NCBI RefSeq assembly: GCF_900109825.1
Contig: NZ_FOBL01000019.1
Span: forward strand, 1-53,884
Source: Alkalibacterium putridalgicola
GTDB taxonomy: Bacteria > Bacillota > Bacilli > Lactobacillales > Carnobacteriaceae_A
DNA length: 53,884 nucleotides
Direction: 5' to 3'
The notes below the pieces were generated by a model that saw only the letters and a program-made list of their open reading frames with translations, was not told where the DNA came from and ran no database searches. Within the stretch, counting starts at the first letter, position 1, and every line of letters starts with the position of its first letter. This document shows positions 1 through 53,884 of this stretch, piece after piece. The position numbers were made by a program, and so were the translations under genes.

Positions 1-2
1 GA

Positions 3-128
3 CGTACTGACGAAGAAACCAGTTTGAGCAAGTCCAATGCGGCTCTCATTGAGCGTGCTCACCGTAAAATCGATTTGAGTGATACCTATAGGATACATCA
101 ACAAAAGGAAGCAGGACCTTCACTATGA
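3..128 (+). CDS. Possible C-terminal end of an unidentified protein (truncated by window start)
   Basis: Frame 3 is open from the window edge for 41 codons to a TGA at 126-128, and its composition looks protein-like (for example SNAALIERAHRKIDLSD). The other two + frames stop by base 27. Against it, the stop falls in the loop of the terminator at 103-151, whereas genes usually end before the stem. The family is not recognised. This may be the tail of a gene or a non-coding stretch between an earlier stop and the terminator. Confidence 0.3.
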   Translation, partial: RTDEETSLSKSNAALIERAHRKIDLSDTYRIHQQKEAGPSL

Positions 129-151
129 AGATCCTGCTTCCTTTTGTTTTT
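103..151. terminator. Bidirectional rho-independent terminator
   Basis: Arms AAAAGGAAGCAGGA (103-116) and TCCTGCTTCCTTTT (132-145) form a 14-bp stem followed by GTTTTT on the + strand. The other side is A/T-rich enough to also stop the minus-strand gene that ends at 150. Confidence 0.85.
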
Positions 152-653
152 AAGTAAACTGTACGAATATATCCAGTCCGAATGGTCCTTCGTCCTCGAT
201 GACTGTTTCTGTATTGGGGTCATAAGCCATATAGGGACCACCGGTAACGTATACGAAAGCCGTCAGCAGGTACTTGTCCTGGTAAGACTGCAGGGTCAAA
301 GCCGTGTCTTCCGGAAGAAAACCGAGAGAGATGCCTTCGACTTTCACCAGTGTTTTTCCCTTGTCCTTGTTTACAAAATCAACATTGACTGTCGTGATAT
401 TTTCATACTTATAGGTCTGTTTGGATAAAGGAGTCATGTCCTCTTTAGTTTTGCCGGAATAAAAGTTTTTGAAGGGATCTTCCTCGACCATCTTCTCGAC
501 GATGCGGTCGACGGTCTCTTCATCTGCTTTCAGGTCTTTTTCGGTGATCTGCATTTCATGTTTAAGCGTATGCTGGTCGTTATCCTGTAACTTATTCTGA
601 GCAGACGTGTCTGCTGTGTCCTTTTTACTTTTAAAAAAATCAAATAGTCCCAT
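150..653 (-). CDS. Hypothetical protein with lysine/aspartate-rich N-terminus and a beta-rich C-terminal domain
   Basis: A 167-residue protein is predicted. The ATG at 653 is preferred over an upstream in-frame TTG (659) because AGGAG lies about 7 nt before the ATG. It begins MGLFDFFKSKKD, followed by a charged, probably disordered stretch to about residue 45, then a stretch with alternating hydrophobic residues (TTVNVDFVNKDKGKTLVKVE, GGPYMAYDPNTE) that suggests a small beta domain. There is no signal peptide or membrane segment. It is monocistronic and ends in the shared terminator at 103-151. The family was not recognised and no function is proposed. Confidence 0.75.
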   Translation of the reverse strand: MGLFDFFKSKKDTADTSAQNKLQDNDQHTLKHEMQITEKDLKADEETVDRIVEKMVEEDPFKNFYSGKTKEDMTPLSKQTYKYENITTVNVDFVNKDKGKTLVKVEGISLGFLPEDTALTLQSYQDKYLLTAFVYVTGGPYMAYDPNTETVIEDEGPFGLDIFVQFT

Positions 654-825
654 GATCAATCTCCTTTTATATGAAGTGCGTGTACTATAAGAATACTGAA
701 AGTGCTTTATTTAGTCAATTAGCAGAGATAAATAAATAGGATACTGCATGAAGTGTTATTAGTTGAAGTTCCAGAGCTGCGGTGACAAACTAAAAGGGTA
801 GAAAGTATTAAAGGAGGAATACTAT

Positions 826-1332
826 ATGGCAAGAGCGATCAGAATAGAAGAGAACCCGCCTTTCCCAAATCATCCACTGCCGGTGATTTATTATCCTAAC
901 GCTTTAACGGATCTGCTGCAAAAGTCAGAGTCACCTGAAAGTATTCTGGATTTTTTCAGTGAGAATGGCTACAGCAACGGCTGGGTGAATGGGATTTATG
1001 ATTACCATCATTTTCATTCCAATACACATGAGGTGCTGGGGTGCATAGCGGGGCAGTCGACCGTACAGCTGGGAGGCCCGGGTAAAGATGAGTATGCCTT
1101 CAACAAAGGCGATGTCATTCTAATACCTGCAGGGGTGGCCCACAAACTGACTGGCTCGACAGATGATTTCAAAATAGTCGGGGCTTACCCGAACGGACAG
1201 CAACCGGACATGCAGCGGGGCGAGGCGTCGGATTATGATGCTGTTCAAAAAAGGGCCTATGATACCCTTGTACCGGCCACCGATCCGGTGACCAAGTACA
1301 AGGGTCCGGTGCAGGAATACTGGGATCTATAA
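826..1332 (+). CDS. Cupin-domain protein, YjlB-like
   Basis: The 168-residue protein has an AGGAGG site about 7 nt before the ATG. The middle carries a classic cupin barrel: HFHSNTHEVLGCIAG gives the two metal-binding histidines and glutamate of cupin motif 1, and GDVILIPAGVAHKLT gives motif 2 with its histidine. It is probably a cytosolic metal-binding protein. Overall length and layout resemble the uncharacterised Bacillus YjlB family. The substrate is unknown. It is a single gene closed by the terminator at 1340-1371. Confidence 0.85.
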   Translation: MARAIRIEENPPFPNHPLPVIYYPNALTDLLQKSESPESILDFFSENGYSNGWVNGIYDYHHFHSNTHEVLGCIAGQSTVQLGGPGKDEYAFNKGDVILIPAGVAHKLTGSTDDFKIVGAYPNGQQPDMQRGEASDYDAVQKRAYDTLVPATDPVTKYKGPVQEYWDL

Positions 1333-1339
1333 GGATATG

Positions 1340-1371
1340 AAAAGCCGAAGCGGAAGCTTCGGCTTTTTTAA
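1340..1371 (+). terminator. Rho-independent terminator after the cupin gene
   Basis: AAAGCCGAAGC and GCTTCGGCTTT form the stem with a 4-nt loop, followed by a run of T. It lies directly after the stop codon at 1332. Confidence 0.85.
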
Positions 1372-1648
1372 TGCACACGCTTAACTGTTTTTACATAAGA
1401 AGTCCTACACCAAGTGAATCGGACTTTTAAAGCGTGTTGTGAAGGATACTCTCCATAGGAAGACCGACAATTTATATAAACCGTTACATATAAGTTAACC
1501 TTATACTACCTATAAAAATAAACAGTTAGACAAGTTTGTGAAAACACTTTATTATTGACTTGTAAGCGATTACTAAATAAGTATTGACAGGGTCAACAAA
1601 GAATTAATATTAGTATAATAAATCATAAAAACTTATAGGAGGAGAAAA
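1372..1648 (+). promoter_or_regulatory. Control region of the ketone-body operon: LysR-type inverted repeat, cre-like site, promoter
   Basis: This is the gene-free stretch before the thiolase gene. At 1489-1505 there is a perfect inverted repeat, TATAAG-ttaac-CTTATA, which contains the T-N11-A pattern of LysR-type operators. At 1560-1575 the sequence TTGTAAGCGATTACTA matches the Gram-positive cre consensus WTGNNARCGNWWWCAW at 15 of 16 positions, so catabolite repression by CcpA is likely. At 1584-1596 TTGACAGGGTCAA is both a small inverted repeat and a possible -35 (TTGACA), with TATTAG 18 nt downstream as a weak -10. The exact promoter is uncertain. The thiolase RBS is AGGAGG at 1637-1642. 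Confidence 0.55.
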
Positions 1649-2827
1649 ATGAGAGAAGTAGTTATTGTCGAAGCTGCACGTACCCCGATCGGTTCTCACG
1701 GTGGAGCCTTCAAGAATGTTTCAGCAGTAGATCTAGGAGTAGCTGTTGTCAAAGGAGCTATGGAAAGGGCAAAACTCAACCCGGGAGACGTGGATGAGCT
1801 GATTTTCGGAAATATCTTGAGTGCCGGCCTGGGACAGAACGTTGCCAGACAGGTGGCTATCTATTCCGGTATCCCTAAAGAGGTGCCATCCTTTGCATTA
1901 AACAAACTTTGCGGATCCGGACTGAAAGCAGTGGCTCTAGCAGCTCAGGCAATCATGGTCGGCGATGCCGATGTGATAATTGCCGGAGGAACGGAAAGCA
2001 TGAGCAATGCGGCACACGTTATTGAAGATGCCAGATGGGGCAAGCGTATGGGGGACATGAAGGTCGTTGATACGATGCTGAAAGATGGTCTGATCGATGC
2101 CTTCAATGATTATCATATGGGTATCACAGCTGAAAATATCAATGACAAATACGGCTTTACACGAGAAGAGCAGGATGAATTCGCTGCCACAAGTCAAAAC
2201 AGAGCAGAAGAAGCGATCAAAGCGGGCAGATTCAAGGATGAAATCATCCCGGTCGAAGTGCCGCAGCGTCGTGGGGATCCGGTGGTCGTCGATACAGATG
2301 AATACCCACGGTTCGGTACGACGTTTGAGAAACTTCAGAGCATGCGTCCAGCCTTCAAGAAAGACGGCTCGGTCACTGCAGGGAATGCTTCCGGAATCAA
2401 TGATGGTGCTGCCGCACTGATCCTGATGAGTAAAGAAAAAGCGGAAGAGTTAGGCATGACACCACTCGTCACTTTAACAGCTTATGCCAGTGCCGGAGTC
2501 AGCCCGACGATCATGGGATGCGGACCGATACCGGCTACTCAAAAAGTATTGAAAAAAGCTGGCTTGACTGTGGAAGATCTGGACCTGATCGAAGCAAATG
2601 AAGCCTTTGCGGCACAGTCATTAAGCGTCGTTAAAGACTTGGACCTGAACACAGACATCGTCAATGTCAATGGCGGGGCGATAGCCTTAGGTCACCCGAT
2701 CGGGGCAAGCGGGGCACGGATCCTGGTCACACTGATCCATGAAATGTTGAAACGGGATTCTAAAAAAGGATTGGCAACACTATGTATCGGCGGCGGAATG
2801 GGTATTGCTGTCACAGTAGAACGATAG
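1649..2827 (+). CDS. atoB: Acetyl-CoA C-acetyltransferase (thiolase)
   Basis: At 392 residues this has the normal size for a biosynthetic/degradative thiolase. It condenses two acetyl-CoA to acetoacetyl-CoA or, in this operon, more likely cleaves acetoacetyl-CoA. The nucleophilic Cys88 lies in NKLCGSG, His349 in [10 protein letters not shown], and the second catalytic Cys379 in CIGGGMG. AGGAGG precedes the ATG. It is the first gene of a tight operon with the CoA transferase (10-nt gap), 3-hydroxybutyrate dehydrogenase and a permease, which points to ketone-body or hydroxybutyrate use. The upstream cre-like site predicts repression by preferred sugars. Confidence 0.93.
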
Positions 2828-2837
2828 GAGGATAAGG

Positions 2838-3500
2838 ATGGATAAAGTTATAGGGATCGATGAAGCGATCAAGGATATCAGAGATGGTGATACTCTCATG
2901 ATCGGCGGCTTCATGGCCAACGGTGCACCGGAAAAACTGGTCGATGCACTTATTGAAAAAGGCGTGAAAGATATTACGCTGATCAGTACGGATACAGGTC
3001 TAGTCACTACAGGGTCAGGTAAACTGATCGCTAAGAAGCTGGTCAAGAAACTGTATGCGTCACATATCGGCACAAACAAAGAAACAGGACGTCAGATGAA
3101 CGAAGATGAAACGGATGTTGAACTGGTTCCTCAAGGGACGCTGGTTGAACGCATCCGTGCAGGCGGATATGGCTTAGGCGGGATCTTGACAAAGACCGGT
3201 TTGGGTACGCTGGTTGAAGACGGTAAGCAAAGAGTAACGGTCGACGGAGAAGATTACCTGCTGGAAAAACCTTTGAAAGCAGATTTTGCTCTTATTCATG
3301 CTGCAAAAGCGGATCGTAATGGTAATCTGGTATATAAAGGATCCACAAACAACTTTAATCACGTGATGACTGCAGCTGCGGAAGTAACGATCGTTGAAGC
3401 AGATGAAGTGGTCGAAAATGGCGACCTCGATCCAAACTTTGTACACACGCCCGGCGTCTTCGTGAATCATGTTGTGGATGGAGGTTTGATCAATGGATAA
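2838..3500 (+). CDS. atoD: Acetoacetate/3-oxoacid CoA-transferase subunit A
   Basis: This 220-residue alpha subunit belongs to the type I CoA-transferase family (AtoD/ScoA). The N-terminal part IRDGDTLMIGGFMANGAPEKL is the family's CoA-binding glycine-rich segment, and the middle RAGGYGLGGILTKTGLGT is characteristic. With the B subunit it moves CoA from a donor such as succinyl-CoA or acetyl-CoA to acetoacetate. It is translationally coupled: its last 8 bases overlap the start of the B subunit, whose Shine-Dalgarno GGAGG lies inside this gene. The CoA donor cannot be read from sequence. Confidence 0.92.
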   Translation: MDKVIGIDEAIKDIRDGDTLMIGGFMANGAPEKLVDALIEKGVKDITLISTDTGLVTTGSGKLIAKKLVKKLYASHIGTNKETGRQMNEDETDVELVPQGTLVERIRAGGYGLGGILTKTGLGTLVEDGKQRVTVDGEDYLLEKPLKADFALIHAAKADRNGNLVYKGSTNNFNHVMTAAAEVTIVEADEVVENGDLDPNFVHTPGVFVNHVVDGGLING

Positions 3501-4152
3501 ACTGGAAATGCAGGAATTTATTGCAAAACGTGTCGCAAAAGAACTGGAACATGGCCAGATCGTCAATCTCGGGATCGGCCTGCCGACAAAAGTAGCCAAC
3601 TACGTACCGGATGATATCGAAGTCATGTTCCAGTCTGAAAACGGGTTTGTCGGACTTGGCCCGACACCGACAGAAGAAAATCTGGATCCCAATATCGTCA
3701 ATGCGGGCGGCATACCTGTTTCGATCAAACCGGGCGGTGCATTCTTTGACTCATCGACTTCATTCGGGATCATCCGTGGTGGACACGTGGACTTGACTGT
3801 TCTGGGTGCTTTGCAGGTGGATGAAAAAGGAAACATTGCCAACTACATGATCCCTGGCAAACTGGTGCCTGGTATGGGTGGCGCAATGGACCTCTTGAAT
3901 GGTGCAAAAAAAGTCATCGTCGCCATGGCGCATACGGCTAAAGGCAATCATAAAATACTGGAAGAATGTGATCTTCCTCTTACTGCAAAAGGTGCAGTAG
4001 ACCGGATCATCACTGAAATGGGTGTGATCAAAGTCACGACTGAAGGACTGGTATTGACTGAAATCAATCCGGAATTTACAGTCGAAGAAGTTCAGGAAGC
4101 AACAGGCGCTAAACTGTACGTCGATAAAGACTTAAGAAAAATGGAAGTTTAA
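3493..4152 (+). CDS. atoA: Acetoacetate/3-oxoacid CoA-transferase subunit B
   Basis: This 219-residue beta subunit carries the SENG catalytic motif (Ser48-Glu49-Asn50-Gly51), in which the glutamate forms the glutamyl-CoA thioester. The early NLGIGLPTKVANYVP and the later GGAMDLLNGAKKVIVAMAHT segments are family hallmarks. It overlaps subunit A by 8 nt, so equimolar translation is expected. The gene is followed 37 nt later by the dehydrogenase. Together with the thiolase it converts acetoacetate to acetyl-CoA. Confidence 0.93.
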   Translation: MDKLEMQEFIAKRVAKELEHGQIVNLGIGLPTKVANYVPDDIEVMFQSENGFVGLGPTPTEENLDPNIVNAGGIPVSIKPGGAFFDSSTSFGIIRGGHVDLTVLGALQVDEKGNIANYMIPGKLVPGMGGAMDLLNGAKKVIVAMAHTAKGNHKILEECDLPLTAKGAVDRIITEMGVIKVTTEGLVLTEINPEFTVEEVQEATGAKLYVDKDLRKMEV

Positions 4153-4189
4153 TCAAACTATAAAAAAACTATAAATGGAGGAATAAGAC

Positions 4190-4966
4190 ATGGTAGAAGG
4201 AAAAGTTGTTTTCATTACAGGTGCAGCAAGTGGGATCGGACACGCAATCGGGTTGGAGTTCCTGGAAAAAGGTGCCAAAGTCGTCTTCACGGATGTCAAT
4301 GAAGAGAAACTGAACGAAGTAGTCAAAGGTCTGCAGGACCAGGGTAAAGACTGCACGGGCATCAAATTGGATGTTACGAATGAAGAAGATATCAAAAATG
4401 CTTTTGATAAAACAGTTGAAAAATACGGCCGTTTAGATGTCTTACTTAACAATGCCGGGTTACAGCACGTTTCACCGCTCGAAGACTTCCCTACAGCAAA
4501 ATTCGAGTTCATGATCAAGGTCATGCTGACTGCGCCATTCATGGCCACCAAACATGTCATGCCGATCATGAAGAAACAGAAATTCGGACGTATCCTGAAC
4601 ATGGCTTCAATCAACGGCCTGATCGGTTTTGCCGGTAAATCAGCCTACAACAGTGCCAAACACGGTGTCATCGGTTTGACTAAAGTAACTGCGCTTGAAG
4701 CAGCAGAACACGGCATCACAGCCAACGCGATCTGCCCAGGCTATGTGGACACACCACTTGTTCGCGGACAATTGAGCGACCTGGCTGAAACACGAAATGT
4801 TCCTTTGGAAAGCGTACTTGAAGATGTTATTTATCCACTCGTACCTCAGAAACGTCTGCTTGACGTATCAGAAATCGCAAACCTGGCAATATTCCTGGCA
4901 AGTGATGAAGCAAAAGGTATAACTGGGCAGGCTTCTGTTCTTGATGGCGGATATACCGTACAGTAA
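4190..4966 (+). CDS. bdhA: D-3-hydroxybutyrate dehydrogenase (SDR family)
   Basis: This 258-residue short-chain dehydrogenase/reductase has the NAD-binding TGAASGIG at residues 10-17, NNAG at 87-90, and catalytic Ser140, Tyr153 and Lys157 (YNSAK). The segment after NNAG (LQHVSPLEDFP) and ICPGYVDTPLV are typical of bacterial 3-hydroxybutyrate dehydrogenases, which oxidise D-3-hydroxybutyrate to acetoacetate with NAD+. Its place between the CoA transferase and the permease supports that substrate. RBS is GGAGG about 9 nt before the ATG. Confidence 0.9.
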   Translation: MVEGKVVFITGAASGIGHAIGLEFLEKGAKVVFTDVNEEKLNEVVKGLQDQGKDCTGIKLDVTNEEDIKNAFDKTVEKYGRLDVLLNNAGLQHVSPLEDFPTAKFEFMIKVMLTAPFMATKHVMPIMKKQKFGRILNMASINGLIGFAGKSAYNSAKHGVIGLTKVTALEAAEHGITANAICPGYVDTPLVRGQLSDLAETRNVPLESVLEDVIYPLVPQKRLLDVSEIANLAIFLASDEAKGITGQASVLDGGYTVQ

Positions 4967-4982
4967 TACTTAATTAAAGGAG

Positions 4983-5028
4983 AAGGAACGGTAGGAATGA
5001 AGGTGTTTGTTTCTACCGCCGTTTCCTT
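4983..5028 (+). promoter_or_regulatory. Intra-operon hairpin between bdhA and the permease
   Basis: AAGGAACGGTAG (4983-4994) can pair, with a small bulge, with CTACCGCCGTTTCCTT (5013-5028). There is only a weak T-run after it (TTGTTTACAC), so it may be an attenuator, an mRNA-processing or stabilising hairpin, or a leaky terminator that lowers permease expression. Confidence 0.4.
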
Positions 5029-5107
5029 GTTTACACATTATGGTCAATAGGTAAGGGAATGCCTACCGTAAAAAAGGAAGTTCATCAGATAAAAGGAGTG
5101 ACAAAAA

Positions 5108-6403
5108 GTGGAAGTATTAGGTATTATTATCGGATTGTTTATATTGATGGGTTTAGCCTACATGGGTTATTCGATCATCTGGGTCGCACCACTTGCTGCC
5201 GGGTTCGTTGCATGGACAGGCGGTCTGAATTTACTGGAAGCATACACTGGGGTTTATATGACCGGGCTCGTCGGGTTCCTGCAGACATGGTTCCCCGTGT
5301 TCATGCTTAGTTCCATCTTCGGTAAATTGATGGAAGACACAGGAATGGCGCGATCAGTCGCGTTGACTCTCTCAAAAGTTTTAGGTGAAAAACGTGCGAT
5401 TTTAGGTGTGTTCTTGTCTGCGGCTGTCCTGACTTATGGCGGGATCAGCTTGTTCGTAGTAGTATTTGCAGTTTATCCATTGGCATTATCTTTATTTAGA
5501 GAAGCAAATCTGCCAAGACGTCTCATTCCTGCAACGATTGCTTTGGGTGCTTTTACCTTTACGATGACAGCACTACCTGGAACGCCTCAGATTCAGAACT
5601 TGATCCCGATTCCATACTTCTTCACTTCACCAACTGCCGCACCTATCATGGGTATTGCTGCAGCGTTAGTTATGGCTATCGGCGGCTACTTATACCTGGT
5701 ATGGAGACAGAACCAGTTAGTAAATAAAGGCGAACTGTTTGATGAACCAAAAGATAACACAGTCGTCGAAGTAACAGATGGAGCACCAAACGTGTTCTTA
5801 TCATTAATTCCGCTTCTTTCTGTATTGATCACACTGAACTTGCTGGAATGGAACATTATCGTCTCACTGATGGCTGGTATCATTCTTATTTTACTTTTGA
5901 GCCTTCCAAGAATCAGACACATCGGCGTAACGAGTTCTATCAATGGCGGGGCCAAAGGCTCTGTTACTGCTATCTTAAATACATCGGCTGCGGTCGGTTT
6001 CGGTACAACAGTACAAGCTGTTCCAGGATTCGCTGTATTGACATCAGCTTTGATGTCTATCCCAGGAAATCCGCTTGTTTCACTGTCAGTCGCAATTAAC
6101 TTACTAGCCGGTGCAACAGGTTCAGCTTCGGGTGGTATGGGTATCGCTTTAGCCGCTCTTGGTGAACAATATTATGAATTGTCACAAACATCAGGGATCT
6201 CTCCTGAAGCATTCCATAGAGTCGCTTCGATCTCATCCGGTGGTCTGGATGTTCTACCACATAATGGTGCGGTATTGACGCTGCTTACGATCACTGGCTT
6301 AACACACAAAGACAGTTACATGGATATTGCTGTTGTAGCCATCATCATCCCGGTTGCTTCTGTTATCGTTGCAATCATCTTAGCTTCATTAGGATTATAT
6401 TAA
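5108..6403 (+). CDS. GntP-family permease, probable 3-hydroxybutyrate/acetoacetate importer
   Basis: This 431-residue, very hydrophobic protein has about 12 membrane segments and starts with GTG (AGGAG 9 nt upstream). The layout is that of the GntP/ArsB-like gluconate permease family: conserved TYGGISLFVVVFAVYPLA in an early helix, ALPGTPQIQNLIP in the middle and ATGSASGGMGIALAALG late. GntP relatives carry gluconate and other carboxylates. Being last in the hydroxybutyrate operon, this one most likely imports a short hydroxy- or keto-acid. The specificity is an inference from context. Confidence 0.85.
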   Translation: MEVLGIIIGLFILMGLAYMGYSIIWVAPLAAGFVAWTGGLNLLEAYTGVYMTGLVGFLQTWFPVFMLSSIFGKLMEDTGMARSVALTLSKVLGEKRAILGVFLSAAVLTYGGISLFVVVFAVYPLALSLFREANLPRRLIPATIALGAFTFTMTALPGTPQIQNLIPIPYFFTSPTAAPIMGIAAALVMAIGGYLYLVWRQNQLVNKGELFDEPKDNTVVEVTDGAPNVFLSLIPLLSVLITLNLLEWNIIVSLMAGIILILLLSLPRIRHIGVTSSINGGAKGSVTAILNTSAAVGFGTTVQAVPGFAVLTSALMSIPGNPLVSLSVAINLLAGATGSASGGMGIALAALGEQYYELSQTSGISPEAFHRVASISSGGLDVLPHNGAVLTLLTITGLTHKDSYMDIAVVAIIIPVASVIVAIILASLGLY

Positions 6404-6430
6404 GAACTAGTCTTATAAAATAAATATAGC

Positions 6431-6472
6431 AAAACGAGCGAACTGTGATTTCCCACAGTCCGCTCGTTTTTT
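6431..6472 (+). terminator. Terminator of the ketone-body operon
   Basis: AAACGAGCG and CGCTCGTTT close an outer stem and an inner ACTGTG/CACAGT extends it; a T-run follows at 6467-6472. Confidence 0.85.
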
Positions 6473-6488
6473 CTATATTATGGCTGTT

Positions 6489-6585
6489 GCGTGCCCTCCA
6501 GTAATCGGAACATGTGGCAAAGGTCACGCAACTGTTTCACGCGTGCCCTTCAGCCATCAAAAGAAGCAGGGAAGGTCACGCAACT
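6489..6585. repeat. Two 45-nt imperfect direct repeats, each an inverted repeat, 52-nt period
   Basis: Copies at 6489-6533 and 6541-6585 share GCGTGCCCT(C/T)CAG at the left and AAGGTCACGCAACT at the right, with divergent centres. Each copy can fold because GCGTGNCC pairs with GGTCACGC. The repeat start-to-start distance is 52 nt. They lie between the convergent permease and lysR genes, outside the terminators. Confidence 0.7.
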
Positions 6586-6616
6586 TATCTTCTCTATAAA
6601 TAAAAGCAAAAGGTAA

Positions 6617-6638
6617 GGATAGGACGGCTGTCCTATCC
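6617..6638 (-). terminator. Probable terminator of the lysR gene
   Basis: GGATAGGAC (6617-6625) and GTCCTATCC (6630-6638) form a 9-bp stem with a 4-nt loop. On the minus strand a T-rich stretch follows (TTACCTTTTGCTTTTA), which is a weak T-run. Confidence 0.55.
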
Positions 6639-6668
6639 ATCTTTAATGATCACTTCAGTTCTGCACTG

Positions 6669-7562
6669 CTACGCTTTATAGTAATCTCTCATATAATTGA
6701 ATACATAATCTTCGACTCGGGAATACCGTTTCTGCTTTCTGCGGCACAGCACCACTTCCCAGTAAATTGGGCTTTCAAATTCTTTCCGGATCACATCCGG
6801 GGAAAAATAATAATAATCGACTGGAGTAGGCAGTACAGTAATCAGATTGGAATTACGTGTCACATTCAGCAGCAGATCCCAGGAAGCGGACTGCAGATAC
6901 AATTGCGGCTTCACCTGTAGACTGGAAAACTTGTTCATCAGCTGATGATGGATCATATAGGTGGAATCAAATATAGCCATAGGCTGATTATGCAGATCCT
7001 TCCACTCCAGTTTTTCTTTCCCGGCTAAGGGATTTTCCTTGCACATGAAAGCTGACAGCGTATCCTTTCTGATCACAACTTCTTCGACCGTCCCCAAATC
7101 CAGTCCGGTGGGGCGAAGTAACACCACGATTGGGAGTTCCTGGAGGAGAAGATCTTTTTTCAATTCAACGGCCCCAGCCTCTTTGATCTCAAATCGTATC
7201 TCGGGATTAGAGGATATCAGTTTAGGTAAGATTTCCGGGAAAACCACTGAAATAACCACAGGCGGAATGCCGATCTTGATACTCCCTCTTAAATGTGCCG
7301 ATTCTTGCTGCAGATCCTCGATCATGGCATCATATTTTTCAACGATCTCTTTGGCGTACTGGTACAGTACTTCACCGGCAGGCGTCAGTGTCTGCAGCCT
7401 GCCATGTGCCCGTTCAAATAAGGTGAGGTTCTCATTTTTTTCAAGCCCAGCAATGGTCTGGCTCAAAGCCGGTTGAGACACATGCAGGATTTTTGAAGCC
7501 TGCGACATGTTAAAGTCGGTTTCGACAATAGAAATAAAGTAATGCATTTGTTTGATATCCAT
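6669..7562 (-). CDS. LysR-family transcriptional regulator
   Basis: This 297-residue protein has normal LysR length. The N-terminal winged helix-turn-helix is at about residues 1-60 (MSQASKILHVSQPALSQTIAGLE), followed by a linker helix and a two-lobe periplasmic-binding-like effector domain (GSIKIGIPPVVISVVFPEIL onward). RBS is AAAGGAT before the ATG. It converges on the ketone-body operon rather than diverging from a target. The perfect TATAAG-N5-CTTATA repeat at 1489-1505 upstream of that operon is the best operator candidate in the neighbourhood, so regulation of hydroxybutyrate use is plausible but unproven. Confidence 0.9.
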   Translation of the reverse strand: MDIKQMHYFISIVETDFNMSQASKILHVSQPALSQTIAGLEKNENLTLFERAHGRLQTLTPAGEVLYQYAKEIVEKYDAMIEDLQQESAHLRGSIKIGIPPVVISVVFPEILPKLISSNPEIRFEIKEAGAVELKKDLLLQELPIVVLLRPTGLDLGTVEEVVIRKDTLSAFMCKENPLAGKEKLEWKDLHNQPMAIFDSTYMIHHQLMNKFSSLQVKPQLYLQSASWDLLLNVTRNSNLITVLPTPVDYYYFSPDVIRKEFESPIYWEVVLCRRKQKRYSRVEDYVFNYMRDYYKA

Positions 7563-7624
7563 GAAGCATCCTTTCTGCGGCTATTCAGCTGACCAGTCAA
7601 ACAGCCGATTTCTTTATCATTGGA

Positions 7625-9610
7625 TCAGGCTTTCAGTATCAAAACCTCTCTCGGATTGATGAGCACTCGGTGTCCTTTGATGATACCAAGAGAAGACAGA
7701 CCAGCCGAGTGCCGGTTTGCCACTATGGTCCATTCACTCGGAAGCGGATAACTGCTTTTGAGTTCGACTTCTTCAGGGTGGAGAGTTGTGTTGACGACGA
7801 CAGCCATCATTGTCCAATCCCCTTCGTTCAATGTATTTGGGATGGTATAAGCTAGCATGTTTTCATTCAGTTGTGAAAAAGTGACGGCTTCTCCCGTTTT
7901 ATTTGAAGGATCGCGGAGTGGCGCATACGCTTTTCTTATATCGATCATACCTTTATAGTACTCCAGGAGATCTTTGTTTTCATTAGCATGAGCCCAATGA
8001 AGCTGGTTGATCGAAATGGACGAGCGGAAACTGTTCTCATCACCAAGCTTCGTCCGGCCAAACTCTTCGCCTGCCTGCATGAAGATGCCGCCTAAAGAGG
8101 TGAACAATAGCGCTGCATTGATTTTATTGAGCTGGATGACTGTTTCATCCCGGGTATAATCCGGTTCATCTTGAAGGGATTTCATCAGTTTATCGAACAG
8201 GGTCAGATTGTCGTGAGCAGAAGCATAAGTAATGACCTGAGCCGGGGTTCGTGCCCACTGTTTTTCTTCAGGCAGTCTGAACCGACCGACGTCTGTTTGT
8301 GTGTTGGCGAGGATGCTGGCTACCAGATCACCGGTAGCATAAGCGCTGTGTTCGAAACCGTTTGCGCCCTGCAGGAAGCCACCGGCCCGCTCATCGAAGA
8401 CAGGACCTTTGATCGCATCTCTGTATTCATCATTGAAAAGAGCGATACCGTCAGCTAGATCATTGACATGAAACTTGTCAGCCGGTTTATTGGGTTCGTA
8501 GATAGCCACACTTCCGGCATTCCACGGTTCACCGTACAGAAGGACATCAGCATGTCCATTTTCATCGAGAGTCTGACGGAGCAAGTTCATCGTATCCACG
8601 TCATGCAGGCCCATCAGGTCAAAACGGAAGCCGTCGATATGGTATTCATCTGCCCAGTAGAGGACGGTGTCGATAATATATTTGCGCATCATTCTGCGTT
8701 CACTGGCTGTTTCGTTGCCGCAGCCGGAGCCGTTAGTGAAGTTGCCGTCATGGTCCTGACGATAGTAATAATCCGGGACCGTCAACTGGAACCAGGCATC
8801 GTCTGTTGTATAGGTGTGATTAAAGACGACATCCAGAATCACGCCGATATCCTGTTTGTGCAAGTGACTGACCATATCCTTGAACTCTTTGATGCGTGAT
8901 TTAGGATCACTTGGATCTGACGAATACTTACCTTCCGGAACCATGTAGTTTTTTGGGTCGTATCCCCAGTTGTAGGCCGGGGAGGTCTCGTCATTTTCAA
9001 AGTCAAAGGCAGGGAGTAGATGGATATAGTTGACGCCCAGTTCTTTCAGGTAGGATAAACCTGCCGGCTGATCCGGGTCGCCGTTTACTGTCACACCTTC
9101 TTCTGTAAAGGCTGAATATTTCCCTCTGTTTTGAGGAGAGAAGGCTGCCTCTTGATCACTGGAGAAGTCTTCAATATGCACTTCCCAGATTATGGCATCG
9201 GTAATTCTAGAGACACCGTGATAGGCATCCGCTGACCAGTTATTGGGATCCGTTTCACTGAAATCAATGACGGCCGAGCGGTCACCGTTCAAACCAACTG
9301 CTTTTGAGTAAATATCGGCGGCTTCTACTTCGGCCTCATTATGAATGAAGCTGTAGGTATAAAAGAACCCCTTAAGATCTTCGTTGATTGACAGGGTCCA
9401 GCAATTGTTTTGTAGTTTCATTTCACGCTTATATAGAGACGCTGACGAATCGGCTGTTTCGTATACATTGACATAGACATGCTGAGCTAGAGGCGACCAG
9501 ACTTTAAAGAGTGTACGATCCGGAGAATAGGTGATGCCCAGATCATCTCCGGTATATTCATGATCTTCAAGGTACGGGATGCGTTCTTCAATGGGATGTT
9601 CAGGTGTCAT
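7625..9610 (-). CDS. pulA: Type I pullulanase
   Basis: A 661-residue cytosolic GH13 enzyme that hydrolyses alpha-1,6 branches of pullulan or glycogen/starch-derived dextrins. An N-terminal CBM48 begins at DDLGITYSPDRTLFKVWSP. The type I pullulanase signature YNWGYDPKNY, the nucleophile Asp in DGFRFDLMG, the acid/base Glu in LLYGEPWN, and ITYASAHDNLTLFDK follow in order. The ATG at 9610 is chosen because AAAGGA lies 8 nt before it; the longer reading frame back to 9703 would run through the preceding gene's terminator. There is no signal peptide, so substrates are probably imported oligosaccharides or internal glycogen. Confidence 0.93.
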   Translation of the reverse strand: MTPEHPIEERIPYLEDHEYTGDDLGITYSPDRTLFKVWSPLAQHVYVNVYETADSSASLYKREMKLQNNCWTLSINEDLKGFFYTYSFIHNEAEVEAADIYSKAVGLNGDRSAVIDFSETDPNNWSADAYHGVSRITDAIIWEVHIEDFSSDQEAAFSPQNRGKYSAFTEEGVTVNGDPDQPAGLSYLKELGVNYIHLLPAFDFENDETSPAYNWGYDPKNYMVPEGKYSSDPSDPKSRIKEFKDMVSHLHKQDIGVILDVVFNHTYTTDDAWFQLTVPDYYYRQDHDGNFTNGSGCGNETASERRMMRKYIIDTVLYWADEYHIDGFRFDLMGLHDVDTMNLLRQTLDENGHADVLLYGEPWNAGSVAIYEPNKPADKFHVNDLADGIALFNDEYRDAIKGPVFDERAGGFLQGANGFEHSAYATGDLVASILANTQTDVGRFRLPEEKQWARTPAQVITYASAHDNLTLFDKLMKSLQDEPDYTRDETVIQLNKINAALLFTSLGGIFMQAGEEFGRTKLGDENSFRSSISINQLHWAHANENKDLLEYYKGMIDIRKAYAPLRDPSNKTGEAVTFSQLNENMLAYTIPNTLNEGDWTMMAVVVNTTLHPEEVELKSSYPLPSEWTIVANRHSAGLSSLGIIKGHRVLINPREVLILKA

Positions 9611-9642
9611 GATCATTATCCTTTCTGTGAGTCTGTGAATCC

Positions 9643-9648
9643 AGTATA
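9643..9648 (-). promoter_or_regulatory. Likely -10 element of the pulA promoter
   Basis: On the minus strand TGGTATACT gives an extended-type -10 (TATACT) 27-33 nt before the start codon. The -35 is not clear. Confidence 0.45.
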
Positions 9649-9669
9649 CCATGCTTCGCTCATCAGAAG

Positions 9670-9743
9670 AAAAAAATAGAAGCTGCCCGTCAGCCTGAAG
9701 CATCCCTTTATATATGGGGACATCCAGGTTAACGTGCAGCTTA
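9670..9743 (-). terminator. Terminator after the VTT-domain gene
   Basis: On the minus strand TAAGCTGCACG...CGGGCAGCTTC forms a long imperfect stem (inner CCTGGATGTCCC/GGGATGCTTCAGG), followed by CTATTTTTTTC. It stops the gene ending at 9755 and precedes the pulA promoter. Confidence 0.75.
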
Positions 9744-9754
9744 TGTGTTTATGT

Positions 9755-10348
9755 TTAAAGTATGCCGATCAGGTCCAGAAAGGTCGTCCATCCTAGACTA
9801 TAGATTACAATGGACAGTGGTTTGCCCAATAAAATCACAGTGACTACTTTTTTTACAGACATATCCGACAAGCCGGCCAGATAACAGACCACATTATCCG
9901 GTGCAAGCGGTGTAAACACAACAGTCGTAAAGAAACGTTCGAAAGCTTTTCTGTTCTTCAGTTTATCCTGATACTTCCTGATGCGCTTTTCGCTTACGAG
10001 CTTATGTAAAGCGGGTTCGCCATAACGTCTGACAACGAGAAAAGCAAGGATGGAGCCGGTACTGATGCCGACATAGTTGTAGATGTTGCCGACGACAGGG
10101 CCGTATAGAATCACTCCGGCAGTGACCGTTATAGCCGACGGCAGAAATGGCAGGAAGAGCTGCAGGATCTGAAGCAGGATGAATATGAAGATGGAGTAGT
10201 TACCAAACTGATGGATATAGTCAACGAACTGCTGGCGAGATTCGAACACGCCGCCCTGCCAGGCAAATAGTATGAGAGTCAGAGACAAACAAAGGCCGAT
10301 GAGACTCAATATGTCGATCCATTTCAATTTGAAAAAGTTACGCGCCAT
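9755..10348 (-). CDS. TVP38/TMEM64 (VTT-domain, DedA-like) membrane protein
   Basis: A 197-residue protein with about five membrane helices. The core FLPFLPSAITVTAGVILYGPVVGNIYNYVG and FTPLAPDNVVCYLAGLSDM fit the VTT domain of the YdjX/TVP38 branch, related to DedA flippase-type proteins. Some members act in polyprenyl-phosphate or lipid recycling; the substrate here is unknown. It lies 68 nt downstream of the DtxR-type regulator on the same strand and may share its transcript. Confidence 0.85.
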   Translation of the reverse strand: MARNFFKLKWIDILSLIGLCLSLTLILFAWQGGVFESRQQFVDYIHQFGNYSIFIFILLQILQLFLPFLPSAITVTAGVILYGPVVGNIYNYVGISTGSILAFLVVRRYGEPALHKLVSEKRIRKYQDKLKNRKAFERFFTTVVFTPLAPDNVVCYLAGLSDMSVKKVVTVILLGKPLSIVIYSLGWTTFLDLIGIL

Positions 10349-10416
10349 TGCTGTTTCCTGCTTTCGTATCTATTTTTACTGGAACGCAGCGAGCTATTCT
10401 ACGGAACGCAGTGTAT

Positions 10417-11073
10417 CTATTCAGTGACATAGTCCACCAGGATCTTGAATGCGGCTTTATGACCAATGGTGATTTGTCTGCCTTCAGGTGTTTCAAGAGT
10501 GATAGGTCCGTCGAAAGGCTCAACATCAGTCAGCGTATAACGGTCACCTAACTGGATATCTTTCTCGAGCAGATAGTTAAGGAATTCTTTATCATCGTCG
10601 ACTTCTTTGATTTTAAAAGGTTTACCTGTGCCGACATCTGTCAGGGGAAATGTTGAAGTCTCAGGAAGTGACCCATCCTTATTGGGAATGACGCCCCCGT
10701 GGGGATCAAATTTAGGCTCGTCCAGGAAGTCATTCAACCGTTCGATCAGGAGGTCGGACGAAACATGTTCCAGCAGATCGGCATCCGCGTGTACTTCATT
10801 CCAGTCATATCCCAGTTTTTCGAATAGAAAGACTTCCCAGATACGGTGCTTGCGTTTAAGCTGATGAGCAATGCGTATGCCTGAAGAAGTCAGTTTAACA
10901 CCGCGATAAGGCACATGACTGATCAGTTTTTCTTTCAGCAGGCGGGCATTCATCTCCGTAACAGAAGCGGCAGAGATGGATAAGTTGTTTACAAGTTTTT
11001 TATTTGAGATGACAGAGTGATCTCCGCCCAGCTCGTAAATGGCTTTTATAAAATTTTCTTTATTTGGTGTCAT
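10417..11073 (-). CDS. mntR: DtxR/MntR-family metal-dependent repressor
   Basis: This 218-residue protein has an N-terminal winged helix (KKLVNNLSISAASVTEMNARL), a dimerisation/metal domain with HRIWEVFLFEKLGYDWNEVHADADLLEH, and a C-terminal SH3/FeoA-like domain. Length and three domains resemble the Mn/Fe-responsive ScaR/SloR/MtsR branch more than the 142-residue B. subtilis MntR. It is divergent from the metal ABC transporter at 11274, and a perfect 20-bp palindrome lies between them. It most likely represses that transporter when manganese (or iron) is sufficient; the metal is inferred. Confidence 0.9.
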   Translation of the reverse strand: MTPNKENFIKAIYELGGDHSVISNKKLVNNLSISAASVTEMNARLLKEKLISHVPYRGVKLTSSGIRIAHQLKRKHRIWEVFLFEKLGYDWNEVHADADLLEHVSSDLLIERLNDFLDEPKFDPHGGVIPNKDGSLPETSTFPLTDVGTGKPFKIKEVDDDKEFLNYLLEKDIQLGDRYTLTDVEPFDGPITLETPEGRQITIGHKAAFKILVDYVTE

Positions 11074-11174
11074 GTCAGTCCATCCTTTTATTATCTATCT
11101 TATTAAGTTTTACCATAGTTGTCGAGTCATTGTCAAAAAGATAAAAAAGAATAAATTTGGTTGACTTAAATATA

Positions 11175-11194
11175 TTTTTAGGATATCCTAAAAA
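11175..11194. promoter_or_regulatory. Palindromic operator of the metal-uptake operon
   Basis: There is a perfect 20-bp palindrome with core TTTAGGATATCCTAAA. The TTAGG...CCTAA arms resemble DtxR-family operators. It follows TTGACT (11161-11166) and covers the expected -10 (TATCCT at 11184), so a bound repressor would block the mntA promoter. Confidence 0.7.
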
Positions 11195-11273
11195 CGTTCA
11201 GTAAGTAACCTGAAAACCACAATCTTACAGCATTGATTTGAAGCATCAAAGAATCGGATAAAGAGGGGTACAA

Positions 11274-12218
11274 ATGAAAAAAAGATTGCTTTTTATACTA
11301 GTGGCTGGGTTGTTTTCCTTGGCGGGATGCAGCAGATCAGACCAGCCCGCAGAGGACAGTAATGGTAAAACTGAGATCGTGACCACAACGTCGTTTCTGA
11401 CTGATCTGGCTGAAACGATCGGCGGAGAACACGTTGCTGTGACAGGGCTGATGGGGCCTGGAGTGGATCCGCATTACTATCAGCCGTCAACATCAGATAT
11501 CATCGCTATGGGCGAAGCTGAGGTCGTCATCTATAATGGCCTGTCTTTGGAAGCACGGTTCACTGAGATATTTGAACATCTCGGCGAACGGGATGTGCTC
11601 ACGCTGAAGGCAGCTGACGGTATAGCAGACAGCAGTGTTCTCCATGAGACGGAAGAAGGGGACGCGCAGGCAGTGGATCCTCATATCTGGTTCAGTGTAT
11701 CAAGATGGAAACAGGTCGCTCAGTATGTCGCAGAGGAACTGAGCAGTCATGATCCGGAACATGCAGAGCATTATCAGGAAAATGCAGAAGCATATATAAA
11801 GGAGCTGGAAGAACTGAGTGCCTATATTGAAGAACGAGTGGCCGAAGTGCCTGAATCATCAAGATATCTGGTCACTGCTCACGACGCTTTTCAGTATTTT
11901 GGGGAAGAATTCAATTTTAAAGTTGTCGGACTGCAGGGGTTGAATACGAAAACAGAAGCGGGAACCGGGGATATCAGTCAGATGGCTGATTTTATTGTTG
12001 ACAGAGACATTCGAGCTGTCTTTGTGGAGAGTTCTGTTTCGCCAAGAAGTATCGAGGCATTGATCGAAGCGACAGCCAGTCGTGAACATGAGCTTCAAAA
12101 TGCGGGAGCATTATATTCGGATGCCTTAGGCAGTCCAGAAGATAATACGGATAGCTATACTGCGATGTTCAAAGCAAATATCGATACGATAGTCGATGGA
12201 TTGACTAAAGCAGAATAG
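11274..12218 (+). CDS. mntA: Metal ABC transporter substrate-binding lipoprotein (cluster A-I, Mn/Zn)
   Basis: This 314-residue protein has a signal peptide ending in the lipobox LAGC, so Cys19 is the lipidated residue. Likely metal ligands are His67 (DPHYYQP), His137 (DPHIWF), His203 (TAHDAFQYF) and Asp283 (YSDALG), the TroA/MntA-type set. This set does not separate Mn from Zn, but the DtxR-type repressor next door favours Mn or Fe. The acidic low-complexity histidine loop of dedicated zinc proteins is absent. First gene of mntABCD. Confidence 0.92.
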   Translation: MKKRLLFILVAGLFSLAGCSRSDQPAEDSNGKTEIVTTTSFLTDLAETIGGEHVAVTGLMGPGVDPHYYQPSTSDIIAMGEAEVVIYNGLSLEARFTEIFEHLGERDVLTLKAADGIADSSVLHETEEGDAQAVDPHIWFSVSRWKQVAQYVAEELSSHDPEHAEHYQENAEAYIKELEELSAYIEERVAEVPESSRYLVTAHDAFQYFGEEFNFKVVGLQGLNTKTEAGTGDISQMADFIVDRDIRAVFVESSVSPRSIEALIEATASREHELQNAGALYSDALGSPEDNTDSYTAMFKANIDTIVDGLTKAE

Positions 12219-12248
12219 CCATAATATGATGGTGAAAGAAGGGTGACC

Positions 12249-13001
12249 ATGAAAAAAGAGAGTGCAATACAAATCGATAAACTGACCGTAGCTTATGAAG
12301 CACAGCCGGTATTATTGAATATTTCACTGGCCTTTAAAAAAGGGAAGATGACAGCGATCGTGGGTCCAAACGGTGCCGGTAAATCAACCATGATCAAAGC
12401 GATGCTCGGACTAGTCGAACCTGTGACAGGAGAAGTCGTGTATCAGGACGTTGACCAGGAAGCTGTTTCTTATAAAGAGCTGAAAAACCGGATCGCTTAT
12501 GTCCCGCAAAACACTTCGGTCGACTGGGATTTTCCTACGACCGTCCGTGACGTCGTCTTGATGGGACGGTACGGACACTTGGGCTGGTTCAAAAGGCCTA
12601 AAAATAAAGACAGAGAAATAGCCAGACAGATGCTGTTGAAAGTAGGTCTGCCTTCGTTTGCCTCCCGACAGATCAGTCAGCTATCTGGTGGGCAGCGCCA
12701 GCGGGTCTTTCTGGCACGTGCTCTTGCACAGGAGGCAGATGTCTATATCATGGACGAGCCTCTGGCCGGTGTCGACATGAAAACGGAACATATCATAATG
12801 AAACTGCTCAAGCAGTTAGTTGCGGAAGGAAAAACCGTCCTGGTGGTCCACCATGACCTCCAGACTGTCGAGGAATATTTCGATGACATCGTCTTTATCA
12901 ATCAGGAAGTGATCGCTGCCGGACCGGTAGATGAAACCTTCGATAAACAGACGGTCAAAAAGACCTATCACCGTGACCGTAACTTAGGAGAAGGTGAATA
13001 G
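12249..13001 (+). CDS. mntB: Metal ABC transporter ATP-binding protein
   Basis: This 250-residue ATPase has Walker A GPNGAGKST, signature LSGGQRQR, Walker B VYIMDEPLAG and the switch histidine in VVHHD. The ATG at 12249 is preferred to an in-frame GTG 6 nt upstream because AAGGG is then correctly spaced. It sits between the lipoprotein and the two permeases and powers import of the metal ion. Confidence 0.93.
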   Translation: MKKESAIQIDKLTVAYEAQPVLLNISLAFKKGKMTAIVGPNGAGKSTMIKAMLGLVEPVTGEVVYQDVDQEAVSYKELKNRIAYVPQNTSVDWDFPTTVRDVVLMGRYGHLGWFKRPKNKDREIARQMLLKVGLPSFASRQISQLSGGQRQRVFLARALAQEADVYIMDEPLAGVDMKTEHIIMKLLKQLVAEGKTVLVVHHDLQTVEEYFDDIVFINQEVIAAGPVDETFDKQTVKKTYHRDRNLGEGE

Positions 13002-13002
13002 G

Positions 13003-13929
13003 ATGCTGATTGAATTGTTTACGATTTTATCTGACTACACCTTTCAGCTCGTGGCTTTGGGTACAGGAATCATCGGCCTTCTCAGCGGGGTGATCGGGAC
13101 TTACGCGACCTTACGCAAAGAGAGCCTGCTGGGGGATGCCTTGAGTCATGCTGCCTTGCCCGGGATCGGTCTGGCTTTTGTCATGATCCAGCGGAAAGAG
13201 CTGCTGTTTCTGATGATAGGCGCCATCGTTTCGGGACTGATCGCGACGGCACTTATTCAGCTCATTACCAGGAAGACGCTGGTCAAGCTGGACAGTGCGT
13301 TGTCTCTTGTCCTGTCCAGTTTTTTCGGGCTGGGACTTGTGGTCCTGACGGCCATTCAGAATAATCCGAACGCGCAGCAGGCTGGTCTGCAAAGTTTCAT
13401 CTTTGGTCAGGCCAGCGCAATGCTTCAAAGAGATGTGCAGCTGATCGCTGGTGTCGGTGTGATCCTATTAACGCTGGTGGTCTTGTTCTGGAAGGAATTC
13501 AAATGTTATACCTTTGATCCGATGTTCAGTCGGACGCTGGGTTTTTCAAGCAAAGTCATTGAATTTATTTTATCGATGATGATCGTTTTGACGATCATCA
13601 TCGGACTGGAATCTGTGGGTGTTATCCTGATCAGTGCGCTGCTGATCGGGCCGTCCATCGCTGCCCGGCAATGGAGCCACCGTTTGAGTAGAGTGGTGAT
13701 CCTGGCAGGACTGACGGGTTTCTTTTCCGGCGTGATCGGTACACTCGTCAGTTCAATGGGTGATAACATCCCGACCGGTCCAGTCATTGTTGTCGTCGTC
13801 AGTCTTTTTGTTTTCGCCAGTCTTTTATTCGCACCTAAACAGGGCTTGATCGCCAGACGGATAAGAAAACGGGAAAAACAGAAACACTTTTTAACCCGAT
13901 TGAATGATTTGAAGGAGGGACAGTCATGA
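13003..13929 (+). CDS. mntC: Metal ABC transporter permease (first)
   Basis: This 308-residue ABC-3 family permease has about eight or nine membrane segments. The ATG at 13003 follows GGAGAAGG; the frame extends back to an in-frame GTG at 12994 that overlaps mntB but has no spacing to the RBS. Family motifs include GDALSHAALPGIGLAF and GSVGVILISALLIGPSIAA-type helices. It overlaps mntD by ATGA. A charged cytosolic tail of about 25 residues ends the protein. Confidence 0.9.
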   Translation: MLIELFTILSDYTFQLVALGTGIIGLLSGVIGTYATLRKESLLGDALSHAALPGIGLAFVMIQRKELLFLMIGAIVSGLIATALIQLITRKTLVKLDSALSLVLSSFFGLGLVVLTAIQNNPNAQQAGLQSFIFGQASAMLQRDVQLIAGVGVILLTLVVLFWKEFKCYTFDPMFSRTLGFSSKVIEFILSMMIVLTIIIGLESVGVILISALLIGPSIAARQWSHRLSRVVILAGLTGFFSGVIGTLVSSMGDNIPTGPVIVVVVSLFVFASLLFAPKQGLIARRIRKREKQKHFLTRLNDLKEGQS

Positions 13930-14834
13930 GCATGATTACAGAAATCACCTTGATCGCTGTGGTCGTTGCCGTAGCCTGTGCACTGCCCGGCGTATTCCTG
14001 GTGCTCAGAGGTGTGACGATGGTGTCTGACGCCATCACTCATACCGTGCTTTTGGGTATCGTCTTAGCCTTCTTCATTACTCAGGATCTGAATTCGCCCC
14101 TCTTGATGATCGGGGCGACGTTAGTGGGGGTCGCGACCGTCTGGCTGATCGAAACGATACAGCGTTCAGCCCTCGTGTCCACAGATGCGGCGATCGGGAT
14201 CGTCTTTCCACTTTTCTTCAGCATCGCGATCATACTGATCACGCTCTATGCAGGAGATGTTCATCTCGATGAAGATGCTGTTTTGATGGGCGATCTGGCC
14301 TTTGCTCCTTTTAGACGCGTGGATGTATTCGGCCTTGATATGGGCCCCCAGTCTCTGTGGGTGATGTCGGTGATACTCGTCATGAATGCTCTGTTCATCT
14401 TCTTTTTCTACAAGGAATTGAAGATCACGACGTTCGATCCGGCTTTTGCTGCGGCTCTTGGCTTCACCCCCATGATCATCCACTATGCACTCATGACGCT
14501 GGTGTCGCTCACAGCCGTTGGGGCCTATGATTCAGTAGGGTCCATCCTTATTGTCGGCTTCATGGTAGGACCGGCATTATCCGGCTACCTGCTCACCCAT
14601 TCTTTAAAGAAAATGATCAGTATCACTGTTTTGATAGCTGTCGTCAACAGCGTCAGCGGTGTCCAGCTGGCCTTCTTTTTTGATACGACGATCGCAGGTA
14701 TGATCGCTGTAGTGACTGGCTTCACCACCTTGCTGGTCCTTGTCTTTTCTCCTCGAAAAGGCTTGTACAAACAGCAGCTGAATCAGAAGCGGGCCCGCAA
14801 GCTCCTGGATAAACGGATAAAAACGTTAACGTGA
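13926..14834 (+). CDS. mntD: Metal ABC transporter permease (second)
   Basis: This 302-residue ABC-3 permease is paralogous to the preceding gene (VSDAITHTVLLGIVLAF parallels GDALSHAALPGIGLAF; SVGSILIVGFMVGPAL). Two different permeases probably form a heterodimer, as in the B. subtilis MntABCD arrangement. It starts in an ATGA overlap and the operon ends in the terminator at 14843-14877. Confidence 0.92.
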   Translation: MSMITEITLIAVVVAVACALPGVFLVLRGVTMVSDAITHTVLLGIVLAFFITQDLNSPLLMIGATLVGVATVWLIETIQRSALVSTDAAIGIVFPLFFSIAIILITLYAGDVHLDEDAVLMGDLAFAPFRRVDVFGLDMGPQSLWVMSVILVMNALFIFFFYKELKITTFDPAFAAALGFTPMIIHYALMTLVSLTAVGAYDSVGSILIVGFMVGPALSGYLLTHSLKKMISITVLIAVVNSVSGVQLAFFFDTTIAGMIAVVTGFTTLLVLVFSPRKGLYKQQLNQKRARKLLDKRIKTLT

Positions 14835-14842
14835 CAAAAAAG

Positions 14843-14877
14843 GACGACCATTCTAGTAAAATCAGAATGGTCGTCCT
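14843..14877. terminator. Bidirectional terminator between mntD and the lacI-type gene
   Basis: GGACGACCATTCT and AGAATGGTCGTCC form a perfect 13-bp stem with a 9-nt loop. An A-run precedes it and a T-rich tract follows. Confidence 0.85.
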
Positions 14878-14884
14878 TGTTGTC

Positions 14885-15865
14885 TCAGCTGTCTTTCGTC
14901 GTGCCGCGCTTGATCAGGCGGAAGGTGAGGGGCGTTAATCCCTCGGATGCTTTACCGAGCTGTTTTAAAAGGGAGCGGCAGGCGTTTCTGCCTTGTTCCT
15001 CGATGCCGTAGTCTACAGTGGTCATATCCATGACTTCGCTGACAAACAGATTGTCAAAACCGATAATCGAGAGATCTTCGGGGATATTGAATCCTCTTTT
15101 TTGAAGTCGTGAGACAAGGAGCGCGGCGATGTTATCAGAATGGGCAATGACAGCATCGGGCCTGGGTGACTGTCCTTCGATCCAGTCCACGACATGTTCG
15201 ACGTCGTCTGCCGAAAAGATGCGGAGAAAGGGGTCGGAAGGATAGGATTCAACGTCCTTGGATGCACAAAAGTCAAGGTACGCTTCGATCCGACGGGTCG
15301 TATTCAGACCGGTCGGTGTGCCGTACACATTCAGTATGCGTCGACAGCCGGTATCCCAGGCATAGGACAGAGCCAGCTGGTTCCCTTCGTAATGGTCGAT
15401 GAACACACTGGGGATGCCAGGGGTATCCACATTATGTAAGGTGACGATGGGACCGTCCTCCAGATATTTTTCCAGCACTTCCCAATCGTTGGCCCGGTAG
15501 ATCAGGAAAATACCGTCCAGTTCTTTTGCCCGGAGTAAATCAAAGGCCTCACGCTCGCGCCTCTGGTCACCGTTCGTAATAAACAAAGTTGTGGTGTAGC
15601 CGGCGGAGTGAGCCGCAGCGATAAAGGAATTGATGCGGGGCACAGCCGTTTCATTGAACTGGGTACTGACGATGCCAAAGTTTTTTGTCTCGCCGGTCCG
15701 CAGCAGCTGAGCATGCTTGTTGGGCGCATAATTAAGCTCCCTTATGGCATTTTCCACCTTCCTGCGTGTTTCACTGCCCACATAGCCGCTCGTATTGATG
15801 ACGCGGGAAACGGTCGCGGATGAAACACCTGCATGCTTGGCGATATCCTGAATAGTCGTAGCCAT
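14885..15865 (-). CDS. LacI-family transcriptional regulator
   Basis: This 326-residue protein starts at the ATG preceded by GGAGG (8-9 nt). The LacI helix-turn-helix occupies residues 1-25 (TIQDIAKHAGVSSATVSRVINTSG) with hinge helix (KHAQLL region), followed by a periplasmic-binding-protein-like sugar domain (FGIVSTQ..., IIGFDNLFVSEVMDMTTVDYG). No sugar gene adjoins it; the pullulanase 5 kb away is the only carbohydrate gene nearby. Target and inducer are unknown. Confidence 0.9.
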   Translation of the reverse strand: MATTIQDIAKHAGVSSATVSRVINTSGYVGSETRRKVENAIRELNYAPNKHAQLLRTGETKNFGIVSTQFNETAVPRINSFIAAAHSAGYTTTLFITNGDQRREREAFDLLRAKELDGIFLIYRANDWEVLEKYLEDGPIVTLHNVDTPGIPSVFIDHYEGNQLALSYAWDTGCRRILNVYGTPTGLNTTRRIEAYLDFCASKDVESYPSDPFLRIFSADDVEHVVDWIEGQSPRPDAVIAHSDNIAALLVSRLQKRGFNIPEDLSIIGFDNLFVSEVMDMTTVDYGIEEQGRNACRSLLKQLGKASEGLTPLTFRLIKRGTTKDS

Positions 15866-15914
15866 TTGAGCACCTCCTTTTTGTTCAGTATAGCAGATTT
15901 CCAATGACTTAGAT

Positions 15915-15996
15915 CAAAAAAGGCAGAGACCCTCATTTTTCAAGCCGTGAATGTTTAACGGACTGTCATGAAAAATGAGCAGGATGTCTGCCTTTT
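15915..15996 (-). terminator. Terminator after ppk
   Basis: AAAAAGGCAGA and TCTGCCTTTTT form the outer stem and CTCATTTTTCA/TGAAAAATGAG the inner one. The A-run at 15917-15922 gives a T-run on the minus strand. Confidence 0.75.
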
Positions 15997-15998
15997 TA

Positions 15999-18128
15999 TC
16001 AGCTTCTTTGAGTGATGAATGAGCGGATCCGATGCAATACATTGCGTTTCTTTGATGTATTCAATGTATTTTCCAGATGCATCAATTCTTTTTGTGCATG
16101 GATAGGTGTTCTGTTGCCGGGTTTTGTTTTTTCATAAAGCCCGTCAGCGTTCAGATTCCAAGCTTTGACATTGTCATATAAATACATTTTAAGGATAGAA
16201 ATAATGTGTCGTTTCCATTTTTCATCCAATACGGGGAAGGCGATTTCTACCCGTTTGATCATATTTCTGGTCATCATATCGGCAGAAGAAAGATAGAGGT
16301 TTTCTTCTCCATTATGATAGAAATAATACACACGGCTGTGTTCCAGGAATCGACCGATCACGCTGCGGACAGTGATATTTTCGCTGACGCCTTGGATGCC
16401 TGGGATCAGACAGCAGATGCCGCGCACGATCAGCTCGATCTTCACGCCGGCCTGACTGGCTTCATACAGTTTCAGCAGCATCATCTTATCTGTCAGAGAA
16501 TTCATTTTAGCAATAATGTGACCATTACCATAGCGTCTGTGGAGAGTGATCTCTTTTTCTATATTTTCGATGAATGCATCACGGATATCAAAAGGAGAGA
16601 CATGCAGATAGTGATAAGGCGGCTGTTCATTATAGCCACTCAGATAATTGAAAAAGTCAAACACATCCTGAGTGATTTCTTTATCTGCTGTGATGAGCCC
16701 CATGTCTGTATACAGTCTGGCTGTCTGTTCATTGTAATTGCCCGTGCCCAGATGAGCATATCGTCTGAAACCACGCGTTTCTTTTTTTATGACCAGAGTC
16801 GCTTTACTGTGCGTTTTAAGTCCTTTGACCCCATAAAGGATATGGGCACCCGCTTCTTCAAGCTTTCTCGCCCAGTGGACATTATTCGCCTCATCGAACC
16901 GGGCTTTCAGTTCGACCAGTACCGTGACCTGAATGCCTTTTTTCGCTGCGCGTTCTAATGCCTGTACTAAAGTAGAATCCTGGCTGACGCGATACAAGGT
17001 CTGCTTGATGGCGACGGTGCGGTCATCCGCAACGGCCTGCTCAATAAACTGAATGATCGGCTGAAAGGAATCAAACGGATGATGGAAGAACAGATCCTGA
17101 TCGGCCGTCAAATCGTAGATCGACTGCTTTTCAAAGATTTTTGGATAAGAAGGATCGAACGTCTCAAAAGATAAGTTCAGTCCGGTATCTTTCAGTATAT
17201 CCACCGCTTCATGCAGACAGGTCAAATCGATGGGACCGTCCAGGTAATAGATATCCCGCTGTTTGATGGATAATTCCTTCTTTAAATACGTGATGTCCTT
17301 TTCAACAGACTGGCTGGTCCTGCGGTTATCGACTTCCAGTCTGACCGCCATCCCATTTTTCCTTTTTTCCAGGTAGTCTTCGATAACAGACAGCAGATCC
17401 TCCGCCCCTTCTTCCTGTATCTCCAGATCGGCATTCCGTGTGATACGAAATGTAAAGGAATACGTCACTTTATACCCCTTGAATAAATCTGAAAGAAAGG
17501 AATAGATCATGTCCTCAGAAAACAGCAGCAGGATCTCCCCGTCTTTCTTGAGGGAAAAGAGGCGGTTCAGCCGCTGGGGGACAGGAACGATGGCAATGAA
17601 AGGCTTGCCGGATTTTTCTAGGCGAACGAATAGATGCAGCACCCCGTCTGTTAAATGCGGAAAGGGACGATAGGCATCGATGCCGTAGGGTGTGATAGCC
17701 GGGGCGATCTCATATTTAAAGAGGCCTTTTGCCCGTTCCCGGTCGTTCTCAGACAGTTCATCGATCGTCGTGAAGGAGACTGAGTAGTTTTCGAGCTCCT
17801 TTTTCTTTTTACCAAAAAGAGCATACTGGCGTCTGACCTGCTCCTGATTCTTGATGGTTATTTCCTGCAGCTGTTTTTTTGGTGTCCACTGTTTCTTTGT
17901 ATCGGGTTCACTTACCCCCATTTTCAGCTGATCCTGCAGACCCGCCACACGAACTTTATAGAACTCATCTAAATTTGAACTGCCGATCGCCAGGAACTTC
18001 AGCTGTTCCAGCAGCGGATTGGTCGGGTCGTCTGCTTCTTCTACCACACGGGCATTAAAATCCAGCCACGACAGTTCTCTATTCTGATAGTAATCCGGAT
18101 TTTCCAGTAAATTATCTTGCCCCTGCAT
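15999..18128 (-). CDS. ppk: Polyphosphate kinase
   Basis: This 709-residue PPK1 reversibly transfers the gamma-phosphate of ATP to polyphosphate. The N-terminal domain begins YYQNRELSWLDFNARVVEEA; the catalytic His is in RRYAHLGTGNYNEQTARLYTD (phospholipase D-like fold), with SKATLVIKKE and the second HxK region near the C-terminus. The ATG at 18128 is preferred over an ATG at 18134 that overlaps the ppx stop, because GGAGG is 7 nt before the former. It is co-transcribed and probably translationally coupled with ppx upstream. Confidence 0.93.
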   Translation of the reverse strand: MQGQDNLLENPDYYQNRELSWLDFNARVVEEADDPTNPLLEQLKFLAIGSSNLDEFYKVRVAGLQDQLKMGVSEPDTKKQWTPKKQLQEITIKNQEQVRRQYALFGKKKKELENYSVSFTTIDELSENDRERAKGLFKYEIAPAITPYGIDAYRPFPHLTDGVLHLFVRLEKSGKPFIAIVPVPQRLNRLFSLKKDGEILLLFSEDMIYSFLSDLFKGYKVTYSFTFRITRNADLEIQEEGAEDLLSVIEDYLEKRKNGMAVRLEVDNRRTSQSVEKDITYLKKELSIKQRDIYYLDGPIDLTCLHEAVDILKDTGLNLSFETFDPSYPKIFEKQSIYDLTADQDLFFHHPFDSFQPIIQFIEQAVADDRTVAIKQTLYRVSQDSTLVQALERAAKKGIQVTVLVELKARFDEANNVHWARKLEEAGAHILYGVKGLKTHSKATLVIKKETRGFRRYAHLGTGNYNEQTARLYTDMGLITADKEITQDVFDFFNYLSGYNEQPPYHYLHVSPFDIRDAFIENIEKEITLHRRYGNGHIIAKMNSLTDKMMLLKLYEASQAGVKIELIVRGICCLIPGIQGVSENITVRSVIGRFLEHSRVYYFYHNGEENLYLSSADMMTRNMIKRVEIAFPVLDEKWKRHIISILKMYLYDNVKAWNLNADGLYEKTKPGNRTPIHAQKELMHLENTLNTSKKRNVLHRIRSFITQRS

Positions 18129-18130
18129 AG

Positions 18131-19696
18131 TCATACCTCCGTCTGGGTTGAGTCATCTGTTTCTTTATTGAACGTGATCTCGAGTGGTTTCCCCAGGACC
18201 CGTTCAATATGGTTTTTATGCCGGTTGGCACGATACTCTTCAGCGATCGCATCGCCGCTGTAAGTGACTTGAAGCACATAGCCGTCATCATCAGTTTCGA
18301 CCAGATCCATTTCCTGGACAAAATTGACGTGCGAATCACTCAGGGCTTCTGCAAACTTGATGATGCTGCCCATATAAAGCAGCAGGTCAAGCTCTTTCTC
18401 ATCGTACCAGTCTTCAACATCGCTTGTATACTGTTTGAACAGCGAGCGGTTCTTGTAACTGGCTAGTAAGGCAAGGCGCACACGATCGCGGTGATTGAAT
18501 CCATGCAGGTTCGTGTTCGAGATGATATAAAAAGTATGCTGGGATTTTGAATCATCTTCGATATAACTGCCCAGATAATAGAGTGTGGCCCCATAATGCA
18601 GAAGATAGAGATGTTCATCTTCGACATCCAGTATCCCTTTCTCTTTTATCAGTTCGATCAGCCGGTCAGCCAGGATGATCCGCTGATGGGCACTGATCGG
18701 ACGGATATCGTATTGCTTGAACATGCGCTGAACCGTCTGACGCTTGATCCCGAACAAGTCATAGGCATCTTCATACTGTTCATTCAGACGCTCGAGAATG
18801 ATGCCTTCCCGCAGCCCGCGGTTACTGATGGCAAATGTTTCTGACTGCATCACTTCAAGCAGTTCAGAGAAGACGATCCCGGCGGGGATGATAATGTCGC
18901 GGCGATCCTCGCTCAGGCCATCCATATCAGCCATTTCTTCCATGGAACTGTCTTCAAATAACTCGAAGGTCTCATACAGATCTTTTCTGGACATATAATA
19001 CTGATGGATGCCGGCGATCGGATAGTCATTCTGACGCTGGAAAACTTCTGCATAGTTGCGTGCTGAACCGCCGATCCCGACTAAAACGACTTCGAGGCCT
19101 TCCAGCCAGTCAAGGGTCTTTAACTGTTCATTTACCCAGTTGCGTGCTTTTTTTATCGCCTTTTTATCATTGTGGTCTTTTCCGTCAAAAAAATCTTTCT
19201 GCAGAGAAACTGTCCCAAACGGAAAACTGTGCATCTCTTTGACTTCTTTGTTTTTAAAGTAAGTGACCTCTGTACTCCCGCCACCAATATCCACACTGAC
19301 GCCGTCAATGACGTCCATGGTATGTCTCACGGCATAATTCCCGTAGTAGGCTTCCTTTTCTTCAGGCAGTATGCCAAGATCCAGATCCACTTCTTCTTTC
19401 ACACGGCGGATGATCGCGTCTCTGTTCGTTGACTGTCTGATCGCAGCTGTGGCAATAGAAATAAGATCTTCAATATTATAACGGTCAGCGATATCCGTGA
19501 AGCTTTTCAATACTTTGATCAGTACCTTTATGCCTTCTTCCGACATTTTATTTTCACTGTCCAGGTACTGAACCAGACGGGCGGGGGTTTTTATGTTCTG
19601 AAGTTCCGTTATACCCTGATAATCATCTTTTTCAAAAATGACCAAGCGGATGGTGTTCGAACCGACATCTAGTAATCCAAAACGTTCTCTTGACAT
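18131..19696 (-). CDS. ppx: Exopolyphosphatase (Ppx/GppA family)
   Basis: This 521-residue protein of the ASKHA fold has the phosphate-1 motif LLDVGSNTIRLVIF, SIATAAIRQSTN, and the phosphate-2 motif VDIGGGSTEV. The C-terminal half contains an HD-like helical domain (HLYLLHYGATLYYLG, YKNRSLF). It removes terminal phosphate from polyphosphate or converts pppGpp. The ATG at 19696 is chosen over a GTG 9 nt upstream because AGGAG is 8 nt before it. Placing synthesis and hydrolysis enzymes in one transcript suggests joint control of polyphosphate level. Confidence 0.9.
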   Translation of the reverse strand: MSRERFGLLDVGSNTIRLVIFEKDDYQGITELQNIKTPARLVQYLDSENKMSEEGIKVLIKVLKSFTDIADRYNIEDLISIATAAIRQSTNRDAIIRRVKEEVDLDLGILPEEKEAYYGNYAVRHTMDVIDGVSVDIGGGSTEVTYFKNKEVKEMHSFPFGTVSLQKDFFDGKDHNDKKAIKKARNWVNEQLKTLDWLEGLEVVLVGIGGSARNYAEVFQRQNDYPIAGIHQYYMSRKDLYETFELFEDSSMEEMADMDGLSEDRRDIIIPAGIVFSELLEVMQSETFAISNRGLREGIILERLNEQYEDAYDLFGIKRQTVQRMFKQYDIRPISAHQRIILADRLIELIKEKGILDVEDEHLYLLHYGATLYYLGSYIEDDSKSQHTFYIISNTNLHGFNHRDRVRLALLASYKNRSLFKQYTSDVEDWYDEKELDLLLYMGSIIKFAEALSDSHVNFVQEMDLVETDDDGYVLQVTYSGDAIAEEYRANRHKNHIERVLGKPLEITFNKETDDSTQTEV

Positions 19697-20019
19697 AGTC
19701 GTCACTCCTAATTTAGTTCTGCTTCTTTCTCGTTAAGGTGATACTCTTCTCTTTAATCATACTATTTTTTTCTATATAAAGTCTAAAAATGCACACTTCA
19801 TTACAATGATATTACAAAATAACAGAAAACGCTATCATAACCGGTTCTTTTACATAAAACAGCTGATATTATCAATAGTTGAGCGTATTCTTCAATGTTT
19901 TGTAACAAATTGTAAGAGAACCGAAATGTACAATAAAGGTTTTATCGGTATAATAACTGGGCATTGAATACTGAACGCGTATACAAACCCTTAATTCAGA
20001 AAGGATCGTCCGATAAATC
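19697..20019. promoter_or_regulatory. Divergent control region of ppx-ppk and the 3D-domain gene
   Basis: A 323-nt gap. At 19800-19816 the minus strand reads TGTAAT-ATCAT-TGTAAT, an exact WalR-type box (TGTWAH-N5-TGTWAH). At 19901-19916 the + strand has TGTAAC-AAAT-TGTAAG, the same repeat with a one-nt shorter spacer. For the 3D gene, TGTACA (19927) and TATAAT (19949) with a 16-nt spacer form a likely promoter; AAAGGA precedes its start. The WalR-like sites fit a cell-wall gene, but binding is not shown. Confidence 0.5.
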
Positions 20020-21147
20020 ATGAAAAAACGACTAGTGAGCTTGGCTGTTATTGGTTTAACATTCTTGCAGTTAAATAATGCACAACCTGCTTCAGCTGAA
20101 TCTTTAGATACGATCAAAGACCAGCAGGAACAGACGGAAAAGGAGATCCAGTCCCTTCAGGAGAATGTCAATACAGTTATCGAAGAGGTCAATACCTTGA
20201 ACGAGACACTGGTCACGCTGGAAGAGACCATAACTGAAAAAGAGACAGATATTGAAAACACTGAAAAAGAAATTTTGAATCAGGAAGAAATCGTTGCAGC
20301 GAGATTAGAACAGGCCAGCGAGCGTCTGCATTCTCTGCAGGTCAATGAAATGTCACAGAATATCGTGCTGACCCTGCTGGAATCTGAAAGCATCTCAGAC
20401 ATGTTCAACCGAGCTCTGGTGCTCATGCGTTTGACAGATGCAGGCAACGAACAGATCGAACTGGCTGAAGAAGAAGCACAGAAACTTGTCGCATTGAAAG
20501 AGCAACTGGTTGATTCACGGGTGGAATTACAAGGTCAGCAGGAAGAAGCTGTGGCTCAGAAAGATGAGCTGGATGATAAAGTGGCTTCCCTGCAGACGAT
20601 GATAATGGAAAACCAGTCTGAATTATCATCGCTTGTCCAGCGAGAAGCTGAAGAAGTTTCACGTATCGAAGAAGCGCGACGTGCGGCTAGAGAAGAAGCG
20701 GTTTTAGCAGCCGCTGAGAGAGAAGCAGGCGAACAGGAAGTATCTACTTCTTCATCCGATAAACAAGCGAAAGCAGAGCAGACAGTTAAGACTTCAGCAC
20801 CTAAAAAAGCTGAATCCAAACCTGCCTCTAAAAAAGAGTCAAAACCGGCACAAACTTCTGGGCGAACAGTGAGAGTTCAGGCTACAGGTTACTCTACTCA
20901 GCAGCCGGGGTTAAGTTCGCATACTTACATGGGCATTGACCTGCGTGTCAATCCGCGTGTCATTGCAGTCGATCCTTCTGTTATTCCGCTTGGATCCATG
21001 GTCGAAGTCGAAGGCATGGGCGTATACATTGCCGGTGATACTGGCGGTGCGATTCACGGGAATATCATTGATATTCACTTCAAGACAGTAGCTGAAGCCT
21101 TGCAGTGGGGCCGTCGCAATGTGACTGTCCGTATTTTAAACAAATAA
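20020..21147 (+). CDS. Secreted cell-wall protein: coiled coil plus C-terminal 3D (lytic) domain
   Basis: A 375-residue protein with signal peptide (MKKRLVSLAVIGLTFLQLNN...ASA), a long PcsB/CwlO-like coiled coil (about residues 28-230, rich in Glu and Gln), a Ser/Lys/Ala linker (240-280), and a C-terminal 3D domain with DPSVIPLGSMVEVEGMG and AGDTGGAIHGNIIDIHF, supplying the three conserved aspartates. 3D domains occur in MltA-type and YocH/Rpf-related wall enzymes. It probably acts outside the cell in peptidoglycan turnover. The WalR-like boxes upstream fit that role. Confidence 0.88.
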   Translation: MKKRLVSLAVIGLTFLQLNNAQPASAESLDTIKDQQEQTEKEIQSLQENVNTVIEEVNTLNETLVTLEETITEKETDIENTEKEILNQEEIVAARLEQASERLHSLQVNEMSQNIVLTLLESESISDMFNRALVLMRLTDAGNEQIELAEEEAQKLVALKEQLVDSRVELQGQQEEAVAQKDELDDKVASLQTMIMENQSELSSLVQREAEEVSRIEEARRAAREEAVLAAAEREAGEQEVSTSSSDKQAKAEQTVKTSAPKKAESKPASKKESKPAQTSGRTVRVQATGYSTQQPGLSSHTYMGIDLRVNPRVIAVDPSVIPLGSMVEVEGMGVYIAGDTGGAIHGNIIDIHFKTVAEALQWGRRNVTVRILNK

Positions 21148-21167
21148 ATCAGTATGATTCTAATTAG

Positions 21168-21208
21168 AACCAGCGAGTGAGATCTTAACGGATCTCCCGC
21201 TGGTTTTT
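21168..21208 (+). terminator. Terminator of the 3D-domain gene
   Basis: AACCAGCG...GAGATC and GATCTC...CGCTGGTT form the stem, followed by TTTTT. Confidence 0.85.
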
Positions 21209-21588
21209 GTGTCTCATGTCTCAGATTTTGGTGACAGAAGGGTAGGGATTATTCAGACTACGAGCTGCTTTGAAAGAGCTGAAGGATTGAAACTTCGGGG
21301 CTTTCGTGATGACTGAACGGTCAGATAAACCAAATGGGTCCGAAGGTCAGCTTATCCATTTCTTTGCATGCCTCGAATACGTTGAATCAGGAGTTTTTCG
21401 GCCTCTTCTATAGGGATCCGCTTTAGTGAATGAGCCGAATGCTGGACAACTTCGGTTTATTCATAAAAAGACGGTCTTGGGATACACTGATGATCAGTCA
21501 TAGGATAGTGAGGTTCGCGGTTCAGTTGCATTTTCTGCAGCTATCCTGTTTAATCATTAGTATAACGAATAGTAAATGAGGGGAAACC
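21209..21588. other. Gene-free stretch before the AAC(3)-like gene
   Basis: Nothing convincingly coding on either strand. A TATAAC-type -10 (about 21561) may serve the next gene. An inverted repeat AGGATAG (21502-21508) / CTATCCT (21541-21547) lies just upstream of it. No known riboswitch motif was recognised. Confidence 0.4.
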
Positions 21589-22389
21589 ATGCATACAAAA
21601 GAATCACTGGTTCAGGATCTGAAGCAGCTGAATATCAACAGTAAAGGTACACTGCTCGTTCATTCTTCATATAAAAGTATTGGGAAAGTCAAAGGCGGAC
21701 CGGAGACGGTGTTAGACAGTCTGAGTGCCTATATGAAAGACGGACTGCTGGTCCTGCCGACACATACTTGGGACTATATCACTAAAGACGATCCCGTCTT
21801 TGACGTTAATGAGTCGCCCTCGAATGTCGGGATGCTGACTGAGAAATTCAGGCACAGGGCTAATGTCTTCCGGTCTGAACACCCGACGCATTCGGTCGCT
21901 GCACTAGGCAAAGACGCTGAACTTTTCACTGAAGGAGAATACAGACACGACACGCCTTGTGCCAGAGAATCTGTCTGGGGAAAACTTGTGGATAGAGATG
22001 CTCAGATTCTGCTGATCGGAGTCGACTTGACGAGAAACACCTTTATTCATGGCATCGAGGAGTGGGTGGACACTCCCGGACGGATGACCGAGTCGCATGA
22101 AGACTTGTACAGTGTCCTTCACACAGGTGAAAAGGTTCATGTCCCATCCCGTCGCCATTCCGGTTCACATGCGTCCGAGCATTACTGGAAAGTTGATGGG
22201 ATACTGATGGAAGAAGGGGCCATGAGAAAAGGTACATTTGGCGATGCAGATGTGCGCATCATTGATGCCAGAAAAACGGCAGACCTACTGACTGAACTGC
22301 TGCTGAAAAAGCCTGATCTGTTTTCAGATAACGAACCGCTTGCTGATGAGTGGCGCTATTACCTTCAGAATAAACGCAGTGAAAGCTGA
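21589..22389 (+). CDS. AAC(3)-family (YokD-like) acyltransferase
   Basis: This 266-residue protein has the fold signature of aminoglycoside 3-N-acetyltransferases: LLVHSSYKSIGKVKGGPETVLDSL at the N-terminus, LPTHTWDY, and RSEHPTHSVAALGKDAE, which contains the family's conserved histidine. Chromosomal YokD-type members use acetyl-CoA, but drug resistance is often absent, so resistance should not be assumed. It is followed after 16 nt by a YitV-like hydrolase, suggesting a two-gene transcript. Confidence 0.85.
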   Translation: MHTKESLVQDLKQLNINSKGTLLVHSSYKSIGKVKGGPETVLDSLSAYMKDGLLVLPTHTWDYITKDDPVFDVNESPSNVGMLTEKFRHRANVFRSEHPTHSVAALGKDAELFTEGEYRHDTPCARESVWGKLVDRDAQILLIGVDLTRNTFIHGIEEWVDTPGRMTESHEDLYSVLHTGEKVHVPSRRHSGSHASEHYWKVDGILMEEGAMRKGTFGDADVRIIDARKTADLLTELLLKKPDLFSDNEPLADEWRYYLQNKRSES

Positions 22390-22405
22390 CTCAAGAGGTG
22401 AAAAA

Positions 22406-23155
22406 ATGAAGTTAACGATACGCAAACGTACATTAGGAACGATTCCTTTGCTGGAAGTCGTCGAAGAAGCCAGGCGGAACGATACCTTGCCGCTGATCGT
22501 TTATTATCACGGCTGGCAGTCATCAAAGGAACTGGTGCTGACACAGGGCCGCTATTTAGCTGAGGCGGGATTTCGTGTCCTGCTGCCGGATGCGGCCAAT
22601 CACGGAGAGCGGAAACAGCCGATCACCAAGATCCCTTCACTGACTTTCTGGCAGAGTATCCACACCAATCTGTTCGAATTTGGATTCATCGTGAACCATT
22701 TTAAAAAACTGGGTGTAGTGGATGACCGGATAGCAGCGGGAGGCGTGTCGATGGGTGGGATCACGACATGCGCGCTGCTTACGCATCATCCCGAAATAAA
22801 AGCGGCAGCCTGCATTATGGGTTCGCCTCAGCCAGTAAAATACCGTGAGCGGATCATGGGTCACGCTTCAAAGCTCGACCGCTTTTTCCCGCATGACTAT
22901 GAATCCTTGCTCGGCTGGGTACCGGATTACGATTTGTCCTATCATCCTGAAACGCTGGGAGACAGGCCCGTATTGTTCTGGCATGGCATTCACGATGTGA
23001 TCGTCCCTTATGACCATGTCGAGGAATTCGTCAAAGAGAATCCTGACAGGAACCTGACGTTTATCGAAGAAGACGAAGAACATCTTGTTAAAGTACCGAC
23101 GATGAAGGAAATCACTGCTTTTTTCCTTAAAGAAATGATTAAGGTGAACGAATAA
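22406..23155 (+). CDS. YitV-like alpha/beta hydrolase (esterase)
   Basis: A 249-residue protein. The ATG at 22406 follows AGAGGTG; the longer frame back to 22340 overlaps the previous gene. YYHGWQSSKE holds the oxyanion region, GGVSMGGITT is the nucleophile elbow (GxSxG), and a late EEDEEHLVKVP carries the likely catalytic histidine after the acidic DV..PYDH region. B. subtilis YitV is a close-size relative with esterase activity. The natural substrate is unknown. Confidence 0.87.
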   Translation: MKLTIRKRTLGTIPLLEVVEEARRNDTLPLIVYYHGWQSSKELVLTQGRYLAEAGFRVLLPDAANHGERKQPITKIPSLTFWQSIHTNLFEFGFIVNHFKKLGVVDDRIAAGGVSMGGITTCALLTHHPEIKAAACIMGSPQPVKYRERIMGHASKLDRFFPHDYESLLGWVPDYDLSYHPETLGDRPVLFWHGIHDVIVPYDHVEEFVKENPDRNLTFIEEDEEHLVKVPTMKEITAFFLKEMIKVNE

Positions 23156-23174
23156 ATAAGGTCATGAAGATGAG

Positions 23175-23211
23175 AAAAAACCATTCCACGGATACTCGTG
23201 GAATGGTTTTT
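23175..23211 (+). terminator. Terminator after the YitV-like gene
   Basis: AAAAACCATTCCACG and CGTGGAATGGTTTTT form a perfect 15-bp stem with a 6-nt loop and built-in T-run. Confidence 0.9.
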
Positions 23212-23267
23212 ATCTTAACAAGCAGTTCTAAGCTGTTCTTCTTGTAATACAAGACATGTATTGTTTA

Positions 23268-23685
23268 GGGTTGAGAAAAGATGATTTCAGTTCTATTAAC
23301 TCATATGTCTCAGATAAGAGAGTTAATAGAAAATGGTCAGACTTCTAGCAAGTCCTCAAAGAAAAAGTGGATGAGTTCATAAAAGAAAGCCCATCTTTTA
23401 TGAACCCTAAATCGAATAACTGATGAGTTTATAGAAGAAGGCCCTTCTTTTATAAAGTGTAGGGAAATAAATAATTGAGTTATTAAAAGATGGGGCATTT
23501 TATGTTAACTGTCAGTGTTTAAAGACAGTGAGTTAATAGAAGTTACGTGATCTTTTGTTAACTCCACTTATAATAGAGGGGTAGTTAACAAAAGTTTCTG
23601 CCAGTTCTTTTAACCCAGTGAGCCTCACCCGGGGAGTTGAGAAAAAAACATGAAATGTCATGTAAAAAACAGGCGAGGTCCCCAT
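23268..23685. repeat. Eight-unit degenerate palindromic repeat with 52-53-nt period
   Basis: Units begin at 23268, 23320, 23373, 23425, 23477, 23530, 23582 and 23634. Most open with a GAGTTnATARAAGA-like arm and contain, about 10 nt later, the complementary TCTTTTATnAACyC-like arm, then a 15-20-nt variable spacer. The arms change together: GTTCAT/ATGAAC in the unit at 23373, TTTATA/TATAAA at 23425. The end units are the most degenerate. There is no ORF, T-run or known RNA motif. It lies between convergent genes. Confidence 0.7.
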
Positions 23686-23706
23686 AAAAGAGCCTCACCT
23701 GTTTAT
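23669..23706 (-). terminator. Terminator of the nrdJ-ECF-DUF4430 transcript
   Basis: AACAGGCGAGG and CCTCACCTGTT pair around a CCATAAAAG loop region; on the minus strand a TTTTTTACATG tract follows. Confidence 0.7.
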
Positions 23707-23715
23707 ATCATTAAG

Positions 23716-24117
23716 TTAAAAAGCCATTAAATTCCATATGACGATATCGCCATCTTCTGGAACGAAGTCTTCAGCGGATTCTTCGACCATTTCATCGTTG
23801 GCTTCAAAGATCCAGTATAAACCTTCATCGGGGTCCTGTTCATAGCCTTCGATTGCTTCAACAAATCCTTCATCCGATACAATCATTTCAAAGTTATCTT
23901 CCATAATTTCCATCAGTGTTGTATCATCTTCGACTTCGAATGATTCGTTGGCAACTTCTTCTTCATCGGCATAAATAACGATATTTACGTCATTCATTTC
24001 ATCTGAAGTTGCCGGATCGGCCGCATCATCTGAAAGCATACCGCTAAATACGAGTGCTAACACTACCAGGATCACACCGACTGCAATAGCTACCAGTGTT
24101 TTCTGTTTCTTTTTCAT
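23716..24117 (-). CDS. DUF4430 (transcobalamin-like) exported protein
   Basis: A 133-residue protein with one N-terminal membrane/signal segment (LVAIAVGVILVVLALVFSGML) and no clear lipobox. After a short acidic linker comes a DUF4430 domain (VNIVIYADEEE...TTLMEIMEDNFEMIV...LYWIFEANDEM...DGDIVIWNLM), a ubiquitin-like fold found in transcobalamin-related proteins. It is very acidic. It lies 20 nt after an ECF S component and a B12-dependent reductase, so it may capture corrinoid at the membrane surface and hand it to the S component. That role is inferred. Confidence 0.85.
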   Translation of the reverse strand: MKKKQKTLVAIAVGVILVVLALVFSGMLSDDAADPATSDEMNDVNIVIYADEEEVANESFEVEDDTTLMEIMEDNFEMIVSDEGFVEAIEGYEQDPDEGLYWIFEANDEMVEESAEDFVPEDGDIVIWNLMAF

Positions 24118-24137
24118 GATCAGTTTCTCCTCTTTAC

Positions 24138-24701
24138 TTAACGTTGTTGGTGCACATTCGATGTATTCTGATCTGCTCGTTGAAAGACCCGCATAGCGAT
24201 GGGGTAGAGCAGTGCAAAGAATACGATATTCCCGCCGGCGTGCATGATGTCATAAGGCAATCCCGACAAGTAGTAGGGGACGAATATATTCCATCCGAAA
24301 AACGGTGCCTGAACGAGCGAGATGATCAGTCCGTATACGATCCCCAGAAAGGCAACAAAGAACTGCATCACTGGCAGCGGGATCGATTCATAAGAGTCCT
24401 CGAGCAGATAGGTCAAGCCGATCAGCACAGAATACGCTGCGAATTGAGCGATCGTCCAGGGGCCCATACCAAGATAAAAGTTGGTGAGCAGCACGGACAA
24501 AAGGGAAACGGCCAGGCCGCTTTTCCATCCGTAATATAAGGTGATGCAGACGAGCAGCACGGTCATCGGCTGGACGTTGGGAAGAAAGGAAAAGCTTAAT
24601 CTTCCCACTGAAACAAGTGTGGTCAGCAGAGCGATACGCGTGAGTGTATACGTACGGCCTCTCGAGAACGTGGATTGTTTACTTAATGGTGCAGATTTCA
24701 C
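24138..24701 (-). CDS. ECF transporter S component, probable cobalamin (CbrT-type)
   Basis: This 187-residue, about six-helix membrane protein starts at GTG (AGGAG 8 nt upstream). The N-terminus carries the AxxxA-type contact area (ALLTTLVSVGRLSF), and GMGPWTIAQFAAYSVL, YGLIISLVQAPFFGWN and the terminal DIMHAGGNIVFFALLYP fit S components. Known CbrT proteins of lactobacilli import cobalamin and sit beside B12-dependent reductase genes, as here. The shared EcfA/A'/T module is not in the window. Confidence 0.82.
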   Translation of the reverse strand: MKSAPLSKQSTFSRGRTYTLTRIALLTTLVSVGRLSFSFLPNVQPMTVLLVCITLYYGWKSGLAVSLLSVLLTNFYLGMGPWTIAQFAAYSVLIGLTYLLEDSYESIPLPVMQFFVAFLGIVYGLIISLVQAPFFGWNIFVPYYLSGLPYDIMHAGGNIVFFALLYPIAMRVFQRADQNTSNVHQQR

Positions 24702-24733
24702 TTTTCATTCTCCTTTCCGTCGATTTAAATAGT

Positions 24734-26578
24734 TTATCTGATCGGGCAGACACCTGACGAGCAGGCTTCCATCGTTTCCAGATCGGCTTCCGTTTCACTT
24801 TTCTCGAACTGATGAAGCAATCCGGCATCGAACGGACGCATGGACGCTTTGAGTTCTTCATATTCTTCTTTCGTGCAGGCTTCATAAGGCGCAAGAGTGT
24901 AGGTCCCGCCGTCATGGCTCAGGAATGATACCCCTACAAAGTCGTTCCAGCCATCCCATACGCGCTGTTCTGCCTGAGCCCATTCGCCCGGTTTCACATC
25001 GATCGTATTGGATGCGTTGTGTTCCACATAGTTTCTCTGGAAGCGGAAGTAGGTATCGAACTGTTCATCGACTGACGTATCTTCTTTTGTACGTTTGGCT
25101 CCACTTGCGACAGGGAAGTCGATAACGACTGTACGGGCCTGTTCGATCACTTCAGCTTTAGCCAGTTCACTCTGATCATATATATTAGCCGTGCCGATCT
25201 CAGCATGGATCTTCCAGCCAAGTTCTTTAGCCACTTTGACAAGCGGATCCGTTGCATTGATACGGACGCGTCGGATGTAGTACGGGCTGTGACTCATGTG
25301 CACGCCAGGTGAAACGCCGCCGGCAACTTGTGATAAAGTCCCTTCAGGTTTAACCGTTGTAGCCAGGAGCGGTGCGTTCACACGCAGGGCTTTTGCATAC
25401 TCATCTGCAGCATTACGAGAAGCATCGCGCAGTTCGTTCATCCATTTTACTTCATCTTCATCCGTCGCATTGACAAGCGCCAGGGCATCTTTCCAGCCGG
25501 TGACAGAGGTCCCGATCAGACGGTCACGCTGCTGGATCTCGTTCCATGAATCGATTTCGAGAGGTGTCAGGGTCATACGCAGACCGATACGGGCAGAAAG
25601 CTCCTGAGCACGTTTCAGTCCGTCCAGGTCAAGGCTGTGTGTGCCGTCTTCGTTTTCCTGAACGAAAGCCTTAACGTTTATAGTCGTCAAGTTACAGACG
25701 CCTTTAGAATCCAGGATGATCTCGCCACACGGATTCACACCTTCAGCATTTGGTCGGCGACGACGGGCTTCTTCCATATTGAAGAAACCAGGTTCCCCTT
25801 CAAGCTGCATCATTTCAAAGACCAGATGAAGGAAGTCGCGCTCCGGTTTTTTCTCGAAAGCGATGGAGTTGTTGCTCATGCGACGATGATCCAGTCCTTC
25901 GCGGCGGTCACCAACAGCGTTCAGGTTGTCGAACCAGCGTGGTTTCAGACCTGATTTTTCTAAAAGCTTACCGATTTTCTTGTGATGCGCAAGCTGTTCT
26001 TCGGTCCAGATGCCGTTCATGCCGTATTTTGCGAACATGGACTCATGATCATCTGCGTCGAACAGGAATATTTCAGCGGTTCTTCTAACGCCACCAACAA
26101 CGACGTTCGCGCCGATAAGGTTACCGATATCCAGTAGATGTACCGGACGGACGTTACCGTAGCCTTTCTCGTCAGTTTCAATCGGATCCAGATACGGATC
26201 GATCTCGTTTTTCAGCACCTTATTGATGCCTTCGAACATTTCCTGAAGCGGGGAAGGGCCTGAAGCTGTTCCGCCGAATGTTTTCAGTCGTTCGCCTTCT
26301 GGACGGACACTGTTATAACTGATTTTGATCGTGTGGATCTCTTCGTTTTCTTTTTTAGTGAGTAAGTTCAGGTATTCGTTGAGGGATTCTACCCATCCTT
26401 CTTTGGAATCCCCAACGTAGATCTTAGCATAGCCGTTTTCCATCTTGACGACTTTTGTGTTTTCCAGTCGTTTTTCTACGGGAACAGGCTTGTATTCAGA
26501 ATGAAGCAAAGTGGTGTTCGTTCTGATCTTCGTCAGGTGTTTGATCGTTTTTTTCGTTGCTTTAAATCCTACGCCAGT
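24734..26578 (-). CDS. nrdJ: Adenosylcobalamin-dependent ribonucleoside-triphosphate reductase, exon 2
   Basis: This encodes residues 141-754 of class II reductase after removal of the intron at 26579-26889. It begins TGVGFKATKK, completing the conserved VG-TGVGF segment. The active-site region GVNPCGEIILDSKGVCNLTTIN gives the catalytic Cys/Glu pair (PCGEI), later PEGTLSQVAGGVSPGVH is the conserved loop, and the C-terminal CSSGVCPIR carries the redox cysteine pair that reduces the active site. A TTG at 26581 could be misread as a start, but it overlaps the intron's last bases. The product makes dNTPs with or without oxygen and needs B12; the two following genes probably supply it. Confidence 0.93.
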   Translation of the reverse strand, partial: TGVGFKATKKTIKHLTKIRTNTTLLHSEYKPVPVEKRLENTKVVKMENGYAKIYVGDSKEGWVESLNEYLNLLTKKENEEIHTIKISYNSVRPEGERLKTFGGTASGPSPLQEMFEGINKVLKNEIDPYLDPIETDEKGYGNVRPVHLLDIGNLIGANVVVGGVRRTAEIFLFDADDHESMFAKYGMNGIWTEEQLAHHKKIGKLLEKSGLKPRWFDNLNAVGDRREGLDHRRMSNNSIAFEKKPERDFLHLVFEMMQLEGEPGFFNMEEARRRRPNAEGVNPCGEIILDSKGVCNLTTINVKAFVQENEDGTHSLDLDGLKRAQELSARIGLRMTLTPLEIDSWNEIQQRDRLIGTSVTGWKDALALVNATDEDEVKWMNELRDASRNAADEYAKALRVNAPLLATTVKPEGTLSQVAGGVSPGVHMSHSPYYIRRVRINATDPLVKVAKELGWKIHAEIGTANIYDQSELAKAEVIEQARTVVIDFPVASGAKRTKEDTSVDEQFDTYFRFQRNYVEHNASNTIDVKPGEWAQAEQRVWDGWNDFVGVSFLSHDGGTYTLAPYEACTKEEYEELKASMRPFDAGLLHQFEKSETEADLETMEACSSGVCPIR

Positions 26579-26889
26579 CAAGCGTATACTTGGACTATAT
26601 CTTACTTATGAGCGTTACCTCATAAGTCCTTGCGCTTGGCGACACGGTTTTCACGTGACCGCTACTCTACTCAGTTATCACACGATGTCCTCGCGACAAT
26701 GCATGATCTTTTCGATAGTCTCTACACCTTCTCTATCCTGTCTGAAGTCTTTTGATTCGACCATTAAAGAGACAGAACACAGCTTGGCACGATATTAGCT
26801 TAGAAGCCTTCATCGTTAGCACACTTTCGTGCACACCCTGTTAGTACAGGTTCACAAGGTTTAACGTCGGCACTGGGCTATTTTACCTT
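26579..26889 (-). ncRNA. Self-splicing group I intron in nrdJ (311 nt, no ORF)
   Basis: Splice sites are set by pairing. P1: exon GTCGGT (26895-26890) pairs with the internal guide GCCGAC (26871-26866), leaving the U.G at the 5' site. P10: guide CCAGT (26876-26872) pairs with exon ACTGG (26578-26574). P7: GACTAT (26720-26715) pairs with ATAGTC (26598-26593) inside the canonical AAGATATAGTCC (26603-26592). A P8-like hairpin ACTTATGA/TCATAAGT precedes it. The terminal G is at 26579. Excision joins Gly140 to Thr141 in frame. No homing endonuclease is encoded. Confidence 0.92.
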
Positions 26890-27309
26890 ACCGACCATAA
26901 GCAGATAGAAAAGTTCGCCTAAATCTTCCCATGTTTCGATCGACAGGAAGGAACAGTTGAAGTTTCCTAATGCAAAATCTTTATTCACTTTCTCATTGGC
27001 ATTTCCCAGCCAGAGGGTCCTGCCGGAAGTGAACTGTTTTGTGTTGTAGATATTTTCAAACAGTTCCTTGGCTTCCTCGCGCATCTGTTTCAGATGGATG
27101 GAGTAACCGATTTTTTTCAGATGTTTATACTCAAGGGCCATGTTGTATTCGATCGCGCGTTTCACTGTTTCGTGCCAGTATTCTCTGCGACCTTTGTCTT
27201 CGAGCCAGCGGGAATAGGTACGACTGTAGACGAATTCTCCGAGTTCGTTGAGTGGATTGGGACGCGTTGCTACGTATTCTTCTACGTAGGAAGTAGGTAA
27301 AAATTCCAT
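26890..27309 (-). CDS. nrdJ: Adenosylcobalamin-dependent ribonucleoside-triphosphate reductase, exon 1
   Basis: This encodes residues 1-140, ending ...ELFYLLMVG; reading on into the intron adds only KVK and a stop at 26878. Features match the N-terminus of class II reductase (SRTYSRWLEDKGRREYWHETVKRAIEYN; FTSGRTLWLGN; NFNCSFLSIETWEDL, including the N-terminal active-site cysteine of the redox pair). RBS is GAGAGGA before the ATG. Spliced to exon 2 it gives 754 residues, close to the 739 of the Lactobacillus leichmannii enzyme. Two NrdR-type boxes lie just upstream. Confidence 0.92.
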
Positions 27310-27339
27310 GTGTATAACTTCCTCTCAAATATTGTTTTT

Positions 27340-27387
27340 ACACTATATATGGTATCAGATAAGGGTTGGGAGCACAATATATATGTA
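27340..27387 (-). promoter_or_regulatory. Tandem NrdR-type boxes upstream of nrdJ
   Basis: ACACTATATATGGT (27340-27353) and GCACAATATATATGT (27372-27386) both resemble the NrdR consensus ACACWATATATWGTGT. Equivalent positions are 32 bp apart, about three helical turns, the usual spacing of paired NrdR sites. They lie 30-80 bp before the start codon. Confidence 0.75.
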
Positions 27388-27444
27388 TTTATTAAATTTC
27401 TGTTACAATGAATGTTCTCTATTGACATAGCTCAACGGCACAGA

Positions 27445-27482
27445 AAAAAGCCCTTAATCAGAAAAGTTGACTAAGGGCTTTC
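27445..27482 (-). terminator. Terminator of the aldo/keto reductase gene
   Basis: AAAGCCCTTA and TAAGGGCTTT form the stem around a 15-nt loop; the minus strand continues TTTTTTCTG. Confidence 0.8.
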
Positions 27483-27499
27483 ATCAGAAAAATTAGATT

Positions 27500-28483
27500 T
27501 TAATAAGGACCGCGGATATGATCATGGACATTTTCCCAGTAAAAATCATTGAGGCGTTTCAGCTCATCCTGACTGAAATCCTTGACTTCAAGTGACTTCA
27601 GATTGTCGATGATCTGTTTCTCATTCTTGAATCCCGGGATCACGCTGGTGACGGCTTCCTGCTGCATGACCCATTTCAGGGCCGCACGCACACGACTGCC
27701 GCGCTCATCAGCCATCCAGGCCAGCTGCTCACTCAGTTCCACGCCTTTTTCAAATGGCAGACCGCCGAATGTTTCCCCAACGTTGAAGGCCTGACCATCT
27801 TTATTGAAGTTGCGGTGATCATCTTCTTCAAAGGTGTGGTCTTTCGTGAATTTACCAGTCAGAAGGCCGCTGGCTAAAGGAACGCGTGCCAGTATGCCGA
27901 CATTTTTCTCCTGTGCTTTCGGGAACAGTTCCTTGAGCGGTTTCTGTCTCAGCACGTTGAAGATGACCTGCAGGGCACTGGCATCGGTGTTGTTCAAAAC
28001 ATACAGACCTTCTTCGTCTGTCTCGACACTCACACCGTAACTTCTGATTTTCCCTTCTTTTTTGAGCTTGTCAAGGATAGGGAAGACGTCCGTTTCCTTC
28101 AGCATCTGAAGCGGAGCACAGTGGATCTGGTATAGATCGATCCGCTCACGGTCCAGTCGACGCAGACTGTCTTCCAGGTACGACCGGATCTGTTCTTCAG
28201 AGTAATTGGCCGGATCATCGATGTCGCCTTTACGTATGAATTTAGTCGCGATATGGATGGAATCTTCTTTTCCTTTTGTGGCTTTGGCCAGAAGTTCCTC
28301 ACTGTGTCCATCGCCGTACACATCAGCCGTGTCAAAGAAGTTGACGCCAGCATCCATGGCACGGTTCAATCCTTTTAATGCTTCTTCATCATCATGAGAG
28401 CCCCAGCTGCCGCCGATAGCCCATGTGCCAAAACCGAGCTCGCTGATCTCCATGCCAGAATTGCCTAATTTATTGTATTTCAT
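27500..28483 (-). CDS. Aldo/keto reductase
   Basis: This 327-residue (alpha/beta)8 NADPH-dependent oxidoreductase starts at an ATG 8 nt after AGGAG; the frame upstream to 28525 is non-coding. Catalytic residues are Asp and Tyr in NFFDTADVYGDGHSEELL, Lys in IATKF, and His in LYQIHC. The YccK/IolS subgroup (YNKLGNSGMEISELGFGTWAIGG) is the nearest match. It forms a single-gene unit. The physiological substrate is unknown. Confidence 0.9.
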   Translation of the reverse strand: MKYNKLGNSGMEISELGFGTWAIGGSWGSHDDEEALKGLNRAMDAGVNFFDTADVYGDGHSEELLAKATKGKEDSIHIATKFIRKGDIDDPANYSEEQIRSYLEDSLRRLDRERIDLYQIHCAPLQMLKETDVFPILDKLKKEGKIRSYGVSVETDEEGLYVLNNTDASALQVIFNVLRQKPLKELFPKAQEKNVGILARVPLASGLLTGKFTKDHTFEEDDHRNFNKDGQAFNVGETFGGLPFEKGVELSEQLAWMADERGSRVRAALKWVMQQEAVTSVIPGFKNEKQIIDNLKSLEVKDFSQDELKRLNDFYWENVHDHIRGPY

Positions 28484-28601
28484 TCCATCTACTCCTTTTA
28501 ATTGATCTGTGAATAAGTATACCACATAAAAAGTAAGCGTTTAACTTTTTTTGTCTGTATTCCTGTAAAACCTTTTCATTTCAGCATCGCTTCCCCAAAA
28601 G

Positions 28602-28630
28602 CTGACAAATGTTCCCGTTTTTGGTAAAAT
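28602..28630 (+). promoter_or_regulatory. Promoter of the hypothetical gene-uvrC unit
   Basis: CTGACA (28602-28607) and TAAAAT (28625-28630) are separated by 17 nt, and the next start codon is 41 nt downstream. Confidence 0.6.
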
Positions 28631-28670
28631 AGCGATGACTATAAGGAATACAGGAATGGAGGAGGGGAAC

Positions 28671-28928
28671 ATGGAAGAGGTCATGATAGAGTTTTACAAA
28701 GGCAAGGACGAGCAGGCCTTTCTGGACAGATGGCAGAAAGAACATGGCACTTTGAGTGAAGAACAGATCGATGAGCTGTATGCGGACATAGCAGATGCCA
28801 TCGATGAGGCAGTGAAAAAAGGTGAACATGAACTGGGCAAGACCTATAATTATCAAGGCGTGGAAGTCGGACGATCAGATTTCAATGCTTTTTATTCCCT
28901 GTATATTTTCGAAGCGACAAAAGACTAA
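28671..28928 (+). CDS. Small acidic hypothetical protein upstream of uvrC
   Basis: An 85-residue protein. The ATG at 28671 follows GGAGGAGGGG; an upstream in-frame ATG at 28635 lies in the leader. It is mostly helical and charged (FYKGKDEQAFLDRWQKEHGTLSEEQIDELYADIADAIDEAVKKGEHE) with no cysteines and no membrane segment. The gene is 18 nt before uvrC, so the two are co-transcribed. The family was not recognised. Confidence 0.75.
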   Translation: MEEVMIEFYKGKDEQAFLDRWQKEHGTLSEEQIDELYADIADAIDEAVKKGEHELGKTYNYQGVEVGRSDFNAFYSLYIFEATKD

Positions 28929-28946
28929 GCAAAAGGAGGTGTTTTT

Positions 28947-30728
28947 TTGTCGAATGAATTGATCGAGAACAAACTGAAGCTGCTTCCGGATCTGCCGGGC
29001 TGCTATATCATGAAAAATGAACATGACCAAATCATCTATATCGGTAAGGCTAAAAACCTTAAGAATCGGGTGCGCTCTTATTTCCGAGGCGAACATGAAG
29101 GGAAGACCAAACGGCTGGTCGAGGATATCGTGGATTATGAAACGATCGTGACCGGTTCAGACAAAGAAGCCCTCCTTTTAGAAGTGACCCTGATTCAAAA
29201 ACACCAGCCAAAATACAATATCCGCTTGAAACGCGGAACGAGTTACCCTTATCTGAAGATCACGAATGAACGGGATCCTCAGCTGGTCATTACGTCAGAA
29301 GTGGAAAAGGACGGCGCACATTACTTCGGTCCCTATCCAGATGTCTGGGCGGCGTCTGAAACCAAGCAGCTGATTCAGAAAATCTATCCGCTGCGCAAGT
29401 GCAACGGACATCAGAAACGGGCATGTCTGTATTATCACATCGGACAGTGCATCGGTCCCTGCGACCACGAGGTGCCGGTGGAGGAATATGAGGAACAGAT
29501 CAGACGCATCAAGTCTTTCTTGAATGGTAATGTCTCGGACATCAAGCGGGATCTGAAACAGAAAATGCAGGAAGCTGCTGAAGAAATGAATTACGAACGT
29601 GCAGCTGAATTCCGTGATCAGATTTCCTATATCGAACGGACGGTCGAGAAACAGTCGATCATTTCCAATAATTATACAGCCAGAGACTTCTTCAACTATT
29701 ATATGGATAAGGGCTGGATCTCGATCCAGGTCTTTTTCGTGCGTCAGGCGACACTGATCAAGCGGGAAGCGACGATGTTTCCGATCATCGATACACCTGA
29801 AGAGGAACTGATGAGTTTTATCCTTCAGTATTATGAAGATAAAAATAATCGGAAGCCCAAAGAGGTCTATGTACCAGAAACGGTTGATACAGATCTTTTA
29901 GAAGAAGCCCTGGAAACGAAAGTTCTTGTCCCTCAGCGTGGACGAAAAAAAGAACTGCTTGACTTGACCGGAAAAAATAGTGAAATATCACTGAAACAGA
30001 AGTTCCGTCTGATCGAGATGAAAGAACAGAAAACGACGGGAGCAATCGAAGAACTTTCCGACGTGCTGGGGCTGCCTTATATCGAACGCATCGAGGCTTT
30101 CGACCATTCCAACATTCAGGGGACTAATCCCGTTTCAGCGATGGTCTCCTTTAAAGACGGGGTCCCGGATAAAAACAACTACCGGAAGTATAAAATCCGC
30201 ACAGTCATAGGCAGCAACGAGTTCGCGACCACTCAGGAAGTGATCCGGAGGCGGTATTCACGTCTTTTGAAAGAAAGAAAAGACATGCCTGACCTGATCC
30301 TCATGGATGGCGGTAAAGTGCAGGTGAATGCGGCACGCGATGTGCTGGAAAATGAATTCGGACTGGATATTCCCGTCGCCGGCATGGTCAAGGACAAGAA
30401 ACACCGTACGGCCGGTCTCATTTTCGGTAATGAGCTGGAACCTGTCGTTTTGAATCCAAGAAGTCAGGCTTTCCATCTAGTTCAGCGGATACAGGAGGAA
30501 GTCCACCGGTTCGCGATCACCTTTCACAGGAATGTGCGCGGAAAAAATAGTTTCACGAGCCAGCTTGACGATGTCGAAGGGGTCGGTCCAAAAACACGGA
30601 CGAAGGTACTGCGGCACTTCAAGTCAATGAAACGACTTCAGGAAGCAGACCTTGAGGAGATCACAGCTCTGGGGATCCCGGTAAAAGTGGCGGAGCGCAT
30701 TAAAGATACTGTGAAGCAGAACAGCTAG
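28947..30728 (+). CDS. uvrC: UvrABC excinuclease subunit C
   Basis: A 593-residue protein starting at TTG with AGGAGGTG 7-8 nt upstream. The GIY-YIG nuclease domain is at about residues 15-95 (GCYIMKNEHDQIIYIGKAKNL) and makes the 3' incision. A cysteine cluster (CNGHQKRACLYYHIGQCIGPCDHE) follows, then a UVR helix (MQEAAEEMNYERAAEFRDQI) that binds UvrB. The RNase H-like domain (IERIEAFDHSNIQGTNPVSAMVSF, LILMDGGKVQV) makes the 5' incision, and tandem helix-hairpin-helix motifs (LDDVEGVGPKTRTKVLRHF) end the protein. Confidence 0.96.
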   Translation: MSNELIENKLKLLPDLPGCYIMKNEHDQIIYIGKAKNLKNRVRSYFRGEHEGKTKRLVEDIVDYETIVTGSDKEALLLEVTLIQKHQPKYNIRLKRGTSYPYLKITNERDPQLVITSEVEKDGAHYFGPYPDVWAASETKQLIQKIYPLRKCNGHQKRACLYYHIGQCIGPCDHEVPVEEYEEQIRRIKSFLNGNVSDIKRDLKQKMQEAAEEMNYERAAEFRDQISYIERTVEKQSIISNNYTARDFFNYYMDKGWISIQVFFVRQATLIKREATMFPIIDTPEEELMSFILQYYEDKNNRKPKEVYVPETVDTDLLEEALETKVLVPQRGRKKELLDLTGKNSEISLKQKFRLIEMKEQKTTGAIEELSDVLGLPYIERIEAFDHSNIQGTNPVSAMVSFKDGVPDKNNYRKYKIRTVIGSNEFATTQEVIRRRYSRLLKERKDMPDLILMDGGKVQVNAARDVLENEFGLDIPVAGMVKDKKHRTAGLIFGNELEPVVLNPRSQAFHLVQRIQEEVHRFAITFHRNVRGKNSFTSQLDDVEGVGPKTRTKVLRHFKSMKRLQEADLEEITALGIPVKVAERIKDTVKQNS

Positions 30729-30751
30729 AACGAATAAGGGAAGGGTATAGA

Positions 30752-31312
30752 ATGATCAGAGAGGCACGAAAAGAGGATGCAGAAGCTATCACCGACTTGT
30801 TTAAAGTCATACTGACGGATATGGAACTTCCTGTTATGCAGGAAAGCCGCTGGGATGAGCTGAAACCGGCACTGGTCGAAGCAGCTAAACAGGAAAGATT
30901 CCGTCATAATTACAGAAATGCAGTAGTCAAAGAAGTGGAGGGACATGTGGCCGGCTTTTTCTTCGGATACAAAGGCGGTTCTGTTTCTGATTCATATGAA
31001 CCGATTGAAACGATACTGAAAGAGTACGGTCTGCCGGTCTTTGAAACCTATGATGAAGAAGAAAGCATCGATGGAGAGTGGTACCTGGATTCGCTGGTCA
31101 CACATCAGGCCTATAGAGGTCAAGGGATCGGTAAAGAACTGCTGGAAGCGACGTTCGTCCGGGCAAAGGAAAGCGGCCTGCCGGTTATCGCCCTGAATGT
31201 CGATCACCAAAACCCTCAGGCCAAAGCCCTTTACGCACGCCTGGGATTCAAAAAAACGGGTGAGGTCGTCCTCGCGAATCATGACTATGACCATATGCAG
31301 AAACAGCTATAA
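30752..31312 (+). CDS. GNAT-family N-acetyltransferase
   Basis: This 186-residue single-domain GNAT has the acetyl-CoA-binding motif A WYLDSLVTHQAYRGQGIGKELLEATFVRAKE and motif B ALNVDHQNPQAKALYARLGFKKTGE. It follows uvrC by 23 nt and is probably on the same transcript. The substrate is unknown. Confidence 0.88.
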   Translation: MIREARKEDAEAITDLFKVILTDMELPVMQESRWDELKPALVEAAKQERFRHNYRNAVVKEVEGHVAGFFFGYKGGSVSDSYEPIETILKEYGLPVFETYDEEESIDGEWYLDSLVTHQAYRGQGIGKELLEATFVRAKESGLPVIALNVDHQNPQAKALYARLGFKKTGEVVLANHDYDHMQKQL

Positions 31313-31316
31313 AAAA

Positions 31317-31370
31317 GACCCTCATGACTGTAGAGGCGCCTTAAGCGCTCTGACGTAAGTCATGAGGGTC
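31317..31370. terminator. Bidirectional terminator between the GNAT and LURP-one-like genes
   Basis: GACCCTCATGACT and AGTCATGAGGGTC form a perfect 13-bp stem around an internally paired loop (GGCGC..GCGC). A and T tracts flank it. Confidence 0.8.
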
Positions 31371-31377
31371 CTGTTAT

Positions 31378-31962
31378 TTAATCCAGTTTCTCTTTTTGAA
31401 GCAGTCTCTGTTTTAATCGCATCCAAATCGGGTGCATGAATCCCAGACTGTACTTCTGCTGATGTCTGCGTTTCCACACAAGCTCTTTGTTTTCGGCATA
31501 ATGATCCAAGAGGACAGTCACGGCACAAGCAACGGGTGCATCCTCTTCATTAACTAAGTTGACAGTGTAGAATTCGCCCAAATATGAAATGTTTTTATCT
31601 ATCGTTCCTATCTTTTTGCCCAAATGCCGGATAGTAAAGCGTTTCTTCTCAAAATCCCCAGTGATCACCCAGTTCAGCCCCGTGAGTGTGAAAAAAGGGT
31701 TCTTGATCCCTCTGATCCCGGGACGTTTTTTCAGACTTCCGATTTTTTCGGCATCGACATAAAATTGAAATTGTGGAAAAACGGATAGGGTCACCTGTCT
31801 GACATCGAGTAAGCGCGAGCCATCTATGGCGAAGACGGAAAGTTTATCGGCTAAACGTCCCCATTTGCCGACGATCAGGTAAACTTCCTGCCCTTTAGGG
31901 TCCGAGACGATAAGCCGGTCCTGTTTCGACATGAATTCCTGTTTTATATATAAACGAACCAT
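31378..31962 (-). CDS. LURP-one/YxjI-like (Tubby-C fold) protein
   Basis: A 194-residue protein preceded by AGAGGTG. It consists of repeating beta strands with a pattern typical of the YxjI/LURP-one family (LYIKQEF...KGQEVYLIVGKW...LLDVRQVTLSVFPQFQFYV...FTLTGLNWVITGDFEKKRFTIR...KIGTIDKN). Such proteins adopt a Tubby-like barrel and are thought to bind phospholipid or act as scaffolds. A basic C-terminus follows (WKRRHQQKYSLGFMHPIWMRLKQRL). Function is unknown. Confidence 0.8.
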   Translation of the reverse strand: MVRLYIKQEFMSKQDRLIVSDPKGQEVYLIVGKWGRLADKLSVFAIDGSRLLDVRQVTLSVFPQFQFYVDAEKIGSLKKRPGIRGIKNPFFTLTGLNWVITGDFEKKRFTIRHLGKKIGTIDKNISYLGEFYTVNLVNEEDAPVACAVTVLLDHYAENKELVWKRRHQQKYSLGFMHPIWMRLKQRLLQKEKLD

Positions 31963-32051
31963 TTCTGATCACCTCTTTGCGTGTCATACATCCAACCTTT
32001 TCTTTATTATAACACTTGTTGCTGAGATTATAAAAGGGGATCGAACATACG

Positions 32052-32087
32052 AAAAGAGTGCAGCGGTAATTAGCTCTGCACTCTTTT
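32052..32087 (-). terminator. Terminator of the YvrJ-like gene
   Basis: AAAAGAGTGCAG and CTGCACTCTTTT form a 12-bp stem with a 12-nt loop just after the stop codon. Confidence 0.8.
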
Positions 32088-32094
32088 GCCGGTA

Positions 32095-32262
32095 CTATTT
32101 ACCGCTGTGAGACATGACGGTCGTCAGTTCTTTCAAGGCAACAACGATCGCATCGATTTTATTTTCCATCCGGTGGAGCAGAAACAGCGAAATGAAGATA
32201 GGAAAGCCGACATTCGCTATCATGTCCAGAGCCGTCGTGAAAAGTGTCAATTGAGTATCCAT
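32095..32262 (-). CDS. YvrJ-family small membrane protein
   Basis: This 55-residue ORF is easily missed. The ATG at 32262 follows GAGGAGG (about 6 nt). It has one membrane helix (MIANVGFPIFISLFLLHRME) followed by a short amphipathic helix (NKIDAIVVALKELTTVM). The VGFPI...F.L.R.E.KI pattern is that of the YvrJ family of Bacilli, whose function is unknown. A strong terminator closes it immediately, so it is an independent gene. Confidence 0.8.
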   Translation of the reverse strand: MDTQLTLFTTALDMIANVGFPIFISLFLLHRMENKIDAIVVALKELTTVMSHSGK

Positions 32263-32336
32263 CGTCTTCCTCCTCTCTATCTACAATAACGGATAAAGAG
32301 AAGGATATGTCACCGCAGTTTTACAGGGTAGTGAAT

Positions 32337-33161
32337 TTAGATGGAATCCTGTCTGTTCAACCGGTAGCCGCTGTGGAAGACGGGTCCCACAAACTCGTTG
32401 TACTCAAAGCCGGCTTCGATGGCTTCGGTCACAAAGGTTTTCGCTTTTCTGATAGCCTCTATGGGATCAAGCCCCTGAGCAATACCTGCTGTGATCGCTG
32501 CAGCAAAGGTACAGCCGGCACCGTGGTTATTGGCGTTTTCGACTTTCGGGGAAGTCAGTGTGATATACTCATTTCCGTCATAAACCAAGTCGATCGCTTC
32601 ATTACCAGCAAGGGCCTTGCCGCCTTTGACAACGACGATTTTTGCTCCTTTTTCGTGTATGATCTTGGCTGCTTTTTTCATATCTTCGAGATTGAAGAGA
32701 AGTCCCAGTTCTGCCAGCTGGCCGGCTTCAAACAAATTAGGAGTCGTCACAGTTGCCAGAGGGATCAGACGGTTCTTGATCGCCTCAACATTCTGCGGGT
32801 TGAGCACTTCATCTTCTCCTTTGCATACCATCACAGGATCGACGACCAGGGGTGTGTCCCTGTGCTGTTCCATCTTATCTGCAATAACGTTGACGACATC
32901 TGCATCTGGCAGCATGCCAGTCTTTGCCGCACCGATTTTTGGTCCGGCAAAAGCAGTGACCAGCTGATCTTTGACGACGTGTGCATTGATTGCTGTGACA
33001 CCATGGCTCCAGTTATTTTCAGGATCCATTGTTGCTATCGTTGTCAAAGCAGCGATACCATACGTTCCGTATTCGGCAAAGGTCTTCAGGTCAGCGGCTA
33101 TTCCTGCCCCCCCGCTTGCATCGTTCCCGGCAATCGTCAATGTTAAATTAGGTTTTGTCAT
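32337..33161 (-). CDS. pdxK: Pyridoxine/hydroxymethylpyrimidine kinase (PdxK/ThiD family)
   Basis: This 274-residue ribokinase-fold kinase has the N-terminal TIAGNDASGGAGIAADLKTF, DPVMVCKGEDEVL, PNLFEAGQLAEL and the anion-hole/catalytic motif NNHGAGCTFAAAITAGIA. The sequence follows the B. subtilis PdxK type closely (including the MVCKG region and C-terminal VGPVFHSGYRLN), so phosphorylation of pyridoxal/pyridoxine is favoured over thiamine synthesis, and no thiamine gene or TPP riboswitch adjoins. AGGTTAC precedes the ATG. Confidence 0.88.
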   Translation of the reverse strand: MTKPNLTLTIAGNDASGGAGIAADLKTFAEYGTYGIAALTTIATMDPENNWSHGVTAINAHVVKDQLVTAFAGPKIGAAKTGMLPDADVVNVIADKMEQHRDTPLVVDPVMVCKGEDEVLNPQNVEAIKNRLIPLATVTTPNLFEAGQLAELGLLFNLEDMKKAAKIIHEKGAKIVVVKGGKALAGNEAIDLVYDGNEYITLTSPKVENANNHGAGCTFAAAITAGIAQGLDPIEAIRKAKTFVTEAIEAGFEYNEFVGPVFHSGYRLNRQDSI

Positions 33162-33310
33162 GATGTAACCTCCATAGTTTAGTGATAAGTGTTAAGATAC
33201 TAAATACTAGTAAGAAATAGTATACTTTCTTTACAACCTAAGTATAATGCTTATAGACAGAATCCGCAAAATATTCAGAGAGATTATGGTGAAGAACAGG
33301 AGAGGATAGA

Positions 33311-34045
33311 ATGGATGCAATTGAACGTGTAGCAAAGTGGTTTGAAACCGGACAGAAAGTTGTTGTGATCACCGGTGCCGGTGTATCCACAGAGAGTGGG
33401 ATACCGGACTTCAGATCGGCTGAAGGCTTGTATAGTGAAGATACTGAACAGGGCGTTCCTATGGAAGAAGTCCTGAGTGCTTCGTTCTTTAATGACCATC
33501 CGAAAGATTTTTACCGTATTTACAATGAAAAACTGCTTTTTCCGGATGCCTGTCCAAATACCGGTCACCTTTTTCTGAAACAGCTGGAAGACAAGGGGCA
33601 TGAAGTAACAGTCATCACGCAGAATATCGATGGCCTTCATCAGAAAGCAGGAAACACACGGATCCTGGAACTTCACGGCAATGCCAGCACTGTGATAACG
33701 GAATCCGGAAGCACGACCTCGCTGGATGAAGCAGTCAGGCATGAAAACGAGTTGAGGGTGAAGGGCGAATGGGCACGTCCGGCCATTACTCTTTACGGGG
33801 AAGTGTTAGACAGAGAAGTGCTTCAAAAAAGTGTTCAGGCCGTGAGTGAGGCGGATATCCTGCTGGTCATGGGGACCAGTTTAAATGTTTACCCGGCGGC
33901 TGGACTGATATACGATTATAAAGGAGACAAAAGTGCCCTGATCAATAGAGAAGGAACGCCCTTAAATACTGCCTTTTCATATGTATTTCACAGGCCCATC
34001 GGCGAGTGGGTCGAAGAGCTGCAGCGCTGCTTGACTACTGAATAG
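33311..34045 (+). CDS. Sirtuin-family NAD-dependent deacylase lacking the zinc cysteines
   Basis: A 244-residue protein. The NAD site GAGVSTESGIPDFR (residues 22-35), TQNIDGLHQKAG (103-114) and catalytic His122 (ELHGN) are intact, as are GTSLNVYPAAG and the late cofactor loop. The small domain, normally with two CxxC pairs, instead reads NASTVITESGSTTSLDEAV and contains no cysteine; the only cysteines are at 81 and near the C-terminus. A catalytic protein with a zinc-free small domain is expected; activity and acyl preference are unknown. Confidence 0.88.
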   Translation: MDAIERVAKWFETGQKVVVITGAGVSTESGIPDFRSAEGLYSEDTEQGVPMEEVLSASFFNDHPKDFYRIYNEKLLFPDACPNTGHLFLKQLEDKGHEVTVITQNIDGLHQKAGNTRILELHGNASTVITESGSTTSLDEAVRHENELRVKGEWARPAITLYGEVLDREVLQKSVQAVSEADILLVMGTSLNVYPAAGLIYDYKGDKSALINREGTPLNTAFSYVFHRPIGEWVEELQRCLTTE

Positions 34046-34139
34046 CAGAAGGATCACTTAACTGAGTATGCTAGGATGGATAGAGATAACTGAATGAGTA
34101 TAATAGATTTTAATGGAAACAGATTAGGCAGGTGAGAGT

Positions 34140-34760
34140 ATGATAGAAAAAATCAGAGACATGATGGCAGATCACCAACCGGATGCCATTACAAAACAGA
34201 GCAAGTATGCCGTTTTATTACCGCTGGTACGGGTGAATGAGGCGATCCATATACTATATGAAGTCAGGAGCCACCGGGTGTCTCAGCCTGGAGAAACCTC
34301 TTTCCCCGGCGGTGCACTAGAGACGGGGGAAACCTTTGAGGAAGCGGCTCTCAGAGAAACGGAAGAGGAGCTCGTGTTGGACAGGGGGAAAATAACGGTG
34401 CTTGGTGAAATGGACTATATAGTAAAGCAGAACCATATCATCAAGTGCTTCGTCGGCTGGCTTCCAGAAGTGGATGCAGACAGACTGGAACCCAATGAAG
34501 AAGTAGAAGCTGTTTTCACGATACCTCTGGACTATTTTTTGACCACAGAACCAAAGTATTATGAGACCCGGCTAAAAATGGAACGGGATGCTGACTTTCC
34601 GGTCGAACTGATCTCCGGCGGTCAGAAGTATAAATGGCGGAACGTCACTCAGCAGATCCCTTTTTATCGTCTGTCCGACCATTATCTCTGGGGCTATACA
34701 GCCCACCTGACACACCGGTTCAGTGAACTGATAAAAAACGAAGCAAATAAAGCAGACTAA
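34140..34760 (+). CDS. Nudix hydrolase, probable CoA pyrophosphatase (NudL/YeaB-like)
   Basis: A 206-residue protein with a Nudix box GALETGETFEEAALRETEEEL (REXXEE present) preceded by the CoA-hydrolase type lead-in VSQPGETSFPGG, which matches the UPF0035 pattern (LLTxRSxxLRxHxGxVxFPGG) in modified form. It would split CoA or acyl-CoA into phosphopantetheine and 3',5'-ADP. The thioesterase gene 22 nt downstream fits an acyl-CoA theme. Confidence 0.85.
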   Translation: MIEKIRDMMADHQPDAITKQSKYAVLLPLVRVNEAIHILYEVRSHRVSQPGETSFPGGALETGETFEEAALRETEEELVLDRGKITVLGEMDYIVKQNHIIKCFVGWLPEVDADRLEPNEEVEAVFTIPLDYFLTTEPKYYETRLKMERDADFPVELISGGQKYKWRNVTQQIPFYRLSDHYLWGYTAHLTHRFSELIKNEANKAD

Positions 34761-34782
34761 ATCAAATCTAAGGATGATGAAA

Positions 34783-35322
34783 ATGACAAATGACAACCGT
34801 AAAGTACTGACATGCAACGAGACCAGAGTCGTTCAGACCCATCGCATCCTTCCACCGGATCTGAATGATCATCAGACCCTTTTTGGAGGGAAGCTGATGA
34901 GCCTGATCGACGATACGGCCTCAATATCAGTTTCGCGCTTTGCACGCACAAACGATATCGTAACGGCATCCATGGATGAGCTGCATTTTATCCACCCCGT
35001 CGAACCGGGACATTCTGTCTGCGTGGAATCCTATGTCACTGGTGCCGGACGCACATCAGTCGAGGTGTTCGCCAAGGTGCTTGGAGAAGATCTAGTGACG
35101 GGTGAACGCTACATAGCGGCGACCAGCTTCATCACATTTGTTGTTGTTGGCCTGAGTTCAAATGAAGCATTGCCGCTCATCCAGTCAGAAGACAATGAAG
35201 AGCAGATGATTTGTGGCAAATATCAGGACCGCCGGCAAAGACGTCTGGCAGACCGCCAGGCCAATGAAAAACTGGTCGAAGCCATTTCTATATTACCCCC
35301 ATGGATCAAAGATCAAGCTTGA
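34783..35322 (+). CDS. Acyl-CoA thioesterase (hotdog fold, YkhA/YciA-like)
   Basis: This 179-residue protein begins at the third of three near ATGs (34774, 34777, 34783), as AGGA is 8 nt before the last. NDHQTLFGGKLMSLIDDTASISVSRFA holds the hotdog helix with the conserved catalytic Asp, and ASMDELHFIHPVEPGHSV follows as in BACH/YciA enzymes. The C-terminal basic region (KYQDRRQRRLADRQ) is longer than in YciA. It probably hydrolyses medium- or short-chain acyl-CoA. Confidence 0.87.
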   Translation: MTNDNRKVLTCNETRVVQTHRILPPDLNDHQTLFGGKLMSLIDDTASISVSRFARTNDIVTASMDELHFIHPVEPGHSVCVESYVTGAGRTSVEVFAKVLGEDLVTGERYIAATSFITFVVVGLSSNEALPLIQSEDNEEQMICGKYQDRRQRRLADRQANEKLVEAISILPPWIKDQA

Positions 35323-35343
35323 ACCTTAACTGAAGACAAAAAA

Positions 35344-35366
35344 AAGACCACTAAGAAAGTGGTCTT
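35344..35366. terminator. Terminator between the thioesterase and Cof-type genes
   Basis: AAGACCACT and AGTGGTCTT pair around a 5-nt loop; an A-run before the stem gives a strong T-run on the minus strand. Confidence 0.75.
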
Positions 35367-35394
35367 GAGGAAAGACAGGCTGCTGGAAAAAACA

Positions 35395-36279
35395 TTAGTC
35401 CGTGTATAATTTCCCGCTCAATACACGTGAGATCGCCTCAGCCACACCGTTCTGCCGGTTGCTGGAGGTCTCGAATCGTGCAGCCTGTTTTGCTTCAGGT
35501 TCAGCATTCGCAACAGCCACTGAATATTCTGCCCATTCAAGCATGGAGATGTCATTGAGATTGTCGCCGATCGTCATGACTTCATCAGATTTGAGCCCAA
35601 GCTGCTTAGCCAGCTGGGAGACAGCGATGCCTTTTTGAGCCGCTTCGTGGTTGATTTCCAGATTACGTTTGCTGGAAGCTGTAATAGCCAGGATCGGGAT
35701 TTCGCGGTGCAGCTCTTCTTTCAGCGGGTCCAGCACCTCACGTCCCTTGCTGGAATGTACAGAGACTTTAAGGATGATGGCACTGTCGTCATTGATGATC
35801 TCCTGATAATCATCGACAAAATTGATCTGCAGTTTGTCTGCAAATTCAGCAGCCTTTTCGAGGGCTTCTTCGTAAGAGGTATCCGGATTCATATCATAAA
35901 TCATCATGGCAAGCATTTCCAGACGTTTATCTTTATTATCAGAGTAGATGCCTTTGTTCGTCATGAGTTCTTCGTGAAGGTCCTCGTAGCCGGAGAAAAG
36001 CGACAGCATCTTTCTGACCGTACTTTTTTCCAAACCGCGGTTGTATTTATTCGTGCCATTCTCATCAAAGTACTGGGCACCGTTCTGGGCGATCAGCGGA
36101 CATTTTATCCCGTTCTCTTCCAGTAAAGGGTATGCCAGCGGGAAATCGCGTCCGGTCGCAATGGCAAAGTGGATGCCTTGGCTCTGCACCCGTTTGATAG
36201 CGGAAATGTTTGCCTGACTTATTTCCATATCTTCATCGAGCAGTGTGCCGTCCATATCTGAGACGATTAATTTTATCAT
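35395..36279 (-). CDS. Cof-type HAD-IIB hydrolase
   Basis: This 294-residue phosphatase has motif I DMDGTLLDED (nucleophile Asp8), motif II AIATGR, motif III Lys in ASSKRNLEI, and motif IV GDNLNDISMLEWA. The C2 cap lies between motifs II and III. Such enzymes act on sugar phosphates, nucleotides or FMN; the substrate cannot be named. Confidence 0.92.
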   Translation of the reverse strand: MIKLIVSDMDGTLLDEDMEISQANISAIKRVQSQGIHFAIATGRDFPLAYPLLEENGIKCPLIAQNGAQYFDENGTNKYNRGLEKSTVRKMLSLFSGYEDLHEELMTNKGIYSDNKDKRLEMLAMMIYDMNPDTSYEEALEKAAEFADKLQINFVDDYQEIINDDSAIILKVSVHSSKGREVLDPLKEELHREIPILAITASSKRNLEINHEAAQKGIAVSQLAKQLGLKSDEVMTIGDNLNDISMLEWAEYSVAVANAEPEAKQAARFETSSNRQNGVAEAISRVLSGKLYTD

Positions 36280-36393
36280 GTGTGTCTACTCCTTTTTTCT
36301 TCATAATGATCTAAGAGTAGCATACCAAAAAAAGAGTGACAGGACATAAGAAAAATATTTTTTGTTGAAGAGAAAACCGAAAGGAGAATGATA

Positions 36394-37080
36394 ATGACTA
36401 TCCCTGTAGACAATGACTGGAAACCTATTCTGGAAAGAGCAGCTGAAAAGGAATCGTATCGAGCGCTTAGAGAATTCTTGAAAGAAGAGTTCAAAACGGG
36501 GGCGGTTTATCCGGAAAAAGAAAATATCTGGCAGGCCTTTCAGTGGACACCTTATCATGAAGTGAAAGTCGTCCTGCTGGGGCAGGATCCGTATCACGGT
36601 GAAAACCAGGCCCATGGACTCAGCTTTTCTGTCAACCCTGACATCTCGATTCCTCCTTCCCTGCGCAACATGTATAAAGAGCTGGAAAGCGACCTGGGTA
36701 TCCCGCCGGCGTCGCATGGGTATCTCAGGAAGTGGGCAGAAGAAGGGGTATTGCTTTTGAATACAGTCTTGACTGTCCGAAAGGGAGAAGCGCATTCCCA
36801 TCAGAAAAAAGGCTGGGAAGACTTGACGGATGAAGTGATCCGGGCACTGAATGCGCGTGAAAAACCGGTCGTTTTCCTTTTATGGGGGAATGCGGCTAAA
36901 GCAAAACGCAAGATGATCGATGAAGAGAAGCACATAGTCATCACTTCAGCACACCCAAGTCCGTTATCTGCCTATAGAGGTTTCTTTGGTTCACATCCTT
37001 TTTCCAAAACGAATGAGGCCTTGAAAGAAATGGGAGAAGAACCGATAGACTGGAGACTCCCTGAAAAAGTGAATGTATAA
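36394..37080 (+). CDS. ung: Uracil-DNA glycosylase
   Basis: This 228-residue family 1 UDG starts at the ATG 7 nt after AGGAG; an ATG 6 nt earlier is too close. The water-activating motif [17 protein letters not shown], the Ser-Pro loops ([40 protein letters not shown]) and the leucine-intercalation motif [20 protein letters not shown] are all present. It removes uracil from DNA in base excision repair. Confidence 0.96.
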
Positions 37081-37166
37081 GTAAAACTTAAAGGAGTCTA
37101 CTGTAATTTTCTTCTAGAAAGTGGTAAGATTGAAGATGTAGAAAAACAACTATGGAGGGAAAATCT

Positions 37167-38147
37167 GTGGAATTATTTGACAGTTTAAAAAGCAAAATCA
37201 AAGGAAAAGACTTGAAGATCGTCTTTCCAGAAGCAACCGATGAACGAATTTTAGGAGCAGTCGTTCGTTTATACCACGACGAATTACTCACACCTATTCT
37301 TATCGGAGACAAGGATGAAGTACTAGGCGTAGCTAAAGAACACGGCTTCGACTTGACAGGCATCGATATCGTGAACCCGCATGCTTATGATGAATATGAT
37401 GAAATGGTCAATGCCTTTGTCGAGCGCCGTAAAGGTAAGGCAACGGAAGAACAGGCAAGAGAACAGCTTCGCGATGTCAACTATTTTGGCACGATGCTTG
37501 TTTATATGGACAAAGCAGACGGTCTAGTCAGTGGAGCCATCCATTCAACTGGTGACACAGTCAGACCTGCCCTGCAGATCATCAAGACACGTCCAGGCGT
37601 CAGCCGTACGTCAGGCGCATTCATCATGCTGCGTGGCCGTGGTCAGGAAAAATATGTGTTCTCTGACTGTGCCATCAATCCGAACCCGGATGCACAAGTC
37701 CTGGCAGAAATTGCTGTGGAAAGTGCGCGTACAGCCAAGATGTTCGACATCGATCCAAAAGTTGCTCTATTGAGCTTCTCTTCTAAAGGTTCTGCTCAAG
37801 CTCCCGAAGTTGAAAAAGTACAGGAAGCCACACGTATCGCTAAAGAAATGGCTCCTGAATTCGAGATCGACGGTGAACTTCAGTTTGATGCAGCCTTCGT
37901 TTCTTCAGTTGCTAAACAGAAAGCCCCTGATTCAAACGTAGCCGGTCAGGCCACTGTCTTTGTTTTCCCTGAATTGCAATCTGGAAACATTGGCTACAAA
38001 ATCGCTCAGCGTTTCGGTAACTTTGAAGCCGTCGGACCTATTTTACAAGGTCTGAACAAGCCGATCTCCGACTTGTCCCGTGGTTCTGTCGAAGAAGATG
38101 TCTACAAAACGGCCATTATCACGGCTAACCAGGCAATCCAGGACTAA
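37167..38147 (+). CDS. pta: Phosphate acetyltransferase
   Basis: This 326-residue short Pta interconverts acetyl-CoA and acetyl phosphate. The GTG at 37167 lies 8 nt after GGAGG and aligns with the known start of B. subtilis Pta; an upstream ATG at 37152 overlaps the RBS. Conserved blocks include KIVFPEATDERIL, DGLVSGAIHSTGDTVRPALQIIKT, MLSFSSKGSA-like LLSFSSKGSA and NIGYKIAQRFGNFEAVGPILQGLNKP. It links acetyl-CoA from ketone bodies or pyruvate to acetate-kinase ATP formation. Confidence 0.95.
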   Translation: MELFDSLKSKIKGKDLKIVFPEATDERILGAVVRLYHDELLTPILIGDKDEVLGVAKEHGFDLTGIDIVNPHAYDEYDEMVNAFVERRKGKATEEQAREQLRDVNYFGTMLVYMDKADGLVSGAIHSTGDTVRPALQIIKTRPGVSRTSGAFIMLRGRGQEKYVFSDCAINPNPDAQVLAEIAVESARTAKMFDIDPKVALLSFSSKGSAQAPEVEKVQEATRIAKEMAPEFEIDGELQFDAAFVSSVAKQKAPDSNVAGQATVFVFPELQSGNIGYKIAQRFGNFEAVGPILQGLNKPISDLSRGSVEEDVYKTAIITANQAIQD

Positions 38148-38204
38148 GCTGTCATATAAAGCTTTAAGAAGTGACTGGAAGCTTTTATAAACTGTACTAT
38201 ATGC

Positions 38205-38243
38205 AAAAAGCCCCTGAAATCTCTGAGATTTCAGGGGCTTTTT
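38205..38243. terminator. Bidirectional terminator between pta and upp
   Basis: AAAAAGCCCCTGAAATCTC and its complement form a near-perfect stem of about 18 bp with T-runs on both strands. Confidence 0.9.
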
Positions 38244-38248
38244 CAGTC

Positions 38249-38881
38249 TTACTTAGTGCCGAACAACCGATCGCCGGCATCTCCAAAGCCTGGAGTGATA
38301 TAACTTTTCTCATTTAGTCCAGGATCGATGGCTGCTGTAAATATCTGAACATCCGGGAATTCGTTTTGAACAGCAGAAATCCCTTCTGGAGAAGCGATCA
38401 GGCAAATGAAATTAATATTCTTCGCTTCTCTGTTTTTCAGGGCCTGGATGGCAGCAATAGCCGTTCCGCCCGTTGCCAGCATAGGATCGACAATAAAGAT
38501 TTCTCTCTCACTGATGTCTTTTGGAAATTTAGCATAGTATTCCACCGCTTCAAGTGTGTCAGGATCTCTATATAAGCCGACATGAGCCACTTTAGCAACA
38601 GGAATCATATTTAAGATACCATTTACCATTCCTAGACCGGCACGCATCAACGGCACGATCGCAATTGTTTTTCCACTTAAAACAAAAGATTTTGTTTTCG
38701 TGATCGGCGTTTCGATTTCCACTTCTTCCAGAGGCAGGGACTTCGTCATTTCATAAGCCATGAGGGAAGAGACTTCCTGAACCAACTCCCGGAATTCTTT
38801 AGATCCTGTTTCTTTTTTGCGGATCATCGTCAGTTTATGCTGTAATAGTGGATGGTCAAAAACAAATACGTCTTTTGTCAA
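38249..38881 (-). CDS. upp: Uracil phosphoribosyltransferase
   Basis: This 210-residue enzyme converts uracil and PRPP to UMP. The PRPP-binding motif is [18 protein letters not shown], with [14 protein letters not shown] and the uracil-binding C-terminus [20 protein letters not shown] is AAGGAGAGA. It recycles uracil, including that released by nucleotide breakdown, and is divergent from the PucR-type regulator. Confidence 0.96.
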
Positions 38882-38969
38882 TTTAATCTCTCCTTCTTTT
38901 TACTAATAGTGTATGCTACAGTATAATCCAATCATACACAAGGATTAATTTTTGAAAGTAGGTGTACAG

Positions 38970-40613
38970 TTGAAAGTTACTCTGAATGAAATATTAAAGC
39001 TTGAGAGCTTTCAGGAAGTTAAAGTTGCGGCTGGATACAATGGCCTGAACAATCACATTGAGAATGTATACGTGATGGAGGTGCCGGATATTTCAGCGTA
39101 TGTTGACCAGGGGGGGCTGTTGTTTACGACTTTGTATCCAATTGTTGATGATGCTTCAGCTATGGAAAGGTTTATTCCTGAGTTGAAAAAGCTGGGATTG
39201 GCAGGAGTTGCCATTAAAGTCGGAAGGTATATCCAGGAAATTCCTTCTTACATGCTTGAACAGGCGGATGAATTGTCATTTCCTTTATTGCGCTTACCAT
39301 CGTCTTCAAACTTCTCTTTTCTCTCAAATGATATTTTGACTGAATTACTTGGGAAGAAAACAAAAGAACTCGAATTTAGAGAAAGTATATCCAGCAAACT
39401 TCACACCTTACTGCTTAGTGGAGCGGACATAAAGGATTTACTGTCTTATGTATCTGTCGTGACAAGTATGGAAATCGTTATAATAAGTGAACAGTTGAAG
39501 TTTATAGAGTCATCGCGATATGGGGAGTCAGTTGATTTCAAGATCATTGATGACAGCTTTTATTTCAAATCGATCCAAAGCATTGATTATAGTGATGCAG
39601 CGCCCTGTATAAAGTTTGAAGGGAATACGTATTTACGCAAAGACGTCATGATACAGCCGATCGATGCGGGTGAAAAGGTTTTAGGCTATCTCATTCTGAT
39701 CAAAAACGAAAAAAAAGGCAAGCTGGAACATTTGGATATCGTTATTGAACAAGCGATCATCCTGTTGGCGTTCTTACTGCAGAACCGCCAGTCTCTCATT
39801 CAAAAAGAGAGGAATTATCTGGATAATTTCATACGTGACATCATCAACGAAAATTATAAGTTTCAGTCGGAACTGATCGAGAAAGCCAAAGTTTTTAAAT
39901 GGAACTTTCACTTTCCCAATACGATCATACTGATCGAAATTTCGAACGAATTTGGAGACAATAAAATAGCCAACCACTATAAGGCGATAGACAGTGGGAT
40001 AATTCCAGAAGAAATTGCCCGAAGCTGTGAAATGCCTGCTGAAAATTGTAAAGTAGCACTGCATGACAATCGGATCATATGTTTCATCAGTATTGCGCTT
40101 GTCAATGACCTGTCTTCAAAACTTAAGAAAGCAAGCGAACAGATCGTACAGCGTTTAAGTAGTTATGGGGCTGTAAAAATCAGTATCTCAAATAAAATCT
40201 ATTCGATCGAAGAAATCAGGACAGCATATGAAGATGCCGTGCTAGTTCAAAATGTTTACAAAGAGGTATATGAAAGCCAATCATTTATCGAATTTTATCA
40301 GAACATAGGGATTTTCAGATTATTTCACCTCATTGACGATAAAGAATACCTGAAGAAGTATGTGGATGAAAAATTAGGACAAGTGATAATGAGTGACGAA
40401 AAAAACGACATGGAACTGATTCAAACATTGAAAGTGCTTATTCGGAATAATATGAATGTGAAGAAAAGTGCGGATGAATTGTATATCCATTACAACTCAT
40501 TAAGATATAGGATCGGCAAATTAAAAGAACTTGGAATAGAGATAAAAGATGGAAATGAAATGATCGAGATCGCCGTCGCGTGTCAGCTTCTCTCATATTT
40601 GAACGCAACTTAA
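38970..40613 (+). CDS. PucR-family transcriptional regulator
   Basis: A 547-residue protein. TTG at 38970 (AGGTG upstream) puts the protein start where the family usually begins (KVTLNEILKLESFQEVKVAAG); TTG at 38952 is possible too, giving six more residues. An N-terminal PucR domain (about 5-125, NVYVMEVPDISAYV) is followed by a GAF/GGDEF-like middle and a C-terminal PucR helix-turn-helix (NNMNVKKSADELYIHYNSLRYRIGKLKELGI). PucR of B. subtilis activates purine/allantoin catabolism. Here it directly precedes the transport and oxamate-carbamoyltransferase genes and is their likely regulator. Confidence 0.9.
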   Translation: MKVTLNEILKLESFQEVKVAAGYNGLNNHIENVYVMEVPDISAYVDQGGLLFTTLYPIVDDASAMERFIPELKKLGLAGVAIKVGRYIQEIPSYMLEQADELSFPLLRLPSSSNFSFLSNDILTELLGKKTKELEFRESISSKLHTLLLSGADIKDLLSYVSVVTSMEIVIISEQLKFIESSRYGESVDFKIIDDSFYFKSIQSIDYSDAAPCIKFEGNTYLRKDVMIQPIDAGEKVLGYLILIKNEKKGKLEHLDIVIEQAIILLAFLLQNRQSLIQKERNYLDNFIRDIINENYKFQSELIEKAKVFKWNFHFPNTIILIEISNEFGDNKIANHYKAIDSGIIPEEIARSCEMPAENCKVALHDNRIICFISIALVNDLSSKLKKASEQIVQRLSSYGAVKISISNKIYSIEEIRTAYEDAVLVQNVYKEVYESQSFIEFYQNIGIFRLFHLIDDKEYLKKYVDEKLGQVIMSDEKNDMELIQTLKVLIRNNMNVKKSADELYIHYNSLRYRIGKLKELGIEIKDGNEMIEIAVACQLLSYLNAT

Positions 40614-40623
40614 TAATGACTTG

Positions 40624-40649
40624 GCCCCTGCGACAAAATGTTGCAGGGC
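40624..40649 (+). terminator. Possible terminator after the PucR-type gene
   Basis: GCCCCTGC and GCAGGGC pair around an 11-nt loop; the T-run after it is poor (TTACTGTTTG), so readthrough into the permease gene is possible. Confidence 0.5.
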
Positions 40650-40768
40650 TTACTGTTTGTCATAAAGCAACTATAAGAAAGCGTTTTTTATAGCAAATCA
40701 TGCCAATGATTAATAGACGCGTGAGTGATACTATGAATTTACACAAAAAATAGTTGAAGGAGAACGGT

Positions 40769-42310
40769 ATGTATAACCAGCGTAAGAAAATAAAAATATG
40801 GCAGCGTACTGATATCGACGGATTTTTTGGTTTGTTTACAAATAATTTGACGAATCTATTAGTCATGGCTGGTCTGCTGATGGCCATAGGGATTCCGGCT
40901 GATATCACGTTTGGTACCATACTTCCCGCAGTTGGCTTATCCATTTTTGTAAGCAGTGTCATTTACTCTGTCATGGCATACAAACTGGCTGTCAAAGAGA
41001 ATAGAAACACAGTGACCTCATTGCCATCCGGCAGTAGTGTCACGCATATGTTCCTGATCGTCTACCTCATCATGGGGCCGGTATACCAGAGTACTGGTGA
41101 TCCGTATTTAGCATGGTATGCAAGTTTAGCATGGGGGTTCATTGAAGGCGTGATAGAGCTTATCGGTGCGATTTTTGGAGAAAGATTAAGAAAAGTCATA
41201 CCAAGGGCGGCTATGCTGGGATCATTAGCTGGAGCCTCTATAACCTTTATAGCGATGACGCCTGCCATGCAGACCTTTGATCTGCCCTATATTGGATTGA
41301 TATCTTTAATCATCATCTTATTAGGCTGGTTCGGTAAAGTGAGCTTTCCGTTTAAAATACCTGTAGGATTTGTAGCCATTATAGTTGGTACGATCATTGG
41401 ATGGTCCACAGGCTTGATGGACTTAGGCTTGCTTATTGAGTCTTTTGAATCTATTTCGCTCTCACTCCCGAGTTTTTCGGTTTACCGAATTTTTTCAGGC
41501 CTGTCGGAAGCTACACCATTCCTGGTTTCAGCGATCCCGTTGGGCATTTACAATATGTTTGAAACGATCGATAACATTGAAAGTGCTGAAGCTGCCGGAG
41601 ATAATTACAATACCTTTCACACGATGATAGCAGATGGGTCGACCAGTATATTGGCCAGTTTGTTCGGAAGTCCTTTTCCTACAGCGGTATTTATCGGCCA
41701 TCCAGGCTGGAAGGAAGCCGGTGCAAGAATCGGTTACACACTGGCAACGGGAGCAGGGATATTGACGATTACCTGGCTGGGACTGATCTCCCTGTTATTG
41801 AACATCATACCTATTGAGGCAATCCTGCCTATCTTAGTTTACGTTGGACTTGTTATCGGGTCGCAGGCGTTCCAGGAGGTCGAGAAAAAATATGCACCGG
41901 CAGTAGTGATCGCGATCATACCCTGGCTGGCAGATTGGGGAAGAAACCTCATTGATAACAGTCTGGCCTCTTTAAATACTAACGCAGCCGATATCGGCGT
42001 GGATTTACTGAGCGCTGCTGGCGTTGAATACAGCGGCATGATCGTCTTGGGGTCTGGAGCAATCATCGTTGGCATGCTCTGGTCGGCCATTTTAAGTTTC
42101 ATTATCGACAACGACTTTTACAAGGCCAGCCTAGTGGCGTTCATCGGTACGGTGTTCTCCTTTTTTGGAGTGATCCATTCTCAAACAGTAGGCTTCAATG
42201 AAGGAGGTGAGCTGGCTGTAAGTTACGCCCTAGTCGCTCTTATCATCTTATTAATGAATTATTTAAAAAAATATAACAATGGAGGAATTACCTATGACAA
42301 AAAATTATAA
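40769..42310 (+). CDS. NCS2-like (xanthine/uracil permease family) transporter 1
   Basis: This 513-residue protein has about 12-14 membrane helices. The ATG at 40769 follows GAAGGAG. The fold is that of NCS2-type nucleobase permeases: WQRTDIDGFFGLFTNNLTNLLVMAGLL at the N-terminus, FETIDNIESAEAAGDNYNT in the centre and GSPFPTAVFIGHPGWKEAGARIGYTLATG. It is paralogous to the transporter at 42985. It overlaps the hydrolase gene by 17 nt. The cargo is probably a purine- or ureide-derived compound consumed by the following enzymes. Confidence 0.83.
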   Translation: MYNQRKKIKIWQRTDIDGFFGLFTNNLTNLLVMAGLLMAIGIPADITFGTILPAVGLSIFVSSVIYSVMAYKLAVKENRNTVTSLPSGSSVTHMFLIVYLIMGPVYQSTGDPYLAWYASLAWGFIEGVIELIGAIFGERLRKVIPRAAMLGSLAGASITFIAMTPAMQTFDLPYIGLISLIIILLGWFGKVSFPFKIPVGFVAIIVGTIIGWSTGLMDLGLLIESFESISLSLPSFSVYRIFSGLSEATPFLVSAIPLGIYNMFETIDNIESAEAAGDNYNTFHTMIADGSTSILASLFGSPFPTAVFIGHPGWKEAGARIGYTLATGAGILTITWLGLISLLLNIIPIEAILPILVYVGLVIGSQAFQEVEKKYAPAVVIAIIPWLADWGRNLIDNSLASLNTNAADIGVDLLSAAGVEYSGMIVLGSGAIIVGMLWSAILSFIIDNDFYKASLVAFIGTVFSFFGVIHSQTVGFNEGGELAVSYALVALIILLMNYLKKYNNGGITYDKKL

Positions 42311-42959
42311 AGTACAGGCAAAACCATATGAGTTCGAGTTCGATATCGATACGACAGCATTCATGATCATCGACATGCAGAGAGACTTCTTGTATCCGGG
42401 TGGTTTTGGAGAAAAATTAGGGAACGATGTTTCTGCTACAAATTCAATTATTCCAAACGTGAAAAAAGTACTGGATGCTGCAAGAGAAAAAAATATGCTC
42501 ATCATCCATACCCGTGAAGGTCACAGACCAGATTTGTCTGACGTGCCTGAGAGTAAAGCTAAAAGAGGCGGAGGTATCGGGGAAGAAGGACCGATGGGCA
42601 GGATTCTTGTCAGAGGAGAATATGGTCATGATATCGTCGATGAACTTCAGCCTAAGGAAAATGAAGTGGTTTTAGACAAGCCCGGTAAAGGAGCGTTCTA
42701 TCAGACAGATCTTGAATCCATTTTGAGAAACAAGAACATTAAAAGCTTGATCGTGTCAGGTGTTACGACGCATGTCTGTGTTCAGACAACGATCAGAGAA
42801 GCGAATGACCGCGGCTACGAATGTCTGATGCTTGAGGACTGCTGTGCAGCGTTCGATAAACGGGATCATGAAGATTCCATCCGCATGATCAATCAGCAAG
42901 GTGGTATTTTCGGCTGGACGACCCCTTCAGAAAACCTGTTAGACGAGTTAAACAAATAA
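42294..42959 (+). CDS. Isochorismatase-family cysteine hydrolase (amidohydrolase)
   Basis: This 221-residue protein starts at the ATG 8 nt after GGAGG and overlaps the permease end by 17 nt. The catalytic triad is Asp in FMIIDMQRDFL, Lys in VVLDKPGKGAFYQTDLE and Cys in VSGVTTHVCVQTTIREA (cis-peptide GVTTH motif). Relatives include N-carbamoylsarcosine amidase, ureidoacrylate hydrolase RutB, and biuret and triuret hydrolases, all acting on carbamoyl or amide groups. It probably releases ammonia or carbamate from the imported compound before or after the carbamoyltransferase step. Confidence 0.88.
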   Translation: MTKNYKVQAKPYEFEFDIDTTAFMIIDMQRDFLYPGGFGEKLGNDVSATNSIIPNVKKVLDAAREKNMLIIHTREGHRPDLSDVPESKAKRGGGIGEEGPMGRILVRGEYGHDIVDELQPKENEVVLDKPGKGAFYQTDLESILRNKNIKSLIVSGVTTHVCVQTTIREANDRGYECLMLEDCCAAFDKRDHEDSIRMINQQGGIFGWTTPSENLLDELNK

Positions 42960-42984
42960 TCAGAGAATATGAGGAGATAATCAA

Positions 42985-44514
42985 ATGGATACTAATCATC
43001 AATCAACACCCTGGTTCGTCAAAGGAGATGTGAATGGCTTCTTCGGCTTATTCAGTAACGTGCTGACCAACTTTCTGGCAGCGATCGGCTTGCTTGCTGC
43101 GATCAATATGCCCGGGGACATCATCTATGGAAATATCGTACCCGGAGCAGCTGTAGCCCTGGGACTTGGTGGCATCATATTCGCCGTACAGGCTAGACGA
43201 ATGTCTGTGAAACGCAATAAGTCAGATGTGACTGCTCTGCCTTACGGTTTAAGTGTTCCTCACTATTTCATTGTGGCTTTCGGTGTTATGCTGCCGGTTT
43301 ATGCACAGACGCAGGACTGGATGCTTGCCTGGTCAACAGGGGTCGCCTGGAATTTGATTCAGGGTATCATCATGACCCTGGGCGCTGTCGTTGGACCTTT
43401 CATTCAAAAATATATTCCGAGAAGTGCATTATTAGGCTCACTGGCAGGTCTTGCGATCACCTATATCGCAATGAACCCAATGGGTGAGATATTCAGCGCA
43501 CCCTACATTGGTTTACTTACACTCGTTATCGTATTAGGTGGATGGATCGCGCATAAGAAACTGCCTGGTAACATCCCGGCTGGTCTTCTGGCCATTATCA
43601 TTGGGATGCTGCTGGCTTGGGGAACAGGGTACATGGATGTCAGTGCTGTTCAGGAAGCAGCTGCCGGTTTTTCACTCTCATTCCCTACATTTGCCTTTTC
43701 ACAGTTGATGACCGGATTTGCTTACATTTCACCATTTTTAGCTGCTGCGATCCCGCTGGCCATCTATGATTTCCTTGAAAGTCTGGATAATATCGAAAGT
43801 GCTGAAGTAGGCGGAGATAAATATCCGACTGGATTAACCTTGCTCGTACCGGGACTTTTGACCATACTTGGTTCGTTTTTAGGAAGCCCATTTCCAACTA
43901 TCATCTACATCGGTCATCCCGGCTGGAAAGCTGCAGGAGCAAGAGTCGGTTATTCACTTGCTACAGGCTTAGGTGTCATGCTCCTGGCGTTTGTCGGATT
44001 GATGCCCCTGGTCATGTCAGTTATACCTTTAGTGGCTTTGCTGCCGATATTGGTCTACATTTCAATGACTATAGGTACACAGGCATATACCACAGCCGAT
44101 CCGAAACATGTGCCTGCAATGATATTAGGCCTTCTTCCTTTCATTGGCAGTTTTGTCATCCTGCAGATCAACAATGCGTTGACAGCAGCGGGGACCAGCG
44201 CTAATGAAGTAGGCTTACAGGTATTAAGAAACAACGGTGTCTACTATGAAGGCTGGAGTGTTCTTGGGGCCTCCGACATCCTGGTTTCCATGATGCTCAT
44301 CACCATCGTTATTTATCTGATCGACAGAAACTTCAAGGTAGCTGCCTTTTATAGCCTCCTGACTGCCGCGCTGTCATTCTTTGGCTTTATACATGCCGGG
44401 GAAATAGGCTTAGGAACAGGTATGAGTGCAGCCTTGGGTTATGCAACAATGGCATTAGGATTACTTGTTTTCCATTTCTATAAACATCCAGATGAAAAAC
44501 AGGGATCAAAGTAG
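42985..44514 (+). CDS. NCS2-like (xanthine/uracil permease family) transporter 2
   Basis: A 509-residue paralog of the transporter at 40769 with matching blocks (WFVKGDVNGFFGLFSNVLTNFLAAIGLL; FLESLDNIESAEVGGDKYPT; GSPFPTIIYIGHPGWKAAGARVGYSLATG). The two flank the hydrolase gene. Divergence is substantial throughout, so this is not a recent duplication, and the pair may import two different substrates or take part in exchange. GAGGAGA precedes the ATG. Confidence 0.83.
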   Translation: MDTNHQSTPWFVKGDVNGFFGLFSNVLTNFLAAIGLLAAINMPGDIIYGNIVPGAAVALGLGGIIFAVQARRMSVKRNKSDVTALPYGLSVPHYFIVAFGVMLPVYAQTQDWMLAWSTGVAWNLIQGIIMTLGAVVGPFIQKYIPRSALLGSLAGLAITYIAMNPMGEIFSAPYIGLLTLVIVLGGWIAHKKLPGNIPAGLLAIIIGMLLAWGTGYMDVSAVQEAAAGFSLSFPTFAFSQLMTGFAYISPFLAAAIPLAIYDFLESLDNIESAEVGGDKYPTGLTLLVPGLLTILGSFLGSPFPTIIYIGHPGWKAAGARVGYSLATGLGVMLLAFVGLMPLVMSVIPLVALLPILVYISMTIGTQAYTTADPKHVPAMILGLLPFIGSFVILQINNALTAAGTSANEVGLQVLRNNGVYYEGWSVLGASDILVSMMLITIVIYLIDRNFKVAAFYSLLTAALSFFGFIHAGEIGLGTGMSAALGYATMALGLLVFHFYKHPDEKQGSK

Positions 44515-44535
44515 ATACGATCATGAGGTGAAGAG

Positions 44536-45456
44536 ATGAATATAATAATCAGCAGTATGGACAGCGAACTCGGCAATTTAATTAATAGAACTGAAGAACG
44601 TGGCCTTGTCGGTACTGTTGTAGATATATTCGATAAAGTGATCAATATCGAAACAAATCGGCCCGACATGCTCATCACCCTGGCAAAAGATGAAGTGATA
44701 CGCGGACCTTTAATGATCAAAGTTAAGAATGAGAAAGCTTTTGATCATTTGAAGAGAACAGCGGCTGTTGGAAATACGGTAACATTCAAAAAAAATGGTC
44801 AAGGTAGTCTAAATAATGACCGACTGCTCTTTCACTCCTCGATCAGCTGGCAAAGTCTTATTCCTCCTATGGAAGTAAACGAAACACAACTCTTAGACTT
44901 ACAGCACACGGTCGACTGTTTCCTTATAGAACAGGGGAATATCGGAGGGATAGGGAACGCATATCTGACAAAGTCACTGGACAGTGACGACCGTTCTAAC
45001 TTTCAGTCAGCTTATGACAGATATTTCAGACAGCTGCTTCAGCAGTTGACAAAAGATTTCAATGGAGAAAGCCTGAAGAAATTTATTGGACTCGGTGTGG
45101 GACTGACACCCTCAGGGGACGATTTCTTAACAGGTCTCTTAGCTGCTCTTTATCATTATGACACTGAACGACTTTTTTTAGCGCCGATCAGACGACAATT
45201 GCGTCTGGATCACATCGAAGGCAAAACGACGCGAGTCAGCAAATATATGCTGTACTTAGCTTTGGACGGTCAATTCAATGAAGCGCTGCTGGCACTCTTC
45301 GATAGTAGAGTGCCTGTCGCTCAGTCTTTAGATAAAGTCAACAGTATTGGGTCCACTTCTGGAACAGATATGTTGTCGGGAGTCGGTTTTGCTTTAGAAC
45401 AACTGCGTATAGAATATAAAAGGAGAGATAAACTTGAGCACAAAGGTAACGATTGA
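44536..45456 (+). CDS. allH: DUF2877 protein, oxamate carbamoyltransferase subunit (AllH-like)
   Basis: A 306-residue protein with the hallmark FIGLGVGLTPSGDDFLTGLLAAL and the C-terminal GSTSGTDMLSGVGFAL of DUF2877. In E. coli the DUF2877, FdrA and DUF1116 proteins (AllH, AllF, AllG) together form oxamate carbamoyltransferase, which phosphorolyses oxalurate to oxamate and carbamoyl phosphate. Its end overlaps the fdrA start by 23 nt, implying coupled translation. AGGTG precedes the ATG. Confidence 0.85.
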   Translation: MNIIISSMDSELGNLINRTEERGLVGTVVDIFDKVINIETNRPDMLITLAKDEVIRGPLMIKVKNEKAFDHLKRTAAVGNTVTFKKNGQGSLNNDRLLFHSSISWQSLIPPMEVNETQLLDLQHTVDCFLIEQGNIGGIGNAYLTKSLDSDDRSNFQSAYDRYFRQLLQQLTKDFNGESLKKFIGLGVGLTPSGDDFLTGLLAALYHYDTERLFLAPIRRQLRLDHIEGKTTRVSKYMLYLALDGQFNEALLALFDSRVPVAQSLDKVNSIGSTSGTDMLSGVGFALEQLRIEYKRRDKLEHKGND

Positions 45457-46987
45457 AAAAAATGCATATCATGATTCAGTGACATTGATGTCGCTTTCAG
45501 GCAAAGTTTTATCACAAGAGGGTGTAGTGGATGCCGTTGTTTCAATGGCCACACAAATGAATAAAGAATTATTGGATAATATCGGTCTAGCCACTGAAGA
45601 GAGTCAGGAAGCAACAGAAAATGACTTGATCATTGCTGTGAAAGCTGAAAATGACGAAGCACTGGAAAATGCCATGAGCTTCATCAATGAAGAATTAACG
45701 TCAAAAAAGTCAAGTAAAAATAATAAAGGAAACACATCAGTCTCTACATTTAATGCAGCTTTGAATGAACTCCCGGATGCTAACCTGGCTGTGATCTCAG
45801 TGCCAGGAGAATATGCAGCGAGAGAAGCACGCCAGGCTCTCAACAAAGGCCTGAACGTTATGCTTTTCAGTGATAATGTGTCTATAGAAGATGAAAAGGC
45901 ATTGAAAGAACTTGGAGCCGAAAAAAATCTGCTGGTTATGGGACCGGATTGTGGGACAGCCATGATCAACAACACTGGCTTATGCTTTGCAAATGAAGTC
46001 AAGCAGGGCGGCATCGGATTGGTTGCGGCATCCGGCACAGGGCTTCAGGAAGTGGCTGTGCAGATCGATCGGATGGGTTATGGACTCACGCATGCAATCG
46101 GGACAGGCGGACGTGATTTGAGCGAACAGGTCGGCGGCATCATGATGCTTGAAGGTTTAAGAAGACTTGAAGAAGATGACAATACAAAAGTCATCACACT
46201 GATATCAAAACCACCTGCAAAAGCGGTACAGGACAAGATACTGGAAAAAGTGAAAGACAGTGCCAAGCCAGCCGTCATCTGTTTTCTTGATGGAGATAAA
46301 AATGACGTTGAAGCTGCCGGTGCATCCTTTGCACCTAACCTGATTGAAGCAGCAAAACAGTCGATTTTACAGTTGGATGGCTCAGTGACATTTAATGAAG
46401 GATTGAGCGATGACATGGCCAGTGCTTTGACAGAAGAAGTGAAAGGTCTGGCAGATTCTCAGCAATATATCAAAGGGTTATTCTGCGGAGGTACGATGAC
46501 AGCTGAAGCCTTATCTGTATTACGAAGCAGTGTTGAGAACATCAAAAGCAATGTGGCAAAAAAACAGGAAGAAAAATTGGAAGATACATCAGTCAGTGAT
46601 ACGCATATCCTCCTTGATATGGGCGATGATGAGTTCACTAAAGGCAAGCCGCATCCTATGATCGAACCAAATCTAAGAAATGAACGGATATTGGAAGAAG
46701 CCAAGAATCCTAACACAGCTGTATTACTGCTGGATTTTGAGTTAGGTTACGGTTCTCATGAAGATCCTGTCGGTGAATCTATCGAGACATTAAAAGAAGC
46801 AAAAAAGGAAGCAGAAAAAGCCGGACGCTATCTTCCTATCGTGGCTTACATCTGTGGAACGTCTTCTGACAAACAGGGACTGGCTGAACAGGAAAGAAAG
46901 TTGACTGACAATGGTATATTGGTTGCTGAAAGCAATGCGCAGGCTAGTATGATTGCCGGTTTAATAGCCAACAAGGAGGTACAGTAA
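45434..46987 (+). CDS. fdrA: FdrA-family protein, oxamate carbamoyltransferase subunit (AllF-like)
   Basis: This 517-residue protein begins at TTG after AGGAGAGATAAAC. It has acyl-CoA-synthetase-like (SucD-type) halves: VISVPGEYAAREARQAL, VMGPDCGTAMIN, GLVAASGTGLQEVAVQIDRMGYGLTHAIGTGGRDLSEQVGG, and the C-terminal LLDFELGYGSHEDPVGES. FdrA proteins were long annotated as acyl-CoA synthetases but in allantoin-using enterobacteria belong to oxamate carbamoyltransferase. It sits between the DUF2877 and DUF1116 genes. Confidence 0.9.
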   Translation: MSTKVTIEKNAYHDSVTLMSLSGKVLSQEGVVDAVVSMATQMNKELLDNIGLATEESQEATENDLIIAVKAENDEALENAMSFINEELTSKKSSKNNKGNTSVSTFNAALNELPDANLAVISVPGEYAAREARQALNKGLNVMLFSDNVSIEDEKALKELGAEKNLLVMGPDCGTAMINNTGLCFANEVKQGGIGLVAASGTGLQEVAVQIDRMGYGLTHAIGTGGRDLSEQVGGIMMLEGLRRLEEDDNTKVITLISKPPAKAVQDKILEKVKDSAKPAVICFLDGDKNDVEAAGASFAPNLIEAAKQSILQLDGSVTFNEGLSDDMASALTEEVKGLADSQQYIKGLFCGGTMTAEALSVLRSSVENIKSNVAKKQEEKLEDTSVSDTHILLDMGDDEFTKGKPHPMIEPNLRNERILEEAKNPNTAVLLLDFELGYGSHEDPVGESIETLKEAKKEAEKAGRYLPIVAYICGTSSDKQGLAEQERKLTDNGILVAESNAQASMIAGLIANKEVQ

Positions 46988-46990
46988 AAA

Positions 46991-48421
46991 ATGGAAATCA
47001 GTAAGAATATATTAAATGAAGACCTTAAAATAATAAATATTGGGACATCAACGTTTAAAAAGGATATGGACCTTCAGAACGTCGAAGCTGTACAGTATGA
47101 CTGGAGACCACCTGCTGGAGGAAACATTGAGTTAGTTAATGCGCTGGATTTCCTGAACGATAAAGAGGAAGTCGAGAAGGCGAATCAGGAGACCATTAAA
47201 ATCATTAAAGAGGCTCATGCCTTCTTAGTGGATGTTGATCAGGCAGTTAACGTGATACCGGGAATGCATGATAAGCTGATCCTGCACTCTGGTCCTCCGA
47301 TCAAATGGGAGAATATGTGTGGTCCCGTAAGAGGTGCCATTATCGGTGCCTTGATGTATGAAGGGCTGGCAGAAACACCGGAAGAAGCAGAGGAACTTGC
47401 CGGTTCTGGTGAAATAGAATTTGCACCAGCTCATGAACATGATGCTGTTGGTCCGATGGCCGGGATCATTTCACCATCCATGCCTGTCCATGTCATCGAA
47501 AATCGCACACATGGAAATAAAGCCTACTGTACAGTGAATGAAGGCCTTGGAAAAGTGCTTAGATTCGGAGCGAACTCTAAAGAAGTCATTGATCGTCTAA
47601 AATGGATCGAACAGACCTTTGCACCGGTCTTGAAAAAAGCATTAAGTCTTTCGGATGGAATAGATTTAAAATCGATCACCTCACAAGCGCTTCATATGGG
47701 TGACGAATGCCACAATAGAAATAAAGCCTCGACAAGTTTATTTTACAGAGAAATCATCGATTACCTGCTTCAAACAGATTCTGACACAGAAGAGTTGAGA
47801 GAAGTGATTCGATTTATCAAGGAGAACGAGCATTACTTCCTGAACCTCTCAATGCCTTCATGTAAATCAGCTCTGGATGCTGCTCATGGCGTCAAGTACT
47901 CCACAGTCGTTACAGCTATGGCCCGAAATGGTGTTGAGTTCGGTATCAAGGTAAGTGGGCTTGATAAAGACCAGTGGTTTACGGCTCCGGCCAACTTTGT
48001 TAAAGGCATGTTCTTCCCTGGGTACAGTGAAGATGATGCTGCTCCGGATCTGGGAGACAGTACGATAACAGAAACAATGGGAATCGGCGGTTTTGCTATG
48101 GGAGCGTCACCTGCCATCGTCCAATTTGTAGGTGGAGAAGTGCAGGATGCAATCAACTACAGTGAACAGATGTATGAGGTGACAGCTGGAGAGAACAGTA
48201 ACTATTCTATCCCTGCCTTGAACTTCAGAGGTGGAGCTTATGGTATCGATATTAGAAAAGTAATAGAAACAAATATCCTTCCTGTTATCAATACAGGTAT
48301 GGCCCACAAAGAAGCGGGAGTGGGGCAGATAGGTGCCGGGATCGTTCATCCACCGGTTGCCTGTTTCGAAAAAGCCATAACTGAATTTGTCAATGTATAC
48401 GAGGAGGATTCTAATGAGTAA
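46991..48421 (+). CDS. allG: DUF1116 protein, oxamate carbamoyltransferase subunit (AllG-like)
   Basis: A 476-residue protein starting 3 nt after the fdrA stop, with its AGGAGG inside fdrA. Conserved blocks of DUF1116 are GPPIKWENMCGPVRGAIIGALMYEGLA, FAPAHEHDAVGPMAGIISPSMPV, HMGDECHNRNKA, and TAMARNGVEFGIKVSG. The His/Asp/Glu-rich segments probably form the catalytic site. It completes the three-subunit carbamoyltransferase and overlaps the carbamate kinase start by 8 nt. Confidence 0.9.
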   Translation: MEISKNILNEDLKIINIGTSTFKKDMDLQNVEAVQYDWRPPAGGNIELVNALDFLNDKEEVEKANQETIKIIKEAHAFLVDVDQAVNVIPGMHDKLILHSGPPIKWENMCGPVRGAIIGALMYEGLAETPEEAEELAGSGEIEFAPAHEHDAVGPMAGIISPSMPVHVIENRTHGNKAYCTVNEGLGKVLRFGANSKEVIDRLKWIEQTFAPVLKKALSLSDGIDLKSITSQALHMGDECHNRNKASTSLFYREIIDYLLQTDSDTEELREVIRFIKENEHYFLNLSMPSCKSALDAAHGVKYSTVVTAMARNGVEFGIKVSGLDKDQWFTAPANFVKGMFFPGYSEDDAAPDLGDSTITETMGIGGFAMGASPAIVQFVGGEVQDAINYSEQMYEVTAGENSNYSIPALNFRGGAYGIDIRKVIETNILPVINTGMAHKEAGVGQIGAGIVHPPVACFEKAITEFVNVYEEDSNE

Positions 48422-49352
48422 AATATTGATCGCATTAGGCGGCAATGCCTTAGGCGAAAATGCTGAAGAACAGCGAAAGTTAGCAAAAAATGCTGCGGCC
48501 GCCATTACTGACATGATCGAACAGGGCCATGAAGTGATATTGTCACATGGTAACGGACCTCAAGTAGGCGCGATCAATCTAGCCTTTCAGGAATATGCTA
48601 AAGCCAAATCCAATGAATCTCTAAGCATGCCCTTTCCGGAATGCGGAGCAATGAGTCAAGGGTATATCGGCTATCATTTACAGAATGCTTTAAGAACCGA
48701 ATTGCTGAATCGGGGGATCAATAAGTCTGTCGTATCTTTAGTGACCCAGGTGGTGGTCGATTCAAAAGACGAAGCATTCAAGAACCCAACGAAGCCGATC
48801 GGACCTTTTTATTCAAAAGCAGAATCTGAAGAATTGGCAGATAAAACAGGAGATACTTATATAGAAGACTCCGGACGAGGATATAGAAAAGTCATCCCGT
48901 CACCAGCACCTGTCAAAGTAGTAGAATCGGCCATGATGAAAGAACTGATCGATAATGGACATATCGTTATCGGCGCTGGGGGTGGAGGCATCCCGGTCAT
49001 AGAAGGTGAAAATAATCAGCTGATCGGTGTCGAAGCAGTTATCGACAAGGATAACGCAAGTGAAAAACTGGCTGAAGAACTGGATGTCGATTTCTTCTTT
49101 ATCCTGACAGCAGTCGATCGTGTGGCAGTCAACTTTGGGAAACCTTCTCAGAAAGAACTGGAAAGTTTAAGTATAGAAGAAGCCAAGCAGTATATTGAAG
49201 AGGGACATTTTCCTGCCGGAAGCATGCTGCCTAAAGTTCAGGCAGCCATGAAATTCGTAGAATCCAAACATGGACGAAAATCTATCATATCTTCACTTGA
49301 GAAAGCAAAAGAAGCCGTCCTTGGGAAAACAGGGACAGTCGTTCACAAGTAA
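48414..49352 (+). CDS. arcC: Carbamate kinase
   Basis: A 312-residue protein; the ATG at 48414 follows GAGGAGG. ALGGNALGENAEEQRKLAKN, LSHGNGPQVGAI, GAGGGGIPVIE and DKDNASEKLAEELDVDFFFILTAVD are typical of the family. It transfers the phosphate of carbamoyl phosphate to ADP, giving ATP, ammonia and CO2. As the last gene of the cluster it makes the pathway energy-yielding, as AllK/YbcF does in allantoin fermentation. No arginine deiminase genes adjoin. Confidence 0.94.
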   Translation: MSKILIALGGNALGENAEEQRKLAKNAAAAITDMIEQGHEVILSHGNGPQVGAINLAFQEYAKAKSNESLSMPFPECGAMSQGYIGYHLQNALRTELLNRGINKSVVSLVTQVVVDSKDEAFKNPTKPIGPFYSKAESEELADKTGDTYIEDSGRGYRKVIPSPAPVKVVESAMMKELIDNGHIVIGAGGGGIPVIEGENNQLIGVEAVIDKDNASEKLAEELDVDFFFILTAVDRVAVNFGKPSQKELESLSIEEAKQYIEEGHFPAGSMLPKVQAAMKFVESKHGRKSIISSLEKAKEAVLGKTGTVVHK

Positions 49353-49376
49353 CAAACTATAATAAATAGAACAAAA

Positions 49377-49414
49377 AACATCCCCGCTGCTAAAAAAGGC
49401 AGCGGGGATGTTTT
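49377..49414 (+). terminator. Terminator of the oxamate carbamoyltransferase operon
   Basis: AACATCCCCGCTGC and GCAGCGGGGATGTT form a perfect 14-bp stem with an 8-nt loop and a short T-run. Confidence 0.9.
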
Positions 49415-49591
49415 CGCTGTTTCTTATGACCAATATAGTGCAAAATAAAACGAAGGCGTTATGTTTGATATAAATAATGATGGTTGATACGCTATTAACA
49501 GTAAAGGGACTGATATCACCTTTATGCTAAACGAATACCTAACCGATGCTCATTCTTCGGTAGGATTCAGACTAAAAGGAGAGTGTTAACT

Positions 49592-50128
49592 ATGGATAAA
49601 AAATTAGTTGGTGGCGTATTTTCAAATGCAGATAATGCAGAGAAAGCGATCAGAGATTTACAGGACATAGGCTTTACTAAAAATGATATCTCAGTCTTTG
49701 CAAAAGACGACAGTCAAGTCGATAAAATTGAAAAGGATACACGAACAGATGTAGATTCCGGAGATGACAGTAAAGGAAGCAAAGCAGGTAAAGGGACTGG
49801 CATCGGTGCTCTGTCTGGTGGTGTCTTAGGTGGTATCGTCGGACTGATCGCGGAAGTCGGCTTGCTTGCCATACCAGGGATCGGCCCTATAGCTGCAGCA
49901 GGACCGCTTGCAACGACACTTGCCGGTTTAGGAACAGGTGCAGTCGGTGGCGGTATCGTCGGTGCGCTGGTCGGTGCCGGTATGCCTGAAGAAGAAGCGA
50001 AAGAATACGAGAAGTTTCTTAAAGCCGGAAAAATCATTGTGATGGTAGAAGTCACTCCTGACCAGCAGGATCAAGTCTACTCAACATTCAGAACACATGA
50101 TACTGAAAATGCCGCAATGTACAGATAA
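49592..50128 (+). CDS. YflT/general stress protein 17M-like protein
   Basis: A 178-residue protein; the ATG at 49592 follows AAAGGAG and an in-frame GTG at 49583 is too close. The N-terminal YflT-type domain (VVGGVFSNADNAEKAIRDLQDIGFTKNDISVFAKD-like) is followed by a glycine-zipper hydrophobic region (about residues 62-125, GTGIGALSGGVLGGIVG...GTGAVGGGIVGALVGAG) and a short ferredoxin-like C-terminus (KAGKIIVMVEVTPDQQDQV). Members are stress-induced and membrane-associated. No clear sigma-B promoter was seen upstream. Confidence 0.85.
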   Translation: MDKKLVGGVFSNADNAEKAIRDLQDIGFTKNDISVFAKDDSQVDKIEKDTRTDVDSGDDSKGSKAGKGTGIGALSGGVLGGIVGLIAEVGLLAIPGIGPIAAAGPLATTLAGLGTGAVGGGIVGALVGAGMPEEEAKEYEKFLKAGKIIVMVEVTPDQQDQVYSTFRTHDTENAAMYR

Positions 50129-50175
50129 GAAAAAAATTTCTTATAGACAGAGAGGATCTGTCTGATGAATAGGAT

Positions 50176-50211
50176 AGAGGAGATGCAGGATAATCTGCGT
50201 CTCCTCTTTTT
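50176..50211 (+). terminator. Terminator of the stress-protein gene; docking site of the group II intron
   Basis: AGAGGAGATGCAG and CTGCGTCTCCTCT form the stem (one G.U pair), followed by TTTTTATA. The group II intron begins 4 nt later at 50215. Confidence 0.85.
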
Positions 50212-50426
50212 ATAGTGCGCCCGGCATGGGCGATAACTTGGTGGTGAAAGTCCACTACAGACTTGGCAGTAGGAACTGTTAGCGAAAGACAAGGGTGTCC
50301 GCCGTGAGGCGGAATCTGAAGACAAACTATATGTAGTCAAGAGAAAAATATCATAAAAGTCCGAATTTTCAATCTTGATAAAAAAGTGCATAGTAAATAA
50401 ACCTACAATCTTTTATTAAAAAAAAT

Positions 50427-51608
50427 TCAGGCTAAAGTTTTTTCAATATAAGGAACATTATATTTTAGCAAATGAAAAATAATTCTTACAAGTTTTTTTG
50501 CTACATGAGTTAATGCAACGTTATAGTGTTTTCCTTCTGCTAGTTTTTTATGCAAGTATAATTTAAATAATGGAGAATGAATTGCCACTAGTCTAGCGGC
50601 TTGATGTAAGGCCCAACGTAAAGAAGATGAGCCTCGTTTTACCATTTTACCCTTTCCATCATGGTTCCCGGATTGATGGACCGAAGGCTCCATACCTGCA
50701 AAAGCAAGTAATTGTGCAGGTGTTTTGAAATTATTAATATTTCTTATCTCAGAAATAATAACACTTCCTAAACGATTAGAAATACCAGGAATTGAAGTAA
50801 TAGGAGAAGCAATATCATTCATTAGTGAATTGATTTCTTTATCTACTTTTTTTATTTTTTTATTATAAAACTCTATTATTTCAATCGTTTGTGTCATTTC
50901 TAACTCGAGAATTTTTGAAACTTGTCCAATGGAGTCTTTTGCTAGGTTTCTTATTTCCTGGGCCTTTTCCTTCCCTATTTTTCCTTGAGAGGCTGAAGCA
51001 AGAGTTGATGTTAATGTACTCAAGTGAGAGTTACCTATAGCTTTAGCCGAAGGATAATTTTTAAGTAACGAATAAACATAAGAATGGTGCAAAGAAGTAA
51101 CGTATACAGAAAGCTCTGGAAACACTAAGTCTACAAGTCTTACGTATTGAATTTTCCCTTCGGATTGATAGTGACTTAGTCGTGTTCTATTGCGAGTTAA
51201 GAACTTAAGATCTGTCATTTTTTTATCAGCAGTAAATTTTTCTACTTGGTTGTCACTCATTAATTTTCGAACAATCAATTTGGCATCTTTTTTATCTGTT
51301 TTCGTTTTTCTCAACGTAGTTGATTTAGCAAATTCCTTTATCAAAATAGGATTATAAGTAAATACTGTATATCCTTCATTTCTAAGAAAAGTTAATAGAT
51401 TAAGACTGTAGTGACCGGTATCTTCTAAAGCAATACGTACATTGCTTTTTATTGATCCTTCATCCTGATTTAATATTACGCTACAAAGCGTATTAAATCC
51501 TTTTCTAGTATTGTCTATTGTAAGATGTTCTTTGAGAATTGTTCCATTAGAATCTATAATACAAACATCATGCTTCTTTTGGGAAACATCTATGCCGACA
51601 TTGATCAT
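50427..51608 (-). CDS. IS110-family DEDD transposase/recombinase
   Basis: A 393-residue protein; AGGAGAGG precedes the ATG. The N-terminal RuvC-like DEDD domain has Asp7 (GIDVSQKKHD), Glu62 (ALEDTGHYS) and Asp105/Asp108 (KTDKKDAK). A central coiled coil is followed by the C-terminal Tnp domain with SIPGISNRLGSVIISEI and the serine motif MVKRGSSSLRWALHQAA (Ser327-329) that supplies the attacking serine. The frame is intact, so the element may be active. IS110 enzymes use a bridge RNA to choose target and donor. Confidence 0.94.
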   Translation of the reverse strand: MINVGIDVSQKKHDVCIIDSNGTILKEHLTIDNTRKGFNTLCSVILNQDEGSIKSNVRIALEDTGHYSLNLLTFLRNEGYTVFTYNPILIKEFAKSTTLRKTKTDKKDAKLIVRKLMSDNQVEKFTADKKMTDLKFLTRNRTRLSHYQSEGKIQYVRLVDLVFPELSVYVTSLHHSYVYSLLKNYPSAKAIGNSHLSTLTSTLASASQGKIGKEKAQEIRNLAKDSIGQVSKILELEMTQTIEIIEFYNKKIKKVDKEINSLMNDIASPITSIPGISNRLGSVIISEIRNINNFKTPAQLLAFAGMEPSVHQSGNHDGKGKMVKRGSSSLRWALHQAARLVAIHSPLFKLYLHKKLAEGKHYNVALTHVAKKLVRIIFHLLKYNVPYIEKTLA

Positions 51609-51649
51609 TGAAAATCCTCTCCTAAAAGTATTTGCGCTGCAGTTTCACA

Positions 51650-51825
51650 GGTAATCTTTGTCATCTGGATCCTTGTGTCATATTAAACGTCATGCGTTAA
51701 CAAACTTATTACCAATAAAACAAAGACCTGTGGTTAGAGCCTTCAGAAAACCAGTCATCTCTTAAAAGTGCCGTAAGGAAGTCTACTAATCCACAACGCC
51801 TATAACGATTATAAATGAAATGAAT
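51650..51825 (-). ncRNA. IS110 bridge RNA with readable target and donor guides
   Basis: In transposase orientation, stem TGTGG(A)TTAG (51795-51786) / CTAACCACA (51737-51729) closes a target loop. It contains GACTTCCTT (51783-51775), matching the left target GTCTTCCTT at 8 of 9 positions, and CTGAAG (51746-51741), complementary to the right target CTTCAG. A second stem TCTTTGT (51726-51720) / ACAAAGA (51661-51655) closes a donor loop. It has AGTTTGT (51706-51700), identical to the element's right end, and ACACAAG (51678-51672), complementary to its left end at 6 of 7. RNA boundaries are approximate. Confidence 0.8.
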
Positions 51826-52149
51826 TAGGCTAAAATATTCATTTAATCGTCTATACTCAATATACAAGGAAGACGGACGCAAATGCTTGCACTGACGAAC
51901 AGAAACTTCATACAAAGGCTGAATCAGGACGGATGAGCTTGCTATACAAAGCGAAGTCCGATACTGCCCGAATCCTGTACAGTAAATGAAGCAGTGACAT
52001 GAGCAGAAGGTTGTCGTTCTTACCCGGGGAGGTCTCGTCAGCGCTTAGTAGTAACAACGAATGGCGAGAAGTCAGCCGAGGTCATAGTAGGGAAAATGTA
52101 CCGAAGGACCGAACAATATCAATACTTTAAAGATTGGAGGTTAGGCATT

Positions 52150-53538
52150 ATGGCAAACGCAGAAAACAACCCACGGGTTGGCAAACTACAAAGGGATAAG
52201 CTGGAAGCGAAAGAGTATGTAGATGTGCGGAGTAATCGCCTAGGTGAATGTAAAGACAAGTATGGTGAGTCTCTCATGAGGCTCGTTGTAAGTGAGAAGA
52301 ATCTATTTGAAGCGGCTAAAATTGTTAAACGCAATAAAGGAGCTGCTGGAGTAGATGGTATGACAGTTAATGAAATAGAATCACATATCATGGAAATGAG
52401 TCCGTATTTAAAAAAGAAACTGTTAGACGGTACCTATAAACCACAACCGGTTAGACGGGTGGAAATTCCCAAAGCTAATGGTGGTGTCCGAAAACTGGGT
52501 ATTCCAGTTGTACGGGACCGAGTGATCCAGCAAGCCATCAGGCAAGTAATAGAACCTATCATTGATAAACATTTCTTCCCGCACAGTCATGGGTTCCGCA
52601 AAGGGAAAAGCAATCATACAGCGTTGAAAGAGTGTGTCGGCTATTATCAGCAAGGCTACAAAGTAGCCGTCGACTGTGACCTGAAACAGTGCTTTGACAC
52701 ACTCAATCATGACAAGCTGATGTACTATCTCGAACAGTATATACAGGACAAAATGATTCTTAAAATTATCCGTAAGTTCTTACAGAGCGGTGTCATAGAT
52801 CTGTCTGGCGAATTCGTAGAAAGTAACACAGGCGCACCACAAGGTGGCGTGATTTCGCCCCTACTCAGTAACGTATACTTACATGAACTGGATAAAGAAA
52901 TGAAGCAGAGAGGACACCGTTTCGTCCGGTTCGCTGATGACTTCGTCATCTTTGTGAAGTCAAAACGAGCCGGTGAACGTGTGCTCCAAAGTATCACTCG
53001 CTTCATTGAAAAAGACCTGAAACTAACTGTCAACCAAGAGAAAAGTAAAGTGGGTTCACCAACGCGTTTAAAGTTCTTGGGTTGTCTGATAACCACAGTG
53101 AATGGGGTCTGTCGATACAGACCTTCGAACGAAGCCAAAGCGAAATTCATTCGTACCTTGAAACGCTTGACCAAACGTAAGCGAGCAGGGAAGTTTGATG
53201 AGATTGTCAAAGAGATAAACAGCCGAACAAGAGGCTGGATAAATTACTTCGGCACAGGTTTCATCAAAACCTTCGTAACGAAAGTGGAGCAATGGCTCCA
53301 CCACCGTATCAGGCAACTAATTTTAAAGAGATGGAAAAATCCACGTACTAAGATTAGTAGATTAATGCGTTTAGGTCTAGATATAGACAGTGCTAAGCGC
53401 ATTGGCTATTCCAGAAAGAAATACTGGAGACTGTCAAAAACACCTGAGGTTCATTGGGTGCTTACAACGAAAAGACTCTACCGGTGGAACGTAGTTTCAC
53501 TACGTAACCTGGCAGAGTCTGCTTACTTAAGATATTGA
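52150..53538 (+). CDS. ltrA: Group II intron reverse transcriptase/maturase
   Basis: A 462-residue protein; ATG 52150 follows TGGAGGTTAGG, and the frame upstream lies in intron RNA. RT blocks: NKGAAGVDGMTV (RT1), RRVEIPKANGGVRKLGIP (RT2), FRKGKSNHTAL, CDLKQCFDTLNHD (RT3), GAPQGGVISPLLSNVYLHELD (RT4), FADD at 261-264 (RT5), and LKFLG. Domain X follows (RTRGWINYFG...RKKYWRLSKTPEVH). There is no HNH endonuclease domain. The frame is intact, but its own RNA is broken, so it could only work in trans. Confidence 0.93.
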   Translation: MANAENNPRVGKLQRDKLEAKEYVDVRSNRLGECKDKYGESLMRLVVSEKNLFEAAKIVKRNKGAAGVDGMTVNEIESHIMEMSPYLKKKLLDGTYKPQPVRRVEIPKANGGVRKLGIPVVRDRVIQQAIRQVIEPIIDKHFFPHSHGFRKGKSNHTALKECVGYYQQGYKVAVDCDLKQCFDTLNHDKLMYYLEQYIQDKMILKIIRKFLQSGVIDLSGEFVESNTGAPQGGVISPLLSNVYLHELDKEMKQRGHRFVRFADDFVIFVKSKRAGERVLQSITRFIEKDLKLTVNQEKSKVGSPTRLKFLGCLITTVNGVCRYRPSNEAKAKFIRTLKRLTKRKRAGKFDEIVKEINSRTRGWINYFGTGFIKTFVTKVEQWLHHRIRQLILKRWKNPRTKISRLMRLGLDIDSAKRIGYSRKKYWRLSKTPEVHWVLTTKRLYRWNVVSLRNLAESAYLRY

Positions 53539-53562
53539 ACCGCCGTATACGGAACCGTACGT

Positions 53563-53884
53563 CAGACTGTCTAACAAACAAGAGATATTTCGAGATATTT
53601 TGAGCCTTAATAAGATATAATAGTAGAAACTAGATTAACAGAGGTGAACTGTAAATGAGTATCTTCCATAGCTTTTCAAGAGACCAAATAAGTTTCCAAT
53701 TACTTTCTTTAGACGAAATGATAGGAAAAGAAAATCCTGTTCGAGCTATTGACTCTTTCGTTGAATCGCTTGATTTAAGTGAGATGGGAATTAAGGAATA
53801 TAAGAAACATAATCCTGGTCAGCAGCCTTACGAGAGAAAGGATTTACTCAAATTATTCATTTACGGCTATTTAAATAAAATTAG
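53563..53884 (+). mobile_element. IS1182-like insertion sequence, left part (runs off window)
   Basis: The group II intron domain V stops abruptly and is followed by CAGACTGTCTAACAAAC, a possible terminal repeat, then a promoter-like AT-rich leader (TTAATAAGATATAATAG at about 53608) and a transposase start at 53655. The right end is outside the window, so terminal repeats and target duplication cannot be checked. Confidence 0.75.
53655..53884 (+). CDS. IS1182-family transposase, N-terminal fragment
   Basis: The first 76 codons are present, cut by the window end; AGAGGTGA precedes the ATG. SFSRDQISFQLLSLDEMIG, NPVRAIDSFVESLDL and PYERKDLLKLFIYGYLNKI match the N-terminal DUF772-type domain of IS1182/IS5-group DDE transposases. 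The catalytic residues lie beyond the window. Confidence 0.85.
   Translation, partial: MSIFHSFSRDQISFQLLSLDEMIGKENPVRAIDSFVESLDLSEMGIKEYKKHNPGQQPYERKDLLKLFIYGYLNKI

Follow-up and report, generated by a model that had tools for sequence, protein, structure and literature searches.

The locus and its insertion sequence

The window analysed here, a stretch of 53,884 nt from Alkalibacterium putridalgicola (contig NZ_FOBL01000019.1), contains an IS110-group insertion sequence (IS) that occupies positions 50322-51868, counted with one copy of its core dinucleotide, and interrupts a group II intron within domain I. The features of the locus, with the source of each assignment, are as follows:

50176-50207: terminator-like hairpin, directly after which the 5' part of the intron starts (terminator scan)
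50215..50321, plus strand: 5' portion of the group II intron that hosts the IS; its last two bases are the core AG (aligns with the intact introns L149-L151)
50315..50321, minus strand: right target including the core, CT TCAGA (right-target guide matches 7/7)
50320-50321 and 51867-51868: core dinucleotide, AG on the plus and CT on the minus strand
50322..50426, minus strand: right end (RE) of the IS, 105 nt (similar RE ends in the family; two copies of the lineage)
in the RE, adjoining the core, minus strand: left donor ATAGTTTGT
50335..50340, minus strand: TTGACT, candidate -35 box (17-nt spacing to the box in the left end)
50427..51608, minus strand: IS110 transposase/recombinase, open frame of 393 aa (Pfam, NCBIfam, PDB chains)
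51609..51868, minus strand: left end (LE) of the IS, 260 nt, with the core CT at 51868-51867
51647..51803, minus strand: bridge RNA scaffold, target-binding loop followed by donor-binding loop (covariance model, scaffold covariation)
51672..51676, minus strand: right-donor guide ACAAG (pairs with CTTGT at the LE)
51700..51706, minus strand: left-donor guide AGTTTGT (7/7 to the RE end; covaries with the left donor in the family)
51741..51747, minus strand: right-target guide TCTGAAG (7/7)
51776..51783, minus strand: left-target guide GACTTCCT (7/8 to its own intron, 8/8 to GAAGTC introns)
51804..51851, minus strand: predicted 5' stem-loop of the bridge RNA (minimum free energy fold, weak alone)
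51859..51864, minus strand: TATATT, candidate -10 box (junction spacing)
51869..51874, minus strand: left target GTCTTC in intron domain I (comparison with intact introns)
51869..53562, plus strand: 3' part of the host intron, cut short, presumably inside domain V (RF02001, RF01998)
52096-53538, plus strand: reverse transcriptase/maturase (PF00078, TIGR04416)

The transposase matches both Pfam families of the group (PF01548, 7.1e-35; PF02371, 4.7e-24), with its DEDD_Tnp_IS110 and Transposase_20 domains scoring 120.5 and 85 bits, both above the cut-offs, and it reaches 214 bits against NCBIfam NF033542, for which the cut-off is 140. It also aligns with the IS621 and ISCro4 chains in the PDB. 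In the phmmer alignment with IS621 chain 8wt6, whose numbering offset of 2 was applied by hand, residues D7, E62, D105, D108 and S313 correspond to D11, E60, D102, D105 and S241. An LE longer than the RE (260 versus 105 nt), with the match to the bridge RNA model lying in the LE, is the layout of the IS110 group. Assignment to the IS1111 group was rejected on the 105-nt RE and the position of the scaffold in the LE, sub-terminal inverted repeats being judged by eye only. The first-pass annotation had given the left end a length of 260 nt and a CT core, and these assignments, like its coordinates, are borne out here.

One full copy of the IS is present in the host genome. The complete transposases found are ~55% identical or less, so that the earlier description of a new IS110 lineage is a fair one; a relative with 79% identity is a 5'-truncated transposase fragment. 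WP_142426437.1, encoded on NZ_CP121168.1, and similar IS110 transposases of Lactobacillales and Bacillales share 51-54% identity in a five-protein alignment. A single-protein scan of genome contigs returned no relative, but a profile scan did recover relatives. No match to the element was found in a search of phage DNA, and in viral contigs neither the long form of the RE junction pattern nor the LE junction pattern occurs; the short RE pattern is present in 10 stretches and the intact-site pattern in 12, as pattern matches alone.

The host intron and the empty site

The sequences flanking the IS carry the features of a group II intron, namely its RNA domains, a reverse transcriptase/maturase and a position behind a terminator hairpin. 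The Rfam RF02001 match starts at 51866 and is followed by RF01998; at the gathering score of Rfam 15 the LE has no match other than the first bases of this intron match. The intron is probably of class C, an assignment made on features that we take to be characteristic of that class, including the location after a terminator hairpin.

The first-pass annotation had proposed that the broken intron reveals the target as it was before insertion, and comparison with intact introns now confirms this. CTGAAGGAAG is uninterrupted in three intact introns (Aerococcus tenax, Paenibacillus sonchi and Staphylococcus simulans) at the place where the window is split, and this read-through defines the element with one core copy as 50322-51868. 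The empty site, read on the minus strand, is GTCTTC-CT-TCAGA. Base 50321, in the core, is the stop point in 37 of 40 plasmid rows among the matches listed (154 records matched). At its other end, the host intron leaves the match with two intact introns after CCGTACGT, at ~53562, a cut that we take to lie within domain V. Insertion of the IS and this 3' cut together leave the host intron with two breaks. Further downstream, a reading frame that starts at 53655 runs off the window and has no Pfam match in its first 76 aa.

Among 27 genomes of the host's family, the intact intron site was found at 55 places in 10 genomes, with none in the host itself. By hand count these comprise 21 with GAAGTC, 20 with GAAGAC (as in the window), 11 with GAAGCT, 2 with GAAGAT and 1 with GAAGTT. 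Elsewhere in the host genome, an unoccupied GTCTTC-CT-TCAGA lies in an apparent membrane-protein coding frame (L192, G000:C16:10806-10818).

A conserved bridge RNA scaffold in the left end

Relatives of the element were gathered by profile scans (80 loci kept in one and 32 loci in another), from other protein matches and from plasmid records. A transposase match was present at 138 of 144 loci, of which 51 were successfully delimited. These yielded 44 distinct left flanks, and for 23 of the 44 there was a right flank as well; the remaining 87 of the 138 were dropped because their ends or loop were unrecognised or cut off. Ends were fixed by motifs that are independent of the guides.

A covariance model built from the LEs of 23 relatives, chosen by hand for spread among the delimited elements and with the window left out, matches 51647-51803 at 106.3 bits (E 2.6e-26), its sole match up to E 1. 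The underlying alignment of 23 LEs, again without the window, contains 23 base pairs, 12 of which show compensatory changes. Within the scaffold, 96.4% of the cells are paired, compared with 90.7% after shuffling and 33-46% with slid partners. Since the matches of the model are homologues, they speak for a conserved scaffold held in common rather than for transcription. The fold energy of the region is ordinary (z -1.36, with 20 of 200 shuffles folding as well) and was dropped as evidence; support for the structure is drawn from covariation. The two-loop bridge RNA that the first-pass annotation had read in the LE, in the order known from IS621, is supported by a model trained without the window, by covariation of both scaffold and guides, by the spacing of candidate promoter elements across the circle junction, and by two more REs of the lineage at the same intron site.

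Donor guides and the circle junction

Both donor guides fit the ends of the element. The 7/7 match to the right element end that had been reported earlier stands, and the right-donor guide ACAAG matches the LE at 5/5 contiguous positions, or at the 6/7 given previously when extended. Across the family, 43 of 44 distinct elements have a right-donor guide (CAAG, TAAG, CGAG or TATG) that tracks the LE (CTTG, CTTA, CTCG or CATA, respectively), the lone miss (L012) being, by eye, an extraction error. Left-donor guides were scored by script as perfect against the RE in 19 of 25 elements. Of the six imperfect cases, L035, L036, L040 and L051 are by eye extraction errors whose guides fit their own ends, leaving L045 and L029 (one base) as true mismatches. 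The variants AGTTTG, AGTTAG, AGTTCG and AGAATG are each paired with their own end. In L045 (S. gallolyticus BI02) the guide AGAATG misfits its own RE, AGTTTG, a discrepancy that could reflect recombination or a chimaeric assembly.

In a circle with joined ends, TTGAC in the RE and TATATT or TATTAT in the LE would be separated by 17 nt in 24 of 25 distinct two-ended elements and by 16 nt in the other. In the latter, L040, the core was read as CC, perhaps through mis-assignment. This spacing is divided between the RE and LE arms as 13+2 in 16 elements, 15+0 in eight and 12+2 in one, so that between the two common arrangements a shift of 2 nt in one arm is compensated in the opposite arm. The informative part of this result is the spacing alone, because the RE motif itself contains TTGAC and the LEs were found by type. 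Boxes and spacing together constitute a candidate promoter across the RE-LE junction, predicted from sequence. In the portion of their account consulted, Durrant et al. 2024 (PMC11208160) describe how a promoter is re-formed across the core that joins RE and LE.

Target guides

The left-target guide GACTTCCT matches GTCTTCCT at 7/8 positions with one mismatch, and the right-target guide TCTGAAG matches the reverse complement of CTTCAGA at 7/7. The left-target match recognised in the first-pass annotation is real, although its value of 8/9 becomes 7/8 since the former counts the T after the core; the right-target match, previously 6/6, lengthens to 7/7. When both strands of the window are considered, one CT site out of 6,561 passes the thresholds for both target guides. 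Against the 44 left flanks of the family, the window's left-target guide scores 7/8 with its own flank and with two others, whereas its right-target guide reaches 7/7 with its own flank and at most 5/7 with the other right flanks. The left-target match is the weaker evidence, because two other flanks of the 44 attain the same score.

Across the family, guides and flanks of the same element match better than re-paired ones. The mean left-target score is 5.30 of 7 against 4.33 (sd 0.12) after re-pairing (n = 44), and the right-target score is 5.87 of 7 against 4.88 (sd 0.15; n = 23); in neither case do any of 20,000 re-pairings reach the observed value. Some of the 44 rows are near relatives or copies in one genome, and re-pairing leaves some relatedness in. 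Both results hold if re-pairing is confined to left-end types, if each loop contributes a single row (32 and 19 rows) and if the window is left out, and controls using the opposite strand or the other half of the loop give 2.6-3.8 of 7. Family copies that have one target loop are found at sites of varying, often partial match. In the TTTCTACCCCCC group, in which eight flanks share a common target loop, the left-target match is 4-6 of 7, which implies that specificity may be loose, with mismatches seemingly tolerated.

The left-target guide of the window fits the GAAGTC variant of the intron at 8/8, better than the 7/8 of its own host. This suggests, at the level of sequence, that the guide is adjusted to the family of introns rather than to a single locus. 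Two further groups of relatives may be recorded here. L012, L039, L041 and other relatives from Streptococcus, Enterococcus and Lactococcus have left-target guides without the CT core (e.g. ..CTCC-AATCGC). Three Bacillales elements (L035, L036 and L040) have a common left target, GTCCCAG[A/C], which their guides match.

Comparison with known IS110 systems

In guide layout, core, LE location and junction promoter the element is as published for IS621. The portions of the two IS621 papers used for comparison (Durrant et al. 2024, PMC11208160; Hiraizumi et al. 2024, PMC11208158, which also describes IS621 and its bridge RNA) give an RNA borne by the LE, with a 5' stem-loop, target loop and donor loop in that order. 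They also give left guides that pair with the bottom strand and right guides that pair with the top strand, a CT core, a DEDD motif with a catalytic Ser, a promoter at the RE-LE junction and a short ATA/TAT sub-terminal pattern; all of these are paralleled here. Nevertheless, the protein is distant from that of IS621 (phmmer, 74 bits in two stretches), the LE here is 260 nt long and the target is a group II intron, in contrast to the REP target given for IS621 in the same portions. Many left-target guides of the present family also lack the CT core, which the IS621 left-target guide is described there as including. The right-donor pairing set out for IS621 in those portions is discontinuous, with two stretches and flipped bases, whereas ACAAG here is contiguous, with no convincing second segment by eye.

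The seekRNAs of IS110/IS1111 elements (Siddiquee et al. 2024, PMC11187229) are, in the part of that paper drawn upon, likewise derived from a non-coding region (NCR) and contain target-matching stretches, and in the IS110 type this NCR precedes the transposase, but the elements and targets are others. IS621, ISPpu9, ISPpu10 and ISPa11, which target REP sequences (Tobes and Pareja 2006, PMC1525189, as consulted in part), are also IS110s found in repeated sequences, although the repeat in the present case is a retroelement. IS110s of the WP_142426437.1 type have the same bridge RNA scaffold and similar ends and core. The word 'intron' is absent from the main texts of Durrant et al. 2024 (PMC11208160) and Siddiquee et al. 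2024 (PMC11187229), and a literature search, with most subscription papers outside its reach, found no report of an IS110 element targeting group II introns. As far as could be searched, both the lineage and the use of a group II intron as an IS110 target are new.

Proposed mode of insertion

Taken together, it is very probable that this is a complete IS110-group IS which uses a bridge RNA from its LE and inserts into group II introns, probably of class C, always in the same orientation and at a conserved point of domain I. The element ends, the empty site, the homology of the scaffold, the covarying complementarity of the guides and two more REs at the same site can each be read from the sequences compared. 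By analogy with IS621, the element would be excised as a circle, whose joined RE-LE junction would create the promoter TTGACT-17-TATATT and thereby drive the bridge RNA. The recombinase would then hold GTCTTC-CT-TCAGA of the intron in the first loop of this RNA and the element's own junction in the second, with strand exchange expected at CT.

It could be argued that the element is defunct and no longer moves, its pairing being the fossil of a past insertion, given that the genome has one full copy, that the second copy is a remnant and that the host intron is also cut short. Such an explanation is conceivable and rather unlikely, as the 393-aa frame is open, five catalytic positions are present, and the ends, junction boxes and guides have been conserved.

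Occupancy of the same intron position

Two other REs of the lineage occur at the same intron position. One follows CTGAAG of a group II intron elsewhere in the host genome (G000:C71) and the other lies on the Jeotgalibaca plasmid NZ_CP090984.1, where element and intron flank together are 73.6% identical over 743 aligned positions; both copies keep the RE only, without an LE. Pattern searches found no fourth occupied intron among 395 genomes of the order (two with matches, at the three known places), 398 genomes of the class (one with a match; this sample partly overlaps that of the order) or, with up to two mismatches, 76 genomes of the Jeotgalibaca family (one with a match). Further copies may exist, because these searches covered one genome per species. 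Downstream, the intron motif TTCAGATTCC is absent from 75 listed loci with the exception of the window element and the Jeotgalibaca copy, each of which is represented twice among those loci. Rfam scans of the relatives detected no group II intron, a weak negative because in L002 and L006 the scans also missed the 5' portion of the intron.

These occupancies have led to consideration of two histories. In the first, a Lactobacillales clade of IS110 elements would have adopted group IIC introns as its home, with a guide that encodes a common domain I sequence. This is somewhat the better bet, and it rests on the sequences of three occupied introns. In the second, the bridge RNA is present, but all three occupied introns go back to a single ancestral insertion, after which the IS-bearing intron was copied. 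The number of known cases, three, would suit such a history, as would the roughly equal divergence of the Jeotgalibaca copy from the window in intron and RE (identities of 79/114 and 90/132). The copy at C71 fits it less neatly, having fewer differences in its intron (5/107; identity 102/107) than in its RE (14/114; identity 100/114), although this is not significant (Fisher p 0.055). A single event is also hard to reconcile with the sequences upstream of the three introns, which are 53, 50 and 47% identical, no more alike than shuffled controls (48, 49 and 47%), and with the match of the window's guide to its site. Furthermore, a group II intron interrupted in domain I should, as a matter of general knowledge, neither splice nor retrohome. 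Copying of one occupied intron is consequently regarded as improbable, and separate insertions are likely but not proved by these sequence comparisons. Least credible by a wide margin is the proposal that the complementarity is fortuitous and that targets are chosen by protein contacts only, for, although a 7/8 left-target match is not rare among pyrimidine-rich flanks (two others of 44), no re-pairing in 20,000 reaches the family scores, right-donor guides match in 43 of 44 elements, one CT site in 6,561 in the window passes both target guides, and IS621 offers a precedent in the part of PMC11208160 consulted.

Implications

The locus provides a naturally occurring pair of guide and target, whose empty site is known independently, in an IS110 lineage of Gram-positive bacteria that is distant from IS621. 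The element and its relatives together supply a resource of 44 left-flank and 23 right-flank natural pairs of guide and target. Bridge recombinases are under development for programmable insertion, and for this use a scaffold from Bacilli whose right-target guide spans 7 bp offers a helpful point of reference.

For the family itself, the finding describes an RNA-guided element settled inside another mobile element. If the adoption of group IIC introns as a home is correct, a guide encoding a common domain I sequence would allow the element to follow a mobile retroelement between genomes whilst sparing host genes. Each arrival would disable an intron, and the relationship would be one of predation, by a transposon guided by RNA on a mobile element catalysed by RNA.
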